Shown here one piece after another: positions 1 to 64,000 of a DNA stretch of 64,000 bases (its first letter is position 1; each line of letters starts with the position of its first letter). The translations under genes and the position numbers were made by a program. Location of the stretch: contig NC_014098.1 of NCBI RefSeq assembly GCF_000092905.1, positions 2,170,001 through 2,234,000 on the forward strand. The letters are read 5' to 3'. The DNA comes from Kyrpidia tusciae DSM 2912. GTDB taxonomy: Bacteria; Bacillota; Bacilli; Kyrpidiales; Kyrpidiaceae. The notes under the pieces are model-generated. The model was given only the letters and a program-made list of their open reading frames with translations. It did not search any database and had not been told where the DNA came from.

Positions 1-819
1 GTAGATCCGCCGGTGCACCCCCTGTTCCCCATATTCCTTGACAAACTCGGAAAACACGTCCATCTCCGCCGTGCCCTTTTCCCCAACGAGGCGAAGCTGA
101 AGCCCGCCCCAGGTGGGATATGACGCCGGCCTCGACCAGCTGGGATCGAGCCCGGCGATCCATCCCCTTGAAAATCTCAACTGCAAATGAGCGGCGTCCT
201 CCACTTCAATGTCCGGATGGAAAAGGGTGGCGGACCGGGCGAACACAGACTGGACCTCATCCCCGGTCATCCAGCGCAACAAATCGATCAGGTGGACGGC
301 GTGGTCCCAAATCGCCCCGCCTCCATACCCCTTCTGGGCGAACCAACCCCCGGGCATTTTTCCACAATTGGCCCCCACCGCAGCGACGAGGGTACCGAGG
401 GCTCCATTGTGCATCAGCGTTTTCAAGCGAAGGGCCGCCGGGCTAAAGCGAACGGCGAAGGCCACCGCCAAGACCCGCCCCAGCCGCTGGGCCCGGGCCG
501 CCAGATCCCGGGCCCGGCTCGCCGCCCCGGCCAAGGGCTTCTCGCACAGGACGTGTTTCCCCGCTCGCAGGGCGGCCAACACCACGGGGTAATGGCGGCT
601 GTTCTCCGCCGCCACCACCACGCCATCGCACCGCTCCAGCAGGCGATCGAGATCCGCCTCAAAGAGCACCCCGTGACGTTCCGCCAGATCCCGGCCGCGG
701 TGAAGGACGTGATCCCAGATCCCCACCAACTCCGCCCCGGGAAGCTGCCGAAGGGTGGAGACGTAAGTGTCCGCATGAACATGGGCCCCGGACAAAACGG
801 CCATCCGCACGGGATTCAT
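1..819 (-). CDS. Gfo/Idh/MocA-family oxidoreductase, 3' end beyond window
   Basis: The frame opens with ATG at 819-817 and stays open for 273 codons to the window edge, so the C-terminus is missing. The start reads MNPVRMAVLSGAHVHADTY and a CEKPLA motif follows about residue 95, the EKP signature of NAD(P)-dependent Gfo/Idh/MocA sugar or inositol dehydrogenases. The canonical N-terminal GxGxxG is poorly kept (LSGAHVH), which is seen in some subfamilies. The later WDHAVHLIDLLRWM stretch fits the substrate domain, where a His is usually catalytic. The ATG overlaps the TGA of the preceding gene (ATGA), so the two are translationally coupled and probably act together. The substrate cannot be told from sequence. 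Confidence 0.85.
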   Translation of the reverse strand, partial: MNPVRMAVLSGAHVHADTYVSTLRQLPGAELVGIWDHVLHRGRDLAERHGVLFEADLDRLLERCDGVVVAAENSRHYPVVLAALRAGKHVLCEKPLAGAASRARDLAARAQRLGRVLAVAFAVRFSPAALRLKTLMHNGALGTLVAAVGANCGKMPGGWFAQKGYGGGAIWDHAVHLIDLLRWMTGDEVQSVFARSATLFHPDIEVEDAAHLQLRFSRGWIAGLDPSWSRPASYPTWGGLQLRLVGEKGTAEMDVFSEFVKEYGEQGVHRRIY

Positions 820-1775
820 GAGACCACCTCTTTCGGGGATACCGGCCGCCGGCTTTCCGCGGAACGGAGGGCCGCCCAAGCCACGGCCACCGATTCCAAC
901 GCCGCTTCCCAGGTCACCGGAGGGGCTTCGTTCCGGCGCAGGCTGTCGAAAAAAGCTTCGAGCTCCCGCTGATACGGGGTCTTCCCGAGGGGCAGCCGAA
1001 AAGCCCCGGCCCCCGCCCCGTCATCCCCCCGGGTCCACACCCGCAGGGGCACCACCGCCGAACTGCTGTACTGGAGCAGGTACCCCTTTCCCGCCAGCTC
1101 AAATTCCATCGTGAGACCCGGGGCATCCAGCCAGCTTCCTTCGATGTGAGAGAGACTTCCATTATCGTGCACCAAAGTCGTGAGGGCGTACCGTCCCCCT
1201 GCCGCCGTCCGGCAAAACACCTCCCTCACCGGCCCCAGGGTCCAGCGGCAGAAATCAAAATCGTGGATGGATAAGTCCAGCACCACGCCCCCGCTCTTCC
1301 CCACGTCCCCGTACCAGTCGTCTTCCCCCACCGGCATCGAAGACCGCCGGGCGGCCCCGGCCACCCCTTTCGCGCCCCGGGCCAGGGCTATTCGGTGCAA
1401 CTGTTGATACTCTGGAAAAAATCTCAACACGTGGCCGACCATCAACTGAACCCCCGCCCGCTTGATGGCATCGCGGATCGCCGGAGCCTCTTCCGGGCGA
1501 CGGACCAAGGGCTTTTCCAAAAAGATGTGTTTGCCGCACTCCGCCGCGAGCAAAACCGCCTCCAGGTGCAGGTGGGTCGGAAGACAAATGTCCACCACGT
1601 GGACATCTTTGCGCGTCACCAAAGGCTTCATCTCATCGTATCGGGGCGCGGGCCAGACTCCTGGCACCGGTCGGCGGGTGTAGATGCCCACCAACCGCAC
1701 GCCTTGGATCCGGCGAAGCGCCTCCACGTGAACCCGCCCCATGGTTCCATACCCCAAAACGGCCACCCCGAGCAC
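816..1775 (-). CDS. Gfo/Idh/MocA-family oxidoreductase
   Basis: A 319-residue protein with the Rossmann start VAVLGYGTMGRVHVEALRR (GxGxxG), the EKP motif (FLEKPLVRRPEEAP, about residue 90) and a substrate-domain motif GGVVLDLSIHDFDFCRW, typical of inositol/sugar 2-dehydrogenase-like enzymes. I chose the GTG at 1775-1773 because AAGGGGG sits six bases upstream and the Rossmann strand begins at once. An upstream ATG at 1835 would add 20 residues without a convincing ribosome site. It follows the HMG-CoA-lyase-type gene by about 90 bases and overlaps the next dehydrogenase by four bases. The pair could oxidise a sugar, inositol or related acid. Confidence 0.85.
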   Translation of the reverse strand: MLGVAVLGYGTMGRVHVEALRRIQGVRLVGIYTRRPVPGVWPAPRYDEMKPLVTRKDVHVVDICLPTHLHLEAVLLAAECGKHIFLEKPLVRRPEEAPAIRDAIKRAGVQLMVGHVLRFFPEYQQLHRIALARGAKGVAGAARRSSMPVGEDDWYGDVGKSGGVVLDLSIHDFDFCRWTLGPVREVFCRTAAGGRYALTTLVHDNGSLSHIEGSWLDAPGLTMEFELAGKGYLLQYSSSAVVPLRVWTRGDDGAGAGAFRLPLGKTPYQRELEAFFDSLRRNEAPPVTWEAALESVAVAWAALRSAESRRPVSPKEVVS

Positions 1776-1864
1776 AAGGATCCCCCTTCGGATCGACGGG
1801 CGGCCGTCCTCATCTCCGACCGCCCTTTTCCCCATGCATATTCGCCCGGGAAGGCAACTAGAAG

Positions 1865-2761
1865 TCAGGCCAAAGCGATCGGCAGCGGCCCGGCTTTCAT
1901 CACCAGTCCGTCCAGCGTTCGGCCGACCCGATCCTGCACCCATTCGGCGGTCTCAATCAGCGCGCCCAGGTCCACCCCGGTGCGAAAGCCCATGCTGTGG
2001 AGCATGTGAACGAGGTCCTCCGTACACGCGTTTCCAACGGCCATCGGCGCAAACGGACATCCTCCCAGTCCGCCCACCGAGCTGTCAAAATGGCGTACCC
2101 CTTCCTCCAGACCGGCGAAGACGTTCGCCAGCGCCATCCCCCGGGTGTTGTGGGTGTGCAACCCGGGCGTTCTCCCGAGCCGGTCGGAAAACAGACGAAC
2201 CATCGCGCGCACCTGGAGAGGATGGGCCATCCCGGTGGTGTCCGCCAATGTAACCCCCTCCACCCCGGCGTCAAAATACGCCGCCGCGATGTCCAAAACC
2301 CGCCGGGCCGCCACTTCCCCTTCATAGGGACACCCGAATGCCGTGGCCACCAGGCCGGTCACTCGCTTGCCGGCCACCCGGGCCCGTTCGATCAGCGGCA
2401 ACAGGCGCTCCAGCCCCTCTTGGGTGGGTCGCCCCGCGTTTTTCCGGTTAAAGGTGTCCGACGCGGCCACCACCACGTGAACATCGGTCAGGGCTTCGCA
2501 GGTCAGCGCCCGCTCCATTCCCCCCGCACTGAGGACCAAGCCGGCATACCGCACCCCCGGAACCCGGGTCACCCGGGCCATCACCTGCTCCGCCCCCGCC
2601 ATCTGCGGAACCAGATCATCCCGAACAAAAGACACACACTCCACATATCGCAGCCCGGACCCGACCAGGCGGTTGATCATCTCCACCCGTTCATCCACGG
2701 ACAACCTCCGCTTTTCTGTTTGCAGCCCATCGCGGGGCCCCACCTCGCACACCTGAATCAT
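1865..2761 (-). CDS. Hydroxymethylglutaryl-CoA lyase family protein
   Basis: A 298-residue TIM-barrel enzyme of the HMG-CoA lyase/homocitrate synthase (HMGL-like) family. Known members cleave 3-hydroxy-3-methylglutaryl-CoA to acetyl-CoA and acetoacetate. Visible motifs are the N-terminal VCEVGPRDGLQTEKR (metal Asp and substrate Arg), the HTHNTRGMALAN metal-binding His pair and the mobile loop SVGGLGGCPFAP with the family's catalytic Cys. ATG 2761 is preferred over the GTG at 2770 because AGAGGTGG lies five bases upstream. It is divergent from a class III CoA-transferase and shares its regulatory region. Related enzymes cleave citramalyl-CoA, so the exact acyl-CoA is uncertain. Confidence 0.85.
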   Translation of the reverse strand: MIQVCEVGPRDGLQTEKRRLSVDERVEMINRLVGSGLRYVECVSFVRDDLVPQMAGAEQVMARVTRVPGVRYAGLVLSAGGMERALTCEALTDVHVVVAASDTFNRKNAGRPTQEGLERLLPLIERARVAGKRVTGLVATAFGCPYEGEVAARRVLDIAAAYFDAGVEGVTLADTTGMAHPLQVRAMVRLFSDRLGRTPGLHTHNTRGMALANVFAGLEEGVRHFDSSVGGLGGCPFAPMAVGNACTEDLVHMLHSMGFRTGVDLGALIETAEWVQDRVGRTLDGLVMKAGPLPIALA

Positions 2762-2790
2762 GGCCGCCACCTCTTTTCATTTCAGAAAGG

Positions 2791-2807
2791 ATTGTATTGC
2801 ATACAAT
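2791..2807. promoter_or_regulatory. Palindromic operator between divergent genes, probable GntR/FCD site
   Basis: A perfect inverted repeat, ATTGTAT-TGC-ATACAAT (seven-base arms, three-base centre), sits in the shared control region. It covers the -35 of the rightward promoter and ends inside the -10 of the leftward one, so a bound repressor would shut both. AT-rich TTGTAT/ATACAA palindromes are known for FadR/FCD-type GntR regulators, and such a regulator is the last gene of the rightward unit (5540-6250). The regulator assignment is inference. Confidence 0.7.
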
Positions 2808-2820
2808 TATAGAGTATAAT
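2792..2820 (+). promoter_or_regulatory. Promoter of the CoA-transferase/MFS/GntR unit
   Basis: TTGTAT (2792-2797), a 17-base spacer and a perfect TATAAT (2815-2820). Transcription would start near 2827, about 67 bases before the chosen start codon. The -35 lies inside the palindrome at 2791-2807. Confidence 0.7.
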
Positions 2821-2834
2821 GGGCCTATCTACAA
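2806..2834 (-). promoter_or_regulatory. Promoter of the HMG-CoA-lyase-type gene
   Basis: On the minus strand TTGTAG (2834-2829) is followed by a 17-base spacer and TATAAT (2811-2806). It overlaps the rightward promoter face to face and its -10 touches the palindromic operator. Confidence 0.65.
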
Positions 2835-2858
2835 CTAAATCACCCTTTTTTCATCACG

Positions 2859-2872
2859 ATTGTATGCAAAAT
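2859..2872 (+). promoter_or_regulatory. Second partial operator copy
   Basis: ATTGTATGCAAAAT repeats the left arm of the 2791-2807 palindrome with a degenerate right arm, just upstream of the ribosome site of the CoA-transferase gene. It may be a weaker secondary site for the same regulator. Confidence 0.4.
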
Positions 2873-2893
2873 GGTTTTTTGGAGGTGTCAACG

Positions 2894-4102
2894 ATGGGCA
2901 ATGCGGCACATCCCCTCCCCCTCGCGGATATCCGCGTGGTGGAATTGGGGTCTCTCATCGCCGGTCCTTTCACCGGCCGAATCCTCGGCGATTTCGGCGC
3001 TGAAGTCATCAAAGTCGAACCTCCGGACCGTCCGGATCCCCTGCGCATGTGGGGAGAGCGCCTGGAGGGGCACGGCCTTTTCTGGCCGATTCAGGCCCGC
3101 AACAAAAAGTGCATCACCCTCAATCTCCGGGAACCCAAGGGACAGGACTTGTTCCGTCAACTGCTGCCGCACGTGGATGTGGTGGTGGAGAATTTTCGGC
3201 CCGGCACTCTGGAAAAGTGGAACCTGGGATACGAAGCCATGTCCGCCGTCAATCCGGGCCTCATCTTGGTGCGCACATCCGGGTTCGGGCAAACCGGCCC
3301 CTACAAAGACCGGGCCGGTTTTGGGTCGATCGGCGAAGCCATGGGAGGGATCCGCTATGTGACAGGCCACCCGGACCGCCCTCCGGTTCGGACGGGCATC
3401 AGCATCGGAGATTCCCTGGCCGGATTGTATGCCGCCATCGGATGTTTGGTGGCCCTGCACGAACGCAGCCGATCCGGACGGGGGCAGGTCGTGGACACCG
3501 CCTTATATGAAGCTGTGTTCGGAGTGATGGAATCGATCATCCCAGAGTACGGCCTGCTCGGGCACATCCGGGAGCGGTCCGGAAATATCCTTCCCGGTGT
3601 CGCGCCGTCGAACATCTATGCCACGGCGGACGGTTCCTGGATCGCCATCGGGGCCAATGCGGACACGGTTTTCCGGCGGTTGTGCGCCGCCATGGGACGC
3701 CCGGAATTGGCGGAAGACGAGCGGTTTGCCACCCATATCGCCCGGGGAGAGCACCAAGAGGAACTGGACGACCTGATCGAGTCATGGACAAAAACCCGGA
3801 CTTGCGAGGAACTCCTGGAGATGCTGGCGCAATCTGGCGTTCCCGCCGGTCGGATCTACAACGCCCGGGATATGTTTCATGACCCTCACTACCGTGCCCG
3901 GGACATGATCCTCGAAGTGGATCATCCGGTCTTCGGTCGCTTTCCGATGCCCGGTGTGGTGCCGAAACTGAGCCGCACCCCGGGGAAGGTCAGACATCCC
4001 GGACCACCCGCACTCGGGGAGCACAACCGGGACATTTACGAAGGTCTGCTCGGCCTGTCCCCGTCCGCGGTGGATACGCTGAAATCCGAAGGCATTATTT
4101 GA
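2894..4102 (+). CDS. CoA-transferase family III (CaiB/BaiF) protein
   Basis: A 402-residue class III CoA-transferase, which moves CoA between carboxylic acids through an aspartyl-CoA intermediate. The N-terminal LADIRVVELGSLIAGPF, EVIKVEPP and QARNKKCITLNLR are typical of the family. The likely catalytic Asp is residue 201 in GQVVDTALYEA. ATG 2894 follows GGAGG (2881-2885) by eight bases; a frame open further upstream would run through the promoter. It is first in a unit with an MFS transporter and a GntR regulator, and divergent from an HMG-CoA-lyase-type enzyme. Together they suggest uptake, activation and cleavage of a hydroxylated branched acid such as 3-hydroxy-3-methylglutarate or citramalate/itaconate. 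The substrate is inference. Confidence 0.88.
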   Translation: MGNAAHPLPLADIRVVELGSLIAGPFTGRILGDFGAEVIKVEPPDRPDPLRMWGERLEGHGLFWPIQARNKKCITLNLREPKGQDLFRQLLPHVDVVVENFRPGTLEKWNLGYEAMSAVNPGLILVRTSGFGQTGPYKDRAGFGSIGEAMGGIRYVTGHPDRPPVRTGISIGDSLAGLYAAIGCLVALHERSRSGRGQVVDTALYEAVFGVMESIIPEYGLLGHIRERSGNILPGVAPSNIYATADGSWIAIGANADTVFRRLCAAMGRPELAEDERFATHIARGEHQEELDDLIESWTKTRTCEELLEMLAQSGVPAGRIYNARDMFHDPHYRARDMILEVDHPVFGRFPMPGVVPKLSRTPGKVRHPGPPALGEHNRDIYEGLLGLSPSAVDTLKSEGII

Positions 4103-4141
4103 TGCCGCGCCCCACGACCTTGCCGAAAGGAAGAGGAGATT

Positions 4142-5500
4142 ATGAGCAACCCCCAGACCGTATTGGCCGGCCCGCGTTTGGACCGCCTGCCCTTTACCCG
4201 CCGTCACCGGTCCGTACTGTCGCTGTTGGCGGGCGGGGGATTTTTCGACGGTTTTGACATCTACATCGCCGGATCGGTGCTCGCCGCCATGGTGGCCACC
4301 CATTTTTCATCGATTTCCGGCAATGCAGCGTTCATCTCTTCCACGTTTTTTGGATTGCTCCTCGGCACGCTGATCGCTGCACTTGTCGGGGATCGCGTCG
4401 GCCGGAAGTTCACTGTGCATTACTCCCTTCTCGTTTACGGACTGGCCACGGTGTTATGTGCCCTGGCACCGACATTTCAGTGGCTGATCTTCTTGCGTTT
4501 TATCGCCGGATTGGGCCTGGGCGCGGTCATCGTCACCGGGTACGGATTATGGGTGGAGTTTGCGCCCAAGAAGACCCGGGGATTCTGGACGAGCATGCTG
4601 TCGTTCCTCATCAATCTTTCGCAGCCGGCGGCGGCCTTGGCCGCGCTTCTGGCCATCCCCGCCTGGGGTTGGCGTTCGATGTTCTGGATTGCCGGGATCC
4701 CGCCGTTGATTGTGTGGGCGCTTCAGGTAAAATACCTTCCGGAATCGCCCCGGTGGTTGGAATCGAAAGGCCGCCTGGATGAGGCGGAACGGGTGCTGGC
4801 CGAGTTTGAGCGACATGTTCCGGGATTGTCCCCGGTGATGCAACCGGCCGCGGCGATCACCGCCCCCGTCGTCCGAACCAAGGTCTCCCTCTGGGCACCG
4901 GGTGTCAGAAGAATTACGGTTTTATCCATCCTTGTTTCCATTTTCACCATGGCGACGTGGTACACCTTCACCGCGTGGGTTCCGACATTTTTCATTCAGC
5001 AGGGAATGTCCCAGGTGAAGACGTTTGCCTTCTCCTTCGTGATCATGTTGGGGGCGATTCCGGGAAACGCCCTGGCCGCTTGGCTCAGTGACCGGTTCGG
5101 CAGGCGCTACACGTTGGTGGTGCTCTCGGTCGTTCTCGGAGTGGTGGCGTTGTTGTACGGCTTTTCATCGTCTCCGGCGGCCATCATGACGTTCGGGTTC
5201 CTCTTTGTCACCGGAGCCAACCTGTTGATCGCCATTGTCCTCGCCGGGTATATTCCCGAGATGTTTCCGACATCTATCCGGATGGCCGGGTCTTCCTTTG
5301 CCAACGCATTCGGACGCGCCGCCACCATTGTGTCGCCCTATTTGATCGCGTACCTGTTCAAAACCGGCGGCCAGAGCGCAGTTTTTTGGACTTCTTTCGC
5401 GATGTACCTCATCATGGCGGGGGCGATCCTCGTGCTCGGGCGGGAGACCAAGAGCAAAAGCCTTGAGGACATTGAAAGGGAAGAACTGGCGGAAGCTTAA
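4142..5500 (+). CDS. MFS transporter, probable organic-acid importer
   Basis: A 452-residue major facilitator superfamily protein with about twelve hydrophobic segments. The loop 2-3 signature reads GDRVGRKFTVHY, with a second-half counterpart SDRFGRRYTLVV. The region near FFDGFDIYIAG resembles the acidic TM1 motif of aromatic-acid/H+ symporters and related metabolite transporters, and PESPRWLESKGR is the sugar-porter-like loop after TM6. GAGGAG stands just before the ATG. It lies 39 bases after the CoA-transferase gene and before the GntR regulator, so it probably imports the acid that the cluster degrades. Confidence 0.85.
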   Translation: MSNPQTVLAGPRLDRLPFTRRHRSVLSLLAGGGFFDGFDIYIAGSVLAAMVATHFSSISGNAAFISSTFFGLLLGTLIAALVGDRVGRKFTVHYSLLVYGLATVLCALAPTFQWLIFLRFIAGLGLGAVIVTGYGLWVEFAPKKTRGFWTSMLSFLINLSQPAAALAALLAIPAWGWRSMFWIAGIPPLIVWALQVKYLPESPRWLESKGRLDEAERVLAEFERHVPGLSPVMQPAAAITAPVVRTKVSLWAPGVRRITVLSILVSIFTMATWYTFTAWVPTFFIQQGMSQVKTFAFSFVIMLGAIPGNALAAWLSDRFGRRYTLVVLSVVLGVVALLYGFSSSPAAIMTFGFLFVTGANLLIAIVLAGYIPEMFPTSIRMAGSSFANAFGRAATIVSPYLIAYLFKTGGQSAVFWTSFAMYLIMAGAILVLGRETKSKSLEDIEREELAEA

Positions 5501-5539
5501 CCATCGATGGGAACCATGCCGGGATGAGGAGGAGGGCAC

Positions 5540-6250
5540 ATGGCCGACGCTTACGAAACGATTCGCGGGTGGATTCTTGAGGGAACTCTCGCGCCCGGGG
5601 AGCGGCTTCGGGAGGAGCAGTTGGCGGAGCGGCTGGGGGTCAGCCGCACGCCGGTGCGGGAAGCGTTGAGGCGGCTGGAGACCGAGGGTCTAGTCCGCCT
5701 CATCCCCAACCGGGGTGCGGCGGTGACCGCCTATTCCACAGCCGACATCCGCCACTACTTCGACCTGCGGGTTCTCCTGGAAGGATACGCGGCCGCCCAG
5801 GCCGCCCTGTATCGAACGAGCGACGACGTGGAGACATTGCGCGCGTTGACTCACCGGTTCGAAGAACTGTACCGGGTTATCAGCGTACAGGGAAAAAGCC
5901 GGGAGCACATTCGAACTTTCACCGATATCAACCAACACTTTCACGGGACCGTTTGGCGGGCTTCCGGCAACCCCCACCTGCCCAACCTGCTGAACCGGAT
6001 CATCGTTGTGCCTTTGGTCTATCGATCGTTTGATCAATACTCTGTGGAACAGATTCTGGCCTCCGTGGACAGCCATCGGGTGATCACGAAAGCCGTCGCA
6101 GAGCGCGATCCCCTTCGCGCCGAGACGGCTATGCGGGAACACATCCTCAAAGGCAGGGACCATGCCTTGGAACGCATCGCAAACATCAACGGCAAGGAGC
6201 CCCCGACAGGGGGCCCGGCGCCGGAGGAAAAGAAACCCGGGTCTGCATAA
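5540..6250 (+). CDS. GntR family transcriptional regulator, FCD domain
   Basis: A 236-residue FadR-subfamily regulator. Residues about 1-70 form the winged helix-turn-helix (GERLREEQLAERLGVSRTP followed by VREALRRLETEGLV), and the rest is the alpha-helical FCD ligand domain, in which Asp/His residues usually bind a metal and a carboxylate effector. AGGAGGAGGG precedes the ATG. It is the last gene of the CoA-transferase/MFS unit. The best candidate target is the palindrome at 2791-2807, giving autoregulation of the whole divergent cluster, with the imported acid or its CoA ester as inducer. The target is inference. Confidence 0.87.
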   Translation: MADAYETIRGWILEGTLAPGERLREEQLAERLGVSRTPVREALRRLETEGLVRLIPNRGAAVTAYSTADIRHYFDLRVLLEGYAAAQAALYRTSDDVETLRALTHRFEELYRVISVQGKSREHIRTFTDINQHFHGTVWRASGNPHLPNLLNRIIVVPLVYRSFDQYSVEQILASVDSHRVITKAVAERDPLRAETAMREHILKGRDHALERIANINGKEPPTGGPAPEEKKPGSA

Positions 6251-6279
6251 ACGGCCCGTACCCAAACCGAGCAGACCGC

Positions 6280-6972
6280 CTACCCCCGCCGCTTGAATCC
6301 CGGCCCTTTCCGGGGGCTCACATCCTTGACCAAGTGGCGACTCCGGAGTTCTTGCCAGACGTCTTCGGGCTGCAGCCCGACCTGGCGCCACAGCACCATC
6401 AGGTGATACAACAGATCCGCCGACTCGTACCGCACCTCCGCCAAATCCGGCTCCCCGGTCTTTCCCTTGGCCGCCACGATGGTCTCGGTGGCCTCTTCGC
6501 CGATCTTTTTGAGAATCTTGTCCAACCCTTGCTCGAACAAATAGGTTGTATACGACCCTTCCGGACGGGTGCGGTACCGCTCGTCGATGGTCTCCCAGAG
6601 TTCAGCCAAGACAGTCTGCGGCGGCCTGTCCGCCCCCTCCTCCTCGTCCGGCTCCCCGAGGCTTCGGTAAAAACAGGTCCGCTCCCCGGTATGACAGGCG
6701 GGGCCGGCGGGTTCCACCCGCACCAACAGGGCATCCCCGTCGCAGTCCACCCGCACCTCCACCACCCGCTGGGTGTTGCCCGAAGTTTCCCCTTTGTGCC
6801 ACAGGACGGCCCGGGAGCGACTCCAAAACCAAGTCTCCTTCTCCGCCAAGGTGCGCTCCAGGGCCTCCCGATTCATATACGCCACCGTCAGGACCTCCCC
6901 GGTCCGGGCATCCTGGACCACCGCCGGGATCAGCCCTTTTTCATCGAAGGACAGCGCCTCGGGATCGATCAA
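6280..6972 (-). CDS. hisI: Bifunctional phosphoribosyl-AMP cyclohydrolase/phosphoribosyl-ATP pyrophosphatase HisIE
   Basis: A 230-residue fusion catalysing steps two and three of histidine synthesis. The N-terminal HisI part (about 1-115) shows [17 protein letters not shown], the metal loop [12 protein letters not shown] and the zinc Cys pair in [11 protein letters not shown]. The HisE part (about 120-215) shows [12 protein letters not shown] and [14 protein letters not shown]. The start is a TTG at 6972 that overlaps the hisF stop by four bases, with GGGGGTG eight bases upstream. It is the last gene of the operon. It converges on the GntR gene with only about 30 bases between and no clear terminator. 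Confidence 0.93.
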
Positions 6973-7730
6973 CGCACCGGCACCCCCTTCTGCCTCAGGT
7001 AGCGCTTGACTTCTTGAATTGTCGTCTCCTTAAAATGAAAAATCGACGCGGCCAGGGCGGCGTCCGCTTTCCCCTTGGTGAACACCTCATAAAAATGCTC
7101 CTTTTTCCCCGCTCCTCCCGATGCAATAACGGGGATGTTCACCGATTCGCTGATCACCCGGGTAAAGGTCAGGTCATACCCGTCCTTCCGTCCGTCCTGA
7201 TCAAAACTGGTCAACAAAATCTCCCCCGCCCCGAGATTTTCCATTTTTTTCGCCCACTCAACGGCAGAAAGACCGGTTCGGGTCCGCCCCCCGTTGATCA
7301 GAACCTCCCAATCCCCCTTTTGCCCGTCGTATTTTCCATCGATGGCCACGACGATGCACTGCTGCCCGTAGCGCTTGGCCGCTTCCAACACCAGCTGCGG
7401 GTGTTTCACAGCCCCGGTATTGATCGACACCTTGTCCGCCCCGGCCTTGAGCAGCACCCGAATGTCGTCCACGGATGTGATCCCTCCACCCACGGTGAGG
7501 GGAATAAACACCTCGGCCGCCGTCCGGGCCACCACATCCACCATCGTGGCGCGCCCTTCCACCGAAGCGGAAATGTCCAGCAGCACCAGTTCGTCCGCCC
7601 CGGATTCATCGTAATACCGGGCCAACTCCACCGGATCTCCGGCGTCCCGCTCGTTCGTCAAAAAGCTGACGTTCTTGACCACCCGACCGTTCTTGACATC
7701 AAAACAAGGAACAATGCGCCGGGTCAGCAT
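6969..7730 (-). CDS. hisF: Imidazole glycerol phosphate synthase, cyclase subunit HisF
   Basis: A 253-residue (beta/alpha)8 barrel of usual length. With HisH it converts PRFAR and glutamine-derived ammonia to IGP and AICAR. Motifs include [20 protein letters not shown] with the first catalytic Asp, VGGGI, the phosphate loop and IASGGAG. A GGGGGGA ribosome site precedes the ATG. The start overlaps the hisA end by seven bases and the stop overlaps hisIE by four. Confidence 0.95.
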
Positions 7731-8569
7731 ACCCGTCCCCCCTCTCCGCCGTACCGAACACCTTCACTGCCATCCTCGGCTGGGGAGGGCTCGTCCCACT
7801 CGTCCTCCAGTCCGTGGTCCGTCGGACCGGACCGAAGCCAGGCCGTGGCCTCTTTCAGAGAGAGATCCCCCGTATACAAAGCCCGGCCCGCCACCGCTCC
7901 CGCCACCCCGCGGTGCCGCAGAGCGTAGAGCCGTTGAATGTCCCCGAGGTGCCGCACGCCTCCCGAGGCAATCACGAGCAGTCCCGTCTCTTCCGCCAAC
8001 TCCGCCGCCTCCCTGCCGCCCGGCCCCGCCATTGCCCCGTCCCGGCGGATGTCGGTGAACAGCGCTCTTCGCGCCCCCCATTCTTTCAGGCGCCGGCCCA
8101 ACTCCACCGCCGCCACCCCGGTGTTCTGCAGCCAGCCCCTCACCGCCACCTTCCCGTCCCGGGCATCCAGCCCCACCACAATGCGCTCCCCGTATTCGGC
8201 CAGCACCTCTTTCATCCAGACCGGATTCTCCAGCGCCGCGGTGCCGAGCACACACCGGGCCACCCCAAGGGAGAATAAGGCCCGCAGACTCTCGCCGTCC
8301 CGGATGCCGCCTCCGACCTGGACAGGCAGGCCCGCGGCCTCCACCATCCGCCCGATCAGCGGAAGGTGCACCGGATGGCCCTCCTTCGCACCGTCCAGAT
8401 CCACGACGTGCAGCCACCCGGCCCCCTCGTCCCGCCACCGCCGGGCCACCGCCACCGGGTCGTCGCCGTACACAGTCATTTGCCCGTAGTCCCCTTGGCG
8501 CAGCCGCACCGCCCGGCCATCCGAGAGGTCGATGGCCGGATACAACTGGAATTCCGCCGACCCCGTCAC
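7724..8569 (-). CDS. hisA: ProFAR isomerase HisA
   Basis: A 281-residue (beta/alpha)8 barrel that isomerises ProFAR to [25 protein letters not shown] carries the first catalytic Asp, followed by [25 protein letters not shown] and [13 protein letters not shown] chose the GTG at 8569, which overlaps the hisH TGA as GTGA. Members are usually about 240-250 residues; here roughly 35 extra acidic, Gly-rich C-terminal residues follow the last barrel helix (after LKEATAWL) and run into the hisF start. That tail looks like read-out of the intergenic overlap rather than a domain. Confidence 0.93.
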
Positions 8570-9192
8570 GCCTGCCCCACCCTTTCGCCGCACAGATCTG
8601 CGAAGTTCCTCAACATCCGCAGCCCGATATCGCTGCTCTTCTCCGGGTGAAACTGCATCCCCATCACGTGATCCTTGGCCACAATGGCCGGAACCCGCAC
8701 GTGGTAGTCAGTATCTGCCACCACCACTCCGGGATCCTGGGGATCCGCATAATACGAATGGACAAAATACACAAAGTCGCCATTTTTCACCCCGTCCACC
8801 AGAGGGTGGTCCGGCCGGCGAATCGTCAAATCGTTCCAGCCCATGTGGGGAATTTTAAAATCCCCCTGAAAGCGCCGCACTTTTCCCGGAATCAGATGCA
8901 GCCCCACGTGACGGCCGTGCTCCTCGCTTTCCGAAAACAAGAGCTGCATCCCCAGACAAATGCCGAGCAGCGGGCGTCCCTCTTTCACCACCCGCCGAAT
9001 CGCGTCCAACATCCCGAGGTGCCGAAGATTAAACATCGCATCGCCAAAGGCGCCGACGCCGGGCAGCACCACACCGTCCGCCTCGACCACCGCCCGGGGA
9101 TCCGAGGTGACCCGGGCCTCAACCCCGACTTTGGCAAACCCTTTGGCCACACTGTGCAAATTCCCCATGCCATAATCGATAACGGCGATCAC
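8566..9192 (-). CDS. hisH: Imidazole glycerol phosphate synthase, glutaminase subunit HisH
   Basis: A 208-residue class I glutamine amidotransferase that feeds ammonia to HisF. It shows IAVIDYGMGNLHSV, the oxyanion strand PGVGAFGDAM, the nucleophile elbow LLGICLGMQLLF with the catalytic Cys, and the C-terminal His-Glu pair in MGMQFHPEKSS. Length and order are standard. It follows hisB by two bases and overlaps hisA by four. Confidence 0.95.
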   Translation of the reverse strand: MIAVIDYGMGNLHSVAKGFAKVGVEARVTSDPRAVVEADGVVLPGVGAFGDAMFNLRHLGMLDAIRRVVKEGRPLLGICLGMQLLFSESEEHGRHVGLHLIPGKVRRFQGDFKIPHMGWNDLTIRRPDHPLVDGVKNGDFVYFVHSYYADPQDPGVVVADTDYHVRVPAIVAKDHVMGMQFHPEKSSDIGLRMLRNFADLCGERVGQA

Positions 9193-9194
9193 CT

Positions 9195-9779
9195 TTATAA
9201 CACCCCTTTCGTCGACGGGACCTCCATCGACCCGTCCAGGAGCACCGCTTCCCGCAAGGCGCCGGCAAAGGCCTTGAACAGACCTTCCACCATATGGTGG
9301 GCATTGCGCCCGTACAAAACCTCCAGATGCAGCGTCACCCCGGCGTGGTGAGCGAAGGCCCTGAAAAATTCCTCCACCAGTTCTGTGGGAAACTTCCCCA
9401 CTCGTTCGGCTGGAAAATCCGCCCGGAACACCAACATTCCCCGGCCGCTGACATCCGCCACCGCCCTGGCCAGCGTCTCGTCCATGGGGGCATAGCGGGT
9501 GCCGTACCGCCGAATCCCCCGCTTATCTCCCACCGCCCGGGCGAAGGCCTCCCCCAGGCAAATCCCGATATCTTCCACCGTATGATGATCGTCCACTTCC
9601 GTGTCCCCGGTGGCCTGGACTGTCAAATCGAACCGTCCATGTTTCGCAAAAAGATCCAACATATGTTTCAAAAAGGGCACCGGCAGCTCAAGATTCCGCC
9701 GGCCCTCGCCGTCCAAATCCAGCGTCAGCCGGATGTCCGTCTCCCCCGTGGTCCGATGGATCTCACCGCGCCGCGCCAT
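9195..9779 (-). CDS. hisB: Imidazoleglycerol-phosphate dehydratase HisB
   Basis: A 194-residue monofunctional dehydratase, as is usual in Gram-positives. It contains the manganese-binding motifs DVDDHHTVEDIGICLGE (read here as VDDHHTVEDIGICLGEAF) and HHMVEGLFKAFA, plus FLKHMLDLFAKHGRFDL. The ATG overlaps the hisD 3' end by 17 bases. Confidence 0.95.
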   Translation of the reverse strand: MARRGEIHRTTGETDIRLTLDLDGEGRRNLELPVPFLKHMLDLFAKHGRFDLTVQATGDTEVDDHHTVEDIGICLGEAFARAVGDKRGIRRYGTRYAPMDETLARAVADVSGRGMLVFRADFPAERVGKFPTELVEEFFRAFAHHAGVTLHLEVLYGRNAHHMVEGLFKAFAGALREAVLLDGSMEVPSTKGVL

Positions 9780-11058
9780 CCCGGCCCCTCCCTCCCCGCT
9801 CCATGCGAGCTTCCACAGCTTGGGCGTGGGCCTCCAACCCCTCCGCCCGGGCGAAGAGGGCGATCCTCGCCGCCTGGGTCCGCAGGGCCGCCTCGCTGTA
9901 CTGAATGACGCTCATCCGCGTGACAAAATCGTCCACCGACAAGGGGGAGGCGAAACGGGCCGACCCGCCGGTGGGCAGGACGTGGTTCGGCCCCGCAAAA
10001 TAATCCCCCACCGGCTCCGGACTCCAGGGTCCGAGAAACACCGCCCCCGCCGATTCGATCATCCCGAGCCAGCGGTGGGGATCCGCCACCATCAACTCGA
10101 GGTGTTCCGGGGCCACCAGGTTGGCCACGGCCACCGCCTCCTCGATGCTGTCCACCAGGAGAATCCCCCCTTGCTGTTCCATGGACTGCCGGGCGATGTC
10201 CCGGCGGGGAAGCTTGGCGAGCCGGCGCTCCACCGCCTTCATCACGCCCTGGGCCAGGGTTTTCGAGGGCGTGACCAGCACCGCGCTGGCCATCGGATCG
10301 TGCTCCGCCTGGGACAATAGGTCCGCCGCCGTCCACTCGGGGTCGGCAGCTTCATCAGCCACGATCAGAATCTCGCTGGGCCCGGCCATCATGTCAATGC
10401 CCACCCGTCCGAACACCGCCGACTTGGCCAGGGCCACATAGAGGTTGCCGGGCCCGACGATCTTGTCCACCGCCCGGATGGTCTCCGTGCCAAAGGCCAG
10501 GGCCGCCACCGCCTGAGCCCCGCCGATCCGGTACACTTCCCGGACCCCCAGTTCCCGGAGGGCCACCAGCACCCCGGGATTCCACTGCCCCTCCGGCGTC
10601 GGCGTCACCACGGCCACTTCTTTCACCCCGGCCACTTGGGCGGGGATGACGTTCATCAACACCGAGGAGGGATAGGCGGCCCGGCCCCCGGGCACATAAA
10701 CCCCCACCCGGCGAATCGGCCGCACCACCTGACCGAGAAAACGCCCATCCTCTTCGGACATGAACCAGGAACTGCGCCGCTGATGTTCGTGAAACCGCCG
10801 GATGTTGCCGATCGCTTCCCGGATCACCGCCCGAAATTCGTCGGTCACCTTCGCTTCCGCCGCCTCAAACCACGCCTCGGGCATCCGCAGATCCCCGAGT
10901 TCCATGCGGTCAAAAGTTTTGGTATAACTGCGCACGGCCTCATCGCCGCCTTCCCGGACGGCGGCGATGATCTCCTCCACCACCCGCCGCTCTTCCTCAA
11001 AGCGGAATCCTCGGCGCCGTCGGGATAAAAACGATTCGACATCCCACATATTCAACAC
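9763..11058 (-). CDS. hisD: Histidinol dehydrogenase HisD
   Basis: A 431-residue zinc enzyme that oxidises histidinol to histidine in two steps. Visible are YVPGGRAAYPSSVLMNVIPA, RIGGAQAVAALAFGT, GPGNLYVALAK, DMMAGPSEILIVADE and LLSQAEHDPMASA, which hold the substrate and zinc ligands. The start is a GTG at 11058 that overlaps the hisG stop; an ATG three codons later is an alternative. Confidence 0.95.
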   Translation of the reverse strand: MLNMWDVESFLSRRRRGFRFEEERRVVEEIIAAVREGGDEAVRSYTKTFDRMELGDLRMPEAWFEAAEAKVTDEFRAVIREAIGNIRRFHEHQRRSSWFMSEEDGRFLGQVVRPIRRVGVYVPGGRAAYPSSVLMNVIPAQVAGVKEVAVVTPTPEGQWNPGVLVALRELGVREVYRIGGAQAVAALAFGTETIRAVDKIVGPGNLYVALAKSAVFGRVGIDMMAGPSEILIVADEAADPEWTAADLLSQAEHDPMASAVLVTPSKTLAQGVMKAVERRLAKLPRRDIARQSMEQQGGILLVDSIEEAVAVANLVAPEHLELMVADPHRWLGMIESAGAVFLGPWSPEPVGDYFAGPNHVLPTGGSARFASPLSVDDFVTRMSVIQYSEAALRTQAARIALFARAEGLEAHAQAVEARMERGGRGRDGAAR

Positions 11059-11687
11059 GAATCCCCCCCGCCAACAACCCTCTGAAGCGCTTGGGTCACC
11101 CGATCGATGGCTTCCCCTTTGAGCCGAAAACTCATGCGGTTCGCCACCATCCGCGTCGTAATGGGCGCGATCACCTCGTGAATCACCAGCCCGTTTTCTT
11201 TCAAGGTGCGCCCCGTCTCCACCAAATCCACGATGGCATCGGCCAGCCCGACCAAGGGCGCCAATTCCACCGAGCCGTTGAGGTACACCACCTCGACCTG
11301 CTTACCCTGGTCGCGAAAATAATCCGCCGCAATGTGCGGATATTTGCTGGCTACCCGGTGAGTCCGCCACACCAGATCCGGCAGCCCACACAGGCACATG
11401 CGACAACGGCCGATGCCGAGATCGAGAAGCTCGTACAAATTTCGCCGAGCCTCCAATAGCACATCTTTCCCGACAACTCCCAGATCCGCGGCACCGTATT
11501 CCACATAGGTCGGCACATCCACAGGTTTCGCAAGAATAAACCGAAGCCGTCCGTCGGCGCTCGGGAGGATCAGCTTTCGGGATTCGTCCAGATCCTCGGG
11601 AACCTCCAGACCCGCCCGGCGGAACAGGGCAACCGTCTGCGGCAGAATCCGGCCCTTGGACAAGGCAATGGTAAGCGGTTCCATCAT
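11052..11687 (-). CDS. hisG: ATP phosphoribosyltransferase HisG, short form
   Basis: A 211-residue catalytic subunit for the first, feedback-regulated step of histidine synthesis. It lacks the C-terminal histidine-binding domain, which marks the short form that needs HisZ; hisZ is the gene immediately upstream. Motifs are LTIALSKGRILPQTV, ADLGVVGKDVLLE and AIVDLVETGRTLKENGL. The start ATG at 11687 overlaps the hisZ TGA (ATGATGG), so the frame upstream of it inside hisZ is not used. Confidence 0.95.
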   Translation of the reverse strand: MMEPLTIALSKGRILPQTVALFRRAGLEVPEDLDESRKLILPSADGRLRFILAKPVDVPTYVEYGAADLGVVGKDVLLEARRNLYELLDLGIGRCRMCLCGLPDLVWRTHRVASKYPHIAADYFRDQGKQVEVVYLNGSVELAPLVGLADAIVDLVETGRTLKENGLVIHEVIAPITTRMVANRMSFRLKGEAIDRVTQALQRVVGGGDSC

Positions 11688-12949
11688 CGCAAGGCTCCCT
11701 CCCGCTGACCGGATCGCCGCCATTCTTCAAACCAGCCGGTCATCTCTGCGCTCCCAAACGTCCCTCCGCCATCCAACCAGAACACCGGCTCACCGTCCGC
11801 ATCCCGTCCTTGCAACCTACCGGCTTCTCCCTCCCCGACGCCGGCCGGGTGACATTCCAGCGCCACGTTCCGGCCCTTCTCCCGAAGCCAGAGAGCAAAA
11901 GCCACGGCCTCCTGGCGGCGCTGGGGCACATAGTGAATCCGGGGCACCACCACCGGCGGGCTCGGCGCCTCCCGCTCCAAGGCATCCAACACTCGTTCCA
12001 CGCCGATCATGAACCCCGTCGCCGGACTGCGCCGCCCGAACCGTTCCAATAACTCGTCATAACGCCCTCCGGCGCACACCGGAAAGCCGACCCCGGAGGC
12101 GTATCCCTCAAAGATCATGCCCGTGTAATAGGATAAATCCAGCATCAGACTGAGGTCGATCTGCACCCGGTCGCTCACCCCGTACAAGCCGATGATTTCC
12201 CATAATTCCCACATTCTGTCGAGAGACCGCTTGGCCCTTGGGTGGGTGGTGAGGAGTCGGGCCCGCTCCACCACTTCAGGCCCTCCCCGCAAGCCGGGGA
12301 CAGCCCGGAGCGTTTCCCGGCTCGCTTCCGGCAACTCCGCGTCCTCCAACTCTTGCTCGAATCCGACAAAATCTTGCTTCACCAAACGGCTTCGGAGCCG
12401 CTCCGCCAGAGGCTCCCCGGCGTGCTCAGCGAACAGACCCTCCAAAAAACCCACGTCCCCCACCGCCAACCGAAACACCCGAACCCCGGCTTCCTCCAGG
12501 GTCCGGACCGCCAAGGCGATCACCTCCGCGTCCGCGTCGACGGAGCCGTCCCCGATCAACTCGATCCCGGCCTGGGTGAACTCCGCATCCCGACCCGCCA
12601 CCCGCTCCTGCCTGCGAAAAATGGCAGCCGTATAAGACAGGCGAATGGGCAAGGGCTCGGCCGCCAATTCCGAGGCCACCACCCGGGCGATGGGAGCCGT
12701 CATGTCCGGGCGCAGGACCACCGTCCGACCCGAACGGTCGATCATCTTGAACACCCGGTCCTCTCCGCTGCGGAGCGCCCCGTTCTGAAACGTTTCCAAG
12801 AACTCCATCGTCGGGGTGATCAGTTCCTGGTATCCCCATCGGCGGAACACCCGCTGGCAAGCCGCTTCCAACTCCCGTTTTCGCCGTGCCCAGGGAGGCA
12901 GATAATCCTTTACACCGTGGGGTTTTTCAAAAATCAAGGGTTTGTCCAC
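11684..12949 (-). CDS. hisZ: ATP phosphoribosyltransferase regulatory subunit HisZ
   Basis: A 421-residue paralogue of histidyl-tRNA synthetase that activates and regulates HisG. Class II synthetase motifs remain (motif 2 around YTAAIFRRQERVAGRDAEFT, and GGRYDELLERFGRRSPATGF), but the tRNA-binding C-terminus differs. I start at GTG 12949, which follows GAGGTG by six bases and opens with VDKPLIFEKPHGVKDYLPPW. The frame is open for 240 codons further upstream, but that part runs antisense to the flavin reductase gene and through the promoter, so it is not coding. It heads the operon. Confidence 0.93.
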   Translation of the reverse strand: MDKPLIFEKPHGVKDYLPPWARRKRELEAACQRVFRRWGYQELITPTMEFLETFQNGALRSGEDRVFKMIDRSGRTVVLRPDMTAPIARVVASELAAEPLPIRLSYTAAIFRRQERVAGRDAEFTQAGIELIGDGSVDADAEVIALAVRTLEEAGVRVFRLAVGDVGFLEGLFAEHAGEPLAERLRSRLVKQDFVGFEQELEDAELPEASRETLRAVPGLRGGPEVVERARLLTTHPRAKRSLDRMWELWEIIGLYGVSDRVQIDLSLMLDLSYYTGMIFEGYASGVGFPVCAGGRYDELLERFGRRSPATGFMIGVERVLDALEREAPSPPVVVPRIHYVPQRRQEAVAFALWLREKGRNVALECHPAGVGEGEAGRLQGRDADGEPVFWLDGGGTFGSAEMTGWFEEWRRSGQREGALR

Positions 12950-13102
12950 TCTGTTCACCTCAGCCTTTTCGGTCAGGCCACCCGGAGCTTTCGGCAATCG
13001 CCGGCTGTGCATCGAACACCTGGGGCTTCCGGGCGAAGAACCGCTGTGCTCTCCCAGTCGGTGGATACACTTTAGTATGCTAATCAACAAAAGGACACTC
13101 GT

Positions 13103-13131
13103 ATCGTACCCGGCATCCCAGACACTGTCAA
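13103..13131 (-). promoter_or_regulatory. hisZ: Promoter of the his operon, with about 147-base leader
   Basis: On the minus strand a perfect TTGACA (13131-13126), a 17-base spacer and TACGAT (13108-13103). Transcription would start near 13096 and leave a leader of about 147 bases before hisZ. The leader is GC-rich with several short complementary stretches, but I find neither a T-box GGGTGGNACC element nor a run of His codons. The stretch 12950-13255 holds nothing else except the upstream region of the divergent flavin reductase gene. Confidence 0.72.
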
Positions 13132-13255
13132 TCCAAACAGCCTTTCTTATATGCTGAGCGGAGGCCGCTGGCCACAGAAATCGGTGGTGGAAGCCCGGGG
13201 TTTTTTGTACAATAAAAACGGAGTCGAGATCATGTGAAAAAAAGGAGTGGTACTC

Positions 13256-13732
13256 ATGGACGAACAAGCCAAAAAGACAGCACTGCGCGGCATTACATAT
13301 GGACTCTACGTCATTGGCACCAAAGTGGGCGACGATGTGAATGCCTTTACCGCCAACTGGGTGACCCAAACTTCCTTCAGTCCACCTTTGGTGGTCGTGG
13401 CTGCGAAGAAGGGGACCACCTCCTGCGACGGCATCAAATCCAGTGGCGTGTTCTCTGTCAATGTTCTTGAAACCGGACAAAAGGATCTGGCCTTCGCCTT
13501 TTTTAAGCCGGTTTCCCGGGTGGGGAACAAGTTCGGGGACATCGAATTCTACACGGAACAGACGGGCAGCCCGATCCTCAGGGACGCCCTCTCCTGGTTC
13601 GAGTGCAAAGTGGTGGATGTCAATGAGCGGGGCGACCACACCATTTTCGTCGGCGAAGTGGTCAATGCGGGGGTTCATCGGCAGGGCGACCCAATGACCT
13701 TACGGGAGACCGGCCTCAACTACGGCGGCTAG
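13256..13732 (+). CDS. Flavin reductase family (FMN-binding split-barrel) protein
   Basis: A 158-residue protein of the flavin reductase-like/DIM6 family, related to flavoredoxin. The opening KTALRGITYGLYVIGTK, NAFTANWVTQTSFSPPLVVV (the TANW/T-S-PP FMN-binding signature) and SGVFSVNVLETGQ fit the FMN-binding fold. ATG 13256 follows AAAGGAG (13241-13247) by eight bases. A GTG at 13247 inside that ribosome site is unlikely to be used. It stands alone, divergent from hisZ and closed by a terminator. Its partner is not apparent. Confidence 0.87.
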   Translation: MDEQAKKTALRGITYGLYVIGTKVGDDVNAFTANWVTQTSFSPPLVVVAAKKGTTSCDGIKSSGVFSVNVLETGQKDLAFAFFKPVSRVGNKFGDIEFYTEQTGSPILRDALSWFECKVVDVNERGDHTIFVGEVVNAGVHRQGDPMTLRETGLNYGG

Positions 13733-13754
13733 AGCCATCAGCCTCAACACGGTC

Positions 13755-13786
13755 ACGCCCCCGGATGCACGTTCTCCCGGGGGCGT
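13755..13786 (+). terminator. Rho-independent terminator after the flavin reductase gene
   Basis: Ten-base arms ACGCCCCCGG/CCGGGGGCGT around a 12-base loop, followed by TTCGTTGT. It lies between convergent genes and may work in both directions, but the U-rich side faces the plus strand. Confidence 0.7.
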
Positions 13787-13850
13787 TCGTTGTCCATCCC
13801 ATGCGCCGGGAATTTGAGAGCCGCCGTCACGCGGCCCGCCACAGGCCTGA

Positions 13851-15287
13851 TCAACTGTACGGCATCGGATCGACCACATGACCACCCACGTGAACCTCGT
13901 AGTGCAGGTGTGGCCCTGTGGCTTCGCCGGTGGCGCCGACACGCCCGATCACTTGACCCTGGGCCACCGCCTGACCCGGGGACACCAGCACTTGGGACAT
14001 GTGTCCATAGATCGTCACCACGCCGTTGCCATGATCGATCCTCACACAATTGCCGTAGCCGCCTGAATCCCATCCGGCAAAAATCACGCGACCGCCGTTA
14101 CTGGCATAAATCGGCGCCCCATATGGAGCGGCAATATCCACCCCGGGGTGGGATTCGCTTCCCCGCCATTCCCCGTAGGGCGAGCTGATGAGGTGCGCGG
14201 TGGTCGGCCAGACCCAGTTCGGCCCGGCATATCCCGCCGCCGGCCCGGTCCCCCGGACCACAATCTGATCGACTTTATCTTGATGCACTTGCTCGCTTAA
14301 AACCTCTTCCCGCACGGGGCGTCCGTTCTCGTAGTAAATGCGTACCGTCTGCTGCTTACGGCCTTCCGCCCCATCCCGGATCACCTTCGATTGGCCGGTG
14401 GGCATGGACGAGTCATCCCGATACTGAACATCGTAGGGAATGGCCACCTCCCGGGTGATCGTCTGCACCGCTTCCACGTGCACGTAAGGTTGCACAGCGT
14501 TGAGGTTAAGCGTATCCCCTTCTTGAATCTCGTCCGGGTTCGCCAATTGCGGATTGGCAGCCTGCAGTTGGTCCACGGTGATGTTGTGAGCCGCAGCAAT
14601 GGTCCACAGCGTATCTCCCCTGGATACCAGGTAATGCTTTTGCACGTTCGTCCCCTGTTGGAGAATCCGCGCCGCTTCATCAACCGTTCGCACCGTGGCG
14701 CCGTTCCATCGATCGACCGGGTTAAAGTCCACCTTTTCCCGAAAGGCCACCTGATCCACGTGGCCGCCCGGAGGGGTATACAGGGCTTTCACCCTCTCGA
14801 TCGCCGCCCTGGCGTCCTCTTCTGTGGCCACCGCCACCACCGGCTTCCCATTGACGTAAACGGCGTACACCTTTGGCACCGCCGGGGAAGCCGCCAGGGA
14901 TCGCCAAAACTGCTCCGCCGCCGACGCCGGTAGAGCCATATGTACGCTTCTCACATCCACTTGGGCTTCTGGTCCCAAACGGTTCCTCAGTCGATCCACG
15001 CTATGTATGTCCGGTGTCACTCCCACATAGATCCCGTTTACATAAACCATGTAGGCGAAAGGAGCCCGATTAATGTGAGATTGGACCACCGCCGCACCCA
15101 CCGCCGCTACGGGCACCACCGCCGAAAGGACCACCACCGTCCGCCCGCTCAACTGCCGCCGGAACTCCCCCACCACCGACCGGAATCTCAGACGGGAGCG
15201 TAAGCCGATCCATTCCTCTTGGACATAGTTTCGACAACTTTCGACAAAATGTCGCCATGTCGCGCTTCTCTCTTCTTTTCCCGGCAT
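13851..15287 (-). CDS. Membrane-anchored M23 peptidase with LysM and G5 domains
   Basis: A 478-residue cell-wall endopeptidase. A single membrane span lies near residues 48-66 (VVVLSAVVPVAAVGAAVV) after a basic cytoplasmic stretch. LysM lies near 209-262 (YLVSRGDTLWTIAAAHNIT), G5 near 267-352, and the LytM/M23 zinc peptidase near 379-476, with ligands in SHPGVDIAAPYGAPI and GPHLHYEVH (HxxxD and HxH). ATG 15287 follows GGGGAGGGG; the frame upstream has no ribosome site. Such M23-LysM-G5 proteins remodel peptidoglycan during growth or sporulation. It is probably a single-gene unit, with terminators on both sides. Confidence 0.9.
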   Translation of the reverse strand: MPGKEERSATWRHFVESCRNYVQEEWIGLRSRLRFRSVVGEFRRQLSGRTVVVLSAVVPVAAVGAAVVQSHINRAPFAYMVYVNGIYVGVTPDIHSVDRLRNRLGPEAQVDVRSVHMALPASAAEQFWRSLAASPAVPKVYAVYVNGKPVVAVATEEDARAAIERVKALYTPPGGHVDQVAFREKVDFNPVDRWNGATVRTVDEAARILQQGTNVQKHYLVSRGDTLWTIAAAHNITVDQLQAANPQLANPDEIQEGDTLNLNAVQPYVHVEAVQTITREVAIPYDVQYRDDSSMPTGQSKVIRDGAEGRKQQTVRIYYENGRPVREEVLSEQVHQDKVDQIVVRGTGPAAGYAGPNWVWPTTAHLISSPYGEWRGSESHPGVDIAAPYGAPIYASNGGRVIFAGWDSGGYGNCVRIDHGNGVVTIYGHMSQVLVSPGQAVAQGQVIGRVGATGEATGPHLHYEVHVGGHVVDPMPYS

Positions 15288-15361
15288 CAAACCCCTCCCC
15301 CGCACACACACAACGACAGTTAGAATTCGACATCCTTCGCGAAATTCCTCCCTCACGGCAT

Positions 15362-15384
15362 AAAAAATCTCCCTTTGGAGGGAG
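15362..15384 (-). terminator. Terminator downstream of the uvrBA-membrane protein unit
   Basis: On the minus strand, CTCCCT-CCAA-AGGGAG is followed by ATTTTTT. It lies about 80 bases after the small membrane protein gene and before the M23 peptidase gene. Confidence 0.75.
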
Positions 15385-15462
15385 GAGCAGCGATACCGTG
15401 TCAATGATACGCTTCTATTCTGTTCAGAATCCCGTTTCTTGATGAATCTCCTCGGATTAAGA

Positions 15463-15804
15463 CTACAGAATGCTGATCACTTTGTTGACAATAAAACTTA
15501 CCACGGTGACCAAAAGACTGCCGAGAATGGCGGCACCCAAACTGCGTACTTCAAACCCCTGTACCAAATTCCCCACAAGGTAAAACAGGAGACCGTTAAT
15601 CACAAAAGTAAATAACCCCAAAGTCACGAGGTTCAAGGGGAGGGTGAAAAAGAGCAGAATCGGGCGGATGAGGGTATTCACAAGGCCGAGGATCAAGGCG
15701 GCGATCACCGCCGACCCAAACCCTCGAACGTGAATGCCATCGATCCACCGGGCGGCCAGGAGCAAAGCCATCGCATTAACAATGAGAGAGACGATCCAAC
15801 GCAT
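15463..15804 (-). CDS. Phage holin family (YvlD-type) membrane protein
   Basis: A 113-residue, very hydrophobic protein with four predicted spans and the family pattern of internal GLVNTLIRPILLFFTLPLN and TFVINGLLFYLVGNL. This family (phage holin 4 superfamily 2, YvlD in Bacillus subtilis) is common in Bacillota chromosomes and is not evidence of a prophage. AAAGGGGGTG precedes the ATG. It starts only 20 bases after uvrA and is probably cotranscribed with uvrBA, the reason for which is unknown. Confidence 0.85.
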   Translation of the reverse strand: MRWIVSLIVNAMALLLAARWIDGIHVRGFGSAVIAALILGLVNTLIRPILLFFTLPLNLVTLGLFTFVINGLLFYLVGNLVQGFEVRSLGAAILGSLLVTVVSFIVNKVISIL

Positions 15805-15824
15805 GGGACACCCCCTTTCTCAAC

Positions 15825-18707
15825 TCAGCCTGTGGAAGGCACCGCCACACTCGGGCGCCCGCGGCGGCCCGCTGACCGTTGGCGGTCCCGTTCAAGAATG
15901 GGACCCAGGAATCGGCCGGTGTGGGACGCCGGATTGGCCGCCACGTCTTCGGGAGTACCTGTGGCGACCACCTGGCCCCCGCCATCCCCGCCCTCCGGGC
16001 CGAGGTCGATGAGATAATCGGCGGTTTTGATGACGTCGAGGTTGTGCTCGATGACAATGACCGTATCCCCAGCCTCCACCAGTCGTTGGAGGACATCCAA
16101 GAGTTTCCGAATATCGGCGGCGTGAAGGCCCGTGGTGGGCTCGTCGAGAATATAAACGGTCTTCCCGTTACTCCGGCGGTGCAGTTCCGAAGCCAACTTG
16201 ATCCGCTGGGCCTCGCCGCCGGACAGCGTGGTGGCCGGTTGCCCCAGTCGCATGTAACCGAGGCCCACATCGGACAAAGTCTGCAGCTTCCGCGCAATCC
16301 GGGGGACAGCCTTAAAGAACTCGGCCGCATCTTCCACAGTCATGTCAAGAACTTCAGCGATATTCTTCCCCTTATAACGGACCTCCAGGGTCTCCCGGTT
16401 GTACCGCCGCCCTTTGCACACCTCGCAGGGAACATACACGTCGGGGAGAAAATGCATCTCGATCTTAATGATGCCGTCACCCCGGCAGGCCTCGCACCGT
16501 CCACCCTTGATGTTAAAGCTGAAGCGCCCCTTCTTGTACCCGCGCATCCGCGCCTCGGGCGTCCCGGCAAACACCTCGCGGATATCGTCGAACACCCCGG
16601 TATACGTGGCGGGGTTCGAGCGGGGCGTCCGGCCGATGGGGGATTGATCCACATCGATCACCTTATCTACGTACTCAAGGCCCCGGATTTCCCGATGCTC
16701 CCCCGGCCGCACCCGGGCGCCGTTGCACTGGGACGCCAGGGCCTTGTAAAGAATCTCGTTGACTAACGTACTTTTGCCGGATCCGGACACTCCGGTCACA
16801 CAGGTAAAAAGTCCGACGGGGAACTTCACGTCGATCCCTTTCAGGTTGTGCTCCGAAGCCCCCACCACTTCAATCCATCGGTCGCCGGCCTCTCTTCGCT
16901 CCGCGGGGAGGGGGATAAACTCCCGGCCGCTCAGGTAGCGGCCCGTGACCGATTGCACGTTCGCCATGACTTCCCGGGGCGTTCCTGCGGCCACCACCTC
17001 GCCGCCGTGCACCCCGGCGCCCGGCCCGATATCGATGATATAATCCGCAGCCAGCATCGTATCCTCGTCGTGTTCCACGACGATCAGCGTGTTTCCCAGA
17101 TCCCTCATCCGCTCCAGGGTGCGGATCAACCGCTCGTTATCCCTCTGATGGAGGCCGATGGAGGGCTCGTCGAGAATATACAGCACCCCGGTCAGGCCGG
17201 ATCCAATCTGGGTCGCCAAGCGAATGCGCTGGGCCTCGCCGCCGGACAAACTCCCTGCCGGCCGGTCCAGGGTGAGATAATCCAAGCCCACATCCCGGAG
17301 AAAACCGAGTCTTGCCCGAATCTCTTTGAGGACTTGCCTGGCAATGTGCGCTTGCTTGGGAGTGAGCGACAGGTTTTCGAAGAAGGCGAGGGCTTCCGTC
17401 ACCGACAGCGCCGTCACTTCGGCGATATTTTTCCCGCCAAGCTTCACGGCCAAGGCTTCGGGCCGCAACCGCCGCCCTTGGCACGCAGGACAAGGCTTTG
17501 TACTCATAAATTCCTCAATGAACTCCCGTATGTGTTCCGATCCCGTCTCCCGATACCGCCGTTCGAGATTGGGAATGACCCCCTCAAAATACACTTCTGC
17601 AGTCCGCATGCGGCCAAAATCGTTCTCATACGAAAACCGGATCCTCTCCCCCGGCGCCCCGTACAGCAACTTCTCCACCAGTTCTGGATCCAAATTTTCC
17701 ACAGGAACGTCCGGATCCACGCCGAACGCTTTGCATGCGGCTTCCAGAAGTTGTGGATAATAATTCGACGTACTTCCCATCCAAGGCACAATCGCGCCTT
17801 CGGCGATGCTGCGGGTGCGGTCCGGGATCACCAACTCCGGGTCGATCTCCATGTTCGTGCCAAGACCCGTACACGCTTCGCATGCCCCGTACGGACTGTT
17901 AAACGAAAACATCCTCGGGCTCAGCTCCCCGACGCTGATTCCGCAATCTGGACAGGCGAGATTCTGGCTGAACAACCATTCCTCCCCATCGATCACAGAC
18001 ACGGTCACCAGGCCCCCGGCCCGATCCAAGGCCGTTTCGATGGAATCTGCCAACCGCTGCTCGATGTCGGGCTTGACAATAATGCGATCCACCACCACGT
18101 CCACCCGGTGCTTGCGGTTTTTCTCCAGGCGGAAGGGTTCTGTCAACTCCCGGATCTCCCCGTCTACCCGCACGCGCACAAAGCCCTGTTTCGCCAAATC
18201 CTCAAAAAGCTTCACATGTTCCCCTTTGCGCCCCCGGACCACCGGGGCGAGAATCTGAATCCTCGTGCGCTCGGGCAGGGTCATGATGCGGTCCACCATC
18301 TGTTCCACCGTTTGAGAAGTGATGGGACGACCGCACTTGGGACAGTGAGGTTCCCCGGCCCGGGCGTAAAGGAGCCGCAAATAATCGTAAATCTCCGTCA
18401 CCGTCCCCACCGTGGACCGTGGGTTTCGGCTGGTGGTTTTCTGGTCGATGGAGATGGCCGGGGACAATCCGTCAATACTGTCCACATCGGGTTTGTCCAT
18501 CTGACCCAGAAACTGGCGCGCATAGGCGGACAGCGACTCCACGTAGCGCCGCTGCCCTTCGGCATAGATGGTATCGAAAGCCAGAGAGGATTTGCCCGAG
18601 CCACTCAACCCGGTCAATACCACGAACTTCTCCCGGGGTATCGTCACATCGATATTTTTCAAGTTGTGCACCCGCGCGCCTTTGATCACAATCGCTTCCT
18701 GCGGCAT
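15825..18707 (-). CDS. uvrA: Excinuclease ABC subunit A
   Basis: A 960-residue ABC ATPase for damage recognition in nucleotide excision repair. It has two nucleotide-binding halves, with Walker A motifs [16 protein letters not shown] and [15 protein letters not shown], two LSGGEAQRI signatures, Walker B regions ending LDEPSIGLH and LDEPTTGLH, and zinc Cys pairs (CPKCG, CPDCG, CEACRG, CEVCKG). ATG 18707 is preceded by GAGGTGA about ten bases upstream. A GTG at 18737 (ten more residues) is possible. It lies downstream of uvrB with about 60 bases between. Confidence 0.96.
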
Positions 18708-18767
18708 GCCCTTCGAGTCACCTCGTCTCTTCGACACACTGATTGATTTCCCGAGAAATATGTCGAA

Positions 18768-20747
18768 CTAAGACGCCGACAGTTCGACAATTAAATCCCG
18801 AAGTTCCGCCGCCCGTTCGAATTCCAGGGCTTTTGCCGCCTCTTTCATCTCTTTTTCCAATCTGCGGATGAGGTCGGCTCGTTCCCGTTTGGACAGTTTC
18901 TGCGCTTTTGGCACCACTTCATAAACGGCAGGTTCCTCCGCCGCCTTGGTCGCCTCGATGATGTCCCGAACCGCCTTGCGCACCGTCTGCGGCGTGATGC
19001 CGTGTTCCTGATTGTACCACATCTGTTTGGCCCGTCTGCGTTCCGTTTCGCGAATGGCCGCCGCCATCGAATCGGTGATGGTATCGGCGTACATGATGAC
19101 GTGGCCGTCGGCGTTTCTGGCCGCCCGGCCGATGGTTTGGATCAGAGAACGCTCGGCCCGCAAAAAGCCTTCTTTGTCGGCGTCGAGAATGGCCACCAGC
19201 GAAACTTCCGGAAGATCGAGGCCTTCCCGGAGAAGGTTGATCCCCACCAGCACGTCGAAGACGCCGAGGCGCAAATCCCGGAGCAACGCCATCCGTTCAA
19301 TTGTTTTAATATCCGAGTGTAAATATCGGACCTTGAAACCTAACTCTTTGAGATAATCGGTCAGATCCTCCGCCATGCGCTTGGTCAGGGTGGTCACCAG
19401 CACCCGCTCGTCCCGGTTGACCCGTTTTCGGATCTCACCCACCAAGTCATCGATCTGGCCCTGGATCGGACGGACTTCCACCTTTGGATCCAATAGCCCG
19501 GTGGGACGAATGATTTGTTCCACCACCTGTTCGCTATGTTCCAGTTCATAGGGACCCGGCGTGGCCGAAACGTAGATAACCTGGTGCACCTTTTTCTCAA
19601 ATTCCTCAAAGGTCAAGGGGCGGTTGTCCGCCGCCGAAGGCAGGCGAAATCCGTGCTCAATCAACGTATCCTTCCGGGTTTTGTCCCCTCCGTACATCCC
19701 GTGGATCTGGGGCAATGTCACATGGGATTCGTCGATCAGCAGCAGGAAATCGTCAGGAAAATAGTCAAACAGCGTATTCGGGGGGCTTCCCGCCGGCCTC
19801 CCCTCTAAATGCCGAGAATAGTTTTCGATGCCGGGGCAAAAACCGAGTTCCTGCATCATCTCGAGATCATAATTGGTGCGTTGCTCAAGCCGCTGAGCCT
19901 CAAGCAGCTTTCCTTGACCGCGAAGCACCTCCAGTCGTTCCGCCAATTCGACGCGAATATCCCGGATCGCCCGCTCCAGGCGCTCCCGGGACGTGACAAA
20001 GTGAGAAGCCGGAAACACCGCCACGTGCTCCCGCTGCCCGATCACCTCGCCGGTGAGGACGTCCACCTCGGTGATCCGGTCAATCTCATCTCCAAACAGT
20101 TCCACCCGAACGGCCTGCTCACTCCGGGATGCGGGAAAAATCTCAATCACATCGCCACGAACTCGAAAGGTCCCGCGTACAAAATTGATATCGTTTCGTT
20201 CGTACTGCATGTCCACCAAACGGTGCAGGATCTCCCGGCGGCTTTTCTCCATCCCCACCCTGAGGGACAAAACATGGGTCCGATATTCGTCGGGATTTCC
20301 CAATCCATAGATACAGGAGACGCTGGCGACGATGATCACGTCCGACCGTTCAAATAAAGCACTGGTGGCAGAATGGCGGAGTTTGTCAATCTCGTCATTA
20401 ATCTTGGCGTCTTTTTCGATATAGGTATCCGTGTGCGGAATGTACGCTTCAGGCTGATAGTAATCGTAGTAACTCACGAAATACTCGACGGCGTTATTCG
20501 GGAAAAACGCCTTGAATTCCGCAGCCAATTGGGCCGCCAAAGTCTTGTTGTGGGCGATCACTAAAGTCGGCTTATTTACCTGGGCGATGACATTGGCCAT
20601 GGTGTACGTCTTGCCTGAACCCGTGACCCCGAGCAGCGTTTGATGTCGGTAACCCCGGCGGATCCCTTCGGTCAGCCGGGCGATGGCCTCGGGTTGATCT
20701 CCCCTCGGCTCATAATCAGAAACCAATTGAAACCGTCCCGCCGTCAT
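18768..20747 (-). CDS. uvrB: Excinuclease ABC subunit B
   Basis: A 659-residue helicase-like repair subunit that loads on damage with UvrA and recruits UvrC. Motifs are the Walker [16 protein letters not shown], the beta-hairpin region [25 protein letters not shown] (helicase motif II), later helicase motifs ([32 protein letters not shown]) and the C-terminal UVR domain that binds UvrC. ATG 20747 follows GGGGGAG by about six bases; 30 upstream residues in the same frame cross the promoter and are not used. Confidence 0.96.
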
Positions 20748-20792
20748 GGACACTCCCCCTCGGCCGGCATCGGCGGCTTTCCCACGCTCTCT

Positions 20793-20844
20793 ATTATAAT
20801 ACGTCCAGCATCCAGGCGCGACCGTTCCCACAAACAAATGTACG
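20793..20844 (-). promoter_or_regulatory. uvrB: uvrB promoter region with LexA-like box candidate
   Basis: A perfect TATAAT on the minus strand (20798-20793) gives a start about 40 bases ahead of uvrB; the -35 is weak. Further upstream, CGTACATTTGTTTG (20844-20831) matches eight of the ten fixed bases of the Bacillota LexA/DinR consensus CGAAC-N4-GTTCG. In related species uvrB is SOS-controlled. The box lies farther upstream than usual for direct repression, so it is only a candidate. Confidence 0.4.
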
Positions 20845-20926
20845 CGAACCCTCGGGTATGAGCCGCCGCCGTTCTCGGCATTCTAACATTGCGAAAGCCC
20901 GATCTTAGATACAGGAGGCGGTCTCG

Positions 20927-21181
20927 ATGGAGCGGCAGGACCCAAAACCGGACAACCGTGCGGACAACAGCGCGCGTAACATGGAAATTGCCAGGGAGAC
21001 CAAAGAAAACCTGTTAGAAGCCGAAGATTATTTGGCCGAGCGGGGGGATTCCCTGAGTGAGGAAGAGCGCCGAAACATCGTCAACAAAAATCGTCGCCGC
21101 ATGGAAAGTATCCGGGCCCACATGGAGGAAGCCATGGACGAGCTGGACGAACTCGGGGAAAACGCCCATCTGGAAGACTGA
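20927..21181 (+). CDS. tlp: Small acid-soluble spore protein Tlp
   Basis: An 84-residue, highly charged, helical protein. The start, PKPDNRADNSARNMEIARET, followed by a KENLLEAED segment and IVNKNRRRMESI, matches the layout of the Bacillus Tlp family (about 83 residues), a minor spore protein made in the forespore. AGGAGG (20913-20918) lies eight bases from the ATG and a strong terminator follows. A forespore sigma-G promoter would be expected upstream, but I could not identify one with confidence. The gene supports a spore-forming host. Confidence 0.8.
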   Translation: MERQDPKPDNRADNSARNMEIARETKENLLEAEDYLAERGDSLSEEERRNIVNKNRRRMESIRAHMEEAMDELDELGENAHLED

Positions 21182-21190
21182 CCCCACCCT

Positions 21191-21219
21191 GCCCCCCGAA
21201 GATCAACGGGGGGCTTTTT
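21191..21219 (+). terminator. Terminator of tlp
   Basis: GCCCCCCG-AAGATCAA-CGGGGGGC followed by TTTTT, ten bases after the tlp stop codon. Confidence 0.9.
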
Positions 21220-21233
21220 CTCCGCAGATCTCG

Positions 21234-21569
21234 CAGATCCGCCCCCTCGGCCAAAGTCAGAGCCCCCGGACACGGCTCGGTGTCCCCCAGCAGGACCACC
21301 CGTCGACCCGGCCGGGGCGGATCGGTGACATCCCGGCCCGTCACTTGGCGCCCGCCCGGAAGCACCACCGTCTCGCCCCGTTTCAGCCGGGCATAGGCGG
21401 GCCCCGGTTCCATCCTCAACGCCAAGGCCTTTTCCGGGTGAAAGCGCCCGGGTTGCAGAGGTTCCTCCACCCGGAACCCGAGGGATTCCACCGAATGGCA
21501 CAACTTCCCGCACCTGACCGTCCAGCCGCGCGCAAAGGTTCGAACCCAGCCGTCGCCGACCTCTTCCAC
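21234..21569 (-). pseudogene. Ribonuclease Z remnant (middle part only)
   Basis: About 112 codons with clear similarity to the central and C-terminal part of tRNase Z: a HSVESLGFRVEEP segment, PGRFHPEKALAL, GPAYARLKRGETVVLPGG, then PGRRVVLLGDTEPC and ALTLAEGADL. The N-terminal metal motif HxHxDH and the C-terminal His region are both absent. The match stops where the tlp terminator begins, and the frame opens just four bases after motB. It cannot make an active enzyme. It looks like a deletion remnant fixed between motB and tlp; the intact rnz should be elsewhere. Confidence 0.72.
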
Positions 21570-21572
21570 CTC

Positions 21573-22373
21573 TCAAGGGCCGGACAGACTGGGCGCCTGA
21601 TCTGCAGGTCCGTTGATTGCGCTCGTGCGTTCAATGGTGATGTTCACCCGTCGGTTCAACGCCTGTCCCTCGGGATTGTCGTTCGAAGCCACCGGCCTCC
21701 ACTCTCCATACCCCGTGGCGGACAAGCGCTTGGGATCAATGCCCTTGGCCTGCAGGTACTCCAGCACCGTCAGCGCCCGGGCCGTGGACAACTCCCAGTT
21801 CGACGGAAACTGGGCGGTATGGATCGGACGATTGTCCGTATGCCCCTCGATCTCCAGAGGATTGCCCACCTGGGCGAGAAACGGGAGAAGGCCGTCCAAC
21901 AACTTGCGGGCCTCGGGCTTGAGATCCGCCTTTCCCGTATCGAACAGGATGACATCCCTCAGACTAATGAGCAGCCCCTTGGGTTTATCCTCCACCACCA
22001 CTTGGCCGGCCACGCCCTGTTTCTGAATGAAGGACTGCAGCTGGAGCTTGATCTGGGCCAACTGGCGCTCTTCCGCCACCTGCTCCGGCGTTTTTAGAAA
22101 ATCGGGCGCTGGAGGGACCCGCCCGGGCGGACCCGCTGACGGTTGGGCCGCGATGAGTCCGGTGGTGCCCAGCCCCTTGAGCTGCACCTGGTTCTGGTTA
22201 TACAGCGCTTGGGACAACGAGGCGGAAAGATTGACGAATTTATACATGTCTACCTTCGACATGGCGTACATGATCACGAAAAAAATCATCAACAGGGTGA
22301 TCAAATCGGAGTATGTGATCAACCATCGCTCCTGGTTAATCTTCCCATCCTCAGGCCGCCTACGCCGCCTCAC
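21573..22373 (-). CDS. motB: Flagellar motor stator protein MotB
   Basis: A 266-residue stator subunit. One membrane span near residues 19-40 (WLITYSDLITLLMIFFVIMY) carries the proton- or sodium-binding Asp. A linker follows, then an OmpA/MotB peptidoglycan-binding domain (about 130-245) with ILFDTGKADLKPEARKLL, EIEGHTDNRPI and NWELSTARALTVLEYL. The start overlaps the motA end by 14 bases. It anchors the stator to the wall. MotB, MotP/S-type pairs cannot be separated with certainty here. Confidence 0.92.
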   Translation of the reverse strand: MRRRRRPEDGKINQERWLITYSDLITLLMIFFVIMYAMSKVDMYKFVNLSASLSQALYNQNQVQLKGLGTTGLIAAQPSAGPPGRVPPAPDFLKTPEQVAEERQLAQIKLQLQSFIQKQGVAGQVVVEDKPKGLLISLRDVILFDTGKADLKPEARKLLDGLLPFLAQVGNPLEIEGHTDNRPIHTAQFPSNWELSTARALTVLEYLQAKGIDPKRLSATGYGEWRPVASNDNPEGQALNRRVNITIERTSAINGPADQAPSLSGP

Positions 22374-23154
22374 GACTGTCGCCCTTCCTCTCCTCGATTT
22401 CGCGCCATTTCGGCGGTAGGAAAGCCTTCAATTTCTGGCCGAGCAAGGTCGGATTCTCTCCGGCCTGAATCGAGAGCACCCCTTCGATAATCAACTCCCG
22501 GATCATGATTTCTTCATCGCTGCGCAGTTTCAGTTTGGTTGCGATGGGAAAGTAGATCAAGTTGGCCGATGCCACGCCGTACAGGGTGGCGATAAAGGCG
22601 GTGGCGATAAGGGGTCCGAGGGACTGTATATCGCTCAAATTGCTGAGAACGTGGACCAATCCCATCACCGTGCCGATGATGCCCATGGTCGGCGCGTATC
22701 CGCCGGCGGCCTCGAAAATCGCTACCCCTTGGCGGTGGCGATTTTCCAGAAACTGAACGTCGGTCTCGAGCATGGTCCGCACCAACTCCGGGTCAACCCC
22801 GTCGACGATCAATTGAATGCCTTGTTTCATAAAGGGATCCTCGAACTCCTCAATTCGTTCTTCCAAAGCCAGCAGCCCTTCTTTGCGGGCGGTGCCGGCC
22901 AACTCCACCAGATCGCGGATCAACCGGTGCGGGTCCTTCGTCTTTCCTAGAAAGGCCACTTTCAATAAAGCCGGGATCGCCAGGATCTGGTCCCGGGACA
23001 AGCCCACCGCCGTCGCGGCAAAAGTGCCGCCAAAGACAATGAGGGCCGCCGTGCCCTGAAAGAGCGCATAGATGTCTCCCCCTTCGAGCACAAAGGCGGT
23101 CACCAATGCGCCGATACCGGCAATCATACCGAATACCGAAGCAAAATCCATCAT
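22360..23154 (-). CDS. motA: Flagellar motor stator protein MotA
   Basis: A 264-residue, four-span stator protein. Features are the N-terminal FASVFGMIAGIGALVTAF, the cytoplasmic loop with charged residues that contact FliG, and the conserved GGYAPTMGIIGTVMGLVHVL followed by IATAFIATLYGVASANLIYFP, which holds the structural proline and the channel face. The ATG overlaps the stop of the MinJ-like gene (ATGATGG). With motB it forms the torque generator. Confidence 0.93.
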   Translation of the reverse strand: MMDFASVFGMIAGIGALVTAFVLEGGDIYALFQGTAALIVFGGTFAATAVGLSRDQILAIPALLKVAFLGKTKDPHRLIRDLVELAGTARKEGLLALEERIEEFEDPFMKQGIQLIVDGVDPELVRTMLETDVQFLENRHRQGVAIFEAAGGYAPTMGIIGTVMGLVHVLSNLSDIQSLGPLIATAFIATLYGVASANLIYFPIATKLKLRSDEEIMIRELIIEGVLSIQAGENPTLLGQKLKAFLPPKWREIEERKGDSREAA

Positions 23155-24401
23155 CCTTCACCCCTAACCGGTTCTTTCCTGGTCGGACGCCCGCGGAGGA
23201 ACCCGCGCAAAATCGAAAAACTACGGCCGAGAACGGTCAGAACCTGCGCCTCCACTTCTTCTCCCTCCCCCGGAGCGGCCACCATCCCCAGGAGATGCGG
23301 TTCGCCTTCATAACGGCTGCGGGAGCAGATCCGCACATCCCCGGCCGGATCCCGCACTTCCATGCGCACAAAGGCCGGCTGACGGCGAATCGCCTCATAC
23401 AAAGAGGTCAAAGAATGAACCTCCCGCCCGTTGACCTCCGTCACCGTGTCCCCGGGGCGAAGTCCAAGAGCCGCCGCTGGAGAGCCGGGCACCACAGCCA
23501 AAACCCGGATCCCGCCCGGCCCTTGGGCAAAGCGGGGCGACCCCGACCACTCCCTTCGAAAACTCCACAAGCTGATCCACTCCCGGGCAACCGGCGCAAA
23601 AAGGGCGGCCGCCCAGGCGAGGGCGGAACGCTCCCGCGCCACCCAAGCGAGAGCCAGGAGGATGCACCCGAATAACGCAATCATCCCGGCACTGGCCAGA
23701 GCCCGCTCCCGAGGTAACCGGGCCACCGCCGCCGTTTCAAAGCCGACCGGGATGGGTACTGGCGCAAGGCCGCCAGGGAGAATCGCCCCCGCCGGCCAAG
23801 AGAGGAAGGAGGCTGTCGTCACCACAGGCATCACCCAAAATTGCTGCAGGAGGTACCCTCCGACAGCCCCGCCCCGGCGTCCGGGCAGGGGCGCGGGAAC
23901 GGCCCACAAGTGGCCGATCACCGCCACGAGCAAACCTTCCACCACCCCGAAGACCCCGGCCGCCCCCAGCATCGAGGGAACATCGAGATGGGTCAAGCCC
24001 GCCCAAAACTCCGCCCATCCCGTTGGTATCCATCCTTGGGGAAACCACCTGGCCGCCAGGCTCGCCAAGCCGACAACCCCCGCCCCATAGGCGAAAGTCA
24101 TCCAGCGACTGCGTACCCATCCCAAAACCAGGGTGACGGCAGCTGCCCATGCCATGCCCGGCCCTTCCCCGGCGAGCCCCAGGACCCACAGCACCGTTGA
24201 GGCTGCGAATCCACCGGCCATCCCCAGGACCAGAGACACCCCCCACCGGATCGACGCCCGGTGCATCCTGACCCCGTGCAATCGCCGTTCCACCCGGACC
24301 TGGGCCAAATACCTGAAGAGGACCGTCAGGGCGGCCAACCACGCAAAAGGTTCCACCCACACCGCGACAACCGCCGGAACCACCGCGCCCCAGCCGACCA
24401 T
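23151..24401 (-). CDS. MinJ-like polytopic membrane protein with PDZ domain
   Basis: A 416-residue protein with about seven to eight hydrophobic segments in its first 290 residues and one PDZ domain near 310-385 (IRVLAVVPGSPAAALGLRPG followed by DTVTEVNGREVHSL). In Bacillus subtilis minJ encodes a protein of the same design, a bridge between DivIVA and MinD in division-site selection. There it lies next to ctpB and downstream of ftsEX, as here, so orthology is likely from design and order, though sequence conservation is low. GGGGGG stands eight bases before the ATG. It directly overlaps motA, so division topology and motility genes are coupled in one transcript. Confidence 0.7.
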   Translation of the reverse strand: MVGWGAVVPAVVAVWVEPFAWLAALTVLFRYLAQVRVERRLHGVRMHRASIRWGVSLVLGMAGGFAASTVLWVLGLAGEGPGMAWAAAVTLVLGWVRSRWMTFAYGAGVVGLASLAARWFPQGWIPTGWAEFWAGLTHLDVPSMLGAAGVFGVVEGLLVAVIGHLWAVPAPLPGRRGGAVGGYLLQQFWVMPVVTTASFLSWPAGAILPGGLAPVPIPVGFETAAVARLPRERALASAGMIALFGCILLALAWVARERSALAWAAALFAPVAREWISLWSFRREWSGSPRFAQGPGGIRVLAVVPGSPAAALGLRPGDTVTEVNGREVHSLTSLYEAIRRQPAFVRMEVRDPAGDVRICSRSRYEGEPHLLGMVAAPGEGEEVEAQVLTVLGRSFSILRGFLRGRPTRKEPVRGEG

Positions 24402-24416
24402 GGTTTCATCCCCCCG

Positions 24417-24449
24417 AAAACAAGAAACCCCGCAGATCCCTCTGCAGGG
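24417..24449 (-). terminator. Terminator after the S41 peptidase gene
   Basis: On the minus strand, CCCTGCAGA-GGGA-TCTGCGGGG (one G-U pair) is followed by TTTCTTGTTTT. It separates ctpB from the MinJ-like/mot unit. It may be leaky, since I see no strong promoter for that unit in the remaining sequence. Confidence 0.75.
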
Positions 24450-24507
24450 TATAACTTCGACACCGGATCCTCCGATCCCTGTTCATGTTGAACCGTGATC
24501 CGCATCA

Positions 24508-25929
24508 TCAGGTCTTCATTAAAGACTTCAGCACCTCGATCCCTTTTTGCATCACCGGGTCACTCTGCTTTTCCTTGGCGAGGACCGCGTCATTCAAAGC
24601 CGCGGCCGTATCCTGGTCGAGGATGCCGGTGGGCGAAAGCCCCTTCGCGTGCTGAAACGCCCGCAAGGCCTCCGCGGTCTGGGAACTGAAATAGCCATCT
24701 GTCCGTCCCGGGAAGTATCCGAGCGCCTCGAGAAAATTTTGCATGATCTTCACGGAGGTGTCGGTGCTGTCAGGAGTTATCGGCCTTGTGATGGACAACG
24801 GAGGCAACTGCCAATAGTACGGCAGGGTTACCGGATAATTCGGTTGGATCCCCTTTTGGTGAATCCAATTCCCATCTGGAGTTAGCCATTTGGCCATGGT
24901 GTACTTGATGTTGCTGCCGTCGGGAAAATCCAGTTCCGTCTGGACCGTTCCCTTGCCAAACGATTTTTGTCCCACCAGGGGATCGTGAGCCGCCTCCTGC
25001 AGGGCCGCGGCGAGGATTTCCGCTGCACTGGCGCTTCCGCCGTCAATCAGAGCGACCACCGGAAAAGGCGCCCTGTCCAAGGTGGAACGATGGACGTCCC
25101 TCTGCCCCGCCCGGTCCACCACTTGAACGATGATCCCGTGGTTCGGGATGAGTTTATTGGCGATTTCCAGGCACGCCTCCAGATACCCCCCGGGATTCCC
25201 GCGCAAATCCAGGATCAAGCCGCGCATCCCCTGGGCCTGCAGCTTGGCGAGGGCATCGTCGAACTCTTTGCCGGTGTTCTCGTTAAACTGGGTAATGGCG
25301 ATTCGACCGATTCCCGGCTCAACCATGGACGCATCCACGGTGGTCAAGGGAACAGTGTCGCGCACCACTTTGATGTGCAGGACATCTTTCACCCCAGGGC
25401 GCTGGATCTCCAGATCCGCCACAGTGCCCTTTTTCCCGCGGATTAACAAAACCGCATCGTTGACATTCATGCCTTGGAGACTTTTCCCATTAACAGACAG
25501 AATTTGGTCGTTGGCCCGAAGGCCCGCCTTTTCCGCCGGAGACCCCTTGATCGGCGCCACCACGACGATCTTCCCGTTCTCCGATTTGACCTCAGCGCCG
25601 ATCCCCTCGAAGGAGGACCCCAGCGATTCGTGAAACTGTTGAGCCGTCGATCGATCCATGTAGCTGGAGAAGGGATCGCCCAGAGCCTGGACCATGCCTC
25701 CGATGGCGCCGTCCACCAATTTTGCATCGTCCACCGGTTGGTAGTACTGCGCTTTCAGGGTTTGAAAGGAACGAAACAACTTTTCGAATTCAGCCCGGTC
25801 CGCCGCCGTCAACGGTACCCCGGGGCTGAGCAGGTCGCCCCGCCACTGAAGAATTCCATAAGTGCCGGCGCTCCCCACGATCAGGGCCAGCACCACGGCG
25901 ATGACCAGACTGCGAAAACGGACTTGCAT
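24508..25929 (-). CDS. S41 carboxyl-terminal processing peptidase, CtpB type
   Basis: A 473-residue secreted or membrane-tethered serine protease. An N-terminal hydrophobic segment (residues 7-26) is followed by the helical region, a PDZ domain near 95-185 (APIKGSPAEKAGLRANDQIL), the S41 core with GLILDLRGNPGGYLEACLE, VVALIDGGSASAAEIL (catalytic Ser) and GQKSFGKGTVQTEL (catalytic Lys), and a C-terminal peptidoglycan-binding domain (about 400-450). CtpB cleaves SpoIVFA to trigger sigma-K activation in Bacillus sporulation. The genomic place after ftsEX supports that role, but general wall or protein quality control functions are also possible. Confidence 0.88.
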   Translation of the reverse strand: MQVRFRSLVIAVVLALIVGSAGTYGILQWRGDLLSPGVPLTAADRAEFEKLFRSFQTLKAQYYQPVDDAKLVDGAIGGMVQALGDPFSSYMDRSTAQQFHESLGSSFEGIGAEVKSENGKIVVVAPIKGSPAEKAGLRANDQILSVNGKSLQGMNVNDAVLLIRGKKGTVADLEIQRPGVKDVLHIKVVRDTVPLTTVDASMVEPGIGRIAITQFNENTGKEFDDALAKLQAQGMRGLILDLRGNPGGYLEACLEIANKLIPNHGIIVQVVDRAGQRDVHRSTLDRAPFPVVALIDGGSASAAEILAAALQEAAHDPLVGQKSFGKGTVQTELDFPDGSNIKYTMAKWLTPDGNWIHQKGIQPNYPVTLPYYWQLPPLSITRPITPDSTDTSVKIMQNFLEALGYFPGRTDGYFSSQTAEALRAFQHAKGLSPTGILDQDTAAALNDAVLAKEKQSDPVMQKGIEVLKSLMKT

Positions 25930-26175
25930 GAACGCAGCACCACCCCTGACTCAATGTACGGCGCCCGTCGACACCGTCTTACTTTGTATCTTGGCCGAAC
26001 TCAGCTGTCGAGACAATAGCTGCATCCAGACAATCCGGGCGGTTCACCCGACCCGGTGCCCCGTCGCTCCGGGAGTCGCGGCAAACCGCCCTCGCTCGCC
26101 CGTTTTCTTCCATCGGCCCTTGGCTGTCTCGGCGCACCCTGCGGAGCCCGAACCCAGGAAACTTTTTATCCTTTC
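25930..26175. other. Intergenic stretch between ftsX and the S41 peptidase gene
   Basis: About 246 bases without a supported gene. On the minus strand a weak promoter-like pair (TTGTCT, 17 bases, CAAGAT; around 26017-25988) could serve the peptidase gene. No clear terminator of ftsEX is visible, so read-through into the peptidase gene is possible. Confidence 0.4.
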
Positions 26176-27060
26176 TCACACCCGCAGGAAGCGCCGCATC
26201 GAGACCACGCTGCCCCAAACCCCGATAAAAGCCCCCACCCCCAACAGCAGGGCCGCCATCTGTTCAAGCAGGGGATGGGCGGGCACCAACTGAAAATAAT
26301 AGAAGCTCGGTACGGCATCCACGAGGTATCGATACGCAACGACGATGACCACGATGGGGAGCAGCGCCCCCAGTGCCCCGAGGAAGATCCCTTCCACAAG
26401 AAATGGCCAGCGGATAAACCCGTTCGTGGCGCCCACCAACTTCATGATCTCGATCTCCCGCCTCCGGGCGAAAATCGTCAGTTTAATGGTGTTGGCGATG
26501 AGAAACATCGCCGTAAACAAAAGCCCGACGATGAAAATCAAACCGATGTCCCGGACGATCCGGGTCACCTGGAACAACCGCTCCACCATGTCCCGGGCGT
26601 AACGCACCGAGTCCACCTCGGGCAGCTTCTCGATGGCCGCGGCCACCTGTCCCGTCATCCGCGGATCCTTTGCCTGGACCACGAATTTGTCCGGCAGGGG
26701 ATTTTGTTTATCCAGCCCATCGAGCAAATTGCTGTCCTGCTTGAGCGACGCCCGCAAATTGGCCAGCCCCTGCTCCTTGGACACGAAGGTCACCCTCGCC
26801 ACATCCGGGCGGGCCACCAGCCACTGTTGCACCGCCTTGATCTGCTCCGGCGCGGTGCCGTCTTTTAGAATGACGTTCATCTGCACCTGTTGCTCCACTT
26901 GCCTGGACAGGTTCTGGACGTTCCAGGCCATGACCACAAACACGCCCAGGATGAGCAACGTCACCGCCACGGCGCTGATCGAGGCGACGGTCATCCACCC
27001 GTTACGCCCCAGGTTCCGCAAACCTTCGCGGCAGTGTCGCCCCAGGGTACGCACCTTCAT
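26176..27060 (-). CDS. ftsX: Cell-division ABC transporter permease FtsX
   Basis: A 294-residue protein with the FtsX layout: one span near residues 24-46, a large extracellular domain (about 47-160), then three spans. Motifs are EIMKLVGATNGFIRWPFLVEG and the N-terminal GLRNLGRNGWMTVASISAVA. With FtsE it senses or drives peptidoglycan hydrolases (CwlO type) at the wall, and in Bacillus it also influences sporulation entry. The ATG overlaps the ftsE stop by four bases. Confidence 0.93.
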   Translation of the reverse strand: MKVRTLGRHCREGLRNLGRNGWMTVASISAVAVTLLILGVFVVMAWNVQNLSRQVEQQVQMNVILKDGTAPEQIKAVQQWLVARPDVARVTFVSKEQGLANLRASLKQDSNLLDGLDKQNPLPDKFVVQAKDPRMTGQVAAAIEKLPEVDSVRYARDMVERLFQVTRIVRDIGLIFIVGLLFTAMFLIANTIKLTIFARRREIEIMKLVGATNGFIRWPFLVEGIFLGALGALLPIVVIVVAYRYLVDAVPSFYYFQLVPAHPLLEQMAALLLGVGAFIGVWGSVVSMRRFLRV

Positions 27061-27737
27061 AATCCGTAAACCCCCCGCTCCTCGTCACGGACGATCCGGC
27101 CTTGCTCAATGGCGATCACGCGCTTTTTCCGGGTGTTCACAATATCCCGGTTGTGCGTCGCCATGACCACCGTAGTCCCGCGGTCATTGATCTTTTCCAG
27201 CAAGCGAAGAATCTCCCAAGACGTTTCCGGATCCAGGTTCCCCGTGGGCTCGTCCGCAATGAGCACCACCGGATTATTCACTAAAGCCCGGGCCACCGCC
27301 ACCCGCTGTTGTTCCCCTCCGGAGAGCTCATTCGGCCGGGCGTGCATCTTGTGGGACAGCCCCACCAACTCCATCACGTCCGCCACTCGACGTCGAATCT
27401 GCCGTCGGGGCATCTCGATCACTTCCAGGGCGAAGGCCACGTTTTCCGCCGCCGTCAGCTGCGGAAGCAATTTGAAATCCTGGAACACCACGCCAATGTG
27501 GCGGCGCAGATAAGGAATGCGCCGCTCCCTCATGCGGTCGATATTGAAACCGTTCACGAAAATCTGCCCTTTCGTCGGCCTCTCCGCCCGATACATCAAC
27601 TTGACGAAGGTCGACTTCCCGGCGCCGCTCGGTCCGACCACGTAGACAAATTCCCCTCGGTCGATCCGGATATCGATACCTTGAAGGGCCGTCGCACCGT
27701 TCGGGTACGTCTTCCATACATCGTGCATCTCGATCAT
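27057..27737 (-). CDS. ftsE: Cell-division ABC transporter ATP-binding protein FtsE
   Basis: A 226-residue ABC ATPase with Walker A VVGPSGAGKSTFVKLMYR, signature NELSGGEQQRVAVARAL, Walker B VVLIADEPTGNLDPETS and the H-loop MATHN. I start at ATG 27737 (MIEMHDVWKTYPNG), where family members begin. The frame is open 44 codons further upstream through the hairpin at 27811-27847, and that part is not coding. It is coupled to ftsX. Confidence 0.93.
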   Translation of the reverse strand: MIEMHDVWKTYPNGATALQGIDIRIDRGEFVYVVGPSGAGKSTFVKLMYRAERPTKGQIFVNGFNIDRMRERRIPYLRRHIGVVFQDFKLLPQLTAAENVAFALEVIEMPRRQIRRRVADVMELVGLSHKMHARPNELSGGEQQRVAVARALVNNPVVLIADEPTGNLDPETSWEILRLLEKINDRGTTVVMATHNRDIVNTRKKRVIAIEQGRIVRDEERGVYGL

Positions 27738-27779
27738 GCCGGCGATGTCCCTCCCTCTGCGTCCGCCCCCGATGCGAGG

Positions 27780-27809
27780 ATGATCGATAACCAGATTCGA
27801 CACTGTCAA
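27780..27809 (-). promoter_or_regulatory. ftsE: Candidate ftsE promoter
   Basis: Perfect TTGACA on the minus strand (27809-27804), an 18-base spacer and GATCAT (27785-27780), directly after the hairpin at 27811-27847. The -10 is weak, so the site is tentative. Confidence 0.45.
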
Positions 27810-27810
27810 T

Positions 27811-27847
27811 AAAAATTCCTGTCCGATTCGCCAAATCGGACAGGAAT
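27811..27847 (-). terminator. Perfect 14-base-arm terminator upstream of ftsE
   Basis: On the minus strand the arms ATTCCTGTCCGATT and AATCGGACAGGAAT flank a five-base loop and run into TTTTTATTG. It should stop transcription from the small gene at 28213-27998. It lies immediately upstream of the TTGACA used by the candidate ftsE promoter. Confidence 0.85.
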
Positions 27848-27997
27848 CGACACAGTCGTTTTTTCCCATCTCTCATCCGGGCAGCCACCCAGAGCACCCC
27901 TGAACCTCCTGTATCTACGGGTGGACCGTCACCCGCCGCGCCGGACGGGGGCGGACCAGGGGCAGATCGGTCTTCCCGCCGTCTCAGCCCCATAGAA

Positions 27998-28213
27998 TCA
28001 AAGGTAGTTCCATACCCGGCGCCTGCGATGCCACCGACGGACCGGCTTCGGCCGGTTCGCCTCGCCGGCCGCCGTCAACTCGTCGATACTCTCCTGGAGT
28101 TCCATGTGGCGCAGCAAAAGCTTTACCCGATCCTCCGGAGATGCAAACAAGTACATCTCCATCACTTCGTCTTTTTGGCGCTCCAAGTCCCGCAATGTTT
28201 TTACTTGCGCCAT
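27998..28213 (-). CDS. Small hypothetical protein
   Basis: A 71-residue protein that I do not recognise. It starts MAQVKTLRDLERQKDEVMEM, is helical and acidic in its first 45 residues, and ends in a very basic tail (RPKPVRRWHRRRRVW). ATG 28213 lies nine bases after AGGAGG. Earlier ATGs in the same frame lie in or before that ribosome site. It has its own promoter (28354-28325) and a terminator downstream, so it appears to be an independent gene. The basic Arg/Trp tail could contact nucleic acid or membrane, which is only a guess. Confidence 0.65.
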   Translation of the reverse strand: MAQVKTLRDLERQKDEVMEMYLFASPEDRVKLLLRHMELQESIDELTAAGEANRPKPVRRWHRRRRVWNYL

Positions 28214-28324
28214 CCTTTCCATCCTCCTCTCAGGAACCCGCACAGATCTTTGTAATACCGGGAAAAAGCGGCGCCCCATTGCCTTTAACATTGCGTCATG
28301 TAAATGGTAAGTTTATTTATTGAT

Positions 28325-28354
28325 ACTGTACCAAAAGAGAACGTTATATGTCAA
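28325..28354 (-). promoter_or_regulatory. Promoter of the small hypothetical gene
   Basis: TTGACA (28354-28349), an 18-base spacer and TACAGT (28330-28325) on the minus strand, in a locally AT-rich stretch. The start would be near 28318, giving a leader of about 105 bases. Confidence 0.68.
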
Positions 28355-28415
28355 GTAAACCTAACGTAAAATTGCTCTAAACATCTCCGCTTCTTTACGC
28401 AAGTTCAAACAACCG

Positions 28416-28450
28416 TCAAAAAAATCCCGGTTTCCTCAAGAGAGGAAACG
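28416..28450 (-). terminator. Terminator of the urease operon, overlapping the ureD 3' end
   Basis: On the minus strand, GTTTCCTC-TCTT-GAGGAAAC is followed by CGGGA and seven T. The hairpin lies inside the last codons of ureD and the T-run includes its stop codon. Confidence 0.72.
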
Positions 28451-29240
28451 AGGCGCCCCCCACCATGGGCCGGACAATTTCACTCATACGATATAGCCAC
28501 CACTGCAGAGCACGAGCGGACCGGGCCAAGCCTCGGAGCACGCACCCCCCGCCCTCCAGGCAGCTCAGGCCGCTGTACACCTCCCGGTCCTCCGCCGCTT
28601 CCCGCAACCGCTCGACCTTTTCATCGCTGAGCCGATCTGACACGATCCACAAGATCGACGTATGCGTAAACCCGCCCCAAGCCGATTCCAAGTCCATCCA
28701 CCCAGGATTCAGCCGCAGAGAATCCCAGGCCACAAGAACCCCGTCCCGATAGACCGAGGTCTGTAAAGCCAACTCCCGGAACTGAAACACCTCCCCCATT
28801 CCCCACCGCCCCGGCGTCACCGTTTCCGCCATCAAAACAGTCCCACCCGCCGCCACCTCCAAAACGGTCTCTCCCCAGTGGCGAGACCGGGCAAAAGGAA
28901 CCACCGGTTCGGGAAAATACTCCAGAACCGCTCCGGGCGCTACCTGAAACCGTTGGAGGGACTCGCTCGCCTCCCCGCCCGCGCCGGGATGCAGACGCAA
29001 AGACGATTGGGTGGTCAAAAAAAGGCGCGCCCCGGGGTATAGGGTACAGTCGATCTCCTGCCGATCGCCGCCCAAAAGCCCTGGAGACGCGTCCATGAGA
29101 CAAATCTCCATCGTTCCATCCCCTGCATAAAACGGCTTCGCAACTTTTAAAGGCGCCTGGTGATAACTGTCTGTCAATACCGTCCGCCCGTCGCGCACCG
29201 CCGTCCCGCCGCGCCACACTCCGTGGACCCGCTGTTTCAT
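28416..29240 (-). CDS. ureD: Urease accessory protein UreD
   Basis: A 274-residue accessory protein that binds apo-urease with UreF and UreG for nickel insertion. The family region FYAGDGTMEICLMDASPGLL-GGD, TQSSLRLHPGAGG and PEPVVPFARSRHWGETVLEV is recognisable. The ATG follows the ureG stop by two bases with GGGCTGAGG as ribosome site. It is the last gene of the operon, a position shared with other Gram-positive urease clusters. Confidence 0.9.
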   Translation of the reverse strand: MKQRVHGVWRGGTAVRDGRTVLTDSYHQAPLKVAKPFYAGDGTMEICLMDASPGLLGGDRQEIDCTLYPGARLFLTTQSSLRLHPGAGGEASESLQRFQVAPGAVLEYFPEPVVPFARSRHWGETVLEVAAGGTVLMAETVTPGRWGMGEVFQFRELALQTSVYRDGVLVAWDSLRLNPGWMDLESAWGGFTHTSILWIVSDRLSDEKVERLREAAEDREVYSGLSCLEGGGCVLRGLARSARALQWWLYRMSEIVRPMVGGASFPLLRKPGFF

Positions 29241-29242
29241 CC

Positions 29243-29914
29243 TCAGCCCGTCGCCTCGGATTGATGATACTGGTCGACCAGCCAGCGGGCGATATCCGCC
29301 ACCCCAATATTTTTCATCAAATTTGTAAAAACAAAGGGGCGGTCGCCCCGCATCGCCCTGGAATCCCGATCCATCACATCCAGACGGGCCCCTACGTGAG
29401 CCGCCAGGTCGATCTTGTTGATCACCAAAAGATCCGACTGTCTGACCCCAGGGCCGCCTTTGCGGGGGATTTTGTCCCCTTGGGCGACATCGATCACATA
29501 AATGAACAGGTCAGCCAGCTCCGGGCTGAACGCCGCCGCCAGGTTGTCCCCGCCGCTCTCGATGAAAATCATGTCCAGATCCGGAAAGCGCCGCTCCAGT
29601 TCTTCCACCGCCTCCATGTTCATGGACGCGTCTTCCCGGATGGCCGTGTGGGGGCATCCCCCCGTCTCCACCCCGATGATCCGCTCCCCGGGCAGGACGC
29701 CGCTTCGGACCAGAATCTCCGCATCCTCTTTCGTATAAATATCGTTCGTGATCACCGCCACGCTGTACGTATTTTTCAGCATCGCACACAATTTTTCCAC
29801 CAAAGCCGTCTTTCCGGAGCCCACCGGCCCTCCGACGCCCACTCGCATCGGCCGGCCGCCGGCAAAACTCCGGTGCCGCCACTCGTGATGATGATGGTCC
29901 TGACCTTGACACAC
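29243..29914 (-). CDS. ureG: Urease accessory GTPase UreG
   Basis: A 223-residue SIMIBI GTPase that powers nickel insertion. Motifs are P-loop [19 protein letters not shown], the metal motif [19 protein letters not shown] (CPH), [17 protein letters not shown] and [10 protein letters not shown]. The N-terminus before the P-loop is His-rich ([17 protein letters not shown]). No ureE is present in the cluster, and such His-rich UreG tails occur where a separate UreE nickel chaperone is missing. The GTG start follows AAGGAGGG by about eight bases. Confidence 0.94.
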
Positions 29915-29927
29915 GATGATCCCTCCT

Positions 29928-30623
29928 TCAGGACATAAACAGTCGGGAATACAGCGTTTCGTGGCGCATGGCCGCCACTTCTTGCAAGAGACCGGCAGAC
30001 CCCATCCTCCCGATAGCAGGGGGATCCCGGGCGATCCGGGCCGTCGCCGCCTCCACCTCGGGCAACAGATCCCGAATCACCTTTTGCGCCTCGGTTTGAC
30101 CCACCACCGAAAGGCGCAAGGCCGCCTGTACCCCGGTCATCACCGAAATATACAAATAGCCTCCCGCAGCACTCTCCCCGTCCCCGCCCATCCCCGCCCA
30201 CAACCAACCGTGGGCCACGGCAGCTTGGCCGAAACATCTCCCCTGATCGATCCACGACCGATACAGCCCTACGCCCGAATCGGGATACAGCTCGGCGGCC
30301 AGCCGCAGATACCGCCGGCCGATCTTCACACTGCCTTCCCGGGACTCCCGGGACAGCCGGGATACGGTCAATCGCCGATCCAGATCCTCGATATCCTCGT
30401 GTCGGGCCACCGCACCCGACACAACCCACCGGTGCGCAAAGAACGCCGCCACTCCCTCCATCCAGGCCGTGCCGGATTGCACCGAAACCTTGAACCAGTT
30501 CGCCAACTCCCGGCCACTGGTCACCCGACCTTCCCGCACCGCCGTTTCAAGGCCGAAGGAATGGGCAAAGGCGCCGGTGGGAAAGGCCGAATCCAAAAGT
30601 GGCAACCCGTGCAGAGGGAACAT
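29928..30623 (-). CDS. ureF: Urease accessory protein UreF
   Basis: A 231-residue all-helical protein that acts as a checkpoint for UreG during activation. It opens with [20 protein letters not shown], the family signature (D-S-x-F-P-x-G-x-F-x-H-S). I chose ATG 30623, just after GGTGGG and downstream of the ureC stop at 30637; a longer frame would overlap ureC. It sits between the structural gene and ureG. Confidence 0.9.
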
Positions 30624-30636
30624 CCGCCCACCCGCC

Positions 30637-32748
30637 TCAAAAGAGAAAATACCGCCGACCCAAGGGCACCACCTTGGCCGGCTCACAAGTCGCCAACACC
30701 CCGTCCACCCGAACTTGGTACGTCTCTGGATCGATCTCGATCCGGGGAGTGGCGAAGTTGTTGACCATATCCTTTTTTCCGATTTTCCGGCAGTTTTTCA
30801 CCGGAACCACCCGCCGGCGCAAACCCAGCCGATCTGCGATCCCCGACTCGTGGGCTGCCTGGGACACAAAGGTGAAACAACGGCCCCAGGCCGCCGCCCC
30901 GAAGGCGGCGAACATCGAGCGGCCAAAAACCGGCTGGGGCGTGGGGATCGAAGCGTTCGCTTCCCCCATGGCCGCATAGACGATCATGCCGCCCTTGATC
31001 ACCATCTCCGGTCGCACTCCGAAAAAAGCGGGTTTCCAGATCACCAAATCCGCCCATTTGCCCGGTTCCACCGAGCCCACGTACTCGGCGATCCCGTGGG
31101 TCAGCGCCGGATTGATGGTGTATTTTGCAATGTAGCGCTTGACCCGCTCGTTATCGTTATCCCCTCGCTCCTCCGGGAGCCTGCCCCGCTGGCGTTTCAT
31201 CTTGTCCGCCGTCTGCCACGTGCGGAGGACCACTTCCCCCACCCGCCCCATGGCCTGGGAGTCCGAACTCATCATGCTCAGCGCCCCCAGGTCGTGAAGG
31301 ATATCCTCGGCGGCAATCGTCTCCGGACGAATGCGAGAATCGGCAAAGGCCACATCCTCGGGAATCCGGCTGTCCAGGTGATGGCATACCATCAACATGT
31401 CCAAGTGCTCCTCGATGGTGTTGACGGTAAAAGGGCGGGTCGGATTCGTGGACGAGGGCAGGACATTGGCCTCCCCGGCCAGCCGCAGGATGTCCGGAGC
31501 GTGGCCGCCCCCCGCCCCTTCGGTGTGATACGTGTGGATCGTCCGTCCCTTAAAGGCCGCGATCGTCGTCTCCACAAAACCCGCCTCATTCAACGTATCG
31601 GTGTGGATCGCCACCTGCACGTCAAATCGGTCGGCCACCCGCAGGCAAGCATCGATGGCCGCCGGCGTCGCCCCCCAGTCCTCGTGCAATTTTAACCCGC
31701 AAGCACCGGCCGCGATCTGCTCCGCCAGCGCCTCCTCCCCGGTGGCATTTCCCTTTCCGAGAAATCCGAGGTTGACCGGAAATCCCTCGGAGGCCTCGAG
31801 CATGCGCTGAAGATTCCACGCTCCGGGCGTACAGGTGGTGGCGTTGGTGCCGGTGGCCGGCCCGGTCCCGCCGCCGATCATCGTGGTGATCCCCGACCCC
31901 AGCGCCGTTTCCACCTGCTGGGGGCTGATAAAATGAATGTGACTGTCGATGCCCCCCGCCGTCACGATGCACCCCTCCCCCGCCACCACTTCAGTGGCCG
32001 CCCCGATCACCATGTCCGGACGCACCCCATCCATGGTCTCGGGATTGCCCGCCTTTCCGATCCCAACGATCCGGCCGTCCCGGACCCCGATGTCTCCTTT
32101 GACAATGCCCCAGTGATCCACCACCAGGGCGCCGGTGATCACCAGGTCCAACACGCCGTCCCGGCGAGTGGCCCGGGAGGATTGGCCCATTCCATCCCGC
32201 AGCACCTTCCCCCCGCCGAACTTGCACTCATCCCCGTAAACAGTAAAATCCCGTTCGACCTCGATGATCAGCTCGGTGTCCGCCAACCGCACCCGATCCC
32301 CGGTGGTCGGCCCGAACATCCCGGCGTAGGCTTCCCGGGTCATCTCCAGTCCCCGCCCGGCCGCCTGGGCAACCACATCCTCCACCCTCTGTCCGGCCTC
32401 CCTGGTTTCTCCCGGGGCCCCTCTCGGATCCGCCTCTGGGGATTCAACCGAACCCTCGGCGAGCCCCCGGTGCCCATACACCCGCCGGGCCCCGCCGATC
32501 TCCACCAAAACCACCGTCTTCTCTTCCCCCGGCTCGAAGCGGACGGCAGTGCCGGCGGGGATGTTAAGCCGCATGCCCCAAGCTTTCTCCCGGTCAAAAT
32601 CGAGAGCCTCGTTGACCTCATAAAAATGAAAATGCGATCCCACCTGGATCGGTCGATCGCCCCGGTGGACCACCGTCACCACCACCGTCCGCCGACCTTC
32701 GTTGATCCGAACCGGATCTGGCCCCAGAAACATTTCCCCGGGCTTCAA
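30637..32748 (-). CDS. ureC: Fused urease beta-alpha subunit (UreB-UreC)
   Basis: A 703-residue continuous frame. Residues 1-100 are UreB ([36 protein letters not shown]), about 100-135 are a Glu/Arg/Gly-rich linker, and about 136-703 are UreC with the carbamylated Lys region [15 protein letters not shown], nickel-binding His motifs ([33 protein letters not shown]) and the flap motif MLMVCHHLD. No stop or frameshift separates the parts. An internal ATG at the UreC start ([11 protein letters not shown]) follows GGCGGGG by about seven bases, so separate UreC might also be made. The ATG overlaps the ureA stop by four bases. It hydrolyses urea to ammonia and carbamate. Confidence 0.93.
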
Positions 32749-33155
32749 GGCGTGCCCACCACTTTGTCGGCGACCCGACCAAGGCTCCCGTTCACCACAT
32801 CCGCCCTGGGCCCCTCGCCGGGGCCCGCCCCTCCGGCCGCGTTTTCTCCTTTGGGCTGGATCGGTCGGTGGACCGTCACCAACTTCGTCCCATCCGGAAA
32901 AGTGGCCTCCACCTGAACCTCTTCAATCATATCGGCCACCCCCTCCATCACATCCTCTTCGGTGAGGATCGTTCGGCCCCATTGCATCAACTCCGCCACG
33001 GACCGGCCGTCCCGAGCTCCCTCCAGGATTTCATAGGTCAAAAGAGCCATCGCCTCGGGGTAATTGAGCTTCAACCCCCGGGCCATCCGGCGTCTGGCCA
33101 GATCCGCCGCCACCACCACCAGCAGTTTCTCTTTCTCCCGCTCCGTCAGGTGCAC
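32745..33155 (-). CDS. ureA: Urease gamma subunit
   Basis: A 136-residue protein. The first 100 residues are a standard UreA ([20 protein letters not shown], then [32 protein letters not shown]). A tail of about 36 residues ([20 protein letters not shown] and beyond) reaches the ureBC start. The GTG at 33155 follows AGGAGG by about eight bases; the frame is open 60 codons further upstream but crosses the promoter. The tail recalls the linker of fused UreA-UreB proteins, but the frame stops before UreB. Confidence 0.92.
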
Positions 33156-33291
33156 TGTGCCCCCTCCTCTGTCCGCGACCCGGGCCCCAGACACCTCATC
33201 AACAACCCGGCAGCCCCAGCGGCAACCCAACCACCGCCCGTCCGGCGGCCCTCGCCGTTTTCTCTCGCCGATCCTCCTCATCGATGTCTCC

Positions 33292-33320
33292 ATGATAGGA
33301 AGATTCCAGTCATTTGTCAA
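33292..33320 (-). promoter_or_regulatory. ureA: Promoter of the urease operon
   Basis: Perfect TTGACA (33320-33315), a 17-base spacer and TATCAT (33297-33292) on the minus strand. The start would be near 33286, leaving a leader of about 130 bases before ureA. Confidence 0.8.
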
Positions 33321-33334
33321 GAGAATTGTTGACA
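33315..33334. promoter_or_regulatory. Inverted repeat over the urease -35 element
   Basis: TGTCAA-N8-TTGACA, with the left arm being the urease -35 read on the other strand. Next to it, ATAAC-GT-GTTAT (33335-33346) is a second small palindrome. The arms resemble half-sites of TnrA/GlnR (TGTNA), but the spacing is ten rather than seven bases, so the regulator is unknown. The rest of 33335-33528 is a leader for the channel gene with a short hairpin (ACCTGG/CCAGGT, 33490-33507) just before the ribosome site and no riboswitch I recognise. Confidence 0.4.
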
Positions 33335-33528
33335 TAACGTGTTATTATTGATTCCCCATTTCATCTTCCCAGCGGAAAACCGAGAGAAAGATGCCATCTT
33401 CGCCGAAAGTCCCATTGCCTGCGAAATGGAAAGGCTGTATATTTTCACATAGGAAAAGGTCGGTTCGGGCATGCTTGAAAAGCGGGTGAACCTGGGAACG
33501 TCCAGGTCCCCCGTCGGGGGGTAGGGGC

Positions 33529-34359
33529 GTGGCAAAAGAAAACCGGCTCGAAAGGCGGCATAATCGGGAAGCGGGTGTCTTCGGAGGCGCTTGGCAAACC
33601 GTACGGACATCATCCATTTTCGTCAAGACCGTCGGTACCTTGCTGTTCACCGCCGTCTTGCTGCTCACCTTGACCCCCATCGTCGCCGCCATCCCCTTTC
33701 GGGCCGGGCTCGGCACGCTGCTGATCGGACTGTGGGCTGCGGGAATGGCCCTGGTGGCCTACCACAACTGGCCCCTGTCCATGGGCCTGTCAGCTGTTCA
33801 CGTCGTGCTGCTGCTCCATCTCAACGGAAGCCGACTTTTTTCTGACGCCGCGACGAACTTTTCGTCCACCGGACTGCTGCTCGTCCTCAGTTCTGTATTG
33901 TACATCGAGCTGTTGATCCTCATGATCTATTACGCCTACAAAATCAGTTTGCAGCGGCGCCCTCGTCCCCTGGCGGAACACCCGTGGGCCGGACTGTTGT
34001 TCCGCCTCGATCTGACCCTGTATCGGCTCCGGATTCTCGTCATCCCGGTTCTGTACGTCGTGATCGTGATCGTCACCATTCTGACCTTTGGCCAGATTTA
34101 CAACGATCTGATCTCCTACACGTCAAACGGCCTGACCTATTTCAGTACCGGGGAAACCATCGACCCTTGGGACACGGTCTATTTTAGCTCGGTGACTTTT
34201 TTTACTATCGGCTACGGGGACATCATTCCTCAGGGGCGCCTTTTGAAACTGTTCGTCCAACTCGAAATGGTGATCGGCCACCTCATCAACGTGTTCTACG
34301 GCGCCATACTCCTAAACTTTGTGGTCACCAACATCACTCGCCCCCGCCGGGACGGCTGA
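33529..34359 (+). CDS. Two-pore-domain-like potassium channel family protein
   Basis: A 276-residue membrane protein with about five to six spans. The C-terminal pore module holds the potassium selectivity filter in TFFTIGYGDIIPQG, followed by a last span (LEMVIGHLINVFYGAILLNF). Upstream spans form an extra N-terminal membrane unit, and no RCK domain follows. The GTG start is preceded by GGGGGG with seven bases between. It is divergent from the urease operon. It probably conducts K+ passively. Any role in pH or ammonium handling beside urease is speculation. Confidence 0.85.
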   Translation: MAKENRLERRHNREAGVFGGAWQTVRTSSIFVKTVGTLLFTAVLLLTLTPIVAAIPFRAGLGTLLIGLWAAGMALVAYHNWPLSMGLSAVHVVLLLHLNGSRLFSDAATNFSSTGLLLVLSSVLYIELLILMIYYAYKISLQRRPRPLAEHPWAGLLFRLDLTLYRLRILVIPVLYVVIVIVTILTFGQIYNDLISYTSNGLTYFSTGETIDPWDTVYFSSVTFFTIGYGDIIPQGRLLKLFVQLEMVIGHLINVFYGAILLNFVVTNITRPRRDG

Positions 34360-34591
34360 CGTTTTCCTCCGACTTCCCCTGGCTGGCCGTCGCCAAGAAC
34401 TCCTCATAGTTCTCATAAGAATCAGTAATATTTTGACTACTTAAGGGAACCACCAAGACCCGTTCCACCCCTACCCGGTCTTTGACCTGTTCGAATAAGG
34501 GTACAAGGAGGTCGTCCACGATGAGGAAGCGATCTTCCGCATGATTCATGATGGAGGCGATAGCGTCGGGATGGGGCCGCCGATTCAACGT
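34334..34591 (-). pseudogene. AMP-dependent acyl-CoA synthetase remnant
   Basis: About 70 codons resembling the region after the N-terminal core of long-chain/medium-chain acyl-CoA synthetases: a TLNRRPHPDAIASIMNHAED segment, FLIVDDLLVPLFEQV and the later YENYEEFLATAS. Neither the upstream nor the downstream parts of the roughly 540-residue enzyme are present, and the phosphate loop and adenylation motifs are missing. It lies between a channel gene and an SLH protein gene, and overlaps the 3' end of the former. It is the trace of a deletion. Confidence 0.65.
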
Positions 34592-34650
34592 GTCCGTTTC
34601 ATCAGGTGTAGAAGAGCCCGGGCATCCGCCGACGCCCGGGCCACTCCCCA

Positions 34651-37047
34651 CTATTTCAATTCCAATAAACGGTAGAGCACCACGGCCGCCTGGGCCCGGG
34701 TGGCTGGATCATCCGGCAGGAACTTGCCGTCAGATCCCCGCATCAGGCCCAATCCCGTCACCACCGCCGCATCGGCCAAATCGCGCTCCGAACGTCCCTT
34801 CATATCGGAATACGGATTTTGAAAAATCCCCGCCACCTTTGTAAGATCCTGGTATCCCCGCTCCCGCACCACCATGTCGGCCATCGCGATCCGGGTCACC
34901 GGCTCATCCGGATGGAACTGCTTTCCGGCATCGATCCACCCCCGCTGGAGAGCCCACTCGATGTATGGATAATCCGGATGGTTCGAAGGCACGTCTTCGA
35001 AACTCGGTGTCACCGGCGTGGGTCCGCCGTAAGGAGACACCGCCCTCATCAGGGCCGCCACAAAGTCTCCCCGGGTCATGGGTTGATCCGGCTCCACCTT
35101 CCCGTTTATGGGCTTCAGAATCCCCGCCTGAAGCAGAGCGGTCAACTCCTTCTCGGCCCAGTGGCCGCGGATCTCACTTAGATCGATGGGAGCGGCGCCC
35201 TCGCCGAAGGGCTGAAGCCATTGGCCGCTGAGGGCGTCCCATCCCAGAAGCGGTGTGTCGCTGACGGGCAGATAGACCAAACGCACAGCCCCGGGTTGAC
35301 CATTCGGCTGCATCAATTGGACGTAGGCCAAAGTCATGCGAATCGTGTTCAGGTAGGCCTCCCGGGCCTGCAGGCTCGGTTTGGGCTGCCCTGCCGGATA
35401 GTTGATGGCCATGCCGGGATCATCGGCAAACCGGGCGTAGTAATTCGTCACCCGTCCAGTGGTTTTGTCCACGGACACGCTGACATTGGAAAGGTCGTCG
35501 ATCACCCCTTGGTGCAGGTGCAGGACATTGACCACATAGTTTTTGGACACCGGTGGTTTTACAATCGCCGGTCCAGCGGGAATCATGGGACCCGCCAGGG
35601 ATTTATCGAACAGAATGGGACCGTCCTGGGGCTGATCTCCGGGGACCACCAACGTCCCCAAGCGGTTCGGCAAAACCCGCTTTAGAAAATCGATCGCCGC
35701 CTGCCTGGCCTGATCCCGGGTCACCGCCGGGGAACTCTCCTGAGCCGGTTCGCGGAGGGGCATGGGGAGTCCGCTGTTGAAAGACACCACCTCGCCGCTC
35801 ATGGCGTCCACCCCCACATTCACCGTCCGGTTGTCCCCCTCACTGAAGGTGAAGGACCAGGTGGGGTGTTGACCCGTTCCCCCGTCATTGAGATTGCTGG
35901 TGACAAGAGTGGCCGATGTGGACACCTGGGAGAGAGAGCGGGCCACCTGTTCTGCCGCGCGTTCATCCAAGGGATTGGCAAAAAACGTCGGAACCTGAGG
36001 CCCGCCCGGCATGAGCGGCACCAAGGACGGGGCGTCCGGAACGACCGCCGGGTTGCCGTTGCTGTCGATCCACTGCCCCCTGGACGCATCCAAAACCAGG
36101 GGACTCCCCGCATAACCCAGGCCCGGCGTCACCGGGGAAACCGGCACATTGGCCAGGTACACCATGCGAACCTGGGCCACACCTACCCACTTGCTCGGAT
36201 CCGGTATGTAATGGGCGCTGACCTGCAGGGTGTTGGCCAAGGTCGCATCGGCTTGCCCCTGACCCAGGGCCGGTTTGCTGTCAGGAAACAGGACATTGGT
36301 CGACCAAACAAAATCATAGGCATTCAGTTCGCCGTCGGTGCCGACCACCACCCGGAAACCGTTGGAGGGAAAGGGGACCCCCTCCTGAACTCTCGCAAAG
36401 GCAAAAACGTATCCCGTCACGCCCCGGGGCCCCATGATGTCCTGAGCCGGCCACGGCGTTATGTGCTGGGCTTCCACAGGTTGAAGCCGTTTCACCAGGT
36501 CCAGGGCCGTTTGCCGAGCCTGATCCCGGGTTACAGTCGGCGGAAAGACCGGATCCTTTCCCGTCCACTGCTGATAAGAAAGGATCGCCCCCGTGTCCGC
36601 ATCCACAGCGGCACTGTAACTCTCCCCTGGCCCCCCTTGACCAGGGGCAGCCTGCCAACTGAGATTCCACCGACGCCGGCCATCCGGGGCTCCGGACATA
36701 AACGAGTAATTGAACGTCATGTCCGGGGTGATGTGAAGCTGGAAAGTATCGATGACTTTCTGCTTCGCCATCTCCACAGACACCCGGAGAACCGCCGGCG
36801 GTGCCTGAACCGTTCCCCCGGGCGCCGGCAAACCCACGCCCCCGGGCGTTCCGAGCATCGACAGATCCGCTGCCCCTTGGGGCGCCGGTGAGGCCACCGC
36901 CCCCAGCGCAACCGATGTTGATGTTTCACCCTGCCCTTGGCCGGGCGCCCCCGAACCGGCTGCCCAAGCCGGGAGCGCCGGCCCCGTCAACAAGGCCGCC
37001 ACGCTCAGAGGCATGAGAACCCCTTTCTTGATCGCACTGTGATTCAT
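34651..37047 (-). CDS. Secreted SLH-domain protein with YcdB/YcdC-type repeats
   Basis: A 798-residue surface protein. Residues 1-29 are a signal peptide (VLMPLSVAALLTGPALPAWA). A Gly/Gln/Ser-rich linker is followed by two copies of a PepSY/YcdB-like unit, each opening with TRDQARQ-A, near 175 and 450, and by a third degenerate repeat. The last 180 residues hold three SLH domains (EIRGHWAEKELTALLQAGIL; FEDVPSNHPDYPYIEWALQR; FLPDDPATRAQAAVVLYRLL), which bind pyruvylated secondary cell-wall polymer. Related proteins are secreted with unknown enzymatic role. GAGGGGG lies about ten bases before the ATG. Confidence 0.87.
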   Translation of the reverse strand: MNHSAIKKGVLMPLSVAALLTGPALPAWAAGSGAPGQGQGETSTSVALGAVASPAPQGAADLSMLGTPGGVGLPAPGGTVQAPPAVLRVSVEMAKQKVIDTFQLHITPDMTFNYSFMSGAPDGRRRWNLSWQAAPGQGGPGESYSAAVDADTGAILSYQQWTGKDPVFPPTVTRDQARQTALDLVKRLQPVEAQHITPWPAQDIMGPRGVTGYVFAFARVQEGVPFPSNGFRVVVGTDGELNAYDFVWSTNVLFPDSKPALGQGQADATLANTLQVSAHYIPDPSKWVGVAQVRMVYLANVPVSPVTPGLGYAGSPLVLDASRGQWIDSNGNPAVVPDAPSLVPLMPGGPQVPTFFANPLDERAAEQVARSLSQVSTSATLVTSNLNDGGTGQHPTWSFTFSEGDNRTVNVGVDAMSGEVVSFNSGLPMPLREPAQESSPAVTRDQARQAAIDFLKRVLPNRLGTLVVPGDQPQDGPILFDKSLAGPMIPAGPAIVKPPVSKNYVVNVLHLHQGVIDDLSNVSVSVDKTTGRVTNYYARFADDPGMAINYPAGQPKPSLQAREAYLNTIRMTLAYVQLMQPNGQPGAVRLVYLPVSDTPLLGWDALSGQWLQPFGEGAAPIDLSEIRGHWAEKELTALLQAGILKPINGKVEPDQPMTRGDFVAALMRAVSPYGGPTPVTPSFEDVPSNHPDYPYIEWALQRGWIDAGKQFHPDEPVTRIAMADMVVRERGYQDLTKVAGIFQNPYSDMKGRSERDLADAAVVTGLGLMRGSDGKFLPDDPATRAQAAVVLYRLLELK

Positions 37048-37239
37048 CTCTCTGCGTTCCCCCTCGCCCGCTGCGGCATAAGAACCCTATCTCTATCATA
37101 CTGGCACTGGCCTCGCAAAATAAATACCCGTTTTCGCCAGAGATTGGCCCTGGGGGGTGCAGTTGCGCTTTTTGAATCGTTCACCCTTCCAGAGCGAACA
37201 TGGACATCCTCGTCACTCTAACGTCTAGCATTTTCCTGC

Positions 37240-37269
37240 TTTACAAACCCTTCATTTTGTGACAAAATG
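37240..37269 (+). promoter_or_regulatory. Promoter and palindrome for the small membrane protein
   Basis: TTTACA (37240-37245), a 17-base spacer and CAAAAT (37263-37268). A perfect palindrome CATTTTG-TGA-CAAAATG (37253-37269) covers the -10, which suggests repression. The remaining 37048-37239 holds only the weak upstream region of the SLH gene (a TATGAT on the minus strand near 37100). Confidence 0.55.
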
Positions 37270-37297
37270 GTGTCAAACCTCGGAAGAAGGTGGGGAC

Positions 37298-37405
37298 ATG
37301 AAAGCGCTGCGTTCCATCGCCATCGGAGTATTCGCCGGTTTGTTCGCCGTCGTCACTCTGGTTGCTCTTCCGGTTCTTTTGATCGTCAGCGACTTCACCT
37401 TCTAG
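37298..37405 (+). CDS. 35-residue single-span membrane microprotein
   Basis: The frame encodes MKALRSIAIGVFAGLFAVVT and ends LIVSDFTF. It has a short basic start and one hydrophobic span of about 24 residues with no polar residue. AAGGTGG lies a few bases before the ATG, a promoter and palindrome lie upstream. I do not recognise the family. Such small proteins may sit as regulators of membrane complexes, but nothing here tells which. Confidence 0.5.
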   Translation: MKALRSIAIGVFAGLFAVVTLVALPVLLIVSDFTF

Positions 37406-37432
37406 TCCAAGCCATGGAATGACGTCGACACC

Positions 37433-37471
37433 AAAAGAGGGCGTCCGCGGGATTTCTTCCCGCCGACGCCC
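37433..37471 (-). terminator. Terminator of the car-arg operon
   Basis: On the minus strand, GGGCGTC-G-GCGGG, a seven-base loop, and CCCGC-G-GACGCCC are followed by TCTTTTGG. It lies about 30 bases after the argH stop. Confidence 0.72.
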
Positions 37472-37501
37472 CCTGAGATGCCGGTCCGACTGAACCAAGG
37501 C

Positions 37502-38920
37502 TCATCCCTTGTCCGCCCTCGCAAGATTTCCATTCCCGTGTTCCGACCAGTCTTCCAGCCATTCCCGCGCTCGCTGAAGTTGTGCCTTCACCGCTTCCGT
37601 CCCGGTGCCGCCCCGCACATTCCGGGCGTCCACAACACGCCGAGGATCCAGCACCTCAAAGACGTCCTCTTCAAACAAGGGCGAAAAGGTTCGGTACTCC
37701 GCCAGGGTGAGGTCTTTGAGAAAACAGGACCGCTCCACACAGTGGAGGACCAATTTGCCGATGGCCTCGTGGGCCTGGCGAAAGGGCAGCCCTTTGCGCA
37801 CGAGGTAATCGGCGAGATCGGTGGCGCCCGAGAAATCCTCGGCCACCACCGTCGCGAGCCGGTCCCGGCGCACCTCCAGGGTGCGGATCAGCCCGGCAAA
37901 CAGGGCCAAGGCGCCCTTGAGGGTATCCACGGTGTCGAACATGCCCTCTTTGTCTTCCTGGAGGTCCTTGTTATATGCCAGAGGCAGCCCTTTCATCACC
38001 ATCAACAGCCCCACCAGGTGGCCGACCACCCGGCCGGTTTTTCCCCGGACCAACTCCGGCACATCGGGGTTTTTCTTTTGGGGCATGATGCTCGATCCCG
38101 TACAGTAGGCGTCATCCAGCTCGATAAACCCAAACTCCGCCGAAGACCACAGAATGAACTCCTCGCTCATCCGGGACAGATGCACCATGAGGATCGAGGC
38201 CGCCGCCAGAAACTCGAGGATAAAATCCCGGTCGCTCACGGCGTCCATACTGTTTTCGTACAACCGGGAAAATCCGAGTTCCCTGGCCACCCATTCCCGG
38301 TCGATGGGAAAGGTCGTCCCGGCCAGCGCCCCGGCCCCCAGCGGCATCATGTCCACCCGCCGGCGGGCGTCCCGGAGCCGTTCCGCATCCCGGGCGAACA
38401 TCCAAAAATACGCAGCCAAATGGTGGGCCAACAATACGGGTTGGGCGCGTTGGAGATGCGTATAACCCGGGATCATCACGTCGATATAGGTTTCCGCCGC
38501 CTCGAGCAGGGCCCGCTGGAGGTCGGTGAGAAGCTCCCCGATCTCGTCGATCTCCCGGCGCAGGTAGAGATGCATATCCAAGGCCACCTGGTCGTTCCGG
38601 CTTCGGCCGGTGTGCAATTTCCCTCCCACCGGCCCGATGAGATCGATCAAGTGTTTCTCCAGGTTCATGTGGACATCTTCCTGGGCCACGTCGAAGGTCA
38701 GGGTACCGGCCTCCAGGCGGCGGCGGAGCTCCTCAAGCCCTTCGGCGATCTTCTCCACGTCTTCTTGGGGGAGAATGCCACACCGGCCGAGCATCTTCAC
38801 ATGGGCGAGACTGCCTTCCAGGTCTTCTTTCGCCAGACGCCGGTCAAAACCGATGGAGGCCGTGTAGGCCTCCACCAACTCGTTCGTGGGTTTCGTAAAC
38901 CGTCCGCCCCAAAGCTTCAC
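37502..38920 (-). CDS. argH: Argininosuccinate lyase
   Basis: A 472-residue fumarase/aspartase-family lyase producing arginine and fumarate. It opens [20 protein letters not shown], and has the family signature [16 protein letters not shown] (flexible loop with catalytic Ser), [19 protein letters not shown] and [18 protein letters not shown] with the catalytic His. The GTG at 38920 overlaps the argG TGA (GTGA), with GGGGGAG about eight bases upstream. It is the last gene of the unit. Confidence 0.95.
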
Positions 38921-40194
38921 CGGACCGTCTCCCCCGCCTTCTCGGCCCCCGGGGCTACAGGCGCCCCCGCGGATGCGGCACCTTCCACACCGGCCGCCGA
39001 CCCCCGGTGCACCTGAGCGTACACTTTGGTGGGCAAGCCCCACAATTTGATGAATCCCTCCGCCGCATGATGATCAAAGGCATCCTCGGGGTTGTAGGTC
39101 GCCAATTTAAAATCATACAGCGACACCGGCGATCTCCGGGCCACCGCCTGGAACTGACCTTTGAACAGTTTCACCTTCACCTCTCCGGTCACCGTGCGCT
39201 GGGTCTCCCGGATAAAGGCATCCACCGCCTGCTTCAGCGCCGAAAACCACAGACCGTTGTATACGAGTTCGGTGTATTTTAACTCCAAAATCGGTTTAAA
39301 CTGGGCGACTTCCCGGGGCAGCGTGATCGTCTCCAACTCCTGATGGGCCCGGATCAGAATCAAGGCCGCCGGGGCCTCGTACACTTCCCGGGATTTGATC
39401 CCGATGAGCCGGTTCTCGACATGATCGATCCGCCCGACCCCGTGCCGGCCGCCGATCTGGTTCAGCCGGGCGATGAGGGTCACGAGATCCAGCCGCTCGC
39501 CGTCGAGCGCCACGGGCACCCCTTCTTCAAAGGCGATCACCACGTCTTCGGGCTCGTCCGGCGCGTCCTTGGGATTCACCGTCCAGTCAAAAGCTTCCTC
39601 GGGCGCCTCGGCCCAAGGATCTTCCAGCACCCCCGCCTCGCAGCTGCGGCCCCAGAGGTTGGCGTCGATGCTGAACGGATTGTCCGCCGTGACCGGAATC
39701 GGGATCCCGTGCTCCTTGGCGTAGCCGATCTCCTCGTCCCGGGACCAGGCCCACTCCCGCACCGGAGCGACGATCTTCAGATTCGGATTCAGAGCGGTCA
39801 CCGACACGTCGAACCGCACCTGGTCGTTCCCCTTGCCGGTGCAGCCGTGGGCCACCGCCACCGCCCCGACCCTCTCCGCCGTCTCCACCAGGTATTTTGA
39901 GATGAGCGGCCGGGACAGCGCCGCCGACAGGGGGTATTTGCCCTCGTACAGGGCGTTGGCCTGGAGACTCGGGAGGATGAACTCCCGGGCAAAAGTGTCC
40001 CGGGCGTCCACGACGTACGACTCCACCGCCCCCACTTTCAAGGCTTTTTCCCGCACAAAATCTAAATCTTTCCCTTCTCCCACGTCGAGGCACAGGGCCA
40101 CCACGTCGTATTCAAATTTCTCCTTGAGCCAGGCGATGGCCACGGAGGTGTCGAGCCCCCCGGAGTACGCCAACACGATCTTCGGCTTGCTCAT
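38917..40194 (-). CDS. argG: Argininosuccinate synthase
   Basis: A 425-residue ATP-dependent ligase that joins citrulline and aspartate. The N-terminal [20 protein letters not shown] is the ATP-pyrophosphatase loop; [15 protein letters not shown] and NPWGRS-like motif ([10 protein letters not shown]) follow. The C-terminus extends about 25 Ala/Gly-rich residues beyond the usual end. ArgR-box candidates and a promoter lie directly upstream, so argGH can also be transcribed separately from carAB-argF. Confidence 0.95.
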
Positions 40195-40229
40195 CTTCTC
40201 CTCGTCCCCGTTTCGTTAAAATATGTCCT

Positions 40230-40265
40230 TGAATGCATTATGCACGCAAAAGCATATTTATGCAA
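40230..40265 (-). promoter_or_regulatory. argG: Internal argGH promoter with ArgR-box candidates
   Basis: On the minus strand TTGCAT (40265-40260), a 17-base spacer and CATAAT (40242-40237). Two degenerate ARG-box-like elements, 40230-40244 (TGAATGCATTATGCA) and 40251-40264 (AGCATATTTATGCA), cover the -10 and -35, the same layout as at carA. The second overlaps the argF stop codon. Confidence 0.5.
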
Positions 40266-41214
40266 GCGGACCGGCCATGGTGGCCACCAGAATCGCCTTC
40301 TGAGCGTGCAGCCGGTTCTCCGCCTCGTCAAAAATCACCGAATGCGGCCCATCGATCACATCGGGGGCGACCTCTTCCCCCCGATGGGCGGGCAGGCAGT
40401 GCATAAACAGGTAATCCGGCGCCGCCCGGGCAACCAAGGCCGGTGTCACCTCAAACCCGGCAAAGGCGCGCAGCCGCTCTTCCCGCTCGGCCTCCTGGCC
40501 CATGCTGGCCCACACGTCCGTATAGATCACATCTGCCCCGGCCACCGCTTCCCGGGGGTCGTGCACCAGGCTCATCTCCGTCCCCGCCCGGGCCGCCAAC
40601 TCCTGGGCCCGGGCCGCCACCCCGGGGTCGCATTCGTAGCCCTGGGGGGTTGCCACCCGAAGGTTCATGCCGAACAGGGGCGCCCCCACCAGCCAGGAGT
40701 TGGCCATATTGTTGCCGTCCCCCACATAGGCCACCGTCACGCCCTCCAGGCGGCTTTTGTGCTCGAGGATCGTCATGGCATCGGCCAGTACCTGGCACGG
40801 GTGGTGCAGGTCGGTGAGGCCGTTGATCACCGGCACCGTGGCGTATTCCGCCAATTCCCGCACCGACTCGTGGCTGAAGGTCCGAATCATGATCCCATCC
40901 ACATACCGGGACAGCACCCGGGCCGTGTCCGGGATGGGTTCGCCCCGGCCGAGTTGGGTGTCGTGGGAGGCCAAGAACAGCGCGTGGCCCCCGAGCTGGA
41001 CCATCCCCACCTCGAAGGAGACCCTCGTGCGGGTGGAGGATTTTTCAAAAATCATCCCCAAAGTTTTCCCAGCCAAGGGCTGAACCCGTTCCCCGGCCTT
41101 TTGTTTCTCTTTCAACACCGCCGCCAACCGGAGCAAGCCCCGCAGCTCGTCCGAAGTAAAATCTGCCAGATCGAGAAAATCCCGCCCTCGCAGATCGATC
41201 GTCCCTTCCGCCAT
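40258..41214 (-). CDS. argF: Ornithine carbamoyltransferase
   Basis: A 318-residue enzyme making citrulline from ornithine and carbamoyl phosphate. Motifs are FEKSSTRTRVSFEVGMVQLG (carbamoyl-phosphate loop STRTR), HPCQVLADAMTI, the ornithine loop DVWASMGQE and FMHCLPAHRGEEV. GGGGAGGAGACGGGGAG precedes the ATG. About 130 bases separate it from carB with no promoter that I can support, so it is probably read from the car promoter. Confidence 0.95.
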   Translation of the reverse strand: MAEGTIDLRGRDFLDLADFTSDELRGLLRLAAVLKEKQKAGERVQPLAGKTLGMIFEKSSTRTRVSFEVGMVQLGGHALFLASHDTQLGRGEPIPDTARVLSRYVDGIMIRTFSHESVRELAEYATVPVINGLTDLHHPCQVLADAMTILEHKSRLEGVTVAYVGDGNNMANSWLVGAPLFGMNLRVATPQGYECDPGVAARAQELAARAGTEMSLVHDPREAVAGADVIYTDVWASMGQEAEREERLRAFAGFEVTPALVARAAPDYLFMHCLPAHRGEEVAPDVIDGPHSVIFDEAENRLHAQKAILVATMAGPLA

Positions 41215-41344
41215 CTCCCCGTCTCCTCCCCGTCATCTCTCTCGAACCACCCCGAGCCCGCAGCCGGGATACCCGAACCGCCGCAGCCAGATCCGCGCTC
41301 ACTTCACCATCGCCCAGGCCCCATGTCCATGCCGGCAGAGAGCA

Positions 41345-44300
41345 TCACTCCAAGGGCAGCACCCGGACGCCGGCCTCCCGGCGCCGGGCCCGCAGACCCT
41401 CCACCAGGGCCCGGACCGTATCTCCCGCCGTCAGGCAAGAGACCCGCATCTCCACCGTCATCCGCCGGAGCGCAAAACCGAACCGCTGGGCGTCCTGGCC
41501 GTGGGTAGGCAAATTGATGACGAGCCCCACCCGGCCGGAGCGCAACAGATCCGCCACCGCCTCTGCGTTTTTCTCCACCCGCCGAACCGGGACCCCCCGC
41601 TGTTCCAGGGCGGCCGCCGTACCCGGCGTGGCGTACAGGGTGTACCCGAGCTCCGCCAGAGCCACCAGATCGTCCATCACCCGGGGCTTTTCCCGATCGC
41701 TCACCGAGCCAAACACCCCGCCGCCATCCGGCACCTGGATTCCCGCTGCGCTGAAAGCCTTTTCCAGGGCTTCCCCAAAACTTTCCCCGACCCCCAGGAC
41801 CTCCCCGGTGGATTTCATCTCCGGTCCGAGGTGAATATCCAAGCCGGACATTTTGGAGAAGGAGAAGACCGGAGCCTTGACCACCACCCGGGGGCCGCGG
41901 GGGCGAAGCCCGGTCCCCCAGCCGAGTTTGCTGAGTCGCTCCCCCTGCTGTACCCGCACCGCCAATTCCACCATGGGCACGCCGGTGACTTTGCTCAGAA
42001 TCGGGACTGTCCGGGATGCCCGGGGATTGACCTCGAGCACGTACACCGTCCCGTCCAGAATCACAAATTGAATGTTCATCAGTCCCACGATCCCCAGTGC
42101 CCGGGCGATCTGCTCTGTCACCCGGATCATCTGGGCCCGTTCGTCCTGGGTCAGGGTCTGGTCCGGATAGACGGCCATGCTGTCCCCGGAATGCACACCG
42201 GCGCGCTCGATGTGCTCAAAAATCCCGGGGATGAGGACGTCCCGTCCGTCGGAGATCGCGTCCACCTCCACCTCTTTCCCAGGCAGGTAGTGATCCACCA
42301 ACACCGGATGGTCCGGGGTGACCCGGGCGGCCCGGGACATGTACGCCTCCAGCTCCTGGACGTTCCAACACACTTCCATCGCCCGGCCGCCGATCACATA
42401 AGACGGCCGAACCACCACCGGGTATCCCACCGCCTCGGCGATCGCCCTAGCCCCCGGGACATCGAAGGCCGTCCCGCCCCGGGTCTGGGGGATCTCCAGC
42501 TGGTCCAGGAGTTGGCGGAACCGCTCCCGGTCCTCGGCCGCATCCAGAGCTTCCACCGGGGTGCCGCAGACCGACACGCCGTACTCGGCCAACTCCGCCG
42601 CCAGATTGATGGCCGTCTGACCGCCGAACTGGACGTAGACCTGATCGATCCCCTCCCGCTCGATGACGTTCAGCACATCTTCGGCGGTCAGGGGTTCAAA
42701 ATACAGCCGGTCCGCCGTGTCAAAATCTGTGGACACCGTCTCGGGGTTGTTGTTGATGATCACCGTCTCGAACCCCAGCCGCCGCAGCGCCCACACGGCG
42801 TGGACGGAACAGTAGTCGAATTCGATCCCCTGGCCGATGCGAATCGGCCCGGACCCGAGGACCAGCGCCTTGGGACCCGCCCCTCCGCGCACCTCGTCCT
42901 CGCCCCGGTATGTGGAATAATAATAGGGCGTCCGGGAGGCGAACTCCGCCGCGCAAGTGTCCACCACGAGGTAGCTGGGCCGGATCCCCCAAGCGGTTCT
43001 TCGCCGGCGCACCTCCTGAACGTCCAGTCCCGTCAATTCCGCAATTCGCCGGTCAGAGAATCCCATTGTCTTCCAGATCCGCGCCCGCTCCGGCGAGGTG
43101 AATCCCTCCCGGAGCATCTGCTCCTCCTCATCGAGGATGGCGCGGATTTTCCACAAGAACCACGGGTCGATCCCCGTCCAGGCCGCCACCTCATCCACGG
43201 GGTGCCCCCGCCGGAGGGCTTCCGCCACGTCAAAAATCCGCCGGTCATCGGGCTCCCCCGCCAGGCGCTGTCGCAACTCGCCGTCAGACCACTGGTCTCC
43301 GTCGGGCCACGCCAGGCCCTCCACCCCGATGTCCAGGGAGCGGACCGCCTTTTGCAGCGCCGCCTCAAAGGTGCGGTCCAGGGCCATCACCTCGCCGGTG
43401 GCTTTCATCTGCGTCCCCAGCCGCCGGTCGGCCTGGGGGAATTTATCGAAGGGCCAGCGGGGAATCTTCACCACCACATAATCCAGCGCCGGCTCGAAAC
43501 TCGCGTAGGTGGTCCCGGTCACCGGGTTTACAATTTCATCCAGGCGCTTGCCCACCGCGATTTTCGCCGCGATCTTGGCGATGGGATAGCCCGTCGCCTT
43601 GGAGGCCAGGGCGCTGGACCGGCTCACCCGGGGGTTGACCTCGATCACATAATATCGTTCACTGTGAGGATCCAGGGCGAACTGCACGTTGCACCCGCCT
43701 TCGATCTCCAGGGCGTCGATAATCCGCAGGGCGGCACTGCGCAACATTTGGTATTCCCGGTCGGTCAGGGTTTGGGACGGGGCCACCACGATGCTGTCCC
43801 CGGTGTGGACCCCCACCGGATCGAGATTTTCCATGTTGCACACGGTGATGCACGTGCCGGCGCCGTCTCGCATCACTTCATATTCAATCTCTTTCCAACC
43901 CCGAATGCTTCGCTCCACCAGCACCTGGCCGATGGGGCTCTGGCGCAGGCCCCGCATCAGGATCGCCTTGAACTCCTCCAGGGTCTCGGCGATTCCCCCT
44001 CCGGTGCCCCCCAGGGTGTACGCCGGCCGGAGGATCACCGGGAGGCCGATCTGCTCGATAAAAGCCATGCCTTCTTCCATATTGTGGACAATGGCGCTTT
44101 CGGGCACCGGTTCGCCGATCCGCTCCATCGTTTCTTTGAAAAGCTCCCGGTCCTCCGCCTTTTGGATCGACGCCAGCGGCGTCCCCAGGAGGCGCACGCC
44201 GTAGCGGTCCAGCACGCCCCGCTCCGCCAGGGCCACCGCCAGATTCAAGCCGGTCTGGCCCCCGAGAGTGGGGAGGAGGCCGTCCGGGCGCTCCTTGGCG

Positions 44301-44587
44301 ATGATGGCTTCCAGAGACTCGGGCGTAAGGGGTTCCAGGTACACCACGTCGGCCATATCCAGGTCGGTCATGATGGTGGCCGGGTTGCTGTTGACAAGAA
44401 TCACCCGGTAGCCCTCTTCCCGCAGGGCTTTGCACGCCTGGGTACCCGCGTAATCGAATTCCGCCGCCTGGCCGATGATAATGGGGCCGGACCCGATGAC
44501 CAGGATCCGGCTTGGGGATGGCTTCTCCGTCTCCGGCTGCGGACCGGCGGACGCCGTCTGCAGCACAGCCTGTGCGTCACCCGGCAT
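41345..44587 (-). CDS. carB: Carbamoyl-phosphate synthase large subunit
   Basis: A 1080-residue enzyme with two ATP-grasp halves, each starting with a Gly-rich pre-grasp motif ([19 protein letters not shown] and [18 protein letters not shown]). A central oligomerisation region (about 400-550) and a C-terminal MGS-like allosteric domain (about 940-1075) complete it. The start overlaps carA by 11 bases. Its linkage to argFGH and the ArgR boxes point to an arginine-specific synthase rather than the pyrimidine enzyme. Confidence 0.95.
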
Positions 44588-45728
44588 AAATGGCGTGTAC
44601 CCCCTTGCCTTCTTCCATCAAAGCGATGAATTGCTCGAATAAGTAAAAAGAATCCGCAGGGCCGGGATGGGCCTCGGGGTGGTACTGCACCGAAAAGACC
44701 GGCAGCCGGCGATGCCGAAGTCCTTCCACCGTTCCGTCGTTGACGTGTCGGTGGGTCACTTCCAGGTCGTCGGGCCAACCGTCCTCGGCCAGGGTATACC
44801 CGTGATTCTGCGGGGTGATCCACACCCGGCCCGAGCGGAGATCCTTCACCGGATGGTTGCTCCCCCTGTGGCCGAATTTCAACTTCTCCACCTTCGCCCC
44901 GAAAGCGAGACCCAGGATCTGGTGCCCCAGGCAAATGCCAAAGGTGGGCCACCGCTCCGCCACCCGCCTGGCCTCCCGAGCCACCTCGGGCACATCCCGG
45001 GGATCGCCGGGGCCGTTGGATAACACCACCCCGTCCGGTTCCAGGGCGGCGATCTGATCGAAAGTATAGAAAGCCGGTGCCACCGTCACCCGACACCCGA
45101 GCTGTGCCAAGCTGTCGACGATGTGCCCTTTGGCTCCGAGATCCATCACCACCACGTGAAACAGTCCCGTCGGCGCAGCCGTATACGCCTCGGGCACCGT
45201 CACCCGCCGCACCCAGTCCCTGGGCAGGTCGGGAAAGTCCAGACCCGCACCCGGATCGCTGTACGGGACGCCCGGGTCGCCGCCGGCCGCTGCCCCGCTC
45301 TTCGCGCCTTCGTTGCTTCCACGGTCCGCCTCCGGCACGATCCAGCCTTTCATCGCTCCCTGCTCGCGGATGGTGCGCACCAGGGCCCGGGTGTCCACCC
45401 CGGTGAGGGCCGCCACCCCCTGTCTTCGCAGGTACGCGTCCACCGTCTCCCGAGAGGCGTGGTGGCTCGGCCGCTCGCACAACTCCGCCGTCACAAACCC
45501 GGACAACCACGGTTTTCGGGATTCAAAATCGGTCTCATTGATCCCGTAATTCCCGATGAGCGGATAGGTCATAGTTACGATCTGGCCCGCGTAGGAAGGA
45601 TCGGTGAGGATCTCCTGATATCCCGTCATCCCGGTGTTGAACACCACTTCCCCGTACCGGCGCTCGGGCCGCCCCAGCATCTCGCCGGTGAACACCCGGC
45701 CGTTCTCCAGGATCAAACTTCCCTTCAC
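44577..45728 (-). CDS. carA: Carbamoyl-phosphate synthase small subunit
   Basis: A 383-residue glutaminase subunit that channels ammonia to CarB. The N-terminal [18 protein letters not shown] and [20 protein letters not shown] are followed by the amidotransferase part with [15 protein letters not shown] (nucleophile Cys) and [14 protein letters not shown] (His-Glu). About 30 extra residues, Gly/Ala-rich, lie near 145-175 between the two domains. I chose the GTG at 45728 because GGAGGAG lies upstream; the ATG at 45761 lacks a ribosome site. Confidence 0.95.
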
Positions 45729-45772
45729 CTCAGCCCTCTCCTCCCCCGTTTTTCGTCCCATCAGCAGTGTCG

Positions 45773-45807
45773 TGAATGATTATACATCCGGGTGTATAAA
45801 ATTGCAA
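45773..45807 (-). promoter_or_regulatory. carA: carA promoter overlaid by tandem ArgR boxes
   Basis: On the minus strand TTGCAA (45807-45802), a 17-base spacer and a perfect TATAAT (45784-45779). Two ARG-box-like elements cover it: 45773-45786 (TGAATGATTATACA) and 45793-45806 (TGTATAAAATTGCA), with centres 20 bases apart, the helical spacing typical of ArgR operators. Binding would block polymerase, so arginine should repress the whole carAB-argFGH unit. Confidence 0.75.
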
Positions 45808-45942
45808 TCCACCTGCCGGAAGGCACTCCGTCTCAACAACCCGCACCTTCGTGCGGCGCCCGATCACACTCTTCCCAAGGCATATCAGGGATCAAAACGC
45901 GAACGTAAGAATACAATGGAAAGTAAGATACGGATGCTGTGA

Positions 45943-45971
45943 TTTACATCGGTGGAGGTATAGTTTAAAAT
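45943..45971 (+). promoter_or_regulatory. Promoter of the VapBC-like pair
   Basis: TTTACA (45943-45948), a 17-base spacer and TAAAAT (45966-45971), about 46 bases before the antitoxin start. The stretch 45808-45942 holds no gene. Confidence 0.65.
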
Positions 45972-46017
45972 GAAGGTACGAAAAGAATCGAGGTCGAATC
46001 AGGAGGGGAAGCCAAGG

Positions 46018-46287
46018 ATGCCGGCCACCCGAACGATGTCTACGAAGGGGCAAGTGGTCATCCCGATTGAAGTCCGACGGATGTTGAATATTCAACCCGG
46101 GGATGAGGTGGTCTTCTCTGTGAACGAGTCGGGAGAGGTGATCATGACCGTGAAAAAGAAAACGAAACTGGCCGATTTAATCGGTATCCTTCCCCCCGGG
46201 AACAACAACGAAAGGGATTTTGACGCCGTACGTGAAAAAGCCAGGCGGACCATGTCCGTCCGGAAGCATACGGCAAAGGAAGATTGA
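46018..46287 (+). CDS. AbrB/MazE/SpoVT-type antitoxin
   Basis: An 89-residue protein with an N-terminal swapped-hairpin DNA-binding domain (MSTKGQVVIPIEVRRMLNIQ, then PGDEVVFSV) and a charged C-terminal tail that would bind the toxin. ATG 46018 follows AGGAGGGG by about nine bases. The next gene, three bases downstream, encodes a PIN toxin, so this is the antitoxin of a VapBC-like pair, probably autoregulating its promoter. Confidence 0.85.
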   Translation: MPATRTMSTKGQVVIPIEVRRMLNIQPGDEVVFSVNESGEVIMTVKKKTKLADLIGILPPGNNNERDFDAVREKARRTMSVRKHTAKED

Positions 46288-46290
46288 CCA

Positions 46291-46743
46291 GTGGCCGAGC
46301 ATTATTGGATCGATACGAATTTCTTCCTGCGCCTGATCACAGGAGACCCGAAAGAAATGAGCCGGGACGCATGGGAGCTCGTTTCCCTGGTCGATCGCGG
46401 TGAACTGAAGTTGCGGGCCTCATCCATCGTTGTTGCGGAATGTATCTGGGTCTTGGAGTCGGTCTACGAGTACCAAGCGGAGCAGATTGCCGCAGCACTG
46501 CGCAAATACGTAACCAGCGATGTTATCGATTTTGAAGACAAACAAGTGATTGAAGGCGCCTTGGAGGATTATGAGCGGCAGGGGGTGGACTATATTGACG
46601 CATTCGTCGCCCGTAAGGCGCGGCTCAGTCCCCACCCCCGGGTCATCACTTGGGACCGGGATTTCAGACGACTGGACGTCGAATGGTCCCGGCCTTCTGA
46701 AGTCGTGCAGCGAATCCGGCGAAAACCGCGCGGCACGGAATAA
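46291..46743 (+). CDS. PIN-domain toxin, VapC-like
   Basis: A 150-residue PIN-domain nuclease. The acidic residues expected for metal binding are present: WIDTNFFLRLI (first Asp), SSIVVAECIWVLE (Glu), VDYIDAFVARKA (Asp) and ITWDRDFRRLD (Asp). The GTG start lies three bases after the antitoxin stop. VapC toxins cleave initiator tRNA or rRNA; the target here is unknown. Confidence 0.85.
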   Translation: MAEHYWIDTNFFLRLITGDPKEMSRDAWELVSLVDRGELKLRASSIVVAECIWVLESVYEYQAEQIAAALRKYVTSDVIDFEDKQVIEGALEDYERQGVDYIDAFVARKARLSPHPRVITWDRDFRRLDVEWSRPSEVVQRIRRKPRGTE

Positions 46744-46815
46744 AGCCCGGGCGGGTTCGCGCGCACCGGCCGCGTGCTGGAGGAGACGACGCGCACATGA
46801 GAACAGGAGGACCGC

Positions 46816-46996
46816 ATGGGCAGCCAAATCTACCCGACCAGCGTCCAGGTGAATCGTCTGCGCCCGGCGCTCATTTCCACTATCTGGAATAAAAGCCCTA
46901 TCGGCCGATCCGGGCGGACAACCGGGCGGAAGCGGAGAAGCGTTTGATTGAACTGGAGCACCCGCGGCCGATAAGTTTCGGCACAAAAGGAGCCGG
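46816..46996 (+). pseudogene. Possible frameshifted remnant of an unknown gene
   Basis: An ATG preceded by AGGAGG opens MGSQIYPTSVQVNRLRPALI and continues to a stop at 46947. From about 46900 a second frame continues with coding-like composition (KPYRPIRADNRAEAEKRLIE, then LEHPRPISFGTKGAG). The two parts join naturally if one base is lost or gained. I do not recognise the family. The rest of 46744-47041 is empty. Confidence 0.3.
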
Positions 46997-47041
46997 CCTG
47001 CGGATGAGGGATGAGATCCGGCTCTGTTGCGCCCACAGAAG

Positions 47042-47197
47042 GCGCAGCCAGCCCCAGCCGACGATGTCTCGCAATGTACCGTACTGTCTCTGAATTTCTT
47101 CCCGATTCATGAAGTCCACCGTGGCTCCGAGGGCGTCTCCGGCAGCCACGCCGTAGAGGCCGCCTTTGATCCTGTCCTCCATGCTTGGCAGCTTCAC
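47042..47197 (-). pseudogene. ADP-ribosylglycohydrolase remnant (N-terminus only)
   Basis: The GTG at 47197 follows AGGAGG by seven bases and opens a frame with MEDRIKGGLYGVAAGDALGA and FMNREEIQRQYGTLRDIVG, the N-terminus of ARH/DraG-type ADP-ribosylglycohydrolases. Similarity ends after about 52 codons, before the Thr-Asp-Asp metal motif, so no active enzyme is possible. The promoter and ribosome site survive. Confidence 0.68.
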
Positions 47198-47253
47198 CGG
47201 AACCCCTCCTTTTCTGTCGGCCTGGGCCAAGCGTCTTGTTCCTCATGCCCGCC

Positions 47254-47282
47254 AGTATACTGCAATTGGAATTTTCCCTCAA
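47254..47282 (-). promoter_or_regulatory. Surviving promoter of the glycohydrolase remnant
   Basis: TTGAGG (47282-47277), a 17-base spacer and TATACT (47259-47254) on the minus strand, with a start about 50 bases before the remnant's GTG. Confidence 0.55.
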
Positions 47283-47478
47283 GGGAGGCCCAACTGAGGC
47301 TCGAGACCCCGTTTCTCGGTCGGTGCGGCCTCCAAAAGCCGCCTCACCTCCCCGACGTCGAACAGCCTGCGGTTCCCTGGCGAACGAATGGAATGCATCT
47401 TCCCCTTTTTCGGTTTCATAGTTGTACTTCCTGGGGTCGTTGTTCTTTCTGGCGGTTTGGGCGGCAAAGTGCCGGAAT

Positions 47479-48090
47479 TCATTCGTCCGCTTTCCCTTCA
47501 TCCATCCTGGTCTTGTTGCCTTTGAGAGACTGATGCCGGGCCACCTTGGCCCGGTTTCCACAAATCCTCATGGAACACCATTTTCGCCGTCCGGATGCAT
47601 CGATAAACAACAATACACAATCGGGGTTCGCACACCGGTGCAGAGTCTGCAGATCTCCGGCCGCGAGGAGGCGGAGGGCATCGAAGGCGACCAAAGAGGC
47701 CAGAGCATCAGCGGGATGACCCTTCGGCACAGGGACCAGGGATGAGCCGATCATTCGATACGAAAACGGGGACCTCTCCATCCACTCCTCCAACCGGTCT
47801 TTCAAGTCTCCGGCGGGATTCCCTCCGTCCGCGATCTCCTCAAAATTCCCTCTCAAAAAATCCCGGACTGAGCGCAGGGTACGCAGGGCTTCAGGCGAAT
47901 CATACCCCTCGGGAAGAACGGAGGGAACCAGACTCCCGGTCCGTCTCATCGTCTCAACCCAGTGAATCAGATCCTCGGAAGTGATCAGCAAATCGTGCCG
48001 ACCCCCCCGCCGGACCACTTCTGTGTTGACAAGATCAAGGGAAAGGTGTCCCGAGACGACGGGAAATTCCTCCGTGATGCTGTTGATCAT
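47479..48090 (-). CDS. CGNR zinc-finger (ABATE domain) protein
   Basis: A 203-residue probable regulator. The N-terminal ABATE region includes GHLSLDLVNTEVVRRGGRHD and a helical middle part; the C-terminal CGNR zinc finger reads RCANPDCVLLFIDAS, then KWCSMRICGNRAKVARH, with four Cys and the CGNR motif. ATG 48090 gives the start typical of the family but its ribosome site is weak (GCGGGG). It stands alone; targets are unknown. These proteins are thought to be stress-related transcription factors. Confidence 0.8.
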   Translation of the reverse strand: MINSITEEFPVVSGHLSLDLVNTEVVRRGGRHDLLITSEDLIHWVETMRRTGSLVPSVLPEGYDSPEALRTLRSVRDFLRGNFEEIADGGNPAGDLKDRLEEWMERSPFSYRMIGSSLVPVPKGHPADALASLVAFDALRLLAAGDLQTLHRCANPDCVLLFIDASGRRKWCSMRICGNRAKVARHQSLKGNKTRMDEGKADE

Positions 48091-48325
48091 CGTCCCCGCG
48101 GTGCTCTTGTTTTCTAAAAATAACCCCCAGGACGTCGGGCAGGCGCCGGATGGAGACGCGGCAACCGCTTTCACGCCTCCCCGGAGCGCCCCCCTTTCAG
48201 AAGCGCTGCGGAGTCGGGAATTCCAAGACCGCGCCGCGCGTGTCGATAGGGTGCACTACTGTTGCAACGGGGCCGTTTTCACCGTACTGTCCGATGTCAC
48301 AATCCGTTTCTCTTTCACGGTCGGA

Positions 48326-49015
48326 CTATAAGGAAAAAGTGATGACCGTGAACCCGATCGGCCGGTAGGCCACGCCGTTTCCTTCTGGGTACGGTTCGCC
48401 GATCAGGGGGACCTGCCAGATGGTGAACTTGTATGACGAGTACTCCGGATACGCAGCCAACACCCATTGCTGACCGGCCGGAATGTCCTGGGCGAATTCG
48501 CCGACAATCGGATAGTCGGCTGTAACCTCCCATCCCAATCCTTTTGAAAGCACAGTGGGACTGACCGGCACACTTGTGAAAAACCGCGCTTTGACGTTCT
48601 CCGACACGCCTATGGTCAACCGCCCGACGCCCTGGCCCGAAGCACTGCTGAGTAGATCGTTCCCCGTCTTTGCACAGGCTGTCACCCTGTATTGGATGGA
48701 GCGGTACGGACTTCCGATCGGGTGCGGCGGGATGATGGGCGGCGCCTCGATACTCGGCGTCGGGGGCAAAAGGACCGTCGGATCGACTGAGACAGTTGCG
48801 ACGGAAATCGGTTTTGCATGCGAATAAGGAAGGATAATGCCCCGATTTTGGATGAATTCCCGGACAAGTTGTGGATCGTCCAATTGACGGACAATCTGGA
48901 AACCTCGGCGAAAATCGGCCGAAGGGGCGGGCGCCGGCCCGGGCCCCCCCGTGGCCTGCCCTGCAAGGAAGATGGCCAAACCGATCAGGACCACCGCGAA
49001 CAGGTTTTTTTTCAT
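48326..49015 (-). CDS. Secreted protein of unknown function
   Basis: A 229-residue protein with a signal peptide (KKNLFAVVLIGLAIFLAGQA, cleavage near residue 22) and a Pro-rich stretch near 75-105. The C-terminal half (from YRSIQYRVTACAKTGN) is beta-rich and includes VTADYPIVGEFAQDIPAGQQ. I know no family for it. AGAGG lies about seven bases before the ATG at 49015. The gene stands alone; 48091-48325 upstream of the CGNR gene shows no other feature. Confidence 0.6.
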   Translation of the reverse strand: MKKNLFAVVLIGLAIFLAGQATGGPGPAPAPSADFRRGFQIVRQLDDPQLVREFIQNRGIILPYSHAKPISVATVSVDPTVLLPPTPSIEAPPIIPPHPIGSPYRSIQYRVTACAKTGNDLLSSASGQGVGRLTIGVSENVKARFFTSVPVSPTVLSKGLGWEVTADYPIVGEFAQDIPAGQQWVLAAYPEYSSYKFTIWQVPLIGEPYPEGNGVAYRPIGFTVITFSL

Positions 49016-49111
49016 GTTGCGATCCTCTCGTGAAGAATAAATAATAGAAACTAATCTTATTAAAAGCGAAGCGGGTGCGCAGATCAAGCCGGGCCAGTCG
49101 GGTCCCATGCG

Positions 49112-49267
49112 ATGGTTTTCATGACGTCGGCGATAAAAACAGGTATGCCAAAATTCTCATATGGAGGAGAGATATTGATTGCCCCGGGTCCCGGCGAGGT
49201 GGAACAGATTTGTGGGCGTAACGCGGGGGGCATCATGTACGTCTATTCAGATGGAGGTGGTTTTTGA
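49112..49267 (+). CDS. Possible 51-residue upstream reading frame
   Basis: The frame starts ATG at 49112 and ends at a TGA that shares its last base with the ATG of the next gene (TGATG), which would couple translation. A second in-frame start, the TTG at 49175, follows GGAGGAG. The product (with IAPGPGEVEQICGRNAGGIM) has no recognised family. It may be a leader frame or chance. Confidence 0.25.
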   Translation: MVFMTSAIKTGMPKFSYGGEILIAPGPGEVEQICGRNAGGIMYVYSDGGGF

Positions 49268-49701
49268 TGAAGATGGTCCCCACAATCGCTTCAATCTTCG
49301 TGCTGCTTGTAACGGGGTGTTTCGATTCCGCCGCTGTAAAAAACGAATCGGCTCAATCCACCGCGCAACCATCATCGTTCACGGAAGAAAAGGCAATCGC
49401 AAAAGTGAACTGCGTTCTCGGGACGGCTTTTCCGGACAAACCAGGAACAGTACAGTGCAAGGTGGGCGCGGGCGGACCTCCGGGACGAACTGTTCCTGCC
49501 ACCTTACAGACAAAGGTTCAGAAAGACGGACCCAGCTCCTATTTGGTGACGTTCATCGAACAATGGAGTGCACAAGATTTCAACAGCGGTGGGAATACGA
49601 ACAAATCAACGTTGGAGCACTACTGGACATTCAAGGTCACACCAAACGGCTCTGCCCTCCTTTCACAAGGCGGTGATTTTCCGCCCCAGGCGGCCCTGTA
49701 G
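49267..49701 (+). CDS. Lipoprotein of unknown function
   Basis: A 144-residue lipoprotein: KMVPTIASIFVLLVTGCFD gives a lipobox LVTGC with Cys 18. The mature part is polar, with two further Cys (NCVLGTAF, TVQCKVGAG) that could form a disulfide, and ends in a beta-rich region (SYLVTFIEQWSAQDF). GGAGGTGG precedes the ATG. It is followed on the same strand by a second small lipoprotein gene; no other family member is evident. Confidence 0.6.
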   Translation: MKMVPTIASIFVLLVTGCFDSAAVKNESAQSTAQPSSFTEEKAIAKVNCVLGTAFPDKPGTVQCKVGAGGPPGRTVPATLQTKVQKDGPSSYLVTFIEQWSAQDFNSGGNTNKSTLEHYWTFKVTPNGSALLSQGGDFPPQAAL

Positions 49702-49840
49702 GGTCACCTTGTGATTCACCATACTGCCCCGCCCAAGCCATGTTAACAATCCTGCGACCCAGTTGGTCAAGCTCCCGTTCGCCTGTGTCCTGGGACGGGA
49801 GGAACGTGAAGGTAAAAAGCGAGAAAAAGGTGGTGATGGA

Positions 49841-50308
49841 ATGAAAAAAGCACTATGCGTCATCGGCATCGTTTTATCATTTTTGGTGTCCGGGTGCGGG
49901 CCCTCTCAAGTGACAGAGCCAACACCCACCTTTACACAGCTACAATCGAACCCGTCATTCATTGTTGTGACCAAATATGACGTCACCCCATCTCCGCCGA
50001 TCGCCAAAAAAATAACGGACAAAGAACTGTTAAATCGTATTGTAGACGAAATGAATCAAGGAAAGTCACGCGTGATTTCTGACAACACGACGTTGAATTG
50101 CCCAGCCCAAACGTATCCATCCACCTTTTACGATATGGTTATTCATTACGATACGTCCCCGGATCGGACTTTCATCCTCACGTATGCAGGTTGCATTTTT
50201 CTTCATGATGAGAAAGATGGTGTCACCATGCTTTCAAACGTTCCCTCCATAGTAAATGTGATGGGAGGTCCGCAGGATTGGAACAACCGCGGTTCTCCCA
50301 GCCGGTAG
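49841..50308 (+). CDS. Lipoprotein of unknown function
   Basis: A 155-residue lipoprotein with signal KKALCVIGIVLSFLVSGCGP (lipobox LVSGC, Cys 19). The mature part has two Cys (TLNCPAQT and TYAGCIFLHD) and a beta-rich core (FYDMVIHYDTSPDRTFILTY). ATG 49841 follows AAGGTGG by eight bases. It lies 139 bases after the first lipoprotein gene and may be cotranscribed. The family is not recognised. Confidence 0.6.
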   Translation: MKKALCVIGIVLSFLVSGCGPSQVTEPTPTFTQLQSNPSFIVVTKYDVTPSPPIAKKITDKELLNRIVDEMNQGKSRVISDNTTLNCPAQTYPSTFYDMVIHYDTSPDRTFILTYAGCIFLHDEKDGVTMLSNVPSIVNVMGGPQDWNNRGSPSR

Positions 50309-50480
50309 TCTGCCGTGCCGAATCGCCAATGGTCATTCTGACCAATACTTTTTGGTTGGCTTGGTAGAGGAGTGTTTCCGGACGACGATGAATTGAATCA
50401 CTGCCACGACTTGGCGGAATGGCTTTGGCGGCAGCCGTTGCCAAGAAATCACGCGCCACCCTGCCCAGAATCAGCTTCAT
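50223..50480 (-). pseudogene. Possible decayed toxin partner of the Phd-type antitoxin
   Basis: The frame starts ATG 50480 inside the antitoxin gene's 3' end (MKLILGRVARDFLATAAAKA). Its middle and end (NQKVLVRMTIGDSARQ) vaguely recall RelE/ParE toxins, but no full fold is recognisable. It also overlaps the end of the lipoprotein gene on the other strand. Weak evidence. Confidence 0.25.
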
Positions 50481-50721
50481 CCAGCTTCTCCTTCAACCAG
50501 GATTCCGTTTCTTCCGCGCTCAAAAACCCTTGAGCCACCGCCTTACGGGCCTGTTCCCCCCACCAAGCATCATCCAAATCCTGTAGACGCTGGAATTCCT
50601 CGTAGGACAACAAGACCGCAACAGGTCGCCCGCTTTTCTCCACAAGCACCGGCTCCACTTTGAGCCCTTCAATCACTTCGCCAAACTTATGTCGAAGTTC
50701 CGTCGCCGTCAAAGTCTTCAC
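50449..50721 (-). CDS. Phd/YefM-family antitoxin
   Basis: A 90-residue antitoxin. The N-terminal Phd fold reads TLTATELRHKFGEVIEGLKV, followed by PVLVEKSGRPVAVLLSYEEF, and the C-terminal part is acidic and helical for toxin binding. The GTG start follows GGAGAG by about seven bases. No intact RelE/Doc toxin gene follows, so the pair looks orphaned. 50722-50891 holds nothing else that I recognise. Confidence 0.8.
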   Translation of the reverse strand: MKTLTATELRHKFGEVIEGLKVEPVLVEKSGRPVAVLLSYEEFQRLQDLDDAWWGEQARKAVAQGFLSAEETESWLKEKLDEADSGQGGA

Positions 50722-50891
50722 TTCGATCTCTCCTCACTGTTTATTTTAATTATTTCGTTCAAAATGTACACCCCAATCCACAGCTCCTTGACCCGCCGTG
50801 CTGCATTCAGTCCCGCCAGTCCTCTTCCAGTTCCCGGAGCAACTCCTCATGTCCGCACCACACGCCAGCAACAGGACGAATATCCTTCTTT

Positions 50892-51488
50892 AACCGCAAG
50901 GCCGTCCAGCGTCATATGCGGGAGATGGGGATTGCCGGCATCACTCCGGGTCCGGGTCTTCGCCGGCGCGTCCAGGCACACCGGGTGTATCCCTACCTGT
51001 TGCGCGGCTTGAAAATCGAGCGTCCGAACCACGTCTGGGGCATCGACATCACGTATATCCGCATGGCGCATGGTTGGATGTATCTGGTGGCGATCCTGGA
51101 CTGGTACTCCCGTTACGTGGTCAGCTACGAGCTGGATCAAACCCTGCATATGGATTTTGTTCTGAAGGCCTTGCATCGGGCCCTGCGGCAGTGGACGCCG
51201 GAGATCATGAATAGCGACCAGGGAAGTCGCTTTACCAGCCCGAAGTACACGGACGTACTGCTAAATCATGGGATTCGGATCAGCATGGACGGTCGGGGTC
51301 GAGCCCTGGACAACATCTTCACCGAGCGCCTGTGGCGGAGTCTGAAGCAGGAAGAGGTGTATCTTCACGACTACCGAACGCCGAAACAGGCTCGGGAAGG
51401 GATCGCCAGATACCTGGAGTTCTACAACCACACGCACCCGCACCAGTCCCTGGGATATGTGACGCCGGCCTCTGTGTTCGGGCTCTAG
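50892..51488 (+). pseudogene. IS3 OrfB transposase, N-terminally truncated
   Basis: Similarity begins at NRKAVQRHMREMGIAG and runs to the natural C-terminus (HTHPHQSLGYVTPASVF). The integrase core shows the first Asp in HVWGIDITYI, the second in IMNSDQGSRFTS and the Glu in NIFTERLWRSLKQEE, so the DDE triad survives. The N-terminal HTH region and orfA are absent, so it is not expected to transpose. Confidence 0.85.
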
Positions 51489-51623
51489 GGGGTGCACCCC
51501 CTCCAGAATGATCGAGGGATGATCCAGAAATGGAAAATGCGTCCGGTCCTCATATCCATATTCAGGAATCTCGACACACTTTAAAAAGGGCCAAAAAATG
51601 TCTTGACAATGGGGTCCACCTCA
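50892..51623 (+). mobile_element. IS3-family element, 5'-truncated
   Basis: It contains the 3' two-thirds of the orfB transposase gene and a right end near 51595-51623 whose sequence (TGTCTTGACAATGGGGTCCA) matches the style of IS3-family termini. The left end, orfA and the start of orfB are missing. The right end interrupts a DUF6431 gene. Confidence 0.7.
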
Positions 51624-51914
51624 ACTTTTTGCGTAAGGCGCCCAACCGGCGGACCAGTGCCGCCAGCGGCGCAACGTGGACTCTTCGACCCCGACAGGCT
51701 CAGCAGGCGGCTCACTCACCGCTGCTTCGATGCTGGAAGTCTCATGCCGCTTGTAAGGTACCAGGATGTCCGGCAGCTCGTGATGAATCCGCCTGCAACT
51801 CCCGCAACGAAGCCTGCGAATGATGAGCTGGATCTTCTCTCCCGAGGCCCGGACACATCCGCGACGCCGACTGCCAATGACGCCAAGCGCCCCCTCACAA
51901 CACGGGCAGGGCAC
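51624..51914 (-). pseudogene. DUF6431 protein, truncated by the IS3 end
   Basis: The GTG at 51914 opens PCPCCEGALGVIGSRRRG, and RRLRCGSCRRIHHELPDILV follows, the N-terminal zinc-ribbon region of DUF6431 proteins, which are associated with mobile elements. After about 90 codons the frame runs into the IS right end and stops. The C-terminal part is lost. Confidence 0.7.
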
Positions 51915-52001
51915 CGATTCCGCACTCCGAACAAAAAACCCCGTCTACACCTGTTTCAACGAGCTCAAAATCTGATACAATGATCACAGGTGATGATGAT
52001 T

Positions 52002-52058
52002 GGGTACCTCTGAGGATGCTGTTGACCGCAGTATCCTGATAGACAGAGGTACCCTTTT
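52002..52058 (+). other. Two-stem hairpin with T-tail, possible terminator or small RNA
   Basis: Perfect 11-base outer arms GGGTACCTCTG/CAGAGGTACCC enclose an inner stem AGGATGCTG/CAGTATCCT (one G-U pair) with a seven-base loop, and TTTT follows on the plus strand. A TACAAT at 51976-51981 lies about 20 bases upstream as a possible -10, which would make a transcript of about 70 bases that is almost only hairpin. It lies downstream of the GmrSD-type gene on the other strand. Unknown function. Confidence 0.55.
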
Positions 52059-52173
52059 CCTTTCCCAGACTTATGGATATTGTAACCGTCAATTTCTGGA
52101 TCGGCAATCCCGTCAGCATTCGGCCATTGTGGGATAGCGATAACAATTAAGGTTATCAAATCTTTCAAAGTAC

Positions 52174-54702
52174 TTACGAATGCATCTCATACGCCTGTTC
52201 CACCAACTCCATCACCTCCCCGAGTTTTTCGACAGTATCCAGACACACTTCCACATCGCCCGTCCCTCGATGTCCGATCCCCGACACGTCCCGCGCCAGG
52301 TTCCCCGGGTCGTCGAGGTCGGCGGGACGGATGTCCAAGTACAGCTTCAAGCGGTCTTTCTGAGGGACCACTTCCACGAAATTCGACGTGGTCCGGTAGG
52401 CGATGTATGTTTTTTTGTACTCCTCGCGGATGGAAGAATCCAACTGGAGAATCCGCGTCCGGAATTGTTCAAAAATCTCTTTGACCCGCCCTTTGAGGTG
52501 TTCGGCGTAATCGGCGTCCCGGTCTCCCTCTCTGGCTTCCAGCAATTCTGCCTCCAAATCTTCCTGGTGAAAACGCCGGTAGGTGCTCCCCTTCCACGAG
52601 GAAAAGGTCCGCCGGGCATGATCGACAGCTTCGTGCCATGCGCGCCGCACATCCTCCGGGAGGGCGCGAACTTTATCCCAGGACAGCGTCACCAATTCCC
52701 ACGTCCTCCCGGAGCTCCACCGCTCTGCGAACCGTTCCCGCTCCTCCGGGGAAATCCCGTCGAGGTTGCACGATTCGGCGCAGACGGTCAGCGACACCAG
52801 GAGCCTGTCGCCACTTCGGGAAAAGCGGAGCAACAGCCACTGGCCGACATTGACCGAAATTCGTCCGGGTCTGTAGGAGATGCTGAGAAGCCGGTCGACC
52901 GTTTCGTCGTCGAGCCGGGACACCAGTTCTTGAACCAACGCCCGGGCCGTTTCCAGATCGCCCTCCCGGGCAAAGACATCCTTCAACTTGACCCGGGGTT
53001 CCAAGCCGAACCCGAACCGCCGCAGATCCACATCGGGCCTCGGCCACACCTTGACGGCCAAGGCGGCAAGTTCCTCGGCCCGCGCGACGATCGCCGCCTC
53101 GTTCCAGGCATCCAAGCGGGCCAGCGAACGGTTGAGGCGCAATGGACTTTCTGCAAAGCCGCCTTTCATGTCGCGTTTTTCTCGAAAGGGACGGTCGCTT
53201 AACTCCGGATTGTAGCCGGTCAGGGTCAAATTGCCCAAGGTGTGAAGATATTGAGCTGAAATTTCCTTCCACCTTTCCCCCAATTCCTTCTTCCACTCAT
53301 CGGAAAGATTCGGATTTTGGGGCATAATGTGTTCAATGCTGTAGTTCTCCACCACAACCGGTTCCTTCCGGTCGAAGTTCTCCAGCTTCCTGAAAAAATA
53401 CATGCGGCTGCGGAAGTGGTAAAGATCCTTGATTTTCAATTGTTCCACAAATTCTTCGTCAGACGGAAAACGCCGGTACGACTCCTTGGTCAGGAGAGCG
53501 ATCTGAAGGCTTTCCAGATAGTTTTCTTTGTCCACCTCCCGAATCAGTTGAGCAAAGGTCGTGTTCAGGGAGTTGGTCGGAATTCCGCATACAGCCCGGC
53601 GAAAGACGTAACTCTCCACCCACTGGAGGACCCGGCACAATTCCTCCAAGGTCAGAAGCTGCCGGTCATAGTCTTCAAACGCGGCCATCAGCAAGGGATA
53701 GGCCACATCGACCCTCAACTGGCGAATATCCGACAACAGAGAACGAAGTTGAGGATTGTCCACCGTTTGCGGTGCAATCAAGTACAGATAATAGCGCGAG
53801 TAGTGGTGCAGCTCTTGTAAGATATCCGTGACCGTCGCGCCGCTTTGACGGTGCCAATTCTTGAAGAATTCATACACCCCGCCGATCTTGGGAATGACGC
53901 CCGTCTTGACCGTCAGAAAATCCCGAATGAACCGATCGAACGTCCCATCCTCATCATGTAGAATGAACCGCTGTTCCATCGGATACCAGTACCGCTCGTA
54001 AAGGGCCTCCTGCTCGTTCGCTTCAAGTCCCATGAGGATGTAGTTGCGGATCAGGTCCGTCTGGGACAGGTCCAGCCCGGTGGAATTCAGGCTCTCGAAG
54101 ATCAACTGGGGATTGTCGTGTTCCCGGTCCAGGGCGATGTCCACGATGAACAGCCGGCTGATACCGTCGAACACCGTCTGCGGCTCGATGGAACCCTTCT
54201 CGAGTTGGTCGCGAAAATACGCATAGTTTTCTTTGATTCTCTCCGAAGCCTCCCGGGGAAGCTCCCGATATTCAAGCACGGCTTTCAAGGTATCCCGGTC
54301 GCGACGGGTCAGCAGAAGCTTATAGCGCATCTCGCCTTCCTCTTCGCTGTTGAACAGATAATAATGGCGAATTCTTCTGGGGTTCACTTCTGCCGACGCG
54401 CCCGAGGCTTCGACCACGTCAGCCAATGCCGCCAGCAACAGGGTAATCGAGGTCAGTCGTTGTTGGCCGTCGATGACCATCAATCGCGGAACCGAGGAAA
54501 CGTGGTACAGGCCCCGTTCAACATAGACGACAGATCCCAGAAAATGGCCTCCCATGCCCGGATGCTTTCCCACCTGGACAATATCCTGCCACAATTGTTC
54601 GCACTGCCGGCGGGTCCAACTATAATTTCTCTGAAAGATCGGAACCACGAATTGCTTCGGCCCCTGCAAAAAGGCCAAGAGATTCGCTTCTTGGGCTTTC
54701 AC
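52174..54702 (-). CDS. GmrSD-type restriction protein (DUF262-DUF1524) with C-terminal DUF5655-like domain
   Basis: An 842-residue single-chain type IV restriction homologue. The N-terminal DUF262 (about 1-230) has LQGPKQFVVPIFQRNYSWTR and MVIDGQQRLTSITLLLAALA (the DGQQR motif). DUF1524 (about 440-560) has the HNH-like NYSIEHIMPQNPNLSD and LHTLGNLTLTGYNPELSD. The last 100 residues resemble DUF5655 (TYIAYRTTSNFVEVV). GmrSD enzymes cut glucosylated or otherwise modified phage DNA using NTP. I chose the GTG at 54702, where family members begin; AGGGGGTG lies about ten bases upstream. Confidence 0.85.
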   Translation of the reverse strand: MKAQEANLLAFLQGPKQFVVPIFQRNYSWTRRQCEQLWQDIVQVGKHPGMGGHFLGSVVYVERGLYHVSSVPRLMVIDGQQRLTSITLLLAALADVVEASGASAEVNPRRIRHYYLFNSEEEGEMRYKLLLTRRDRDTLKAVLEYRELPREASERIKENYAYFRDQLEKGSIEPQTVFDGISRLFIVDIALDREHDNPQLIFESLNSTGLDLSQTDLIRNYILMGLEANEQEALYERYWYPMEQRFILHDEDGTFDRFIRDFLTVKTGVIPKIGGVYEFFKNWHRQSGATVTDILQELHHYSRYYLYLIAPQTVDNPQLRSLLSDIRQLRVDVAYPLLMAAFEDYDRQLLTLEELCRVLQWVESYVFRRAVCGIPTNSLNTTFAQLIREVDKENYLESLQIALLTKESYRRFPSDEEFVEQLKIKDLYHFRSRMYFFRKLENFDRKEPVVVENYSIEHIMPQNPNLSDEWKKELGERWKEISAQYLHTLGNLTLTGYNPELSDRPFREKRDMKGGFAESPLRLNRSLARLDAWNEAAIVARAEELAALAVKVWPRPDVDLRRFGFGLEPRVKLKDVFAREGDLETARALVQELVSRLDDETVDRLLSISYRPGRISVNVGQWLLLRFSRSGDRLLVSLTVCAESCNLDGISPEERERFAERWSSGRTWELVTLSWDKVRALPEDVRRAWHEAVDHARRTFSSWKGSTYRRFHQEDLEAELLEAREGDRDADYAEHLKGRVKEIFEQFRTRILQLDSSIREEYKKTYIAYRTTSNFVEVVPQKDRLKLYLDIRPADLDDPGNLARDVSGIGHRGTGDVEVCLDTVEKLGEVMELVEQAYEMHS

Positions 54703-54886
54703 CGCAAAAGACACCCCCTGATGACCGCTTTGCAGCAAAAGTGTACACCGGTTGCGCATCATGTTCCAGAGCGGACGCGTAAAGGTAGGGTAAGCAAGCA
54801 GGATTTAGCCCTGCCCAAAATAGAAGAAGGTCTCGCCTACCGAACATTGACACGCACCCAGGCGATTGCTCGGGTTAACTGAGTCC

Positions 54887-54955
54887 ATGACTTCGTCCAT
54901 AGACACGCACGTCTTCCTGTGGTGGATCACCGATGACGGGCTCCGGGCAAAGAAG
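54887..54955 (+). pseudogene. VapC-type PIN toxin remnant
   Basis: MTSSIDTHVFLWWITDDGLR is the typical N-terminus of a PIN-domain toxin (DTHVFLWW), but similarity ends after about 20 codons. The rest of 54763-55088 holds no other gene that I can support. Confidence 0.5.
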
Positions 54956-55088
54956 CCAGCGGATTCTGCTTTCGGTCTTCCGGCCAGTCATATTCGCCGC
55001 CTATTGTATCAAATACCCACCATTCCCCGATCCCGCCCCGACGACCGAGGCGACGAGCGGATGCGGCCCTCTTCGGATCCTTCACAGC

Positions 55089-55132
55089 AAAAGGCCATCC
55101 CGACAGGACGCCCTTGCCCTGTCGGGATGGCC
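55089..55132 (-). terminator. Terminator of the large SLH protein gene
   Basis: On the minus strand perfect 15-base arms GGCCATCCCGACAGG/CCTGTCGGGATGGCC enclose a ten-base loop and are followed by TTTTGCTG. Confidence 0.93.
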
Positions 55133-55173
55133 CGTTTCGTCGCTGGTTTTACAGGGGGTCTCCGTGTCTCTAT

Positions 55174-58100
55174 TCAGCCGTTCGAACCGGCGCCGGAGCC
55201 CGCCGCGCCGTATTCCCGGGCGCCGAGCAGCACCGCCACCGCCTCGGCCCGGGTGGTGATCCCGTCCGGCTCAAAACGGTTCATCTCCCGGCCCTTCACC
55301 AGTCCGGCCTGCTTCACGGCGGCCACCGAGGCCTTCGCCCAGCCCGGGATCGCCCCGTCGTCCGCAAAGCCCGCCGCCCCGGACGACCCCGGCAGCCCCA
55401 GCGCCTTGGCCGCCATCACCGCCATCTCCGCCCGGCTGATCTGCGCATCCGCCCGGACTGTCCCGTCCTCGTACCCGTGTAAAACCCCCGCCCGGACACA
55501 GGCCGCCACCGACGGCCGGGCCCAGTCCGGCACCGCCGCCGCGTCCGCAAAGGGCAGAGCCGCCGTCCCCTCCGGCACCGGCAGCCCCAGTGCCTTGGCC
55601 AGCAACACCGCGAACTCCGCCCGGGTCACCGGGGCGTCCGGATGGAACGTCCCGTCCGGATAGCCTTTCACCCAATCCTGGGCGACGGCTTGGTTCACCA
55701 GCGCCTCGGCCCAGTGGCCGTGAACATCCGAAAACCGCACCGCCCCGGGGCTTGGTTGTCCCGGAGTGGATTGCCCGGGAGTGGGTTGTCCCGGTACCGG
55801 CTGACCGGGGGCGGACGGCCCCGGGGAATTGGACTGCGCCTGGGTCACCTGCACCGTGGCGGTCACGCTCTTGCCTTGATACACGGCGGTGATCTCCGCC
55901 GTCCCCGGAGCTTTGCCCGTCACCCGGCCCCGGCTGTCCACCTCCGCCACCGACGGGTTGGAGCTCCGGTAAGTTGACAATCCCGTCACATCCTGGGACC
56001 ATCCGCCGCCGTACACCGCCTTGACGGCGGTGGCATGACTCTCGCCGACCTTCAGGCTGTACGAGGAGCTGTCCAAATCAAGGCTCTGCAGCACCGGTGT
56101 GGAACTGCCGCCTCCACCCCCGGTGCCTCCTGAGGAGCCGCCCGGGCCGTCGGAAGAACCGCTGCCGTTGTCCCCGTTGTTGCCGCTCACCGCAAACACG
56201 GCGAACTTGGTGAAATGATCCACCCGGGCACTCGCCGTATTCCCTTCCACGGTGGTGGGCAACCCGACCCACCGCCTTGATTGTTCATCATAGTAATACA
56301 TCGCCACCCGAGCCCCGCCGACCTGATCGGGGTCGAACTGCATTTGAATCGTCACCGGTTGGTTGAAGCCGACCTGGGCATCCTTCGTGATCTCAAATAC
56401 CGGGGTGAGGCGTGCCAGCCCCACTCCTTCCGGCGGGTTCGAGTTCGGTGGCACCGGCTGGATGTTGACATGCACGTCCTTGGAAAATGCGCCGGCAGGT
56501 ACGCTCACCTGTACAAAACTCCCCAGATTGACCCGTCCCTCGGATGATGCCGGAATGTCCGCGCCCGCCCGGGTGATTTGCCGCAATTCCTTGGTATTGC
56601 GCACCCGGATCCGGTACCCGTCCGCGAATTGCCCTGGGAAACCTGCGGCCTCCAGCCAGTCTCCGGGTGTTAAATCCGGTACGGGTCCGGACTGGTTCAC
56701 GATGTACCCGTCGGTAAAGACCAGGGCGTCGCCCGTCCCGTCATTGATCACGTACGAGTTGGCATCGTATTTGCTGACAACTTGTCCGATGACCTCCACG
56801 AGTTGTCCCTGCACCTCGTCCTTCTTCACCCGGCCGGTCTGCATCGGTATCGGCGGCACCGGGGCGCTGTGGCCGATCGGGACGACGTCCTTCGTGAACG
56901 AATCGAACTCCAGCTCCAAGTTGTTCTCGAAAACTTTGATGTGGCCGTGGACCCGCACCCGGTCCCCTTCTTTCAGGCTGCCTTCCGGCACTTCTTTAAA
57001 GGCCATGATCCCGCCGGTGCCATCCTGCAGGTAGAAGGCGTCGAAGAACACCCCCGCCGCGGACGTCACTGTGCCTTCCACCACCACTTCGCTGCCGACC
57101 GGCAATTTCCGCGCCTCGGCGATCGGAGTCACCGTCGGCCCGGCGGAGGACAGCCATTTTACAGCATTGATCCCGAACGGACCGTTGTCGTCCCCGGAGT
57201 CCAGATTCTGATCGGCGATTTCCATGTCGTTCAGGATGTTCATCCCGGAGACGAGAATCCGCCCTTGCCCCACCTGTTCCACAGCGATCAGCGGGATGGC
57301 CGACCCGCCGTGATCATCCGAGTGGGCGTCGTACGTGTGGGACCCGTGGCCGTTTTTGCCCAGATCCACCTGGTAGCTCGTCTCATTTCCCCGAACGAGA
57401 ATCTTCACCGCATCCGTATCCGCCAGCGGCGCCGCACCGGGCCCGGTCAGGCTGCTGCCGCTGAAGTACTCCAGCGCCCTCACCCCGTCGGTGATGGGGT
57501 GCTTGCCCTGTTCGGGACGGGCGAGCACGGCCCAAGGGGCACTGGAGGGTTTGCTCCAATAATTGCCGGTGGAACTGTCGTCGTAGACACCGTCGTCGTT
57601 CAGGCGAATCGTGGCGCCCATCGTCTCCAGCAGCGGGTTCACCCTCGTGGGATCCGCCCCGTAGTTGCTCTTGGACAGCAGAAAGAGCCCGCCGCCGCGC
57701 TGCACAAAATCGCTGACCGCCCGGCTCTCCTCGTCGGTCAAGGCGGTGGACGGGTAGGTCATGATCAGCACGTTCGCTTGACTTAATACGTCTGGGGTTA
57801 GCGGGGATTGATTTTCCACCACCGTGTACCCCTGCTGCCGGAGCAGCTGCGCAATCGTGTTCATGTTGTTGCGATATTTGCCCGGGTCCGTACTGGTATT
57901 CTCATTCTGATGCGAGGCATCGATCATCACCGTGATGCCCAGCGGCGCCTTGACGTTGACGGGCAGCGTATACGTGTTGTCCGCCGGGTTGTCGCCCGGG
58001 ATATTTTGAATCACCGCGATCAGGCTCGTGGCCGGAGCGACGGAATTCCACGCCACCGCGGCCTCGGCGGACGCTTTCGGCTGGACGGTTCCGACCGCTT

Positions 58101-61100
58101 TTGCGCCGATCAAATGCGCGTCATCGACCCGGTCGTAGTAGAAAGACACCTGCACATTCACGGCTTCCTCCCCGGTGTTGCTCAACTGTGCCGTCAGGGT
58201 GGCCGGCGCCCCGACCACCAGCGCACCTTCTTTCACGCCGAGGGAGGTCAGTTTCACATCAACGGGCACAGCCTGGGACCAAATCGGCGCCGAGTAGATC
58301 CGGTCCCCGTCTTTCTGCGTGACTTTCACCACGTACCACTGCTGGCCGGATGCCGTCACCTCGGGGGTCCATGCAAAGCTGGTTTCGTTATCTTTCGGTT
58401 GATAACTGGCGACGACCCGACCGCCGTTGGTGATCAATTCGACTTTTGCAATGTTGTCGTTGGCGGCATAGGTTTTGGGCAGATAGCTGTAAGCCGGGTC
58501 GGTGGGCGATTCCGCCACCGGATCCTGCCCCTTGATATCGAAGGCCAGGTGGTTGCTGTCGACGGTGGCCCCCATGTAGTAGCCGTTGGCCGTCACGTCC
58601 AACTGGAAATTCGGGTCTTCTTCCATATATACGTGGAGGTTGTGCATGGCGTCGAGCAAGTCTTTGCGCGTCAACGACGGGGCGACGATCACCGTGCGTT
58701 TGCTCGTCTGTCCCCAGGTGGCGTCATGATTGTCCTCGCCGTAGGTGGGAGCCACGTGCCAGCCCAGGTCCAGGGCGTGATAAAATTTATCTTCCGCCAG
58801 GGTGTACGAATAGTGTCCGGACCCGTTGCCCACTTCCAGCAGATCCACGTACTTGTCCGCCTGCGGGTCGTAGGGCGCAAAATTATTGAACGACGTCTCC
58901 GGCATGTGCGGGTGGTTAAACTGGGCCACCGCCGCCCCCTCGGGGAAAGACTCCAGGTATTTGTAATAATTTCCTAAATCCTGATAATACCCGTTCCCCT
59001 GGACCCGGTCGATGAACGTGGGCGGGGTCGTGGTCGTGAATACGTTGGAATGCCCCCAGGTGGTCGAGGTCATCTCGAAGGACGGGAACACCACAAACTG
59101 GCCGTCGACCGTGTCGGCATCCGCAGTTTGTACCAGTTCCTGCCAGTGGGAACCTCCGCCGCGGACCGGGGAGCCGTTCTGTTGGATCGTATCCTTGTCG
59201 ACCAGGCTCGCATCGATGTCGTGGGAATGATCGGTGAAAGTGATCCAGTCATAATGGTGAGCTTTGGCCGCCGCAACCTCGTCCTGCAGCTCACCGGTGG
59301 CGTCGTGGGAAATCTTGTCGTGGTCGTGCGTGGTCCCGCGATAATGGTTGCCGCCGGTGAACACCGGGACGGTGTTGAACGTCCACTCAAAAGAGCTCTC
59401 GTTCCCTTTGGTGTCTTTGGCGATGACTTTCACCGTATGGGTTTGTACCGTCAAATCGGACGGCGGCTGATACTGGATCTGGACCTCGGTGAGCGTGGAC
59501 GCGGTAGTGATCGTCGCCGCCGTCGTCACATCTACACCGTCGAGAAGGATGTGGAGGCTCCCCGTATCCACGCAGCTCGGGTCCTGCAAGGACACGCGAA
59601 TCAGCGGCCGTTTGCTCTGGGACTCGCTGCCGTTTTTCGGGTACTCATCCGTGAAGACCGGACCCGCCGTATCCGATTGTACGGTGACGGTCAGCGGTTG
59701 CGCCTCGCTTCCCGCTCCGGCGGTCAGCGCCCCGGCCCGGGCCAGGTAGTAGTACTCCAAGGTCTTGCCGGCCGCGGGAACCTTGTCCGCCGAAAGCGTC
59801 GCGACGTACCGCCCGCCCGTGCCGTCCGGGGTCATTTCGAGGGATTGGTAGAAGGTGTCACCTTGAAGCCGGTAGTACACCGTCACCGCCGCGTCGGTGG
59901 TCGTTTGCACTAAGGCCGCAAACGTCAGCGGCATCCCGGCGTAGGCCTGGATCGTATCCGGAGTAACGGTGAGCATATCCACCGGCGCCAGGTCCGAAGC
60001 GCTCCGCGGGAAAATCTCGTACCCCGTGTCGTACGGCGCTTTGGTGTCGTATTGAGCCACCAAACCGGTCACGGTGTAGGGTTGATTCACGCGCAATTGC
60101 ACGGTATCGATGCCCGTGGACCGCATCACCCGGACGGTGAGGACATGATTCTGCTCGTCTTGCAAGGTAATGTTGTATCCGCCGCCGGAATCCGGGGTCG
60201 TTGGAACATTTGTGATCATGCCGCTGGTCCTGACCAGCTGCCCCTCCAGGGGCTCAGCGGTCTCATAGGCGGACAGCTCAGCCACGGTCGCGTCTCTCGG
60301 CGCGGGCAAAGGCTGACCCGGCGCCAGGATCTCCACGGTGCCGGGCTTGATTTCCGTCAAGCCCCTGTAAAAAGCCACCGTTCCGGTGATCCGCACCCGA
60401 TCGCCTTCGTGGACCGACGCATTCCCGGCGCCGTACACGTTGATCCCGGCGGTACCGTCCTGCACGTAAAATTGGCCCGAACCGAGGACCTCGCTCGCGA
60501 CGGTGGCGATGCCTTCGATGGTGTACGTCTTGCCGTCGTTTAACTTCGTCGGCTGGCCGTTGGCATCATTGGTTTTCAAGTCAGCGCTGGGGGTGACCGT
60601 CCCCGGGGGCGTTTGACCTCCCGAGCCGCCGCCACTGCTACCACCGGAGCCCCCCGTATCACCGCCACCACCGCTGCCTCCGGAGCCGCCGGTGCCGGTG
60701 TCGCCGCTGCCCCCGCCTGCCGCCGGTTCAGCAGGGCTGGCGCTGTTCTGGGGATTGGGAGTGGCCGTCACGAAGTCGCTGGCGTTATTGTCCGTGTCCC
60801 AGCCGTTGCCCATCCCGGCGCCCGCATCCGTGGGATCGGAACCATCGTTGGCTTTGCGCTCAACGCTTGTCGTGTTGCTCGGAGCGGGAGCTGGTCCGCT
60901 GCCTTCGTACTCATTGGCCGAACCAAAACCCACGAAGTCGATCACCGCCGGGTCCGTTTTTCCGGTGATCGTGGCGTCGGTGGTCACCAGCGCCACCTTG
61001 CCGGCAGTACCGGACATGGCGATGGTCCCTGTGGCGTAAGGAGCCGGCAGATCCACCGACCCACCCGAGCCCTTGGCCTCTTGAATCAAATAGTAGCCGT

Positions 61101-61407
61101 GGGGCGCGATGATTCCCGACAAAACCGTTTTGTTGGACCAACTTGAACCGCCCGCCGAAGCGTACTGCACCGACCATCCTTCCAGCGATACCGCGCTGTC
61201 AGTGGGGTTGTACAGTTCGATGAAGTCATACTTGTAAGTGGCGCCGCTGTTGCCCGCGCCGCCGTAGATCTCGCTGATGACCACGTGATCGGCTGCCGCC
61301 GCCTCTGCTTGCGGCATGAATCCGACGGGCACCGCGCAGACCATGGCCAGCAGCAACGCCACCAGCAGGCTTACCCCTCTCTTTTGCTTATGAATCCAAC
61401 GCTCCAT
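55174..61407 (-). CDS. Giant SLH-anchored surface protein with PHP/CehA-like domain
   Basis: A 2077-residue secreted protein. Signal peptide to about residue 36 (VSLLVALLLAMVCAVPVG). Then a lamin-tail domain (VVISEIYGGAGNSG), a Gly/Ser linker (about 225-270), an OB-fold (about 280-385), an Ig-like unit, a CehA/McbA-type PHP domain (about 685-930) with metal motifs HYRGTTHDHDKI and TFTDHSHDIDAS, a CARDB-like unit, a ThuA/GATase-like domain (about 1160-1420), further OB-folds, a ZU5-like segment, a Big_2 Ig domain (about 1772-1852), a PGQ-rich linker and three SLH domains. ATG 61407 follows GGAGGGAGG. Probably an extracellular phosphodiesterase or nuclease-like enzyme bound to the cell wall. 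Confidence 0.87.
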   Translation of the reverse strand: MERWIHKQKRGVSLLVALLLAMVCAVPVGFMPQAEAAAADHVVISEIYGGAGNSGATYKYDFIELYNPTDSAVSLEGWSVQYASAGGSSWSNKTVLSGIIAPHGYYLIQEAKGSGGSVDLPAPYATGTIAMSGTAGKVALVTTDATITGKTDPAVIDFVGFGSANEYEGSGPAPAPSNTTSVERKANDGSDPTDAGAGMGNGWDTDNNASDFVTATPNPQNSASPAEPAAGGGSGDTGTGGSGGSGGGGDTGGSGGSSGGGSGGQTPPGTVTPSADLKTNDANGQPTKLNDGKTYTIEGIATVASEVLGSGQFYVQDGTAGINVYGAGNASVHEGDRVRITGTVAFYRGLTEIKPGTVEILAPGQPLPAPRDATVAELSAYETAEPLEGQLVRTSGMITNVPTTPDSGGGYNITLQDEQNHVLTVRVMRSTGIDTVQLRVNQPYTVTGLVAQYDTKAPYDTGYEIFPRSASDLAPVDMLTVTPDTIQAYAGMPLTFAALVQTTTDAAVTVYYRLQGDTFYQSLEMTPDGTGGRYVATLSADKVPAAGKTLEYYYLARAGALTAGAGSEAQPLTVTVQSDTAGPVFTDEYPKNGSESQSKRPLIRVSLQDPSCVDTGSLHILLDGVDVTTAATITTASTLTEVQIQYQPPSDLTVQTHTVKVIAKDTKGNESSFEWTFNTVPVFTGGNHYRGTTHDHDKISHDATGELQDEVAAAKAHHYDWITFTDHSHDIDASLVDKDTIQQNGSPVRGGGSHWQELVQTADADTVDGQFVVFPSFEMTSTTWGHSNVFTTTTPPTFIDRVQGNGYYQDLGNYYKYLESFPEGAAVAQFNHPHMPETSFNNFAPYDPQADKYVDLLEVGNGSGHYSYTLAEDKFYHALDLGWHVAPTYGEDNHDATWGQTSKRTVIVAPSLTRKDLLDAMHNLHVYMEEDPNFQLDVTANGYYMGATVDSNHLAFDIKGQDPVAESPTDPAYSYLPKTYAANDNIAKVELITNGGRVVASYQPKDNETSFAWTPEVTASGQQWYVVKVTQKDGDRIYSAPIWSQAVPVDVKLTSLGVKEGALVVGAPATLTAQLSNTGEEAVNVQVSFYYDRVDDAHLIGAKAVGTVQPKASAEAAVAWNSVAPATSLIAVIQNIPGDNPADNTYTLPVNVKAPLGITVMIDASHQNENTSTDPGKYRNNMNTIAQLLRQQGYTVVENQSPLTPDVLSQANVLIMTYPSTALTDEESRAVSDFVQRGGGLFLLSKSNYGADPTRVNPLLETMGATIRLNDDGVYDDSSTGNYWSKPSSAPWAVLARPEQGKHPITDGVRALEYFSGSSLTGPGAAPLADTDAVKILVRGNETSYQVDLGKNGHGSHTYDAHSDDHGGSAIPLIAVEQVGQGRILVSGMNILNDMEIADQNLDSGDDNGPFGINAVKWLSSAGPTVTPIAEARKLPVGSEVVVEGTVTSAAGVFFDAFYLQDGTGGIMAFKEVPEGSLKEGDRVRVHGHIKVFENNLELEFDSFTKDVVPIGHSAPVPPIPMQTGRVKKDEVQGQLVEVIGQVVSKYDANSYVINDGTGDALVFTDGYIVNQSGPVPDLTPGDWLEAAGFPGQFADGYRIRVRNTKELRQITRAGADIPASSEGRVNLGSFVQVSVPAGAFSKDVHVNIQPVPPNSNPPEGVGLARLTPVFEITKDAQVGFNQPVTIQMQFDPDQVGGARVAMYYYDEQSRRWVGLPTTVEGNTASARVDHFTKFAVFAVSGNNGDNGSGSSDGPGGSSGGTGGGGGSSTPVLQSLDLDSSSYSLKVGESHATAVKAVYGGGWSQDVTGLSTYRSSNPSVAEVDSRGRVTGKAPGTAEITAVYQGKSVTATVQVTQAQSNSPGPSAPGQPVPGQPTPGQSTPGQPSPGAVRFSDVHGHWAEALVNQAVAQDWVKGYPDGTFHPDAPVTRAEFAVLLAKALGLPVPEGTAALPFADAAAVPDWARPSVAACVRAGVLHGYEDGTVRADAQISRAEMAVMAAKALGLPGSSGAAGFADDGAIPGWAKASVAAVKQAGLVKGREMNRFEPDGITTRAEAVAVLLGAREYGAAGSGAGSNG

Positions 61408-61584
61408 TTTTTCCTCCCTCCTTCGCGCTCGTATTCTGGTGGTTAAAGGCACGAGGGTGTTGCATCAATCTGAAATAAGGAAATATGCCCCCCATTTCGA
61501 ACGGTCCGGCCTCCACATAGGTTTCTTGACGAGAGCGGCAAGAACGAATGACACTCACCCAACCCTCATCAATTTTACGTCCCG

Positions 61585-61613
61585 ACTATCAAGGCAGCGC
61601 TAAGCCAGGTCAA
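61585..61613 (-). promoter_or_regulatory. Candidate promoter of the giant SLH protein gene
   Basis: TTGACC (61613-61608), a 17-base spacer and GATAGT (61590-61585) on the minus strand, giving a leader of about 170 bases. The remaining 61614-61782 is AT-rich and probably includes the left end of the IS1634-type element. Confidence 0.5.
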
Positions 61614-61782
61614 ATTCTTTTTTAAGAATGTTTTAAACAATATTAAATAAGACCTGCTGAACGATTTAACCCATTTTTCGCCTGTAAGATTTTGTCGAAT
61701 AACGGTATTTCGAGGAGTCTCAGGAGGAGAATGCCTATCCAACTCCGAATTGTCCTTGTATTAGGATTCGGAGGGGAGAGAC

Positions 61783-63489
61783 ATGCAACTTCCGGGTGTT
61801 ACGGTGGAAGTTCACAAGCTGGAAGCGGCACCACTGGTGGCCTACTTGTGTCGAGAACTTCGTGTGGCGGAGATCATCGATGCCCACGTGACGTGGGACC
61901 GCCATCGGACCGAGGTGAGCCCCGGCACCGCCATCACGGCTCTCTTGGTCAATCTTCTCGTACGCCGAGAACCGTTGTACCGGATCGAGTGGTTCTTCCG
62001 GGACATGGATGTGGAGGCCTTGTTCGGAAACGGAATTGAGGCCGGCCACTTCAATGACGACCGGCTGGCACGGGCCTTGGACAAGTTCGCCGACGCCGAT
62101 CCTTGGCGCATTTATCACGAGATTGCCTTGGGATCTCCGGATGCCTGCTCCCTCGTTCTGGATGTCATTCGGTTGGACACCACCTCCTTTTCCGTCCAAG
62201 GCAGCTACGATCCCGCCGACTTCGAGGATGCGCCTTTTCGGATCACCCGAGGGTACAGCAAGGACCGGCGTCCGGACCTCAAGCAGTTTTTGTTGGGGCT
62301 GGGGAGTTACGGCGGTCTTCCCTTATTCGCGGATGTGATGAGCGGAAATCAGAGCGACAAGACGTGGTACGGGCCATGGACAGAGCGCATCACGGAACTG
62401 TTGTCGCCAGAGGTCTGGAACACCCTGATCGTCGTGGCCGATTCGGCCTTTGTCACCGAGGAAAACCTGAACACCTACGAGAAGCGGTGGTTTATTAGCC
62501 GCATGCCGGAAACGTATCGTCTGTGTGAGGCGCTCAAGGACCGGGCATTTGCCGATGAGAGTCGGTGGATCGATGTCGGCTCGGTGGTTCAGGAGGGAAA
62601 AGAGGCGGCGAGGTACCGGATTCAGGGGTTCGAAGACGAGTTGTACGGGAGGACCTATCGGTTTGTGGTGGTGGAGTCCTCGGCGCTCGACCAGCGCAAA
62701 GCCAAGCGACTGGAAAAACTTGTGGCGGAGGAGGCTCAGGCGATTGAGAAGGCGGTGGCCCAGCAGGAGCGGCTGAGCTACCACTGCGAAGCCGACGCCA
62801 AGGTGGCTTTGGAAGATTGGCGGCGGCGTCATAATCGCTGGGAATTTCATCGCGTAACAGGCCAGGTCGTTCAGGAAACGGCCGTGAAACGGCGGGTGGG
62901 ACGCCCGCGAAAACACAATCCCGACTCAGGGAACGTAGAGGTTATCCGGTGGCGAGTGACCTTCACGGTGGAACCCGACACGAAGGCCATGGAGCAGAGA
63001 CGGCGACGGGACAGTACATTTGTCCTAATCAGTAACGTCCCGCGGACGCGTCGGGCCGACGATGCCGATCTGCTGCGGGATTACAAAGGCCAGATTGAGG
63101 TGGAGAACCTGTTTCGGGCCCTGAAACAGCCCTATTTTGTGCACGGAATTTTCGTCAAGACCCCCAAACGCGTGTTGGCCTTAGCTTACGTCTTCCTGTT
63201 GGGGCTGCTGGTGTACGCGATCATTCAACACCGGGTGCGCCAAGGGATGCGGGAGGATCAACAAACGGCACTGGCGATCGCGGGTGCGAAGTTTCGCTCT
63301 CCGACCACCCGAACGTTACTGAAAGAGTTTGACGGGTTAACCCACGTGATCGTGCGTCTGCCGGATGGGACGGTCACCCATCATCTTCAGGGACTCACCG
63401 AGACAGGGATCCAGATTCTTCGGTGGATTCGGATCCGAACGGATAACTTCTTGATGGGAGTTTCATTGCCACCGGCGGAAAGTGGGTAA
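61783..63489 (+). CDS. IS1634-family transposase
   Basis: A 568-residue DDE transposase. It opens MQLPGVTVEVHKLEAAPLVA and has an N-terminal DUF4277-type region, the first Asp in VIRLDTTSFSVQGSY, the second in LIVVADSAFVTEENL and the Glu in KGQIEVENLFRALKQP, the family layout. A GAGGGGAGA ribosome site precedes the ATG. It appears intact. I could not delimit terminal inverted repeats by eye; the element probably spans about 61670-63590. Confidence 0.88.
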   Translation: MQLPGVTVEVHKLEAAPLVAYLCRELRVAEIIDAHVTWDRHRTEVSPGTAITALLVNLLVRREPLYRIEWFFRDMDVEALFGNGIEAGHFNDDRLARALDKFADADPWRIYHEIALGSPDACSLVLDVIRLDTTSFSVQGSYDPADFEDAPFRITRGYSKDRRPDLKQFLLGLGSYGGLPLFADVMSGNQSDKTWYGPWTERITELLSPEVWNTLIVVADSAFVTEENLNTYEKRWFISRMPETYRLCEALKDRAFADESRWIDVGSVVQEGKEAARYRIQGFEDELYGRTYRFVVVESSALDQRKAKRLEKLVAEEAQAIEKAVAQQERLSYHCEADAKVALEDWRRRHNRWEFHRVTGQVVQETAVKRRVGRPRKHNPDSGNVEVIRWRVTFTVEPDTKAMEQRRRRDSTFVLISNVPRTRRADDADLLRDYKGQIEVENLFRALKQPYFVHGIFVKTPKRVLALAYVFLLGLLVYAIIQHRVRQGMREDQQTALAIAGAKFRSPTTRTLLKEFDGLTHVIVRLPDGTVTHHLQGLTETGIQILRWIRIRTDNFLMGVSLPPAESG

Positions 63490-63761
63490 TCGACCTCTCG
63501 GCGGGGGGATCTTCGACATCATGCGACAACTGAATCCTCAGAGAAGTCCTTGTTTGTGGATATAACGTCGAACTTTGTCGAAATAGGCAGATGAATTTCA
63601 TGTTTCCACATTCTTCGATATGCGAAAAATGGGCTGGATCTTGCGAATCCACTCAAGAACTGCGAAACTGTCAAGGGGAGCCATCGCTGCGTAACCTCCT
63701 ACTAGTAGATCGTTTCCGAAAAACTGTGCACCGCATAATTCGACATGCTTGAAAGGTTTTG
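63490..63761. other. Intergenic stretch between two transposase genes
   Basis: It holds the right flank of the IS1634-type element and the 3' flank of the IS630 gene. A short minus-strand frame (63598-63795) overlaps the IS630 3' end and shows no recognisable family, so I do not call it. Confidence 0.4.
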
Positions 63762-64000
63762 TCACTCTCTGACCATTTGAAGCCCATAGCGCCATCGGAA
63801 TGGAACGGGGTGCTTGTTGAGTTCGTCCAAGTACTGTTCAATCCGTTCCCGCAGTTCCTCCTTCGAGTTCACCCGGATGTGCCGCAGAACAGTCCGGCTC
63901 ATTTTGGCGAAAAAAGATTCGATGATGTTGAGCCAAGAACCGTGTTTCGGTGTGAACACAAATGTAAAACGGCCCGGCACGCTTTCCAAATAGCTTCGGG
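63762..64000 (-). CDS. IS630-family transposase, 5' end beyond window
   Basis: The frame is open from the window edge to a stop at 63762. It shows the DDE C-terminus of IS630/Tc1-like transposases: RFTFVFTPKHGSWLNIIESF with the catalytic Glu, followed by FFAKMSRTVLRHIRV and a helical tail ending in WRYGLQMVRE. Only about 80 residues lie inside the window. Confidence 0.85.
   Translation of the reverse strand, partial: RSYLESVPGRFTFVFTPKHGSWLNIIESFFAKMSRTVLRHIRVNSKEELRERIEQYLDELNKHPVPFRWRYGLQMVRE

Follow-up and report, generated by a model that had tools for sequence, protein, structure and literature searches.

The locus considered here raises the question of what a long, nearly perfect hairpin does in a part of the Kyrpidia tusciae DSM 2912 genome where it seemed to belong to no gene. 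The hairpin lies at 52002–52054 of the window, i.e., of the whole stretch of 64,000 nucleotides that was analysed (contig NC_014098.1, positions 2,170,001 to 2,234,000, forward strand). Its outer stem is formed by GGGTACCTCTG (52002–52012) and CAGAGGTACCC (52044–52054), 11 bp with 100% complementarity according to the repeat finder. The inner arms, AGGATGCTG (52013–52021) and CAGTATCCT (52029–52037), form nine pairs, including a G-U pair on the plus strand, and a tenth pair is added by the predicted fold of 51988–52063. The two stems are separated by a one-sided bulge of six bases, GATAGA (52038–52043). This structure of 53 bases, with 11-base outer and nine-base inner arms, had been reported in a preliminary description of the locus, and it is confirmed by the sequence, the repeat finder and folding. 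The T-tail and the TACAAT about 20 bases upstream, mentioned in the same description, are present as well: the CC-interrupted tract TTTTCCTTT (52055–52063) directly follows the hairpin on the plus strand, and TACAAT occupies 51976–51981, 20 bases 5' of it.

Both strands of the region fold significantly. The plus strand of 51960–52075 reaches −38.9 kcal/mol (z = −4.2), and the stretch 51988–52063, which corresponds to the predicted transcript discussed below, reaches −34.1 kcal/mol (z = −5.8; 0 of 200 shuffles as good). The opposite strand (52072–51985) gives −29.3 kcal/mol (z = −3.1; 1 of 200 shuffles as good). The 53-base hairpin by itself folds at −32.9 kcal/mol on the plus strand and −26.4 kcal/mol on the minus strand.

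The preliminary description held that no gene explained the hairpin. This does not stand, as the hairpin directly precedes the start of a DUF6431 gene of a transposon on the other strand. A fragment of this gene is found at 51631–51914 on the minus strand (Pfam match at 51663–51908, 99.8 bits, G000:C1:2221663-2221908). It is part of a transposon fragment (51631–52145, minus strand), delimited by comparison of copies and with an intact relative, whose outer end, reading TGTTAT... on the minus strand, is at 52145 and whose inner part is missing. The hairpin is thus located within the terminal 230 bp or so of the transposon. The fragment stops at 51631, where its truncated inner end adjoins an IS3-family transposase remnant (50916–51488, plus strand), and the transposase and ATPase genes of the transposon are absent from it. 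On the outer side lies a GmrSD-type gene (52174–54762, minus strand) with GmrSD_N, GmrSD_C and a C-terminal DUF5655; its stop codon and the outer end of the transposon (52145) are 28 bases apart.

A search for other copies, proposed in the preliminary description, was carried out as a homology search of the own genome (one contig, 3,384,766 bases). It returned seven further stretches with E ≤ 3e-6. Four of them span the whole hairpin, with identities of 99% (L002), 97% (L003), 96% (L004) and 88% (L006) over it; L005 covers nearly all of it, stopping at 52051, and L007 and L008 are partial. Homology among the copies reaches 52145–52147 outward and, in the longest cases, 51630–51631 inward. Covariance model R1, described below, matches six places in the same genome. 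The hairpin could be considered a miniature element of its own, but this was ruled out because homology is not confined to it and extends across the end of the transposon and its DUF6431 gene; of the suggested decayed miniature element there remains a transposon end that is decayed in the window. A unique small RNA of the GmrSD gene was also ruled out, by the copies elsewhere in the genome and by the copies of other species, which stand before DUF6431 genes.

Some of the copies are rearranged at the hairpin itself. At L007/L045 (own genome near 877700) positions 52004–52086, comprising the hairpin and the −10 region of the transposase promoter pIN, are exactly missing and both flanks are kept. 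Breaks at 52051–52053 (window numbering), at the foot of the hairpin, are seen in L005 (near 793192), L008 (2340722) and L019 of relative G001; from these three broken copies the hairpin foot is a possible insertion hot spot.

Intact relatives of the transposon are represented by L063 and L064, copies of 3,016 bp that are 99.8% identical. Their ends, TGTAACAG and TGTTACTA, carry repeated TTGACGG and TGACC motifs. The gene order is DUF6431, a transposase with rve and Mu-transpos_C domains, and an AAA ATPase with a TniB match; the domains found in L063 (PF00665, PF09299, PF13401 and PF05621) are those of a DDE transposase with Mu-transpos_C and of a TniB-type ATPase. A 6-bp duplication, CCTATT, flanks L063 on both sides, and no flanking duplication was seen at L064. 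NCBIfam matches of the transposase are all below the cut-offs, the best being IS481 (180 bits vs 224). The element resembles TniA/TniB-type transposons in its rve core and Mu C-terminal transposase, its AAA/TniB ATPase and its TGT ends with repeated motifs, but differs from them in the extra first gene, DUF6431. An Rfam match to BsrG (L063 230–519, minus strand, 74.4 bits vs a cut-off of 55) adjoins, and just overlaps, the end of the intact element. In K. tusciae the transposon family looks decayed, judging from the sequence, since the best transposase match in the genome covers only residues 4–260 of 452.

DUF6431 was found in 44 of 299 genomes of the class. Of 218 relatives, the best 80 were used to follow the hairpin; they are DUF6431 loci of Bacillota, from Alicyclobacillus, Paenibacillus, Cohnella, Syntrophomonas, Sporolactobacillus, Desulfosporosinus and others. 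R1, which was built from the 45-row alignment A3, detects the motif in 78 of these loci, upstream of DUF6431 and on the strand opposite to it; part of the 80 loci served to train the model. The two loci without a match are L137 and L147, the latter having only 10 bases before its DUF6431 match. Across the phylum, R1 matches 21 of 299 genomes (E ≤ 0.001), K. tusciae included, and a DUF6431 profile match is present at 20 of the 30 loci fetched from this search. Eight of the ten remaining loci were inspected: L160 is a truncated copy, L164 and L168 lie at contig ends with the leader frame visible, and L166, L171, L178, L179 and L180 are R1 matches lacking DUF6431, either chance matches or remnants. 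A hairpin before the start was not seen by eye in the more distant DUF6431 loci L054, L055 and L058.

The covariation check in relatives, likewise proposed beforehand, supports a conserved structure. The set of 75 regions was reduced to 60, and removal by hand of 15 with unusual length or shape left 45 rows. In these 45 sequences pairing is kept in 91.5% of the cells of the 20 pairs, none of which is invariant, and 16 of the 20 pairs show changes on both sides. Such changes occur in 120 cells as against 40.3 (sd 6.1) in shuffles, counts that are inflated by the relatedness of the sequences. None of the 500 shuffles attains any of the five covariation measures, again for 45 sequences whose cells are not independent because the sequences are related. 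When one arm is slid by 1–3 columns, the paired cells fall to 33–56%. RNAalifold predicts 16 of the 20 pairs, 14 of them with double changes. The outer-stem arm may serve as an illustration: the window has GGGTACCTCTG, L016 has GGATGCTTCC and L017 has GACGTCTCT, with pairing preserved. The loop is partly conserved and CTGTTGGCGCAG-like in many alignment rows. In Sporolactobacillus (L126, L128, L136, L142, L145 and L149) a second long palindrome is situated between pIN and the Shine-Dalgarno tract; it consists of the −10 region and its inverse, e.g., GCCAGCTATAATGTCC...GGAC.TTATAGCTGGC.

The strand on which the structure is selected could be judged from folding and from G-U pairs. Upstream regions numbered 111, of which 100 had the start pattern and 77 remained after removal of those that were short or more than 90% alike. 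Strand folds were counted in 76 non-redundant hairpins, with L045 left out (hairpin deleted), L109 kept (shortened hairpin, arms misassigned by the script) and the 15 regions left out of the covariation alignment also kept. The antisense strand (plus in the window) folds better in 64 of the 76 and the sense strand in 12 (Wilcoxon p = 2e-10), with mean energies of −26.7 and −22.1 kcal/mol, respectively. In the outer stem without its two edge columns, the antisense strand has 36 G-U cells vs one A-C cell (p = 1e-5 against a shuffled-column G-U share of 0.68, cells treated as independent); among the 23 less similar rows the ratio is 15 to 1. The inner stem is without strand bias (16 G-U, 12 A-C, p = 0.73), and both stems pooled give 52 G-U vs 13 A-C (p = 0.009). 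An earlier count of 142 A-C vs 11 G-U takes in stem-edge columns and is not relied on. Given the outer-stem bias and the better antisense fold, selection appears to act on an RNA, mainly on the antisense strand and mainly via the outer stem. The unbiased inner stem, the 12 of 76 hairpins that fold better in the sense direction and the significant sense fold are points against the antisense reading.

Sequence elements around the hairpin suggest where such an RNA would begin and end. An extended −10 box, TGATACAAT (51973–51981, plus strand), conserved in 70–73 of 74 regions, is the putative antisense promoter pOUT, with a predicted start at about 51988. The counts for this box and for the codons it covers refer to 74 regions (L045, L056 and L109 excluded). 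The nine bases complementary to leader codons 3–5 are TGATACAAT in 36 of the 74, TGATATAAT in 10 and TGTTACAAT in 5, the rest being similar. TAnnnT is present in 73 of the 74, TG at the extended position in 70, and the seventh base past the box, where the start is predicted, is a purine in all 74. Codon usage follows the box: valine is encoded by GTA in 46 of 47 cases at codon 4 vs 3 of 52 at codon 2, and isoleucine by ATA in 17 of 18 cases at codon 4 vs 2 of 70 at codon 3 (the starts of L113 and L120, misassigned in these codon counts, were corrected for the −10 box counts). Judged by these frequencies, there is synonymous constraint at the −10 box codons, whereas synonyms vary freely in neighbouring codons. 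The T-rich tract 3' of the hairpin occurs on the antisense strand at the same place in 45 alignment rows and could form the putative end of the RNA. A simple promoter scan, which requires a −35 box, makes no call on the plus strand, and neither does a simple terminator scan; the stem is long and the T tract CC-interrupted. From strand folding, the T-rich tract, the −10 box and the G-U bias together, a putative antisense RNA of about 70–75 nt with predicted ends at 51988 and 52062 (plus strand) is proposed.

On the minus strand, the promoter scan calls the putative transposase promoter pIN at 52107–52079 (TTGCCG, 17 nt, TACAAT; one match vs a shuffle average of 0.4), with a predicted mRNA start at about 52072. 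The pattern TTGnCn-16..18-TAnnnT is present in 55 of 73 relatives. In the 55 loci with this pattern, pIN and pOUT share a mean of 10.2 of 13 bases between −10 and +1; the hairpin is therefore flanked by two facing, near-identical putative promoters. The likeness may instead reflect a shared protein-binding site, and the conservation of pOUT could be due in part to a protein-binding repeat. From its start near 52072 the predicted mRNA would first carry the Shine-Dalgarno-like tract GGGAAAGGA (52066–52058, minus strand), which in 58 of 74 relatives comprises at least AAAGGA; the hairpin would follow, and after it the GTG start codon (51987–51985). By position, complementarity between the predicted RNA and the mRNA extends from the base immediately preceding the start codon into the Shine-Dalgarno tract, part of which is included, so that the RNA would cover the initiation region.

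The GTG codon opens a leader reading frame (VIIVSDFELVETGVDGVFCSECGIGALPVL; 51895–51987, minus strand), recognized in the sequence and in relatives, that overlaps the DUF6431 start in another frame. In 69 of the 74 regions the leader and DUF6431 frames are offset by one base, and in 48 of the 74 the leader runs into a stop (codons 18–26, commonly at GTTTTTTGTTAG) ahead of the cysteine motif of DUF6431. The start is in frame in the more distant DUF6431 loci L054–L056 and L058. A programmed +1 frameshift, for which GTTTTTTG (51932–51939, minus strand) was proposed from the 74 regions as a candidate site, could join the two frames within the first gene of the transposon. A leader peptide reading through the hairpin was considered as well and rejected: start codons exist inside some hairpins, but their frames and stops vary.

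The hairpin is probably the body of a cis-encoded antisense RNA of about 70 nt, which would repress the first gene of a DUF6431/DDE/TniB-type transposon. Transcription would start at the extended −10 promoter within the first codons of this gene, proceed outward across both stems of the hairpin and stop at the U tract. Its product would pair with the mRNA over the interval between the Shine-Dalgarno sequence and the base adjoining the start codon, both included, and block ribosome entry, keeping transposition proteins low, increasingly so at higher copy number, as IS10 RNA-OUT does. The window copy is an orphan: it lacks a transposase, and any RNA made from it could act only in trans. As to the readings of the preliminary description, a small structured RNA with its outer stem conserved on the plus strand agrees with this explanation, but no link to the nearby GmrSD-type gene is apparent, as in relatives the motif accompanies DUF6431 genes; the form of a terminator is indeed present on the plus strand, but a small RNA is the better reading than the end of an untraced transcript.

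Alternatively, the hairpin could act within the sense mRNA, folding into a spacer that parts the Shine-Dalgarno tract from the start codon and sets the translation rate, the antisense features being by-products. Its position between an AAAGGA-type tract and the start codon and the fold of the sense strand agree with such a role; nevertheless, the G-U pairs of the antisense outer stem are A-C mismatches in the mRNA (36 vs 1), the sense fold is the weaker one in 64 of 76 hairpins, and the −10 box within the codons is left unexplained, so that this explanation is unlikely. A function as a terminator only, stopping antisense-strand transcription out of or into the element and leaving the RNA without a pairing function, could account for the antisense-strand stem and the T-rich tract behind it in the 45-row alignment. 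Neither an inner stem kept in shape with a one-sided bulge nor a dedicated −10 box about 20 bases upstream would be needed by a terminator, however, and the simple scan does not call one; we consider this explanation rather improbable.

At the DNA level, transposition proteins could recognize the hairpin together with the inverted repeats made by the shared −10 to +1 sequences, which are alike in pIN and pOUT and resemble the motifs repeated at the ends of the element. This is quite improbable, since stem sequences vary among relatives with pairing kept, and the G-U asymmetry is expected of RNA, not of duplex DNA. A role of the RNA in transposition itself, with the DUF6431 protein or the ATPase binding it as a cofactor, is very improbable: structural conservation is strong, the loop is partly conserved and the neighbouring protein carries a domain of unknown function, but a function is already suggested by the complementarity of the RNA to the initiation region. 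A broader and improbable combination would be a two-way module, in which near-identical promoters face each other across the hairpin, giving mRNA on one strand and structured antisense RNA on the other; the U tail, hairpin and 5' end of the RNA would overlay the Shine-Dalgarno tract, the spacer and the start-codon edge, and the first gene would be read only via the +1 frameshift; the DUF6431 protein may be a binding partner of the RNA, which may serve transposition, and orphans may act in trans.

Rfam holds an RNA-OUT model, and cmscan against Rfam 15 gave no RNA-OUT match in window positions 50500–53500 or in ten relatives. In the window there was no credible Rfam match at all (four matches with E 0.15–4.5, all far below gathering scores), and in the ten relatives none over the motif. 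IS10 RNA-OUT is a 69-nt RNA that base-pairs with the transposase mRNA where translation is initiated and keeps ribosomes from binding, the more so the higher the copy number (PMC5006887). The RNA proposed here is similar in being a small RNA (predicted, 70–75 nt) opposite a transposase mRNA, with complementarity to the initiation region and facing putative promoters pIN and pOUT, and by this analogy it should repress the transposon's first gene. It differs in the type of transposon and host group and in its two stems with a bulge and T tract; the function of IS10 RNA-OUT was demonstrated by experiment, whereas here it is proposed from sequence.

IS200 produces an antisense transcript, art200, and translation of its tnpA is limited by a stem-loop in the leader (PMC12594629). 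An antisense transcript, predicted in the present case, at the leader of a transposon gene with a stem-loop is common to both. In IS200 the stem-loop of the mRNA leader sequesters the ribosome-binding site; here, in contrast, it is on the antisense strand that the outer stem is conserved, and this stem does not include the Shine-Dalgarno tract (homology to art200 was compared via Rfam only).

Antisense control of transposases has thus been described for IS10 and IS200 (PMC5006887, PMC12594629), and the principle is established. Among the open-access papers searched, DUF6431 occurs in one, and the titles and abstract openings gave no description of the present RNA; an antisense RNA with a covarying structure would be a novelty for this group of transposons. 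If the proposed explanation is true, a structured antisense RNA without a match in the Rfam searches made would be added in a transposon group that extends across Bacillota. Its direct predictions would be the start site, an end at the U tract and multicopy inhibition. Orphan hairpins such as that of K. tusciae would become annotated features, and a +1 frameshift in the first gene of the transposon would be indicated.
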